The notes under the pieces: generated by a model | The model's input: the letters and a program-made list of their open reading frames with translations, nothing else | Databases searched by the model: none | Told to the model about the DNA's origin: nothing | Translations under genes and position numbers: made by a program | Assembly (NCBI GenBank): GCA_030740295.1 | Contig: JASLXP010000781.1 | Location: forward strand, 1-29,483 | Length of the DNA stretch: 29,483 nucleotides | DNA from: Planctomycetota bacterium | Lineage (GTDB): Bacteria > Planctomycetota > PUPC01 > JACPCR01 | Direction: 5' to 3' | Shown: in pieces, positions 1 to 29,483 of the stretch | How the letters are laid out: each line of letters opens with the position of its first letter | Numbering within the stretch: the stretch's first letter is position 1

Positions 1-1
1 T

Positions 2-757
2 GCCGAGGTGGCGTCCGCCGCCCGATCATGGAAGACCGCACTAAAGCTCTGGCAGGATGCGAGCGAGTGCTGGCCCGCGAACGAAACCATCGCAGCGGGC
101 CTGCGGAAAGCGCATGATCGGCTGAATGATTTTGACAAGACCATGAACACCGCGCTCCAGAGATTACAGCAGAAGAAGATCACCAGCGGGGTCCGTAGGC
201 TGAAGCATGCCCTCGAGATTGGAGAATCAAAAGAAGCCCAGGTACTCCTCGAAAAATACGGCCCCATCTGGCTCGAGGCAGAAGAACTGCGCGAGGCAGG
301 CAAAGCATTCGTGAAAGATCTCCTCTGGCGTGACGCCTACAAAAAACTTCGAAAGGCGCGGCGCCTGAACCCCCAGGCCGTGAGCGATAGATCGCTGAAG
401 CGCGTCAAACAGAGGGCCGAGCACGTTGAACGGGGCGTGAACATGATCCGCAATCTTCTGCAGGAGGGCGATTTTCAGGGCGCACTCGGATTGGCGGACG
501 ACGGTCTCGAGATCTCCCCCGATCCCGAATTGAACAAGCTGAAGGAAAAGACCCTGGGGCTTATCGAACAGGTTGAAACTCTCACCAGCCGTGCGGAAAA
601 GATAGCTCAGCAGGATCCGGAAACCGCACTTGTCCTTTTCAGGGAAGCATTAAAGAAGCAGCCGGGAAGGAAAGATCTGCAGGAACGTGCAAGAACATTA
701 GAAGAAACGATCTCACAAGACAACGGCTTGGACGAAACGCACGTGGAAATCAGTTGA
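2..757 (+). CDS. C-terminal part of a helical TPR-like/coiled-coil protein (5' end outside window)
   Basis: The reading frame is open to the window edge, so the GTG at 8 is probably internal and the gene starts upstream. The visible 250 or so residues are strongly charged and helical. They contain alternating Leu/Ala heptads and loosely repeated units of about 34 residues (for example around ALQRLQQKKITSGVRRLKHA and LFREALKKQPGRKDLQERA), which suggests degenerate tetratricopeptide repeats. No catalytic motif is visible. Planctomycete-like genomes often carry such repeats at the C-terminus of large Ser/Thr kinases or scaffold proteins, but no kinase domain is in this window, so function is not assigned. 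It ends at TGA 755-757, converging on the methyltransferase gene. Confidence 0.7.
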   Translation, partial: AEVASAARSWKTALKLWQDASECWPANETIAAGLRKAHDRLNDFDKTMNTALQRLQQKKITSGVRRLKHALEIGESKEAQVLLEKYGPIWLEAEELREAGKAFVKDLLWRDAYKKLRKARRLNPQAVSDRSLKRVKQRAEHVERGVNMIRNLLQEGDFQGALGLADDGLEISPDPELNKLKEKTLGLIEQVETLTSRAEKIAQQDPETALVLFREALKKQPGRKDLQERARTLEETISQDNGLDETHVEIS

Positions 758-774
758 GGGCTTCAAACGCCCTC
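756..774. terminator. Small hairpin between convergent genes
   Basis: GAGGGC (756-761) pairs with GCCCTC (769-774) around a 7-nt loop. The hairpin overlaps the stop codons of both flanking convergent genes. There is no good T-run on either side, so it may be a weak bidirectional terminator or only a stop-codon hairpin. Confidence 0.35.
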
Positions 775-1583
775 TATTCCATCTTCTTCGCCACCACTTG
801 CAGATGCGAGGCCCGTCCCAGCCATGCCTCGTTCCTATTCAGTTTGAGCTCCAGCTTCAGGAGCCTTTGGAACTGTTGACGATCCGAAAGTAAATCAGCG
901 TGTTTCCGAATCGGCAGCACTGTCTTGCCGCGGAGTGCTACTATTTCGAGGCCTGCTTTTTCGACCAGTTGCCTGGCGTCGTCCGGCGAAAACATGTGCA
1001 CTTGAAATCGCTCTTCCTGTCGTTCTGCGAGCCACATGGTCTCCCCTGTACGAGTAAATCTTTCCAGTTCATCAATCTCGCCACGCTCAAGGTAATAATC
1101 GATCCCCGCGCACTTGTTGTCGAGGGATGCCACAAGAATGCCGCCCGGCGCGAGGATGCGTTGAATTTCTTTCATCGCTTTATTGGGGCGCGGTGCATGA
1201 CAGATGGGGTCCCCTTCAGCGACAGCAAATTCAAACGAATTGTTGTCCAGGTCAGACAGGTCGCAGATATCCGCGCGCACAAAGCTTGCCCTTGATTCCA
1301 GACCCATCTCCTCCGCCTTGCGCTGGGCCACGTCGAGCATCTTCTGCGAGATATCCAGAAAGGTGACATTGAATCCGGACTTTGCGAGCCGCAGTCCCCA
1401 GACACCGGTACCGCATCCAAGATCGATCATCCGGGCAGAGGTGTCTCGCGGCAGAAAGGGCTTCCAGCATTCCCAGGTGACGGCTCGATAAAACTCCCAA
1501 TAGTCGCCGCGATAGATATCGTCATAGCGATGAGCGACCCGATCGTGATAAGTGATGGCAGGATTCCGGGCATTCTTACTCAT
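774..1583 (-). CDS. Class I SAM-dependent methyltransferase
   Basis: A 269-residue protein with the Rossmann methyltransferase motif I MIDLGCGTGVWGL (residues 52-64), the acidic end of strand 2 (FLDIS), a motif around FVRADICDLS, and ILAPGGILVASLDN after strand 5. This is the Methyltransf_11/25 architecture with a C-terminal extension. The substrate cannot be read from sequence. The chosen ATG lies inside a 7-bp tandem repeat that contains several ATGs. The first ten or so residues are unlike a conserved domain, so the true start could be slightly downstream. It follows the prepilin peptidase gene by 20 bp on the same strand, which suggests co-transcription. Confidence 0.88.
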   Translation of the reverse strand: MSKNARNPAITYHDRVAHRYDDIYRGDYWEFYRAVTWECWKPFLPRDTSARMIDLGCGTGVWGLRLAKSGFNVTFLDISQKMLDVAQRKAEEMGLESRASFVRADICDLSDLDNNSFEFAVAEGDPICHAPRPNKAMKEIQRILAPGGILVASLDNKCAGIDYYLERGEIDELERFTRTGETMWLAERQEERFQVHMFSPDDARQLVEKAGLEIVALRGKTVLPIRKHADLLSDRQQFQRLLKLELKLNRNEAWLGRASHLQVVAKKME

Positions 1584-1602
1584 TACTCATTACTCATTAC
1601 TC
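1576..1602. repeat. Heptanucleotide tandem repeat TTACTCA, 3.9 copies
   Basis: Three full copies of TTACTCA and a 6/7 partial copy fill the gap between the prepilin peptidase stop and the methyltransferase start. Read on the minus strand it is (AGTAATG)n. It places ATGs at 1597, 1590 and 1583; the first two open four-codon ORFs (Met-Ser-Asn-Glu-stop) and the last starts the methyltransferase frame. Similar TTACTCA-type fragments occur at 13019-13028 and near 22777-22785. Confidence 0.85.
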
Positions 1603-1603
1603 T

Positions 1604-2578
1604 TCACCCCATCACCTTATCCACCATCGATGTCACGAACTGCATCCACAGAAGAACGAGCATCCTTATCTTGTCTCGATAGAGGAACAACAGAGCCGCG
1701 GCCAGGGACAGGTAAGGCCCGAACGGCATCCGAGTCTGCTTTGTCCGCAGAATGATTGCGATGCCAGCAATCGCCCCGATGACCGACCCGAGAAGCAGCG
1801 TCCCAAGGCCAACTTCCCAGCCAAGGAATGCGCCGATCATGGCGTTGAATTTCACGTCGCCGAAACCCATCGCATCCTTCTTGAAGATCACTTTCCCCAG
1901 CACGCCCACCGCCCAGACCGTGGCCGCGCCGACCATCGCGCCGAACAGGGATTTGATCAATGCCTCGATATGGGGCCCCCAGCTCAGGTATGACGCGTAA
2001 GCAATCTTCTCCACCTGGGCATTGAGAATTACATCCAGCAGCGGATCTTTCGACCCTCGAAACCGAAGATTGTTGTGAAAGTAAGGGAAGGCGAGGCTGA
2101 TAAGAATCGCCACCACCAGCCCGCCCAAGGTGATCGAATCGGGAATGATCTGGAAATCGAAATCAATAAATGTCGCAATCACCAGCGCCGCCAGGAACAC
2201 ACACCCGATGAAGTAGGCCGTTACGAAGTACGGATACCGGTACCAAAACAGAATGACGAGATCAACATCAAGGAGACTCTCCGGATAAAGCGGGTGTGAT
2301 GCTACAAGCGCGTGATAGCAAAGCACGGAAAGTCCGCCCATCAATACTTCGATGCCGAGGTATCGAGCGGAGAAAAACGTTCGACAATAACGGCATTGGC
2401 CGCCAAGGCGCAGGTAGCTGAAGATGGGAATATTGTCGTACCACAGAACCGGCTGCGCGCAGAACGAGCACCGGGACGGCGGCCGACAAAGGGAGAGCTC
2501 CCTCGGCATCCGGTAGATGCAGACGTTCAAGAAACTCCCGAGAACGGCGCCGAAACAGAATGCGAAAAAGTATTCCAT
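1604..2578 (-). CDS. pilD: Prepilin peptidase / type IV prepilin N-methyltransferase (A24 family)
   Basis: An integral membrane protein of 324 residues that would cleave and N-methylate type IV pilins or type II secretion pseudopilins at the inner membrane. The N-terminal domain shows GAVLGSFLNVCIYRMP and two zinc-binding CxxC pairs (C37/C40 and C62/C65). The aspartyl protease domain shows IDFDFQIIPDSITLGG around residues 138-153 and the hallmark GFGDVKF with D241. Several hydrophobic segments follow. It is longer than typical PilD (about 260-290) because of an insert around residues 160-210 between the two aspartate motifs. No pilin genes are in the window. Confidence 0.93.
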   Translation of the reverse strand: MEYFFAFCFGAVLGSFLNVCIYRMPRELSLCRPPSRCSFCAQPVLWYDNIPIFSYLRLGGQCRYCRTFFSARYLGIEVLMGGLSVLCYHALVASHPLYPESLLDVDLVILFWYRYPYFVTAYFIGCVFLAALVIATFIDFDFQIIPDSITLGGLVVAILISLAFPYFHNNLRFRGSKDPLLDVILNAQVEKIAYASYLSWGPHIEALIKSLFGAMVGAATVWAVGVLGKVIFKKDAMGFGDVKFNAMIGAFLGWEVGLGTLLLGSVIGAIAGIAIILRTKQTRMPFGPYLSLAAALLFLYRDKIRMLVLLWMQFVTSMVDKVMG

Positions 2579-2777
2579 GGTTCAGGGGAGCATCTTCTCC
2601 AAATACCTGGAAGCGTTCAAAGGGGATGGTGGGTGGTGGATGGTGAATAGTGAATGGCGCCGATCTGCCACCTGTTTGCCCGCCTTCAACCGTCGGACAG
2701 TCAGAGTTCTGAAACGAACCAGAGAGGGATTCTGGTCCGAGCTGCACTGGAGCGTTAGCCCCACACAGTGCCCCAAT

Positions 2778-4223
2778 TCAAACATTCAGTTCCGCGGTCT
2801 GGCCGAGGTGCTCAGCGTATCTCTCCCTGACCGGTTGAACGTGCTCCTTGATGAAACGTACCACCTGTTGCGGCGAACGGCCGATGAATCGTTCCGGGGT
2901 CGCCAGGTCTCCCAACTGGTCTTTAACGGATTCGAATGCAGGATCGGCGGCAAGACGAGCGATAAGGTCGTTGGGCGCGCCCTGTTCACGCAGGGCGACC
3001 GTTACCTCCATCGAATGCTGGCGGACGGATTCGTGGAGCTGCTGGCGATCTCCGCCGGACTGCACACCGGCCATGAGGATCGATTCCGTGGCCATGAACG
3101 GGAGTTGTTCGCGTACGTAGCGATCGAGGACTTTGGGATAAACGACCAATCCGGGGATCACGTTGAGACAGATGCTCTGAATGGCATCGATGCCGAGGAA
3201 GGCTTCAGGAATCGAGAGCCGGCGATTGGCGGAATCGTCGAGGGTACGTTCGAAGAACTGGCTGGCCGCGGTGAATGCCGGATTCATGGTGTTCGAGATG
3301 ACATGCCGGGCCAGCGCGGTGAGGCGCTCGCAGCGCATGGGGTTGCGTTTGTAGGCCATGGCCGATGAGCCGATCTGTTTCGTTTCGAACGGTTCCTCCA
3401 ATTCGCCCCGCGTTTGCATGAGGCGAATGTCGTTGGCCATTTTATGCGTGGTGATAGCGACCCCGGCCAATGCCGAAAGGACGGAGTAATCGACCTTGCG
3501 GGGATAAGTCTGACCGGTCACGCCGTATCGTTGCGTAAAGCCGAGTTTTTCAGTGACCAGCTCATCGAGCTCGTCGACCTTGTCGCCCTCGCCTTTGAAA
3601 AGCTGCAGAAAGCTCGCCTGGGTGCCGGTCGTGCCCTTGACGCCGCGGAAGCGGAGAGTCTTTTTTCGGAATTCCAGCTCTTCCATATCGAGCACGAAAT
3701 CCTGCAGCCAGAGCGTGGCCCGTTTACCGAGCGTTGTGAGCTGGGCCGGCTGGATGTGGGTGAAGGCCAAGCAGGGCAGATCCTTCCATTCGGCCGCGAA
3801 AGTCGCCAGAGCATCGATGATCGCTGCCAGTTTCCGAATGACCATATCCAGCGCGTCGCGAATCTGGATCAGGTCCGTGTTGTCGCCCACGAACGCGCTC
3901 GTCGCGCCGAGGTGGATGATGCCGCGGGCCTTGGGGCAGACCTCGCCGAAGGTGTGGATGTGCGCCATCACATCGTGGCGAAGCTCCTTCTCCTTCTGAC
4001 GGGCGAACTCGAAATCGATGTTGTCTTCGTTGGCCTTGAGCTCTTCAACTTGCTCGTCCGTGATTTCGATGCCGAGCTGCTGCTCGGATTCGGCCAGCGC
4101 GATCCAGAGCCTTCGCCACGTGCGGAATTTGCGGACGTCTGAAAAGTTGTAGCTCATCTCCTCGCTGCAATAGCGATCCACGAGGGGATTGACGTATTGT
4201 GTGCGGTCGACTTCTTTACCCAT
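2778..4223 (-). CDS. purB: Adenylosuccinate lyase
   Basis: PurB cleaves SAICAR to AICAR and adenylosuccinate to AMP, both with loss of fumarate, in cytoplasmic purine synthesis. The 481-residue protein has the fumarase/aspartase superfamily layout. HDVMAHIHTF lies at about 83-92, the catalytic His region FTHIQPAQ at 154-161, and the superfamily signature GSSAMAYKRNPMR at 285-297 with the catalytic Ser. This Ser-Ser-Ala-Met-x-x-Lys-Arg-Asn-Pro form is typical of PurB. It overlaps the upstream glycosylase gene by 8 bp (its ATG lies within that gene's last codons), so the two are likely translated from one mRNA. It ends with TGA, which shows that TGA is a normal stop in this genome. Confidence 0.96.
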   Translation of the reverse strand: MGKEVDRTQYVNPLVDRYCSEEMSYNFSDVRKFRTWRRLWIALAESEQQLGIEITDEQVEELKANEDNIDFEFARQKEKELRHDVMAHIHTFGEVCPKARGIIHLGATSAFVGDNTDLIQIRDALDMVIRKLAAIIDALATFAAEWKDLPCLAFTHIQPAQLTTLGKRATLWLQDFVLDMEELEFRKKTLRFRGVKGTTGTQASFLQLFKGEGDKVDELDELVTEKLGFTQRYGVTGQTYPRKVDYSVLSALAGVAITTHKMANDIRLMQTRGELEEPFETKQIGSSAMAYKRNPMRCERLTALARHVISNTMNPAFTAASQFFERTLDDSANRRLSIPEAFLGIDAIQSICLNVIPGLVVYPKVLDRYVREQLPFMATESILMAGVQSGGDRQQLHESVRQHSMEVTVALREQGAPNDLIARLAADPAFESVKDQLGDLATPERFIGRSPQQVVRFIKEHVQPVRERYAEHLGQTAELNV

Positions 4224-5040
4224 TTCTGGCTCTCATGCGTGCGTAGTGATAGATGTATTGCTGGGCGTACCCGGCATGTTCTCCCCACCTGTCTGAAGCG
4301 AACTGGCGGATGTCCCGATCCGGGATTTTCCGGCCGCCGAAATACCAATCCTGCACGGCCCGTTTTATCCAGACGTCCACGGGAAATGCCTCCGAAAAAT
4401 CGAGCGAGAAGAGCAGAACACAATCGGCGATTTTCTCTCCAACTCCCGGCAACTCAACCAGCGCGCTCTTGGCATCATCGTAGCTCGCATTTCTGAGCGA
4501 CTCCAGATCGAGCGAAGGGGCGACCTCGTTCAACTCGGCAAGGAATCGTGCACGGTAACCAAGCCCCTCCCTGCGCATGGCTGCTTCATCGGTAAGCTCT
4601 CCGGCTCTCGGAAAACTCCGGCTCTGGTATCCGCCGAATTCGATGGGAAAACCAAAGAGGCGACAAAGCGCGTCTATCTTCCTCTTGATTCGCGGAATAT
4701 TCGAAGCCGAGGAGCAGATAAAACTGACCAGGCATTCCCAGGGCTCCTGTCGGAGAACGCGAAGTCCCGGAAATTCATGCAGGGCCGGCCTCAGGATCTC
4801 ATCGTTTTCAATGGCCCTGGGTAGAGATGCCAGATCTTCATCCAGGGCCAGATACTTCCTTACAAACGCTCTGTCGCAGCCGCCGTATCGGAGGGTATCG
4901 CCGTGTTGCTCAATCCGCAGGATGCTGCTGCCGACCCGCACCCAGAAGCCATCATCCACTTCCTCAAACCGAAAGATCTGTCCGGAATACAGCGTCTCCC
5001 GCAAGTCGAACGTGCGCAGGTTCGTAGTCTGCATTTTCAT
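4216..5040 (-). CDS. ogg: OGG1-type 8-oxoguanine DNA glycosylase/AP lyase
   Basis: A base-excision repair enzyme that removes 8-oxoguanine from DNA. The N-terminal domain has the OGG1-like pattern LRETLYSGQIFRF. The HhH-GPD hairpin reads ELPGVGEKIADC, with the catalytic lysine at K203 (equivalent to human K249), followed by FPVDVWIKR with the catalytic aspartate D222 (equivalent to D268). At 274 residues it is a little shorter than eukaryotic OGG1, as expected for bacterial members, and lacks a C-terminal Fe-S cysteine cluster. No strong Shine-Dalgarno precedes the chosen ATG; the second ATG two codons in is equally possible. It overlaps purB downstream by 8 bp. Confidence 0.9.
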   Translation of the reverse strand: MKMQTTNLRTFDLRETLYSGQIFRFEEVDDGFWVRVGSSILRIEQHGDTLRYGGCDRAFVRKYLALDEDLASLPRAIENDEILRPALHEFPGLRVLRQEPWECLVSFICSSASNIPRIKRKIDALCRLFGFPIEFGGYQSRSFPRAGELTDEAAMRREGLGYRARFLAELNEVAPSLDLESLRNASYDDAKSALVELPGVGEKIADCVLLFSLDFSEAFPVDVWIKRAVQDWYFGGRKIPDRDIRQFASDRWGEHAGYAQQYIYHYARMRARNG

Positions 5041-5130
5041 TATTTCGAGTGTATGCCGGCCGTTCTGGTTGTCCAGAGGCGTGGCAGCTTCTCTAACTGC
5101 ACTGGTCTGTAATTGCGGTCAGGTATGAGT

Positions 5131-5156
5131 GGACAGGCGAATGGGGACAGACGAAT
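5131..5156. repeat. Short direct repeat in the 5041-5263 intergenic region
   Basis: GGACAGGCGAAT (5131-5142) is followed two bases later by GGACAGACGAAT (5145-5156), one mismatch in 12. The rest of this 223-bp divergent intergenic region shows only a small hairpin (AAGGC...GCCTT near 5180-5196) and the Shine-Dalgarno of the next gene. It must contain the promoters for the two divergent genes, but I cannot define them. Confidence 0.5.
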
Positions 5157-5263
5157 AAGACCAAAAGACCTCAAGTCCTTAAGGCCCGCTACGCCTTCAG
5201 CCAAAGACGGCTTCTTTCAAGTCTCGAGTTAGAATACGGCGTTCAACACCCGGAGAAACATCC

Positions 5264-6157
5264 ATGCGATACCGCTCGCTGAGCGAAGAACAGGTCGAGC
5301 ATTTCCTTTCCCGCGGCTTCATCAAACTGGAAGATTGCTTCTGCAAAGAAACCGCGCAACAGTGGATCGATGATGCCTTCATCCGGCTTGGCTACGCGCC
5401 GGACGATCCTTCGACCTGGGCCGAAGCCAGGTTTCATCTGCCCAGCATTCGTCGAGTGGAGGTGAGAGATTTCGCACCGAAGGTATTTGACGGTGTATGC
5501 GACCTTCTCGGTGGTGAAGATCGTATCCATCCGAACGTCGGCTGGAGCGATGGGTTCATCATCAATTTCAACTCTGGTGCGGACCAACCGTGGCAGCCAC
5601 CTTCGCCTCTGGTAAAGGGCTGGCACAAAGACGGCGATTTCTTCCGGCACTTTCTCGACAGCCCCGAGCAGGGCCTGCTCACACTCGTCCTCTGGGATGA
5701 CGTCTTGCCACAAAGCGGAGGCACTTTTGTCGCCTGCGATTCAGTGCCCCAGGTGGCGCGCCGCCTCTTCGAGCATCCGGAAGGGCTGCTGCCCGGCGGC
5801 TTCGGAGGACTGATCGAAAACTGTCATGACTTTGACGAAGCTCTCGGTCAACGCGGGGATGTCTATCTGCTGCATCCTTTCATTCTCCATTCCGCGTCAT
5901 TCAATCCGTCGGGCCGCCCCCGTGTCATCACTAATCCACCGGTGGGACTGCGCGAGCCGATGCGATTCGATCGAGAAGATCCAGACGATTATTCACTGGT
6001 GGAGCTGGCCATCATCCGTGGCCTCGGCTGCGAAAACACCGTGGACTGGCAGCGAACCGGCGAGCGTGAGCGACTTGTTCCTGAGCGCGTTCGCCGCAAC
6101 AAGAAGATTCTGGAAGAACAGAAAGACAGGCTTGCCGCGGCTGGCGTTGCCATGTGA
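5264..6157 (+). CDS. Phytanoyl-CoA dioxygenase (PhyH) family protein
   Basis: An Fe(II)/2-oxoglutarate-dependent oxygenase fold protein of 297 residues. The facial triad is visible as WHKDGD (H121, D123) and a distal His in HPFILHSAS (most likely H209). The 2-oxoglutarate-binding arginine is probably R218 or R220 in NPSGRPRVITN. A GGAG Shine-Dalgarno at 5252-5255, 8 nt before the ATG, supports the start. The substrate is unknown, because PhyH paralogues are expanded in planctomycete-like genomes and act on many small molecules. The gene converges on the selenoprotein gene with only 7 bp between the stop codons. Confidence 0.88.
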   Translation: MRYRSLSEEQVEHFLSRGFIKLEDCFCKETAQQWIDDAFIRLGYAPDDPSTWAEARFHLPSIRRVEVRDFAPKVFDGVCDLLGGEDRIHPNVGWSDGFIINFNSGADQPWQPPSPLVKGWHKDGDFFRHFLDSPEQGLLTLVLWDDVLPQSGGTFVACDSVPQVARRLFEHPEGLLPGGFGGLIENCHDFDEALGQRGDVYLLHPFILHSASFNPSGRPRVITNPPVGLREPMRFDREDPDDYSLVELAIIRGLGCENTVDWQRTGERERLVPERVRRNKKILEEQKDRLAAAGVAM

Positions 6158-6164
6158 ACAAGTC

Positions 6165-7487
6165 CTACTGAATTGGCAGCTTCAGGCTCATCTCCTTCTT
6201 CCCACGAAGCACGGTGACCGGCATTTTCATTCCCGGCTTCATCGCATCCAGTGCGTACATGAGGAACTCCGTCTCCGTGGCGCGTTTTTTCTCGCCGTCG
6301 AACGCGGTGAAGACGTCGTTCTTGCGAAAGCCGGCTCTGAGGGCGGCGCCATGCTGGCCGTAACGGCCAAGGTGCGCGATTTTAAGGGCCAGACCGGCAG
6401 TTCCGAGCCCGGCCTGCTTGCGTTCTTCGTCAGTGAGATCCTTCAGAAGGACACCACCGACCATGCGGCGCAAATCCCACGTGCTCGTGCGCCAGGTGAT
6501 GTCGCCTTTTGTTCGCCAACCGGACGGCAGCGCAAGTGTCACTTGCCGTTCTCCGCCTCCGCGGCGCACAGCCGCTTTTACCTGGCCGGTGTCCCCTGTG
6601 TGATGGAGCACCCACTGGATGTCCGCGGTGGAAAGGATGGGCTGCCCGTTAAGCGACACGATTGCGTCGCCCGCCTTCAAGCCAGCAGCGGCCGAGGGTG
6701 AATCCGGGCTGACGGCCTTGACGGTGGCTGGACTGGCCGGGTCCATCTGCAAGCCGATGGTGTCCGGCATGGGCCAGGGGAATAGAATCTTCCTGGGAAA
6801 CGTTTCCTTCCGACTGCGATAGACCATGCGTTCGGCACCGACGATCTGATGGCAATGCAGACAACTGCGCGCCACCTGGCCCTTGTAATCGAGCGTGGCC
6901 TTGAATCGGCGCAGCGATGGATACTGCTCCGGCTTGGCATAACGCGGTTTTTTTCCCTGCTTGCCCGCCAGAGATTCACGGTTCGCGGGATAGCCTCGAT
7001 GAATTTCGAGCGCGGCTTTCATCGCGCCACCGAAGCCCTGCATCGAGATGTCACGGACCGCTTTGCGATCCGAGCGCGTTCCGTAACGGCCGTAAATAGT
7101 CTTATCCGCATTCATGAAAAACGCGGCGAAAGTCAGATCGTAATCAAACTGAAAAAGATTCAGGTCCATGGAATTCATCTGAACCACGCGGACACAGACA
7201 AACTGGTCCATGAGAGCCTTCAATCTAGATTCGCGACGGACAACCTGCCCGTCAAAATCCACGCAAGCGTGTCACGGTATTCAGCGGAACACGATGAGCA
7301 GCGGCTTCTTCGTCTTGCTGGCGATCTCGATGGCCCTCGGCAGATCGTTGTAGATCCAGCTCTGATCGCTCTGCAAAGTCTGCCGGTCTTCCCGGACCAT
7401 CTGATCGCGAGTTTTCTTCTTTTCAGCGAACGAAAGGCTCGTGGCAAGGACAAGCAATCCTGCGAAATATGCTCGGTGATGCTTCAT
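6165..7487 (-). CDS. Secreted thioredoxin-like / c-heme / PDZ selenoprotein with a Sec-x-x-Sec motif
   Basis: Read through two in-frame TGA codons, this is one 440-residue protein. It has a signal peptide (MKHHRAYFAGLLVLATSLSF), then a Trx-like strand KKPLLIVFR, then U69-I-P-U72-H-A-C75 where related proteins are expected to have CxxC. The thioredoxin-like domain continues to about residue 200. A single c-type heme site CLHCH (C209, C212, H213) follows, then a PDZ domain at about 255-322 (VKAVSPDSPSAAAGLKAGDA) and a second PDZ-like domain to the C-terminus. A SECIS-like hairpin starts 18 nt after the second TGA. I recall planctomycete proteins named Trx7/PDZ domain (seleno)protein in public annotation, which matches this architecture. 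The likely role is periplasmic thiol/selenol redox chemistry; the substrate is unknown. Standard gene calling would yield a 68-residue peptide plus a 365-residue ORF from the GTG at 7262. Confidence 0.85.
7235..7253 (-). promoter_or_regulatory. SECIS-like hairpin
   Basis: On the mRNA the sequence is GACGGGCAGGTTGTCCGTC. It folds into a 7-bp stem (GACGGGC with GUCCGUC, one G-U pair) and a 5-nt loop AGGUU. The loop carries two adjacent G residues near its 5' side, resembling the GGUCU apical loop of E. coli fdhF. The stem begins 18 nt after UGA-72 and 27 nt after UGA-69, within the usual range for a bacterial SECIS read by SelB. It lies wholly within coding sequence, as bacterial SECIS elements do. 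Confidence 0.75.
7272..7283 (-). other. Two in-frame UGA codons predicted to encode selenocysteine (UxxU)
   Basis: The mRNA reads TGA ATA CCG TGA. The first TGA is at 7283-7281 and the second at 7274-7272, with exact Cys-x-x-Cys spacing and at the position of the redox motif of a thioredoxin-like domain. The codons on both sides form one continuous protein in the same frame. Confidence 0.8.
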
Positions 7488-7641
7488 GGTATTGTCCCGG
7501 TAGGGGGATGGGGGACGTGGATATTAGGCGCAATCAATTATAGAGCAAGGATTAAGTTCCCGGTAAAGACACATTCGGCTTAGCAGTGGCCAAATACTCG
7601 GGAGATGCATTAATTGCACCCCTCTGGATGGAGCACTGGAA
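7488..7641. promoter_or_regulatory. Divergent intergenic region
   Basis: These 154 bp separate the start codons of the selenoprotein gene (minus) and the DUF1501 gene (plus) and must contain promoters for both. I see no confident -35/-10 pair or operator. The only clear signal is a GGAG at 7630-7633, 8 nt before the TTG start of the DUF1501 gene. Confidence 0.4.
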
Positions 7642-9091
7642 TTGCAAGTGAAAAAGAAAAGAAACCACCACTGCGGACGTACTTTCCAACCGCGCACACG
7701 GCGTGAAATGCTGGGAATATGTGCCCAGGGATTCGGGGCTTTCGCTCTTACTTCTCTGATGGGTGACAAGGCGTACGGAGCTAAGGTCGGCAACGGCGCC
7801 CGTGCGTTTGCTCCCAAGGCTCCCCATTTCGAGCCAAAGGCCAGGAATGTCATCTTCCTTTACATGGATGGCGGGCCTTCGCAGGTCGACACCTTTGACC
7901 CAAAACCGATGCTCGACAAGTTTCACGGCAAGCCGTACCCGGCCAGGATGGAACCGACACAGTTTGACAACCGCGGCAAGACCATGGCATCGCCGTGGAA
8001 GTTCAGTCCTAAAGGCAAGTGTGGTCTGCCCGTCAGTGATCTGTTCCCGTACGTGAGCGAGTGCATCGATGATATCGCGGTGATTCGTTCGATGACCTCC
8101 AATTTCTCCGATGCACACGAATGCGAACTACTTTTTGCACACCGGCAGCGGGCAGCAGGGCCATCCCAGTATGGGCGCCTGGTTCGGCTACGGCCTTGGC
8201 AGCACAAACGAAAACCTGCCCGGTTTCGTCGTCCTCAACGGTGGGCTGATTCCGCCGGGCGGCCTCGACAATTTCAATACCGGATATCTGCCGGCCACCT
8301 ACCAGGGCACGGTTGTCAACATGTCCGGCTCTTCCATCGAAAATATCAAGCCGACCGAGCCGACGCCCGCGCACCAGCAAAACAAACTCAACCTGCTCCG
8401 GCAGCTCGACCAGTCCGTCTTGGGCCGCATGGGGCATGTGGATCAGCTCGAGTCTTCCATCGCGAATTACGAAATGGCCTATCGGATGCAGGCCACCGTG
8501 CCGGAATTGATGGACATTTCCGGCGAATCCGAAGCTACTAAAGAACTCTACGGCCTTAACAGCAAGTTTCGCCAGACAACAGTTTTCGGGCGCGAGTGTC
8601 TGCTTGCCCGCCGCTTGATTGAACGGGGCGTTCGATTTGTCGAACTGACCTGTCCCGGCGGGTCGGGCGATCGCTGGGACCAGCACGGCAACATCAAAGA
8701 CGGCCACGCCAAGAATTCCCGCGCGGTAGACCAGCCTATCGCCGCTTTGATCAAAGACCTGAAGGCCCGCGGGCTTTTCGAGGAAACGCTCCTGGTATGG
8801 ACGGGGGAGTTCGGCCGGACGCCCTTCGCCCAGGGCTCGGGGCGTGACCACAATCCGTTCGGCTTCTCGCTCTGGCTGGCCGGGGCAGGAGTTAAGGGCG
8901 GGATAGCTTTCGGGGCGACCGACGAGTTTGGATACAAGGCCGTCGAGGGCAAAGTCAACATCCACGATCTGCACGCCACCATGCTGCACCTGGTCGGCAT
9001 GGATCACACGAAGCTCACGGTGCGCTTCAGCGGGCTGGACATGAGGCTCACGAATGTCCATGGAGAGATCATCCACGAAATTCTCGCCTGA
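7642..9091 (+). pseudogene. DUF1501 family Tat-exported protein, interrupted by a one-base frameshift
   Basis: DUF1501 proteins belong to the alkaline-phosphatase-like metalloenzyme superfamily. They are exported by the Tat system and usually sit beside PSCyt1-type cytochrome proteins in planctomycetes; their substrate is unknown. Here a twin-arginine signal (TRREMLGICAQGFGAFAL) is followed by RNVIFLYMDGGPSQVDTFDPKP, typical of the family. At about 8110-8113 the frame shifts. The first frame continues as nonsense after SNFSD, and the second resumes with HTNANYFLHTGSGQQGHPSM. Removing one base from 8110-8113 would restore SNFS-(E/D)-HTNANY. The rest (VELTCPGG, LVWTGEFGRTPFAQG, HDLHATMLHLVGMD) is intact. 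The TTG start is supported by GGAG 8 nt upstream. This is either a true pseudogene or an assembly error; the intact remainder makes a recent lesion or error likely. Confidence 0.85.
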
Positions 9092-9204
9092 TTGCACGGG
9101 CAGTAAGAATGCAATAACTTGCCTTTCAGCACGACAGAATGATTGAAACACCCCCTAGACATCCCAACTTCCAAGAAAAACCCTAGTTCCATATGGAGAA
9201 AACC

Positions 9205-10605
9205 ATGATTCGACACCTCAGCGCAGCGGCCATTCTTCTTGGCCTCAGCACCATGTCTGTTCGAGCGGAAAATGCCGCTATCAGCAAAGACCTGTTCGTG
9301 AAGAAGGTCTGGCCGATGTTCGAGGCCAAGTGCTTCAAGTGCCACGGCCCCAAGAAACAGAAAGGCGAACTGCGGCTCGATCAGAAGGCCGCGGCATTCA
9401 AAGGCGGCGAGAGCGAAAAGCTGAGCATCGTGCCGGGGGATGTCAAAAAAAGTGAGTCGATCGTACGCATTTACCTGGCGGAAGATCACGATGATGTGAT
9501 GCCGCCAAAGAAGCCGTTTCTGACCAAAGAAGAAAAAGATACCTTCAGCAAGTGGGTTCTGACCGGGGCTGTCTGGGACAGTTCTTTGAAAGCCACGGTC
9601 ACTGACGAAAAGGTCGCACGAAAGGTGCCGCCTGCCGACCCGGCCACCCTCAAGGCCCTGCAGGATGCCGGCGCCCTCGCCGGCCCGCTGGCTCAGAACA
9701 CCAACGTCGTGAGTGTGAATTTCATGCGCGTCTCAAAGGACGTCAATGACAAGCACCTGCCGCAGCTCAAGAAGATCGCCCTGCAACTCGAATGGCTTAA
9801 TCTGGCCAACACAAAAGTCACCGACGGAGGTCTGGGCAATCTGAAAGATCTGAAACACCTGACTCGGCTGCATCTCGAGAAGACAGGTATCGGTGATGCC
9901 GGCCTCGCTCATCTCGAAGGCCTCGCAAATCTCGAATACCTCAACCTCTACGGAACGAAGGTCACAGACAAGGGCCTGGCCTCTATCGCCAAGCTGCCGA
10001 AACTGAAAAAGGTCTTCCTCTGGCAGAGCAAGGTGACGGACAAGGCTGCGGATGCCTTCCGGAAATCGCACGCCAAGGTGATGCTCGACAATGGCTGGAA
10101 GCCGCCCGCAAAGCCGCCTGCCCCGGCCCTCAAGACGGTCAACGATAAGTGCCCGATGTCCGGGAAGCCGGTCGTGGCTGCACACACCTTCAAATATAAA
10201 AACGAAGAGATTGGTTTCTGCTGTCCAAAGTGTCTCGCCAAGTTCAAAGCCACTCCTGAAAAATGCATTGGCGCAGTTGTGCGCGTGAGGAAGCCGGTGG
10301 CCAGGGGAACGACAGCGAAAGTGGGTGCCACAGCCAGGGTCGGAGCAACGGCCACGGCCAGGGTCGGCGCCACGGCTACGGCCAGGGTCGGCGCCACGGT
10401 CAAGATCGGCGCAACGGCCACGGTAAAAGTCGGCGCAACGGTCACCGCCAAGACATTCAACAGCAAGTGCCCGCTCAGCAACAAGAATGTCAACCCCGCA
10501 CACACCTTCGCGTTCAAAGGGAAGACTGTCGGCTTCTGCTGCCCGAACTGCCTTGCCAAATTCAAGAAGTCGCCGGACAAATTCTTTGCCAAGGTGAAGC
10601 CATAG
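9205..10605 (+). CDS. Secreted PSCyt1 cytochrome c / leucine-rich repeat / double YHS-like metal-binding protein
   Basis: I choose the ATG at 9205 over 9193 because GGAG at 9195-9198 sits 6 nt upstream and the protein then begins directly with a signal peptide. It has 466 residues. The planctomycete cytochrome c domain has CFKCH (C43, C46, H47), GELRLD and an MPP motif (M99) that may supply the other heme ligand. LRRs occupy about 166-291 (LEWLNLANTKVTDGGLGNL, LEYLNLYGTKVTDKGL). A first YHS/TRASH-like domain follows at 316-350 (CPMSGKPV...FCCPKCLAKF), then a low-complexity linker with six [VI]GAT repeats (about 371-414), then a second YHS-like domain (CPLSNKNV...FCCPNCLAKF). It probably works in the periplasm with the DUF1501 protein; the partner role is inferred from the common pairing of these families. 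Confidence 0.88.
   Translation: MIRHLSAAAILLGLSTMSVRAENAAISKDLFVKKVWPMFEAKCFKCHGPKKQKGELRLDQKAAAFKGGESEKLSIVPGDVKKSESIVRIYLAEDHDDVMPPKKPFLTKEEKDTFSKWVLTGAVWDSSLKATVTDEKVARKVPPADPATLKALQDAGALAGPLAQNTNVVSVNFMRVSKDVNDKHLPQLKKIALQLEWLNLANTKVTDGGLGNLKDLKHLTRLHLEKTGIGDAGLAHLEGLANLEYLNLYGTKVTDKGLASIAKLPKLKKVFLWQSKVTDKAADAFRKSHAKVMLDNGWKPPAKPPAPALKTVNDKCPMSGKPVVAAHTFKYKNEEIGFCCPKCLAKFKATPEKCIGAVVRVRKPVARGTTAKVGATARVGATATARVGATATARVGATVKIGATATVKVGATVTAKTFNSKCPLSNKNVNPAHTFAFKGKTVGFCCPNCLAKFKKSPDKFFAKVKP
10315..10443 (+). repeat. In-frame tandem repeat encoding six x-[VI]-G-A-T units
   Basis: Near-identical GC-rich units, mostly 24 bp with some 18-21 bp (for example GCCAGGGTCGGCGCCACG), encode alternating (K/R)VGAT and ATAR spacers between two Cys-rich domains. 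The unit length is a multiple of three throughout, so copy-number change would keep the frame. Confidence 0.9.
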
Positions 10606-10632
10606 GGGCGAAAAAATTGCAGGAATGGAAAG

Positions 10633-10661
10633 GGGCAGGCCGTTGGGCTTGCCCTTTTTTT
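10633..10661 (+). terminator. Rho-independent terminator after the PSCyt1 gene
   Basis: GGGCAGGCC (10633-10641) pairs with GGCTTGCCC (10646-10654) around a GTTG loop with one G-U pair. Seven T residues (10655-10661) follow. It lies 28 bp after the stop codon at 10605. Confidence 0.92.
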
Positions 10662-10744
10662 GTGCAGGAAGCCCCTCAGGTGGATCGGAGCACTGCCGCC
10701 TGAAGGCGTGAGAATCCCACTTCGCCTGAAGGCAAAATTTCACG

Positions 10745-11863
10745 ATGTCCCTCTCCCCGCTAAAAGAAATCATCCTTGACGAGATCCGCTCCAGCGGTCC
10801 GATAACCGTGGCCAGATACATGGAGCTCGCGCTCTATCACGTTGAGCACGGTTACTATCAACGAGCGGTCGAGATCGGCAAAAAGGGGGACTTCTTTACG
10901 AGCCCTCATGTGAGTGCGCTGTTCGGTCAACTGATCGCCAGTCAGTTGGAGGAGATGTGGGAATTCATGGGCCATCCCTCGTTCCAGATTCTGGAGATGG
11001 GCGCGGGGCACGGACACCTGGCAGCGGACATTCTGGATAGCAAGACGATCTCGAGAGGTCTCAGGGACGCTGTCAGCTATTGCATTGTCGAATCAAGCGG
11101 CAGGCTCCGTGAAGAGCAGCAGCAACTTCTCGGCGATCGCGTCCGATGGCTGGAATCTCTCGACTCATTGAAAACCGAAGAAGTCATCGGGTGCATCCTG
11201 TCCAACGAGCTGGTGGACAGTTTCCCCGTGCACAGAGTCTGTGTAAATGACGGCCAACTGCTCGAAATCTATCTCACCGAGCAAGATGGCGAGTTTCAGC
11301 AGCAGCCCGGCCCCGTATCTGATGTCGCCATTGCCGATTATTTCAAGGAGATCGAATTGCCGGAGGGAATCGAGACCGAAGTGAATCTGAAGGCACTGAA
11401 CTGGATGCGCGACCTCGCACGAGTGCTTCACCGCGGTTATGTCATCACCATCGATTACGGGCTCACAGAATCCGATTATTACTCACCCGCCCGGATGAAA
11501 GGCACCCTGCGCAGCTTTCAACAGCACCAGGTCAGCAGCGATGTGTTCAGAAATCCGGGTGAGCAGGACATCACCGCGCACGTGAACTTCACAGCGCTCG
11601 CAAGAGAAGGTGAAAAGGCAGGTCTGCGCACGGAAGGTTTCACCGACCAATCGAGATTCTTGATGGGGATCGGCGAACAGGACATCGCCGAAGCTATGGC
11701 GGCTTACCCGGGGGCCGGCATCGAGGATACGAAACGCCGGGCGGCCATCCGCAGTCTGTTCCATCCGCAAATGATGGGGAATGCCTTCAGAGTATTGATC
11801 CACTCGAAGCGAATGGATGCATCGTCCCTCAGCGGCCTCAGAAAATCGAAAGCGCGGCTTTGA
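10745..11863 (+). CDS. MidA/NDUFAF7-family SAM-dependent methyltransferase
   Basis: The 372-residue protein has the family N-terminus (ILDEIRSSGPITVARYMELAL, then HGYY) and FFTSPHVSALFGQLIASQLEEMW. The SAM-binding motif is ILEMGAGHGHLAADIL (E84, G86, G88, G90), followed by LSNELVDSFPVHRV and VITIDYGLTESDYY. This is the PF02636 layout. Eukaryotic NDUFAF7 dimethylates an arginine of a complex I subunit; bacterial targets are unknown. It is flanked by a terminator upstream and 124 bp without features downstream, so it may be monocistronic. No strong Shine-Dalgarno precedes the ATG. Confidence 0.9.
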   Translation: MSLSPLKEIILDEIRSSGPITVARYMELALYHVEHGYYQRAVEIGKKGDFFTSPHVSALFGQLIASQLEEMWEFMGHPSFQILEMGAGHGHLAADILDSKTISRGLRDAVSYCIVESSGRLREEQQQLLGDRVRWLESLDSLKTEEVIGCILSNELVDSFPVHRVCVNDGQLLEIYLTEQDGEFQQQPGPVSDVAIADYFKEIELPEGIETEVNLKALNWMRDLARVLHRGYVITIDYGLTESDYYSPARMKGTLRSFQQHQVSSDVFRNPGEQDITAHVNFTALAREGEKAGLRTEGFTDQSRFLMGIGEQDIAEAMAAYPGAGIEDTKRRAAIRSLFHPQMMGNAFRVLIHSKRMDASSLSGLRKSKARL

Positions 11864-11987
11864 GCCATCTGGCATTAACCCTCTTCCGTTCATTCGACTG
11901 GCACGATATCGCACTATCCGCGACATTTATCCCAGTGGGCTTCTGCTTCCTCTCTTGCTTTCTTGATGTGAGAAGAACCTTCCGGTC

Positions 11988-12983
11988 ATGCCGCGACTCA
12001 TCGTCATCAAAGGTGCCGACCTCGGCACGACATTCAAGATAGTCCGGAATGACAAGTGCCAGATTGGAAGGCGCAGCGATAACGATCTACCCCTCAATGA
12101 CGAATCACTCTCCCGCTATCACTGCGAAGTGACCTACGACGGCAAGAAGGTCATTCTGACAGACAAAGGCAGCCGGCACGGAACGATGGTCAACGACGAG
12201 ACCATTCGAAACAACGCCGAGCTTACGGACGGCGACAAAATCAGGCTCGGCAAATGCGTTCTGCGTTTTGAATGGACAGCCGACCGTAAACGAAAACACG
12301 AAGACAAGCGCAAGCTGCATCTGGACGATGAAGAGGAGCTCGACACTCGCGCCATGGAATATGGCCCAACGGTGGATTCGGATTCTCCCTCACCGGATAT
12401 TTTCGCGCCGCCCGATGATGAAGAGGACGAGGATTACGATACCGATGACAGCGGGGTGGGTATGGCCATGGTCAAAGCCGGGGACATCCCTCCAGCCGAG
12501 CAGAAGACCTCGCCGGCCCCCGCGGCTTCACCGGAAGCGAAGAAGAAGCGGACCCTGATTACCGTGGCCGCGGTCGTGGCCGTCTCGATACTCGTGGGCG
12601 CCGCCGCACTTCTGCTGATGAATTACACCCGCCAGGAAGAGCCGCAGGGACCTGTCCCCATGGAACAGCTCAGTGATGCAAAGGTCGTCGTCAACAACAT
12701 TCGGATGCTTCTTCAACGCCCGCCCACTTACGTTATCGATATTGAGGTCACCAACACATCCACAGAAGAATTATCAGTGAAAGTAAAGGACTTCCTCGCG
12801 GTAGATACTGTTGGGATCGCTTACCGCCCTCTCAAGCCGACCAGTGAGAATGATTTCCGAAGCGTGAAAATCGAACCGGAGGCCGCCGTAGAAGGAAGCC
12901 TGAACTTTGAACTCCGCATGGGTGCAGAAATCCAGCGTCTGATCTTTCAGAGCCGCGGCTTCGTTTTTCTGGAACTGGAGTAG
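11988..12983 (+). CDS. FHA-domain protein with one transmembrane segment
   Basis: A phosphothreonine-binding FHA domain occupies about residues 3-96, with the canonical motifs IGRRSDNDLPL (G27, R28), LSRYHC (S42, R43, H45) and GSRHGTMVND (G65, N69). A long acidic, Pro-rich cytoplasmic linker (about 105-185, including PPDDEEDEDYD) leads to a single transmembrane helix at about 190-211. An external domain of about 120 residues follows, which looks like a beta-sandwich (VYVIDIEVTNTS-type strands). This suggests a membrane adaptor that reads Ser/Thr phosphorylation inside and has an envelope partner outside. No kinase gene is adjacent. The 124-bp upstream region shows no clear regulatory element. 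Confidence 0.88.
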   Translation: MPRLIVIKGADLGTTFKIVRNDKCQIGRRSDNDLPLNDESLSRYHCEVTYDGKKVILTDKGSRHGTMVNDETIRNNAELTDGDKIRLGKCVLRFEWTADRKRKHEDKRKLHLDDEEELDTRAMEYGPTVDSDSPSPDIFAPPDDEEDEDYDTDDSGVGMAMVKAGDIPPAEQKTSPAPAASPEAKKKRTLITVAAVVAVSILVGAAALLLMNYTRQEEPQGPVPMEQLSDAKVVVNNIRMLLQRPPTYVIDIEVTNTSTEELSVKVKDFLAVDTVGIAYRPLKPTSENDFRSVKIEPEAAVEGSLNFELRMGAEIQRLIFQSRGFVFLELE

Positions 12984-13040
12984 GCCGTTGGCGCGCGGCC
13001 GAGTCACCCATCGGACCTTACTCATTACGTATTACTGACC

Positions 13041-13886
13041 ATGCCCGAACAACTCATCCGTGTAGCCCACAGCCCAGATTCTGACGACGCGTTCATGTTC
13101 CACGCGCTTGCCAATGAAAAAATCAATACCGGGAACTTTCGGTTTGAACACATCCTTCGCGACATCGAGACCCTCAACCAATGGGCTCTTGAAGGGAGGT
13201 TCGAGGTCACCGCCGTCTCCATTCACGCCTACGCGTACCTGTCAGACAAGTACGCGCTTCTGCCTCACGGCGCAAGCATGGGCGAGCAATACGGGCCCCG
13301 GCTGGTCGCCAGGGAGAAAATCAGCCCGGACGATCTGGCGGGCCGTACCATCGGCGTACCCGGAACGATGACCTCCGCGTTTCTCGCTCTGAATCTGTTT
13401 CTGCCTGAACCGAAATACAAAGTCCTCTCGATGGAAGAGATCATGCCAGCGGTGCAGAGCGGCGATATCGACGTCGGCCTCATCATCCACGAAGGCCAGC
13501 TCACCTACGTGGACGCCGGCCTTGAACTGATCCTGGACTTCGGTGAATGGTGGTATCAGGAAACCGGCCTGCCGTTGCCACTGGGGGGCAATGTCATTCG
13601 CCGCGACCTGGGCGAAGAGACTATTTTCGAAGTCTCCCGTCTCCTCCACGACAGCATCCAGTACGCCCTGGAGAACCGGCAGGAAGCCCTCGATTACGCG
13701 CTGCAATACGCCCCCGAAATGGAAACCTCACTGGCCGATGAATTCGTCGGCATGTACGTCAACGACCGCACTCTGGATTACGGCGAAGAGGGCAGGCGGG
13801 CAGTCCGCGAATTCCTGAAGCGAGGCGTGGAATCAGGCGTGGTGACGAGAGATGTTGAAGTGGAGTTTGTAGGCGGCAGTGGTTGA
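13041..13886 (+). CDS. MqnA/MqnD-family protein (possible 1,4-dihydroxy-6-naphthoate synthase)
   Basis: The 281-residue protein has a periplasmic-binding-protein-like fold without a signal peptide. It starts IRVAHSPDSDDAFMFHAL, the MqnA/MqnD signature region near the N-terminus. TAVSIHAYAYLSDKYALLPHGASMG, GRTIGVPGTMTSAFLAL, DVGLIIHEGQLTY and LPLPLGGNVIRRDL follow. These patterns fit MqnD, the last dedicated step of the futalosine menaquinone route, better than MqnA. Other Mqn genes are not in the window, and divergent family members exist, so the exact activity is uncertain. It follows the FHA gene by 57 bp and precedes acoB by 75 bp on the same strand. Confidence 0.75.
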   Translation: MPEQLIRVAHSPDSDDAFMFHALANEKINTGNFRFEHILRDIETLNQWALEGRFEVTAVSIHAYAYLSDKYALLPHGASMGEQYGPRLVAREKISPDDLAGRTIGVPGTMTSAFLALNLFLPEPKYKVLSMEEIMPAVQSGDIDVGLIIHEGQLTYVDAGLELILDFGEWWYQETGLPLPLGGNVIRRDLGEETIFEVSRLLHDSIQYALENRQEALDYALQYAPEMETSLADEFVGMYVNDRTLDYGEEGRRAVREFLKRGVESGVVTRDVEVEFVGGSG

Positions 13887-13961
13887 GAGAATAAAAAATA
13901 TCAGTAAGAGCGGGAGAAAGAACTTCAAGTCCCGGGAATACTCCAGCAGGAAATCACCACC

Positions 13962-14981
13962 ATGCCCAGAACGGTAACCTTCAAGGAAGCAGTGCATGAG
14001 GCCCTCGATCAGGAAATGGCCCGTGACAGCACGGTGATCCTGATAGGGGAAGATATCGCCGGTGGCACCCATGCCGACGGAGATTCCGATGCCTGGGGCG
14101 GGCCTCGAGGTATCACCAAGGGGCTCTACACGAAATACGGCGACCGAGTGATGGACACCCCGATCAGCGAATCCGCCTTCATCGGCGCAGCTATCGGGGC
14201 CGCCACCTGCGGGCTGCGTCCCGTGGCCGAATTGATGTTCATTGACTTCATGGGCGTCTGTTTCGATCAGATCTTCAACCAGGGGGCAAAATTCCGCTAC
14301 ATGTTCGGAGGCAAGGCGGAAACTCCGGTTGTGATTCGAACCATGTTCGGGGCCGGTTCCCGGTCGGCAGCCCAGCATTCACAGGGCCTCTATCCTCTCT
14401 TCACCCACATTCCCGGACTGAAAGTGGTACTGCCGTCGAATCCCTATGATGCCAAGGGTCTGCTGATCCAGTCGATCAGGGACAATGACCCCGTCATTTT
14501 CTGCGAGCACAAGCTGCTCTATTCAGTGGAAGGAGATGTGCCCGAAGAGCCATACGCCATTCCTTTCGGTGAGGCGAATTTTGTGAGGGAAGGCGACGAT
14601 GTCACGGTGGTGGCCCTTGGCAGGATGGTTCACATCGCCATCGAGGCCGCGGATAAGCTGGCAGAAGACGGCATCCAATGCGAAATCGTCGATCCGCGCA
14701 CTACCTCTCCGCTCGATGAAGAATCGATCATCGAGAGCGTTGAAAACACCGGGAAGCTGGTGATTGTCGATGAAGCCAGTCCCAGGTGTGGAATGGCCGC
14801 GGACATCGCATCGCTGGTGGCGACCCAGGCGTTCGATTCATTAAAGGCCCCCGTCGTGAACGTGACCCCTCCTCATACCCCCGTCCCTTTCTGCGACGAG
14901 TTGGAAGACCTCTACATTCCCGACGCGGCAAAAGTCGAAGCCGCTGTGCGCCGCGTCGCAACGGGAGGAAATGATGCCTGA
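13962..14981 (+). CDS. acoB: Alpha-ketoacid/acetoin dehydrogenase E1 component, beta subunit
   Basis: The 339-residue protein has the transketolase pyrimidine-binding domain (TVILIGEDIAGG, RVMDTPISESAFIGAAIGAA, ELMFIDFMGVCFDQI) and the C-terminal domain (VTVVALGRMVHIAIEAADKL, IVDPRTTSPLDEESI, LVIVDEASPRCGMAADIA). It forms the E1 heterotetramer with an alpha subunit that binds most of the thiamine diphosphate. No alpha subunit gene is in the window: the upstream neighbour is the MqnA/MqnD-family gene. The next gene, overlapping by 8 bp from its preferred start, encodes an AcoC-type E2, which favours acetoin dehydrogenase over pyruvate or branched-chain complexes. Confidence 0.9.
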   Translation: MPRTVTFKEAVHEALDQEMARDSTVILIGEDIAGGTHADGDSDAWGGPRGITKGLYTKYGDRVMDTPISESAFIGAAIGAATCGLRPVAELMFIDFMGVCFDQIFNQGAKFRYMFGGKAETPVVIRTMFGAGSRSAAQHSQGLYPLFTHIPGLKVVLPSNPYDAKGLLIQSIRDNDPVIFCEHKLLYSVEGDVPEEPYAIPFGEANFVREGDDVTVVALGRMVHIAIEAADKLAEDGIQCEIVDPRTTSPLDEESIIESVENTGKLVIVDEASPRCGMAADIASLVATQAFDSLKAPVVNVTPPHTPVPFCDELEDLYIPDAAKVEAAVRRVATGGNDA

Positions 14982-16095
14982 CAAAAGTGTGATTCCCGTC
15001 ACCATGCCCAAATGGGGTTTCGCGATGAAGGAAGGCTGCGTCGGTGACTGGCTGGTAACTGAAGGCGAGGCAGTAGAAGCCGGGAGTGAAGTGCTGGATG
15101 TTGAAACGGACAAAATCGCCGGAGCTATCGAAGTGACGCATTCAGGCATACTCCGCCGGGCCGTCGCCCAGTCCGGTGAGACACTCCCGATCGGAGCTCT
15201 TCTCGGAGTGATTGCCCCCGCCAGCGTCCCTGATTCGGAGATTGACGAGTTCGTCCTCCAGTTTCAGAACGATTCTGTTCGTGAAGAGGCGGCAGCGGAA
15301 GACAGCGGGCCCCAGCCAGAATCGGTAAAGACAGGGGATGTACAAATTAACTTGCTCAGGCTGGGAACAGGTGACAGAACCGCAATTCTTCTTCATGGCT
15401 TCGGAGGCGATCTCAACAACTGGCTCTTCAATCATCCGGTCCTGGCAGAGCAACACACGGTCTACGCCGTGGACCTCCCGGGACACGGAAGCTCCTCCAA
15501 ATCAGTCGGTGAGGGCAATCTCACTTCGATGGTTGCAGTCATGCGGCAGTTGCTTTCAGAATTGAAGATTGACCAGGTGGATTTGGTAGGACACTCAATG
15601 GGCGGCGCCATTGCTCTCCAACTGGCCGGAACTGAACCAGGGCTGGTTCAGTCTCTGGTCCTGATTGCCAGCGCGGGTCTGGGGCCCGAAATCAACACGG
15701 GCTATCTGAAAGGATTCACCGAAAGCCAGAGCCGCCGGGAGCTAAAGCCCCATGTGCAGCAGTTATTCAATGACTCCTCCCTGGTCACCCGGCAGATGGT
15801 CGAAGACGTGCTCAAATACAAACGCATCGACGGGGTCCAGCAGTCCCTGCAGACCATCCTGGACAGCTTCATCGAGGGTGAAAAACAGTCTGTCGACCTG
15901 CGGGAGGCCCTTGAACGGATCCGCATCCCTTCCCTGGTGATCTGGGGAGCGGAAGATCGGATCATCCCCGCTGACTACGCCACCGCCTGGCCTGATAATG
16001 TTGAGGCTCACGTGCTGCAAAACTGCGGGCACATGGTCCACATGGAAGGAGCGGCCGCAGTCAACCGGCTCATCCTGGATTTCTGGTCTGATTGA
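14974..16095 (+). CDS. acoC: AcoC-type E2: lipoyl domain fused to an alpha/beta hydrolase
   Basis: Two adjacent ATGs occur (14971, 14974). The GGGAGG at 14963-14968 is 5 nt from the second, so I prefer 14974 (373 residues). An N-terminal lipoyl domain carries DVETDKIA with the lipoyl lysine K47. A linker follows, then an alpha/beta hydrolase domain with oxyanion region LHGFGG, nucleophile GHSMGG (S208), WGAEDRII (D328) and CGHMVHMEG (H353). This domain order, lipoyl plus hydrolase-like in about 370 residues, is that of acetoin dehydrogenase E2 (AcoC), not the usual chloramphenicol-acetyltransferase-like E2. It would transfer the acetyl group to CoA. Translation is coupled to acoB through the overlap. 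Confidence 0.9.
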   Translation: MPDKSVIPVTMPKWGFAMKEGCVGDWLVTEGEAVEAGSEVLDVETDKIAGAIEVTHSGILRRAVAQSGETLPIGALLGVIAPASVPDSEIDEFVLQFQNDSVREEAAAEDSGPQPESVKTGDVQINLLRLGTGDRTAILLHGFGGDLNNWLFNHPVLAEQHTVYAVDLPGHGSSSKSVGEGNLTSMVAVMRQLLSELKIDQVDLVGHSMGGAIALQLAGTEPGLVQSLVLIASAGLGPEINTGYLKGFTESQSRRELKPHVQQLFNDSSLVTRQMVEDVLKYKRIDGVQQSLQTILDSFIEGEKQSVDLREALERIRIPSLVIWGAEDRIIPADYATAWPDNVEAHVLQNCGHMVHMEGAAAVNRLILDFWSD

Positions 16096-16114
16096 GACGT
16101 GACGGTTAGCAAAG

Positions 16115-16247
16115 CCATCCCACGGATGACATTACTTGATGAAATTTTTGAGCGTTCCCCCTGGGGTCCCGATGGGTCCCGCCCAGCGGCCTGCGTAGCA
16201 TAGGTCTCCAGACCTGTGGGCTGAAACGGTTCTGATCCGTGGGATGG
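16115..16247. repeat. 133-bp segment bounded by a 13-bp perfect inverted repeat
   Basis: CCATCCCACGGAT (16115-16127) and its exact reverse complement ATCCGTGGGATGG (16235-16247) bound a non-coding stretch that contains an internal palindrome AGGTCT-CC-AGACCT (16202-16215). This looks like a small non-autonomous element or a decayed repeat. No coding sequence is supported between 16096 and 16613. Confidence 0.6.
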
Positions 16248-16335
16248 GCCTTGCCATCTGTGGGAAGAATCCTCGGATCGGCGAACGGCTGCTGTGGGAA
16301 AAAAGGTAGTAGGCCGAGACATTTACGGATTTGAA

Positions 16336-16578
16336 TGACAATTTTCAGGGGCAAAGCCCCGGGCCGTTTGCCTAGCCCAGCCCAACGGGCTGGGTTTTCG
16401 GGCAGCTCATCCTTAGGGGCAACGCCCCGGTCATCTGCCCCAATGAATGGCCTCCTTATAAATGGCCGGGGCGTTGCCCCTTTTCAAAACTCTGAACCAT
16501 TCACCCAGCCCGTTGGGCTGGGCTAGGCAAACAGTCCGGGGCTTCGCCCCTGAAATCCGTCAAAACGTCTTGGAGGAC
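16336..16578 (+). repeat. Hairpin-rich palindromic repeat element, copy 1
   Basis: Six hairpins are arranged symmetrically: GGGGC/GCCCC at 16348-16360, CCCAGCCC/GGGCTGGG at 16376-16394, GGGGC/GCCCC at 16416-16428, GGGGC/GCCCC at 16468-16480, CCCAGCCC/GGGCTGGG at 16504-16522, and GGGGC/GCCCC at 16538-16550. All have 3-nt loops. The outer halves are also inverted repeats of each other (TTTCAGGGGC...TTTGCCTAGCCC). It ends GTCTTGGAGGAC 35 bp before the start codon at 16614. A second, inverted copy is at 29341. No transposase is encoded, so it resembles a REP/BIME- or MITE-like element. Confidence 0.92.
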
Positions 16579-16613
16579 TAGCGTTACGCTGATAGCTCCT
16601 GTGCCGCCTGCAA

Positions 16614-19600
16614 ATGAAGCTTCCGATGATAAAAACCCAAATGACTACTCTTCTGATGGCCCTGCTGCCTTTAATGCTCGAAGGGGCGCCCCAGGCAACC
16701 ACCGTCACCCTGGCAGAAGCCCTGGGTTCGGACTGGAAGCACGAGCTCATTCACAAAGACCTCTCCTTTGAGGAAGGAGAGCTTAAGCAGGCCACCGCAC
16801 GAATGACTGATGAAGACGGCAAGGAAATTCCCTGCCAGATTTCACACGTCGAGCGCGCCCTGGACGGCTCGGTCCGGTCGATGAAAGTCTGGTTCTTCGC
16901 GAACCTGTCCGCAGACGGCACGGCTTCGTATTCCATCATGCCGGGCGAGAGGGGAAAATCAGAATCAAGCCTGAAGGTTACCAGGGGCGACAAAAGTGTG
17001 GCCTTGACGACGGACGCACCCGGATCGGTGGGAGTGCGGCTTCTCGGAGGCGAACAGATTTTCGATTGGCCGGTCAACCTGCAAGACAGCTTCAGCCCGA
17101 TTCAGGCGCTCGTCACGCCGTCGGGCCGCCGGGTGGGAGCGGGGACCTTTAACGCGCCCTTCCGTGTGAAATCGATAAGATCCACCATCGAGTCTGCCGG
17201 GCCCCTGTTTGCCGAGGTCGCCATTCGCTATGCATTTGAAAAGGGCTATTGGATATTCAAAGCGCGGATGCTCGAAGGCTGCCCGATGATCCAGATTGAG
17301 GAAGAGTTCAACACCGGCGACAGCGGCCAGACCGCGAGGGAGTTTGATCGTTATTACTCCCTCCTGTTGAACACCGGCGGATTCAAACCTACGCAGGGCT
17401 GGTATTCGGACAACAGCCCGAATCCGAAATTCTACGACCTGGGCAAGCGGCTGATACCCAAGGCCTGGGAAGCGACGGGAGCGCTGCCCCGCAGTAACTG
17501 GATCGCGTCGCCGGTGAACGGCTACACCCTCACTTTCAACGAAAACCGCGACGACTACTACCTCACCGGCTGGCCCTCGGTCATGCCCAAGATCGGCAGC
17601 TTCATCCGCTTTGTCGAGCCGGGAGGCGAAGCGATCGGCTTTGCGAACCTGCACATCATGGGGTGGCGCGATGCCATGGCCATCCGGTTTCGCACGAACA
17701 AAGAGGGCGAGCTTCGCGTCAATCTGCCGATCCAGAAATTCAAGCAGGATTGGGGCACCGATGGCCTTGGAGACGGCTCACCAAACTACACCGGCAAGAC
17801 CCTTTTCGTCGCCTCGAACACCTGCCGCCGCAGCTACGGGATCATGATTACGCCGGCCGAGGATGAAAAAGAGAAACGGTTGGAATCGCTTTCGAGCATG
17901 ACCGCGCATCTCGCGGCCCAACCGCTCGACCAGGTGAAGGACTGGCCTCTCGACTGGCCGGACCCGATTGACGAAACGAAATGGGCTGACGCACCCACAA
18001 AAGCCGGTGAGCGGGCCCTGAAAACCATGCGCGGCCGCATGCAGCTCGCCCGGTTGGGAGGCAACCTGGTCTCCTACTCCATGGGCAATCATTACCACTT
18101 TGGCAGGAACATCTATCCCGGCATCCGGCAGGTGATCAGCGACCCCAAAAAGATCAGCGCCGGTCAGCGGAAGGAACTCCGCCGGCTCTGCGCTTTCGAG
18201 GCTTACCGGCAAAATTCACCGGAGCTGTTTCCCTACGGAACGGGTGTGCATCTGAACAATCCCAACATGACCATCATGGCTGTCGAAGCGCGGGCCAAGT
18301 CTGCGTACCTGGTCAAAGACCACCCGATGTTTCGTGAATGGGGCAAAGTCACGCTGGGGCTGATGCAGGATTTCTTCAGGCGTTACACGAAACCATCAGG
18401 CGCACCTTACGAGAATCCTCACTACACGCTCGGAGTCACGCTTGAACGAGCGGCCGTCGTCAACGACATCCTGATGGAAGCGGGAATCGGCGACGCACTC
18501 GATTCGCCGCTTTTCAAGAAGACCATGCGCTTCGTCTTGAACTGGCTGACCCCACCTGACCCCCGCTTCAACGGCCACCGGGTCGTACTGCCCATCGGCA
18601 ACTGCTCGTATCAATCCATCAAGCCCGAATTCGGGGAACGGTTTGTTAACTACTACAGGGAGCGTGACCCGAAGCTTGCCAGCCAACTGCAATGGCTCGT
18701 CAATCAAACGCTGCCGGAAAAGAAGAAGCTGCGCATCGTCGACGACCTGGCACCGGGCCTGAAGAGCGAGTGGATTCGCGACTACGGCGTCATCTTCCGC
18801 CACGGGTACGGGACAAAGCACGAGACCATGATGCACCTTCTGGCCGGCTCATGCTTTGGCCACTATGAAATCGAAACCGACCACATGTCTTACACTCTCT
18901 ACGCGAAGGGCCAGCCGATCCACCTGCACTTCGGGAACGGATACTTCCCCATCTACAACCGCCCGTGGCTGCGCAACCGCATCTCGTTCGACATGAAGAT
19001 GGAAGCTCCGGAGCGCACCAGAATTGATGTCGAGCAGGCATCGTTCACTCCGGAGGCCGAATATTTCCGTGCGGTGCGTGAGACGAATCAACTCCTGCCC
19101 CGCAGTCCCGAATACCCTCTGCTGGACCCGCGGGGAATGAAGTGGACGAAGGAGGAATCCGCAGGCTGGAATAATTCCATGGCCCAATGGAGCGCGCCCG
19201 AAACCTTCATGCCGATGACGATCTGGCATCGCCAGATGCTGTTCCTGAAAGATGAAGACCCGGCCGGTCCGAATTACTTCGTCCTGCGAGATGACTTCGG
19301 CGGAAAGCCGACCGTTCCCACCGACCTCAGCCTCTGGTTCCTGGCGAACACCATGACACAGAGCGGCGAGGTCTATCACTTCGACGGCCAGTGCAAAGTG
19401 GACATGGACGTCTTCGTCCACACTCCGAAGTTTGGCAGCTTCGATGCAAAGACCGCGAAGTACGGGCACGTCCAGCAACCTTACATCCGCTTCACCGGCT
19501 TCGACCCAAAGTTTCATCCCGGCGGCAAACGGCGGGAAGACCAGCTTCTCCTGCGCATCCGGCAGCCCGCGGGAAAAGGTTACCTCGTTGTCCTGTATCC

Positions 19601-19928
19601 CCGCCTGAAGAAGGGCGACCCGAAAGCCAAATTCACTCGCCTGGCCGAAAACGTGGTCAAAGTGGAGACCGCCCGGTCCACTGACTACGCATTCGTCTCG
19701 CCGTGGCCATTTTCTTTCAGCGATGACAGGGTCAAGTTTCGCGGGATGGCCGCGGCCATCCGCTTCTACCGGGACGGAAAAGTCACGATAGTAAACAGCG
19801 AGGGCAAGGCCGAACTGGAGGCCGGCGGCAAGACAGTGCGCGGCCTCGGCGCCTTCGTCGTCTCAATAGAGAATGGCAAGAGTACCGTCGAAACCTTCTC
19901 AGAAGGCGCTTCCGCTGAAGTTAAGTGA
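16614..19928 (+). CDS. Large secreted lyase-like protein with heparinase II/III-type C-terminal region
   Basis: The 1104-residue protein begins with a signal peptide (hydrophobic TTLLMALLPLMLEGAP); ATG 16626 is an alternative start. The N-terminal 250 residues are beta-rich (EDGKEIPCQISHVERALDGS), resembling the RIFT-barrel/beta-sandwich region of PcRGLX/YetA-like lyases. A middle alpha-rich region (about 440-720) resembles an (alpha/alpha) toroid. From about 745 a sheet domain contains GHYEIETDHMSYTLYAKGQ, comparable in position to the H-x-H-x-D-x-x-S-F block of heparinase II/III, but with only the first His, the Asp and the Ser conserved. The assignment as a polysaccharide lyase is inference from fold-like patterns, neighbours and export; no family is certain. 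The upstream repeat element ends 35 bp from its start. Confidence 0.7.
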   Translation: MKLPMIKTQMTTLLMALLPLMLEGAPQATTVTLAEALGSDWKHELIHKDLSFEEGELKQATARMTDEDGKEIPCQISHVERALDGSVRSMKVWFFANLSADGTASYSIMPGERGKSESSLKVTRGDKSVALTTDAPGSVGVRLLGGEQIFDWPVNLQDSFSPIQALVTPSGRRVGAGTFNAPFRVKSIRSTIESAGPLFAEVAIRYAFEKGYWIFKARMLEGCPMIQIEEEFNTGDSGQTAREFDRYYSLLLNTGGFKPTQGWYSDNSPNPKFYDLGKRLIPKAWEATGALPRSNWIASPVNGYTLTFNENRDDYYLTGWPSVMPKIGSFIRFVEPGGEAIGFANLHIMGWRDAMAIRFRTNKEGELRVNLPIQKFKQDWGTDGLGDGSPNYTGKTLFVASNTCRRSYGIMITPAEDEKEKRLESLSSMTAHLAAQPLDQVKDWPLDWPDPIDETKWADAPTKAGERALKTMRGRMQLARLGGNLVSYSMGNHYHFGRNIYPGIRQVISDPKKISAGQRKELRRLCAFEAYRQNSPELFPYGTGVHLNNPNMTIMAVEARAKSAYLVKDHPMFREWGKVTLGLMQDFFRRYTKPSGAPYENPHYTLGVTLERAAVVNDILMEAGIGDALDSPLFKKTMRFVLNWLTPPDPRFNGHRVVLPIGNCSYQSIKPEFGERFVNYYRERDPKLASQLQWLVNQTLPEKKKLRIVDDLAPGLKSEWIRDYGVIFRHGYGTKHETMMHLLAGSCFGHYEIETDHMSYTLYAKGQPIHLHFGNGYFPIYNRPWLRNRISFDMKMEAPERTRIDVEQASFTPEAEYFRAVRETNQLLPRSPEYPLLDPRGMKWTKEESAGWNNSMAQWSAPETFMPMTIWHRQMLFLKDEDPAGPNYFVLRDDFGGKPTVPTDLSLWFLANTMTQSGEVYHFDGQCKVDMDVFVHTPKFGSFDAKTAKYGHVQQPYIRFTGFDPKFHPGGKRREDQLLLRIRQPAGKGYLVVLYPRLKKGDPKAKFTRLAENVVKVETARSTDYAFVSPWPFSFSDDRVKFRGMAAAIRFYRDGKVTIVNSEGKAELEAGGKTVRGLGAFVVSIENGKSTVETFSEGASAEVK

Positions 19929-20133
19929 TGGCCGGCGGGGGGAGCGGGCTTGACCCTCCACTTCGCAGTTCTTTGAGTCGGCAACCAGGCGACCTCATTC
20001 GTCGTCGCCTTGACCCTTGCTCAGAAGCTCGACTTACAATGCCTGAAAAACTCGGGGTCGTAGCTGGCCTCGGACACTCCAGCTGCGGTTGCGACCGCAA
20101 CGCCGCCTTAAGACGAAGAGAGAGCTTAACCAG
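19929..20133. other. Intergenic region between convergent genes with two hairpins
   Basis: The only structures seen are GGCGAC (19988-19993) with GTCGCC (20004-20009), and GCGGT/ACCGC-type pairing near 20083-20098. Neither is followed by a T-run, so terminator function is doubtful. No gene is supported here. Confidence 0.35.
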
Positions 20134-21315
20134 CTACTTCTTCCTCTGCTTCCGCGCCTCGCGCAGGACGTCTTTCTGCAGGAGGTAGCCGAAACCAGCC
20201 TTCTCCAGTCTCTGAATCAGTTGCTTGCGGCTGCAATTGAGGGCCCCGGCAGTAGCGTCCAGATTCCATTGTTGAGCGGCGAGTTGCTGGAGCAGATAGG
20301 CCCGGCGTGCCTGGGCATGGGAGAGACGGTAAGTCTTCAGGTATTCCAGTGTGCCGTCGTTTCTGACGATCGCTTCGCCCAGGTGGTTTTCCTGCCGCGG
20401 CTGCAGGTCGGTCATGAACTGCTGCAGATGAAAAGGTCCGAACCGGTAGCGGCTGGTTGAAGTCACTTCCCGATCGAGGATACCGTCCGCCATCGACTGA
20501 TACAGGGAGGACCAGTCACCTTTCATACGGTTCAGTTCCTCTCGCAGGTCCGTCAGGCTCGTCACCGCGTCTTCGTTCATTCTGAATTCAAGCGGCGCAA
20601 CCTGGCTGTAAAAGCAGCCGGCCCAGAGGAACAGGTCGCAGTAAAAATCCTCGATGAGTGCTCTATGAAGAGCGAAATAATCTGCCGGATGCGATACCAC
20701 CATCGCTGATGCCAGAGCGTCTTCGACAAATACGAGAACACCGACCTGCCCTTCATGGATTTCGAACATGCGCAAGGCATCGGCAAGCCCATCAATCGCA
20801 TGCCCGCTCATCGTATTCTCGATTCTGGGGCTCAGGCCATACGAAAGGGCATGCCGCGAGTATTCGCTCCAGGCAACACTCGGGCCGCCGAAGTAGAGTG
20901 AAAGAAATCCTTCCATCGCTGTGTGAAGGGGGAGCATGCGCAGACGGTTCTTGTCTTCCCGCTTGACCATCCGGTGCGCCAGCCGGACGGAAGAGGATGC
21001 GTCTCGAATGACCTTTCCGTCTTTTCTCACCTGCATTCCATACGCGGCCACCGGGCTCCCGTCATCGCTCCAATCCACGACCAGCCCGTGAGGCACGTAC
21101 GAGCAGTAGATGGAATCCGGATCTTCCCAGTCCTTACCATCCCTCGAAACAAACGCATAATCGTCACCGTAGCTCCTGATAGCCAGGCGGAGGTCGTTCC
21201 GGACCTTTCGCCTGATGAGGGGCACGAGCCTGACAACACCGCGCCAGACTTGCGTGGGTGCGACCTCCAATCCCTTCAATGGGATGCGTGAGAGCAGCGG
21301 CGGCTTCTTGCTCAT
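20134..21315 (-). CDS. ARPP-2-like protein with C-terminal Fis-type helix-turn-helix
   Basis: In this 393-residue protein the N-terminal part (IPLKGLEVAPTQVWRGVVRL, then VPLIRR, then LRLAIRSYGDDYAFVSRDG) matches my memory of the ARPP-2 family. That family is reported in vWA- and MoxR-linked multi-gene systems proposed to act in biological conflict. The C-terminus (about 335-393) is a Fis-like HTH: YLLQQLAAQQWNLDATAGAL followed by NCSRKQLIQRLEKAGFGYLL. A nucleic-acid-binding role is therefore likely. The start overlaps the stop of the upstream vWA gene by 4 bp (ATGA), so the two form an operon and probably a complex. The family name rests on remembered patterns, so confidence is moderate. Confidence 0.68.
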   Translation of the reverse strand: MSKKPPLLSRIPLKGLEVAPTQVWRGVVRLVPLIRRKVRNDLRLAIRSYGDDYAFVSRDGKDWEDPDSIYCSYVPHGLVVDWSDDGSPVAAYGMQVRKDGKVIRDASSSVRLAHRMVKREDKNRLRMLPLHTAMEGFLSLYFGGPSVAWSEYSRHALSYGLSPRIENTMSGHAIDGLADALRMFEIHEGQVGVLVFVEDALASAMVVSHPADYFALHRALIEDFYCDLFLWAGCFYSQVAPLEFRMNEDAVTSLTDLREELNRMKGDWSSLYQSMADGILDREVTSTSRYRFGPFHLQQFMTDLQPRQENHLGEAIVRNDGTLEYLKTYRLSHAQARRAYLLQQLAAQQWNLDATAGALNCSRKQLIQRLEKAGFGYLLQKDVLREARKQRKK

Positions 21316-22763
21316 TCGTAGGCTCCGGCAAGAAAATCGCGGACACGCTCGTAGAGGTAGTCTTCAAGCTCTTCGAGTGGTGCTCCGCCGGTGGCAAAGC
21401 GTGCAAATCCAAGCATCGTGGGCAAATCTTCGGCATCTCGAACACCGACCGTCGGCATGGCTGCTCCCAGATTGCGCGGTTCGAAATTGTCTGCATCGAA
21501 AACGGGATTGATATGAACGATTTGCGTCGTTGATTCCGGGTCGATCTTCTTGCGAAAAATGCGTGCAACCTCGCCTGCGCCTTGCGGCGGATCGTTTTCG
21601 AATCCATCAGAAACAATGACTACAAGATCGGGGTTCCAATCGAGGGCATTCAGCAGAGGCTCTCCGAGTGCAGTCTGGGAGCCTGCCTGAACGAGTATTT
21701 CCTGTTCGACCGCAGGCGACCAGAACGCGCGGTACTCCCGTGCCGCATTTCTGAGCAGATAGCTCGACCCCAGGGCAATGGCCAGCGGGCGGCGGCGCTT
21801 TTCCGTAGAGCCGGAAGATGAAAAGCTCGCATCCAGAACGGCAGCCACCTTTCCAAGCTTCGCTGGTGAACGCTGCAAAGCTCGAGCGGCGGACCGATTC
21901 AATCCATCGTGCAATTCATCCTGCCTTTCTTTCCTGACCTCAACCGGCAAAGAAAGCAGATAAATCGCCAGCCGCGTCAGGCCCAGTCTGCCGAGTTCGA
22001 TGTCCATATCGACCTCTGAGCTTTGGGACGCGCTCTGCATCCGAAACTTCTCTCCCGCCGTCATCCGGCCCCTTATGCCGGCCAGAAACTCGTCCCGGGG
22101 GATTCGATGTTTTGCAGCCAACCCTTCGGCCACGGTGTATGGCAGGTCGTACACCGCTGCCTGGCTGTAATGGGCCTGGCGAAACTTCTCGAACAGTTCA
22201 TTCTCGAAGCGCTGATTTCCTCTTGCGCAGAATAGGAACCGGCCGATCTCGTTCTCCAGCTTCAGGTGTGCGTGCGCCACCGCGTCACGAACTTTCGAGC
22301 GGTACTTGACCGCGTGGAAAGATGGATCCTTCTGGTTTTCGAGATAGCGGCGAATCACTGCCCTTGTCCGCCGATTATTCACCCGCCTCTGGCGGAGTTC
22401 CCTGAAAACCTGAAAGACGCGATTAGGCGGCAGCCGCTTGAGCGCAGCGGCGATCAGTTCTCCCTCTTCGGCGCGCATCCCTTTGAATCTGGGGCTTCCT
22501 GCAGCCAGAAGGTTGCAGACGATCCTGGCCTGATTGAAATGATTGATGCCCGCTGCAAGGGTCCTGGAATACAAACGCCGGTAGTTGCCCAGCGTATAGG
22601 CATGCAGGAATTCAATAGAAATATGCTGCCCCGCCGAGTCGCCATAGAACTCGTGCTGCCTTGTGCAGGCAAAGCTGGCGTTGATGAACATCACCAGATC
22701 TTCCCGCTCGACCTGCTCCAGCCGCGTTTCGATTCTGGCACGGTTGCTGATCCCCACATCCAC
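21312..22763 (-). CDS. TROVE-like/vWA protein (Ro60-like architecture)
   Basis: The 483-residue protein uses a GTG start, the first possible one after an upstream in-frame TAA. The N-terminal 300 residues are alpha-helical repeats (FLHAYTLGNYRRLYSRTLAA; LKRLPPNRVFQVFRELRQRR), reminiscent of the HEAT-like TROVE ring that binds RNA in Ro60. The C-terminal vWA domain has a complete-looking MIDAS: D311-x-S313-x-S315 in LDASFSSSG, a Thr in GSQTALGEPLLNAL, and D386 in VVIVSDGFEND. It is coupled by a 4-bp overlap to the ARPP-2/HTH gene. The TROVE assignment is inferred from layout, and a generic vWA protein is the alternative. No MoxR ATPase, RtcB or RNA ligase gene is seen in the window. Confidence 0.68.
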   Translation of the reverse strand: MDVGISNRARIETRLEQVEREDLVMFINASFACTRQHEFYGDSAGQHISIEFLHAYTLGNYRRLYSRTLAAGINHFNQARIVCNLLAAGSPRFKGMRAEEGELIAAALKRLPPNRVFQVFRELRQRRVNNRRTRAVIRRYLENQKDPSFHAVKYRSKVRDAVAHAHLKLENEIGRFLFCARGNQRFENELFEKFRQAHYSQAAVYDLPYTVAEGLAAKHRIPRDEFLAGIRGRMTAGEKFRMQSASQSSEVDMDIELGRLGLTRLAIYLLSLPVEVRKERQDELHDGLNRSAARALQRSPAKLGKVAAVLDASFSSSGSTEKRRRPLAIALGSSYLLRNAAREYRAFWSPAVEQEILVQAGSQTALGEPLLNALDWNPDLVVIVSDGFENDPPQGAGEVARIFRKKIDPESTTQIVHINPVFDADNFEPRNLGAAMPTVGVRDAEDLPTMLGFARFATGGAPLEELEDYLYERVRDFLAGAYE

Positions 22764-23223
22764 GTTCCGCTGGTTTATGAGTAATTAAGAGCGCCGCTCG
22801 GGGAGTATTTAACGCGACCAGCTAAAGTAGCTTCAGAGGCTAATCCGGAAGTCACGCCCGAGTCCCACAAGCGGCGCATTAATCTTAGATGGGCGGCGCG
22901 ATGGATCAAAGGACCGGCGGAGACACAGAGGCACGAGAGCTCACGCCTTTATGATCTCAGGAGATTGAAGTCTCAGGCTGACTTCTCTGCGTGCGTCGGT
23001 GATGCCCTAATCCTTCGTCTGAAATCTCAATTCGAGCTTCCCGGTCTCATTCTCTGTCATGACTTGCCCTCGCCGTATTTCCAGTCGTCAGGATTGACTC
23101 GAATCCAATTTGGATTGAGAACGAATTAGTATACAAGTCTTCCTCAGTAATCGTGGCATTTCGAGACAGTTAGAGCAGTCGCGGAAGGCCCGCACTACAA
23201 ATCAAACTCTCATCCAAACAATC
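22764..23223. other. 460-bp intergenic region between divergent genes
   Basis: No gene is supported. It contains a degenerate purine-rich motif (CGGAGACACAGAGGCACGAG near 22917-22936) with a partly complementary segment (ACTTCTCTGCGTGCG near 22981-22995). A nested set of hairpins lies at 23091-23116: GGATT (23091-23095) can pair with AATCC (23102-23106), which can instead pair with GGATT (23112-23116). It must hold promoters for the vWA/ARPP-2 operon and the aldolase gene. A small RNA is possible but not demonstrated. Confidence 0.5.
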
Positions 23224-24147
23224 ATGATCACACGCGAAATTACTCCTGACGACTTTAAAGCTGTCTTTCCAGTTCCGCCGCTCGCACGGAGCAGAGATGC
23301 AGAACGGAGCATCCATTCGGAAGAAAACCGGAAGGTTATCCAGCACATCGAAGGCGGCGGCCACCGCAGACTGATGTACGGTGGCAACGCGGTTTTTTAT
23401 CACATCTCACTCAGGGAATTTGAGGCAACCCTTGGGATACTGGCCGAGCATGCGGCCGATGATACGTGGGCCATTCCGAGCGTTGGGCCCTCTTTTGGAT
23501 TGGCCATCAGTCAGCTCGATATTCTCAAAGATTATGCATTTCCCTCCGCGATGTTTCTGCCTGTCGGGCCTCCGCAGAATCATGAAGGCGTCTATGCCGG
23601 CATCAGCGAGTTCGTGCAACGCTGGGGCAAACCGGTCATTGTCTACGTCAAGACGGAAAGCAATCTCGGCGTGGAGCAGATTGCCAGGCTGTTTGATGAA
23701 GGTACAGCCCTCGCATTGAAGTATGCAGTAGTGCGAGACGATCCATCAGAAGACGCGTTCCTGGATGCCATTCTCGATCGGGTCGATAAGTCAAGGATCA
23801 TCAGTGGCATCGGCGAAAGGCCGGCTATCGTGCACATGAATAAATTCCAACTGCCGGGCTTCACAACTGGCTCCGGTTGCCTCGCTCCGGCCGCCACCCA
23901 GAGAATGTTCACGCTCCTTTGCCAGGGCGATACCGCAGGCGCCTCTGCCATCCGGGAACGTTTCCTTGCTCTTGAGGATGCACGCGACAGCATGGGCCCC
24001 ATTAACGTCCTGCACGAAGCCCTCCGCCTGGCTGGCGTCGCCGATACTGGCCCGCTGCCGCCGATGCTTGCGAATATTTCGGAAACACAACGGGAGAGTG
24101 TGAAACGGGCAGCCCTGGATCTACTGGAGTTTGAACGAAATCTTTGA
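23224..24147 (+). CDS. DHDPS/N-acetylneuraminate lyase-family aldolase
   Basis: The 307-residue TIM-barrel protein has the class I aldolase residues of the family: a Tyr in PVIVYVKTE (Y141) and the Schiff-base lysine in LALKYAVVRDD (K166), with spacing close to E. coli DapA (Y133/K161). YGGNAVFYHIS replaces the usual GTTGE loop, which argues against true dihydrodipicolinate synthase and for a sugar-acid (2-keto-3-deoxy acid) or other pyruvate aldolase/dehydratase. The neighbouring lyase genes suggest uronate catabolism. It converges on the truncated lyase gene, with 17 bp between them. No Shine-Dalgarno is obvious. Confidence 0.85.
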   Translation: MITREITPDDFKAVFPVPPLARSRDAERSIHSEENRKVIQHIEGGGHRRLMYGGNAVFYHISLREFEATLGILAEHAADDTWAIPSVGPSFGLAISQLDILKDYAFPSAMFLPVGPPQNHEGVYAGISEFVQRWGKPVIVYVKTESNLGVEQIARLFDEGTALALKYAVVRDDPSEDAFLDAILDRVDKSRIISGIGERPAIVHMNKFQLPGFTTGSGCLAPAATQRMFTLLCQGDTAGASAIRERFLALEDARDSMGPINVLHEALRLAGVADTGPLPPMLANISETQRESVKRAALDLLEFERNL

Positions 24148-24164
24148 AGGACATCAAAAAGGCA

Positions 24165-26140
24165 TCACACGTTCAGGAGCCGGCGGCTTGGCCGCGACCA
24201 TCGTGCATACATCATCCACGGCCAGCGAGTCCAGCCGTGGTGGGTGTTTCGCCAGATTCGATGCAGATTCCAGCGGCGGCGCAACCAGTCCCAGTTGTGG
24301 TGCGAATCACCGTAATTGAACATCCCGTAATCACGATCCGTCCTTCGCAGCCGCTCAATATTTGCGATGGTTTCATCGACCGCGGTCTCCGCCTCTGCAA
24401 ACTTCTTCGCATCTTTCGGAAACATGTGTCCGAGAGCTTTCGTGCGGCACACCCAGGCGGGATCGACCATTACGGCCGGCGCCGACTGAAAAATACGATT
24501 GATTTCGCGTGACCGGGCTTGTTCCCAATCATGCGTGTGAAAGTAGAGCAGCATCTCGTGCGACTTGGCGAGGCCAATGGCATTTGCGACTTTTGCGCTC
24601 GGCCAGTTGTATTTTTCGCTGTCAGTTTTCACGTGCTGGAGCACCTCCTCCGGCACTTTGAAATCCAGCACCTTTCCCTCGTGGGCGAACCACTGCTGAT
24701 ACACGTTGCCAAGTCCGGTCGTGTCTTTGCGAGGCACACTGAAACGCAGGGCGCCGGTGTCAACGGTGATTTGCCCGTCCGTTTCGGCGACCATGGATAC
24801 GCCAGCCTGCCGGGTGACGCCCGGACCGAATTCGAGCCAGAGAGTTTTCTTCTGCTGAGACATCGGTACCTGCGCATCCACGAGCAGCCATCGGACGCTC
24901 CCGCCCTTCGACCAGGTGCCTGCCGTCATCACTTGAATCGGCAGCTCCCGTCCATCCTCGTTTGTGATTCTCACGTTCTTATCAGATGCCAACGCGCCCC
25001 ACGGGAAAGGCACACCAAAGCGGACCGGCCATTTATCCGCACGTGCCGGCGCAGGTGTCACGACCAGGGGAATCCTTCCCCGGCGTTGAACGGGCATTTG
25101 CCGGATAACGAATTCCCTGGACGTCTCAGCGAAAGCTCCTCTGTCGTCAGCAATTCAACTTTCAAGGCATAGTTCTCAGGCGCTCGGCCCTGCACGACCC
25201 AGTCGAAGTCAAGCACAGGTGCAGTGACCGGGCTGATCCTCCGCGCAGCCACAGTTTCTTTAGCGGACCCCAGCTTGAGCATCAGCGAAACCTTGCCCAC
25301 CGTCTTCTCACCGGTCTGGAGCGATGAGACACGCATTCGTCCCGTCCCCATTTTTTGGAAAGAGGGATACTGGTCACGATCGAGGTAAAGACTGATTTGG
25401 GACTCACGTGTAAACATGCCGGTAGCAAGAAACGCCTGATGCTCCTCGGCCGTGCCGAGCCCCAGTGTGACACCTTTGTCTATGGCGCCATAAGGCTCAC
25501 CAAACACAGTAGAGAGCTCACGTCGCTCCCCGGTGACGTCGTTGCGGCCAAACGTAAACATCAGACCCATGCCGGGCCGCCATTCCGGCACGCCGATCGA
25601 TTTCAAGGGGATCCGCATCTCGAGGATAAAGTGTCTGTCTCCCCTGGAGGCAGCTACCTGCCAGCCGGAATTCCAGGCCTTCTTGCTGTTTTGAGCATCG
25701 TAGAGCGAGGGAACGGAAGTCGCGATGAATTGTGAACTCGTGCGGCCGCCATCCGCAGACAGTTTGAAATCCACACAGTCGTCATTCCAGACCTTGGCCG
25801 TTTCATCGACCGTCGCAGGAACTGTGCTCTTGAGCTTGATCATCTCAGCCACATCGCACCGGGCAGCCAGATAGAGATTCGCCTCGTCAAAGGCCCCCAT
25901 GAGAACCGAGCCATTCCGCGGGACGCCAACTTTGCCGATGCCAAACCTGGCGGACAGCACTGACGCCTTCCAGACCGCTTCGTCCGTGCGGCCATCGATC
26001 TTCAGGGGCGCCTCAGTCTTTCCTGCGAAGACGACCTTCTGACTTTTCGCAGCTTCACTCCTGAACAGGAAATTCTCTACGAACGATTGCTCGGCAAAAG
26101 AAGGGGTCAAGATTTGGAACAGCAGTGAAGTGATGAGCAT
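24165..26140 (-). pseudogene. CBM9-like/PcRGLX-like lyase gene, frameshifted and truncated at the 3' end
   Basis: Two overlapping ORFs in different frames (25058-26140 and 24165-25097) read as one protein. The first has a signal peptide-like N-terminus and a CBM9-like domain (APLKIDGRTDEAVWKAS; MLMFTFGRNDVTG-type strand; about residues 35-230). The second has a PcRGLX/YetA-like N-terminal domain (WPVRFGVPFPWGALAS, SVRWLLVDAQVP) and reaches MFNYGDSHHNWDWLRRRWN and THHGWTRWPWMMYAR. Adding one G in the run of four Gs near 25080-25083 would join the frames (NAGG-RIPLVVTPAP). After MMYAR the sequence degenerates and stops within 12 residues, right next to the aldolase gene, so several hundred catalytic residues expected of the family seem missing. 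It is probably non-functional, unless the frameshift is an assembly error and a short product is used. Confidence 0.75.
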
Positions 26141-26381
26141 GATTGCTGGGTGAATTTTGGGTCAGATCGAATTGGGAGTATCAGCAAATCTGAGAACTTT
26201 ATCGTGCTAACTGTCTGATAAATCAAAATCGATTGTTAAGTTTTGCAGCGAAAGATTATGGTTCCTGCTCATCTACGCGTGTTTGAGGCGATTCCAGGTT
26301 GGCCGGCGTTTGTGCTGTTGGCATCGGTAGGGAGCCCTGTAAGCCCAGAATCCAACGGACCCCGATACAGACATATTCACC
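26141..26381. promoter_or_regulatory. Divergent intergenic region upstream of the heparinase-like gene
   Basis: This 241-bp AT-richer stretch lies between the start of the lyase pseudogene (minus) and the heparinase-like gene (plus). Promoters for both should lie here. I see no strong operator, riboswitch or Shine-Dalgarno before the ATG at 26382. Confidence 0.35.
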
Positions 26382-28250
26382 ATGGACAAAGACCAGATCT
26401 CAAATGCAATCCGAGAGTATTCCTTCAAGCCCTCACCCTATCGGCCGACGCTGCTCTTCAGCGACGCAGGCCTGGACGGCGTGCGGCAAAGGGCACGCAA
26501 CGAAGCCGGGCTTTTGGACCGGGTCACTGATGCCTGCGATGAGCTTCTGAGCACGAATGCCAGCCATGCCGACCAGCTCCAGGCATATGTCTCCGGGTAC
26601 GAGGCGGTGACAATGGCGAATGGGTTTGTGCTCACTGGCAAGGAAACTTATGCCGAGTGGGCGAAAGAGCGGCTCGGAGCGCAACTGGAATTGGAGACAT
26701 GGTTCGCACCTGTACACGAGGGAGGCTGCCGTGTGTTTGATCACTGCATGGCAAACTGCAGCGCCTATGCCGCCATCACACATGACTATCTTGGAACGCG
26801 CTTCTCCGCGCAGGAAACCGACCTCATCGCCGGGCGCATGAGAGAGATGTTTCTCGATCCATTTCTGGACGGGACCGGTGAAGATCCCGAGTGGTGGTTT
26901 CGCTCTTCGTCTGAGAGCAATTGGAAGATCATGACCTGTGGGGATTCGGGGCTTGCTCTGCTTGGATTCCTGAATCGATGGCCGGAAGCAAATGAGGCGC
27001 TGGCGAGGGCCGCGCACGGAGTCATCGAAACTCTGGATCAGGTAGCGCCTGAAGGAGATTGGCCAGAAGGGGTCAATTACTGGTTCAGCACGCTGTTCCT
27101 GGGGCTTCGCTTCGCAAGGGCCCTGAGAAGGGTGAGTGACGGAGCACTGGATCTGTTTGAGCATCCTTCACTCAAAGCGACTGGTGACTTTGCCACACAG
27201 CTTTCGACCCCGTCCGGCGCCATCTACAACTTCAATGACAACAGTCCGAAATTTGGTGGCAGCGAAGCTCTTGCCATGCTCGCCATCGAGCACAGGCGGA
27301 AGGACTGGATGCGAGTGGCACGCCGCAACACAGCTGACACGGCACTCTTTCTTGCCTGCGATGATGCATCTCTTGATTCCGGCAGCCCTGATGGACTGCT
27401 CGCCTCATTCCCAAGGTCGGGGGTCGCGACCATGCGTACGAGTTGGTCTGATGATGCCACGTTTGTTGGCTTCAAATCCGGTCCGTCGAATGTCGGGCAC
27501 TCCCACCTGGATGCGAATTCCTTCGTCATCGAGGCGGCGGGGCAGCCACTGGTCATCGAGCACCCCTACTGGCCGCAGGCTCACTTTCTGGGCTTCTTTG
27601 ACAGTAACAGGTACCGGTGGAATTTCGATGGTCCCGGCACTGTCGGGCACAGCACACTGCTGATTGATGGGCAGGGGCAGAGCTATGGCAGTGAGTTTCC
27701 CGGACGAATCGCAGCTACTCACGAAGATGAACATTGCAGCAGCATCAGTGGTGATGCTTCCGAATGCTACGGGAGCCTGGTCCGCAAATTCATCCGGACC
27801 ATTCTGCTGATGCCCAATACTCTTGTTGTGCGTGACGTGTTGGAGTGCGAAGGTGAAAGGCACGTCGAATGGCTTCTACACTACGCGGGAGACGTCCGAA
27901 GCGATGGCATCATCTCCATGATCGAAAACAATTCGGCGGTCCTGTCCGTGACGCCATTCCTTCCAGACCGTTCCATGGGATGGCGCATCAGCGACACCGA
28001 GCGTACGAGCATTTACGAACACTCGGACACGCTGAACGAAGTCACCCGGTCGGTCCGTTACCGCAGCTTTTCTACTTTCCGGAAAGCCAGAGAATTTGAG
28101 TTCCTGTTCGGATTCAGAATTAACAGCGGCAGTGGGGCTGACGACTGGGATTTTCAAACGGTCGATGACAGTTGGAGTCTGCTGGCGCGGGATTCCGGCC
28201 TCATGATCAGGCCAGACGGCGACTACCTGAGAGCTTCCCCGGCCACGTGA
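26382..28250 (+). CDS. Heparinase II/III-family lyase, probably cytoplasmic
   Basis: In this 622-residue protein the N-terminal half is an (alpha/alpha) toroid-like domain (HEGGCRVFDHCMANCSAYAA, ESNWKIMTCGDSGLALLGF). The C-terminal beta-sheet domain has the family block NVGHSHLDANSFVIEAAGQP (about 370-390), matching the H-x-H-x-D-x-x-S-F pattern, then GTVGHSTLLIDGQGQ, matching the second conserved His block. There is no signal peptide, so it likely acts on imported oligosaccharides derived from uronic-acid polymers. Substrate (heparin-, alginate- or other uronan-like) cannot be told from sequence. The gene is convergent with the dehydrogenase gene; the shared gap carries a terminator hairpin. 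Confidence 0.88.
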   Translation: MDKDQISNAIREYSFKPSPYRPTLLFSDAGLDGVRQRARNEAGLLDRVTDACDELLSTNASHADQLQAYVSGYEAVTMANGFVLTGKETYAEWAKERLGAQLELETWFAPVHEGGCRVFDHCMANCSAYAAITHDYLGTRFSAQETDLIAGRMREMFLDPFLDGTGEDPEWWFRSSSESNWKIMTCGDSGLALLGFLNRWPEANEALARAAHGVIETLDQVAPEGDWPEGVNYWFSTLFLGLRFARALRRVSDGALDLFEHPSLKATGDFATQLSTPSGAIYNFNDNSPKFGGSEALAMLAIEHRRKDWMRVARRNTADTALFLACDDASLDSGSPDGLLASFPRSGVATMRTSWSDDATFVGFKSGPSNVGHSHLDANSFVIEAAGQPLVIEHPYWPQAHFLGFFDSNRYRWNFDGPGTVGHSTLLIDGQGQSYGSEFPGRIAATHEDEHCSSISGDASECYGSLVRKFIRTILLMPNTLVVRDVLECEGERHVEWLLHYAGDVRSDGIISMIENNSAVLSVTPFLPDRSMGWRISDTERTSIYEHSDTLNEVTRSVRYRSFSTFRKAREFEFLFGFRINSGSGADDWDFQTVDDSWSLLARDSGLMIRPDGDYLRASPAT

Positions 28251-28255
28251 AAACT

Positions 28256-28287
28256 GAAACAAAAGAAGGGGCCGATAATGCCCTTCT
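28256..28287 (-). terminator. Rho-independent terminator for the MDR dehydrogenase gene
   Basis: On the minus strand AGAAGGG (28287-28281) pairs with CCCTTCT (28270-28264) around a 10-nt loop and is followed by TTTTGTTT. It lies about 25 bp after the stop codon at 28313. On the plus strand it lacks a T-run. Confidence 0.75.
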
Positions 28288-28312
28288 CCTTCATCGAGCG
28301 TTGCCCTGCGGA

Positions 28313-29320
28313 TCACTGGCAGGTCCAGTCGAACACGACGCCCAGGCAGGCGTCCCTGTCGGTACGCAGAAGGTCATATGCCTGCTGGCAGTCCCCTGGT
28401 TCGAACAAGTGCGAGAGGAGCGGTTTCAGGCTCAGTCGGTCTGACTCGACAAGTTCGGTAAGTATTCGCGCGTTTCGCAACAGGCTGTGTTTGCCGCCGT
28501 GAACGGGAAAAACGGGGATTCTCCATTCGTGGGCGCCTTTGAGGGTGAGGTCGCCCTGGTCTCGCCACAAGTGAATGGAATTAAGAAAGGGGGTCATATC
28601 CGCCATGTGCTCTCCTCGAGGCGATCCGACCAAAACCACCTGCGCGGATTGAGCAGCAAAGGCCACCGCGGCCTCGGCCACTGCGGGGATGCCGGTACAT
28701 TCAAGAACATGCTCTGCCCCGCGACCGTCCGTCAGTTCCAGCACTGATTGCGATGCGTCCTCGCCTGCTTCCACTGTCTGCCAAGCGCCGCATTCGCGAG
28801 CGGTTGCCAGCCGGCCAGGTGAAGGATCGACAACGATTGCCCTCACCCCGTTGAGTTCCAGCAACTGAGCAACAAACTGTCCGACCAATCCGGCACCGAT
28901 TACCACCGCGCAGTCACCAATCTCAGGTCGGGCGACCCGGATGCCGGTGATGGCCACCATCGCCATTCCCAGCATTGCCGCCTCCGGACAGTCGAGCGAG
29001 TCAGGCAGAGGAGCGATCAGTCGCTGACTTTGCGAATGGCTGGCGTGATGTGAATGCGTAAACACCAGATCTCCCACTTCAACGTGCCGGCACTGCTCAC
29101 CCTTCTCCAACACGCGGCCGATGGCGCGGTTACCAATTGGGCCCGGGTAGGCAAAGTTCTGCAGACCAGTCAGCTTTGCCAACTCCGTACCCGCGCTGAT
29201 GCACGAGAAACGCGTTTCAATGATTACGCCATTTGACGGTGGTAACAGGGTTGCCGCTTCGGTGTGGCTGGCTACCTGGTTCAGATCGACGAAGAGAATT
29301 TGACGGGTTTCAATTTCCAT
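28313..29320 (-). CDS. Medium-chain dehydrogenase/reductase (zinc-type alcohol dehydrogenase superfamily)
   Basis: The 335-residue protein has the MDR N-terminal GroES-like domain with FSCISAGTEL (C40 a possible zinc ligand), YPGPIGNRAIGRV, VGDLVFTHS, and a Rossmann nucleotide-binding motif VIGAGLVGQFVAQLL (G142, G144, G147). The four-Cys structural zinc loop of classical alcohol dehydrogenases is absent, as in the subgroup that carries the CISAGTE motif (threonine-dehydrogenase-like and BchC-like proteins). Oxidation of a sugar or polyol is plausible given the neighbours but unproven. The ATG lacks a Shine-Dalgarno, and repeat copy 2 begins 20 bp upstream of it. Confidence 0.85.
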   Translation of the reverse strand: MEIETRQILFVDLNQVASHTEAATLLPPSNGVIIETRFSCISAGTELAKLTGLQNFAYPGPIGNRAIGRVLEKGEQCRHVEVGDLVFTHSHHASHSQSQRLIAPLPDSLDCPEAAMLGMAMVAITGIRVARPEIGDCAVVIGAGLVGQFVAQLLELNGVRAIVVDPSPGRLATARECGAWQTVEAGEDASQSVLELTDGRGAEHVLECTGIPAVAEAAVAFAAQSAQVVLVGSPRGEHMADMTPFLNSIHLWRDQGDLTLKGAHEWRIPVFPVHGGKHSLLRNARILTELVESDRLSLKPLLSHLFEPGDCQQAYDLLRTDRDACLGVVFDWTCQ

Positions 29321-29340
29321 AGAGGGTTTAAGGTTGCCTG

Positions 29341-29483
29341 GTCCTCCAAGACGGAGTCGTTTTGACCGATTTCAGGGGCGAAGCCCCGGCCGTTTGCCTA
29401 GCCCGGCCCAACGGGCTGGGTGAATGGTACAAAGATCTGAAAAGGGGCAACGCCCCGGCCATTTATAAGGATGCCATTTATTG
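29341..29483 (-). repeat. Hairpin-rich palindromic repeat element, copy 2 (cut by the window end)
   Basis: The visible 143 bp align in reverse orientation to 16441-16578 of copy 1. By hand I count about nine substitutions, a 6-bp insertion and a 1-bp gap. They include the hairpin GGGGC-GAA-GCCCC (29375-29387), the AGCCC/GGGCT hairpin and the GGGGC-AAC-GCCCC hairpin. The end GTCCTCCAAGACG is shared with copy 1 and faces the start of the dehydrogenase gene. Confidence 0.92.

Follow-up and report, generated by a model that had tools for sequence, protein, structure and literature searches.

A Trx7/PDZ-family gene of Planctomycetota with two in-frame TGA codons predicted to encode a UxxU selenoprotein with a c-type heme motif

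Introduction

Selenoproteins of the SelL family carry a Sec-x-x-Sec (UxxU) motif, and to our knowledge they contain neither a heme motif nor a PDZ domain. A diselenide in the redox motif has been reported for SelL (PMC2397514). The tables of two reviews list other bacterial selenoproteins predicted to carry UxxU, namely a Prx-like thiol:disulfide oxidoreductase, the FmdB family and NF041115, a metal-binding protein/putative mercuric reductase (PMC13188914, PMC9312934). A further family, NCBIfam NF041199 ("Trx7/PDZ domain-containing (seleno)protein"), was given as CxxU in the 2022 review (PMC9312934) and as CxxU with one Sec in the 2026 review (PMC13188914). The latter cites the 2008 Global Ocean Sampling study, whose Table 4 gives 2 Sec sequences for a 'putative secreted serine protease MucD' and whose Discussion describes the motif of this protein as CxxU (PMC2398784). 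Judging from this citation, MucD of the 2008 study probably belongs to the NF041199 family.

Here, we describe a gene in a 29,483-nucleotide stretch of DNA (hereafter, the window) that resembles each of these systems in part. With NF041199, the encoded protein shares the model score and the order of a Trx7 domain followed by PDZ domains, but it differs in having UxxU and two Sec. The diselenide-type UxxU motif is shared with SelL, a likeness drawn by description rather than by sequence comparison. UxxU is likewise shared with the Prx-like oxidoreductase, the FmdB family and NF041115, which are different families with different domains according to their listed models. No UxxU form of the NF041199 family was found in the literature searched, including the searched passages of PMC5029168 and PMC4807772. 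The literature search also returned no match for a planctomycete selenoprotein with thioredoxin and PDZ domains, or for a bacterial SECIS serving two UGA codons. Reading both TGAs of the gene as Sec is well supported. The family is known, and its UxxU form is new relative to the literature searched, and common; a prior two-Sec annotation may exist, for instance in the planctomycete selenoprotein list of PMC4807772 or in GenBank/RefSeq.

Gene structure and family membership

The gene occupies positions 6165..7487 on the minus strand, where a single frame of 441 codons runs from 7487 to 6165, from an ATG start to a TAG stop, and encodes 440 residues of the NF041199 family. When TGA was translated as U, the only in-frame stops within 6165-7487 were two TGA codons, at residues 69 and 72. 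According to the translation and the alignments, the first TGA (7281..7283, minus strand; Sec69) falls in the column of the first Cys of a CxPC motif, and the second (7272..7274, minus strand; Sec72) falls in that of the second Cys. A third Cys of the motif, Cys75 (7263..7265, minus strand), was identified from the translation and the census of homologues described below. The local reading around the join is ...LLIVFR-U-IP-U-HAC-VDFDG, giving the motif R-U-I-P-U-H-A-C, and the two UGAs are nine bases apart. In the list of open reading frames, the downstream piece spans 6165-7262, as the original prediction had stated, and has a GTG start. The further proposal that two ORFs represent one gene split at two TGAs was confirmed by the translation and by matches to NF041199 and Thioredoxin_7 that extend across the join. 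Among 120 listed protein-database matches, three entries are likewise fragments starting after the TGAs: that of the window protein itself (P0002, 348 aa) and those of the two relatives nearest to it (P0003, 365 aa, 79% identical; P0004, 316 aa, 78% identical).

For domain and family searches, Cys was put in for Sec. The read-through protein matched NF041199 with 437.3 bits (cut-off 300) over residues 44-438, and it has the domain content expected of that family, PF13899 together with PF13180 in two stretches. Thus, the idea of a "hidden" selenoprotein representing a new family did not hold, as the protein belongs to NF041199, which had already been reviewed as a CxxU selenoprotein. The one-Sec CxxU description, which stands in the review table and outside the NF041199 model, does not fit the window gene, which has UxxU and two TGAs. 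Taken jointly, the predicted Sec at both positions, the SECIS, the family membership and the domain order are strongly supported by the sequence data, and 6165-7487 on the minus strand almost certainly encodes one exported redox protein with two neighbouring Sec.

Conservation across the TGA codons and genomic context

Synteny with the window, at 77-84% nucleotide identity, extends over about 14 kb in a locus from another assembly (L001), and this locus carries the two TGAs at matching positions. None of codons 69-75 differs between the window and L001, while changes were found in 34 of the 68 codons before and 184 of the 365 codons after them. Amino acid identity is 74% before the TGAs and 80% after, and on both sides the base changes fall mostly at third positions (23 of 40 before, 144 of 228 after). 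The match in L001, this pattern of constraint and the family match across the join together indicate that the interruption by TGA did not arise by chance.

One likely indel of a single base is present in the window, in the adjacent DUF1501 gene, which might suggest that the TGAs also reflect a sequencing error or a pseudogene. However, both TGAs are shared by L001, which belongs to another assembly, and by many further UxxU loci, and coding constraint runs through and beyond them. The recurrence of the TGAs in independent genomes rules out a sequencing error, and the chance that an error or a pseudogene explains the gene is negligible. Reassignment of TGA to a standard amino acid in the source organism would also be compatible with a conserved gene carrying two in-frame TGAs. 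This explanation is largely refuted by the normal stop use of TGA in neighbouring genes, since it ends nine of the 14 other window genes inspected; moreover, the TGAs in the present gene occur only at Cys columns, and Sec machinery is present in the nearest relative. Reassignment is therefore extremely improbable.

The gene stands alone, with a divergent DUF1501 gene as its upstream neighbour and a converging ORF downstream. Relative to L001, where its frame is continuous, the DUF1501 gene (about 7648-9154, plus strand) has an additional base near 8090-8113 that divides it over two frames; the split in the window is probably an assembly error or a recent frameshift. Beyond it, positions 9193-10605 (plus strand) encode a Planctomycete cytochrome C domain (PSCyt1), leucine-rich repeats and a YHS/TRASH-like end in one protein. 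Among 81 loci, with flanks of at most 6 kb that were often cut by contig ends, no neighbouring gene cluster recurred in more than six, and the gene neighbours gave no functional hint. Searches of viral contigs and plasmids found no relatives, and a promoter scan gave no match.

Distribution of Cys and Sec forms

A scan of genome contigs yielded 299 loci, of which the best 80 were kept and aligned by profile. Homologues with Cys across both TGA columns, to which the original prediction had looked for a check, were found in this set: 56 of the best 80 loci are CxxC exactly there, and the others are UxxU (13) or CxxU (11). The 24 TGA-bearing loci contain no further in-frame stop in the matched region. 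In-frame TGAs aligned with Cys of homologues, as found here, are expected of a bacterial selenoprotein.

The family was also counted in 392 Planctomycetota genomes, which were drawn evenly from the phylum of L001 with at most four candidates scored per genome; the phylum names used here, Planctomycetota for L001 and Verrucomicrobiota for L004, are those of the record titles. NF041199 was over its cut-off in 109 of the 392 genomes, and a two-TGA copy was present in 52 of the 109. These genomes contain at least 132 copies over the cut-off: two TGAs occur in 61, a single TGA in 29 and no TGA in 42. All 61 two-TGA copies were read (14 among the scan or survey loci and 47 fetched separately), and every one is UxxU. 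The same motif was found in L173, which lies below the cut-off and was listed with three TGAs. Twenty of the 29 one-TGA copies were read (eight from the genome survey and 12 fetched for carrying TGA), all of which have Cys first and TGA second, that is, CxxU or the same with Cys75 changed. Among 337 genomes of the phylum of L004 (Pedosphaera, Verrucomicrobiota), the family was found at E 1e-60 in eight, with one TGA in two of these and no TGA in six.

Repeats of the same genome copy (L083, L114, L098 and L102) and a partial second row of L166 were dropped, leaving 176 copies (74 CxxC, 70 UxxU and 32 CxxU) in a partly selected sample that includes 60 loci fetched for carrying TGA. The four repeated loci were also left out of the tree and of the larger SECIS set described below, and the L166 row out of the cis-Pro count. 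In each of the 176 copies, both position 69 and position 72 hold either Cys or Sec. Sec at the first position alone (UxxC) was found in none of the 102 Sec forms read, which cover 20 of the 29 one-TGA copies. Relaxation at the third Cys and at the motif Pro was confined to Sec forms. The Cys75 column has Cys in all 74 CxxC forms and S, A, F or G in nine of the 102 Sec forms, and Pro lies between the redox pair in 74 of 74 CxxC, 47 of 70 UxxU and 26 of 32 CxxU forms.

In a quick, unrooted tree of 116 proteins with the motif positions masked (and a long-branch warning for L115), the three motif states required 14 changes, and UxxU involved at least five changes on starred branches. The window and L001 grouped with eight other UxxU loci with a support of 94 in this tree. 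The record labels in this UxxU group are Planctomycetota, Verrucomicrobiota and uncultured bacterium, and such labels may be wrong.

Selenocysteine machinery

The nearest relative of the window, L001, belongs to the MAG casp150-mb.279 (genome G001). This genome contains SelA (483 bits), SelB (329 bits) and, on the same contig as SelB, tRNA-Sec (selC, 76.8 bits), as well as SelD, which also contains a TGA. Among the best 80 loci, 13 genomes are represented by UxxU forms; SelD was found in 13 of them, SelA in 11, tRNA-Sec in 11 and SelB in nine, and all four were found in seven. Matches over the cut-off were lacking for SelB in four of these 13 assemblies, for SelA in two (none in G005 and a contig-edge fragment in G013) and for tRNA-Sec, at 59 bits or more, in two. 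The line of 59 bits was our own choice because the family cut-off (47) was passed in five of 14 control genomes. With 50 genomes searched, SelB was over its cut-off in ten of 11 CxxU and 15 of 26 CxxC genomes.

Across the 109 Planctomycetota genomes with the family, SelA was found in 66 of 72 with TGA copies versus eight of 37 without (Fisher p 1.5e-13, a test that ignores kinship), counting matches with E above 1e-100 as absent. By type of copy, SelA was present in 48 of 52 genomes with a two-TGA copy and in 18 of 20 with one-TGA copies only. At the curated SelA cut-off, the group without TGA rose to ten of 37 with the addition of G382 and G171, and the TGA group was still 66 of 72. Six of the 72 TGA-bearing genomes thus had no strong SelA match. 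One genome, G325, has at least four two-TGA copies (contigs C198, C561 and C649; loci L128, L156, L161 and L167), two of which lie side by side on a 3 kb contig, and no SelA match was found in it. As a separate observation, SelD has one in-frame TGA in eight of the 13 UxxU genomes (G001, G003, G005, G006, G011, G013, G018 and G029), an in-frame TGA pattern reported for Sec-containing SelD in the 2008 study (PMC2398784).

A predicted SECIS hairpin for two UGA codons

Folding and covariation predicted a SECIS 3' of the second TGA, where the sequence reads GAUUUUGACGGGC-AGGUU-GUCCGUCGCGAAUC. Its apical stem-loop (7235..7253, minus strand) consists of a 7-bp stem, GACGGGC/GUCCGUC, and the loop AGGUU at 7242-7246, and the extended hairpin (7228..7259, minus strand) was obtained as the minimum-energy fold of 7274-7228 and 7283-7200. 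The fold of 7274-7228 has -18.1 kcal/mol in all (z -2.24). The hairpin was the minimum-energy fold in two of the four stretches folded; in 7283-7220, a different fold has the lowest energy (z -1.23), with the stem seen in the centroid only. Minimum-energy folds also differ in some relatives, such as L013, L015 and L024. The distance to the apical loop is 25 nt from the second UGA and 34 nt from the first. The text of the published bacterial SECIS model describes a loop of 3-9 nt with G in its first two positions and an upper stem of 4-16 bp, located 16-37 nt from the UGA with a minimum free energy of at most -7.5. The AGGUU loop, the 7 bp, both distances and the energy of -18.1 kcal/mol all agree with this description, as checked against the text of the model rather than with its program.

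The conservation of the stem separates Sec forms from Cys forms. In a fixed register, all seven base pairs of the stem are present in 24 of 25 Sec forms (the window and 24 loci) and six of the seven in the other, while the 56 CxxC forms have a mean of 2.1 of seven pairs and never six or more. In a larger set and the same register, the stem is complete in 27 of 41 UUC and CUC rows, a fraction that is lowered because a second subfamily shifts the register of the stem; the 74 CxxC forms never exceed five pairs. Over the 25 sequences, 99.4% of cells are paired, three pairs show two-sided changes and one pair uses five types. The covariation score was 0.384 versus a shuffled mean of 0.163, with none of 500 shuffles as high (the shuffles ignore kinship), and slid controls gave 0.04-0.12. 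A freer hairpin search for stems of at least six pairs was positive in 61 of 70 UxxU, 26 of 32 CxxU and 19 of 74 CxxC forms; given the CxxC positives, the fixed-register test is the better one for telling the classes apart. A further candidate, a small GCCU/AGGC hairpin located 3' of the second TGA and before the SECIS, was rejected, with 72% of cells paired over the 25 sequences and one two-sided change. In searches with Rfam, no match in the window reached the gathering score, and those at the gene were at chance level.

Because of the spacing geometry, and because there is no room for another hairpin between the two UGAs, one hairpin likely serves both. In the proposed mechanism, both UGAs (residues 69 and 72) would be read as Sec by SelB and tRNA-Sec under the direction of this single SECIS. 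Alternatively, only the second UGA might be efficiently decoded, with the first acting mainly in termination or pausing as a regulatory stop, so that the full-length protein would be scarce and selenium-dependent. Such a role could account for the presence of Sec at position 72 in all 102 Sec forms read and of UxxC in none (with 20 of the 29 one-TGA copies covered), and for the greater distance of the first UGA from the SECIS loop (34 nt against 25 nt). The distance of 34 nt is, however, within the range of 16-37 nt given in the published model text, the first TGA shares its column with the first redox Cys and is found in several separate parts of the tree (at least five changes on starred branches), and protein-level constraint continues in the coding sequence 3' of the TGAs. 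A regulatory stop is thus highly unlikely, and decoding of both UGAs as Sec is preferred.

Domain organisation, predicted structure and redox function

The protein begins with a probable Sec-type signal peptide at residues 1-22 (7422..7487, minus strand), which was recognised by eye from a basic start, a hydrophobic stretch and SFA before EKKK; AlphaFold2 placed a helix at residues 3-18 within it. A Thioredoxin_7 domain follows at residues 44-127 (7107..7358, minus strand; PF13899, E 5.6e-14). A c-type heme attachment motif, CLHCH, at residues 209-213 (6849..6863, minus strand) corresponds to a CxxCH conserved in the alignment. PDZ domain 1 lies at residues 244-320 (6528..6758, minus strand; PF13180, with matches to the PDZ domains of DegP/DegQ), and PDZ domain 2 lies at about residues 374-439 (6171..6368, minus strand), where PF13180 matched in two stretches and a DegS match covered profile positions 374-439. 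The UxxU motif, CxxCH and two PDZ domains are therefore as the original prediction described them, based on translation, Pfam and alignment. PDZ domains are common to this protein and the DegP/DegQ/HtrA proteases, but a protease of the HtrA/DegP type was rejected because the Pfam scan found no trypsin-like serine protease domain.

The AlphaFold2 model of the whole protein had a pLDDT of 91.9, compared with 86.1 for the N-terminal part alone, with a weaker stretch of about 75 around residues 71-80. The best matches of the whole model were DegP/DegQ-type proteins, over their PDZ part by sequence. With the N-terminal part, Foldseek retrieved AGR2, a Xylella disulphide isomerase, DsbH and the DsbD C-terminal domain (E 2e-4 to 0.1). 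The fold of the N-terminal domain is shared with these four proteins, whereas the position of the cis-Pro probably differs; we know of no Sec pair, heme motif or PDZ domain in any of them. In the model, the Sec pair is predicted to lie directly before the helix after the first long strand, a thioredoxin-like placement.

Thioredoxins usually have a cis-Pro at the start of the third strand. No Pro was present in columns 117-124 of 180 aligned rows, where predicted strand positions would place it, and 170 of the 180 have Phe, Trp or Leu in column 120. The absence of any trace of the thioredoxin cis-Pro makes the protein unlike a standard disulphide reductase, and it is compatible with metal binding. 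The selenolates and Cys75 of a double-Sec protein might bind a soft metal (copper, mercury or similar) instead of cycling through a diselenide, and the heme motif could belong to the same metal chemistry. A cis-Pro may prevent metal binding at CxxC (PMC2757866), a third Cys is present at +3, and the 2026 review mentions Sec as a supposed metal ligand in some selenoproteins (PMC13188914). Nevertheless, Cys75 is dispensable in nine of 102 Sec forms, whereas positions 69 and 72 are Cys or Sec in 176 of 176 copies; disulphide isomerase, DsbH- and DsbD-type domains are among the best structural matches, and the cis-Pro assignment itself relies on predicted strand positions only. Taking both sides together, metal binding without diselenide cycling appears unlikely.

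The preferred reading is that the protein is most likely a dichalcogenide oxidoreductase of the periplasm, in which a redox pair is combined with two PDZ domains and an invariant c-heme motif. The two Sec would replace both cysteines of the CxPC redox pair in the Thioredoxin_7 domain, and Sec69 and Sec72 would probably form a reversible diselenide; diselenide redox chemistry at U69-U72 is, in our assessment, somewhat favoured. The C, C and H of CxxCH are conserved in all 180 aligned rows covering the motif, which, in an exported protein (signal peptide read by eye), is the pattern of a c-type cytochrome. This conservation and the invariance of His163 and His211, seen with 14 and with 50 aligned homologues, make it plausible that a heme is bound with a second His as ligand. 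The CxxCH of the linker may then carry a c-type heme that is located near the redox pair or exchanges electrons with it. Very low potentials have been described for diselenides (PMC2397514), which would favour electron flow from the selenium pair to the heme. Heme attachment and its coupling to the dichalcogenide are, however, put forward as a tentative and somewhat doubtful proposal. The two PDZ domains may bind substrate, probably by holding its C-terminus.

Conclusion

In its widest form, the proposal is that Planctomycetota and their relatives possess a widespread and so far unrecognised periplasmic diselenide system, in which one SECIS would serve two UGAs, UxxU would exchange electrons directly with a heme bound covalently to the same chain, and clients would be bound by the PDZ domains; this complete picture is speculative and rather doubtful. 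The two-TGA form is the commonest in our sample (61 of 132 copies, 392 Planctomycetota genomes), although the family is listed as having one Sec. Gene callers cut this UxxU form, as the entries of the window protein and its nearest listed relatives are fragments. The gene also raises the question of how one bacterial SECIS supports two closely spaced UGAs. CxxC, CxxU and UxxU represent a natural series on one scaffold, so that what a second Sec or a diselenide contributes is directly testable in this family.
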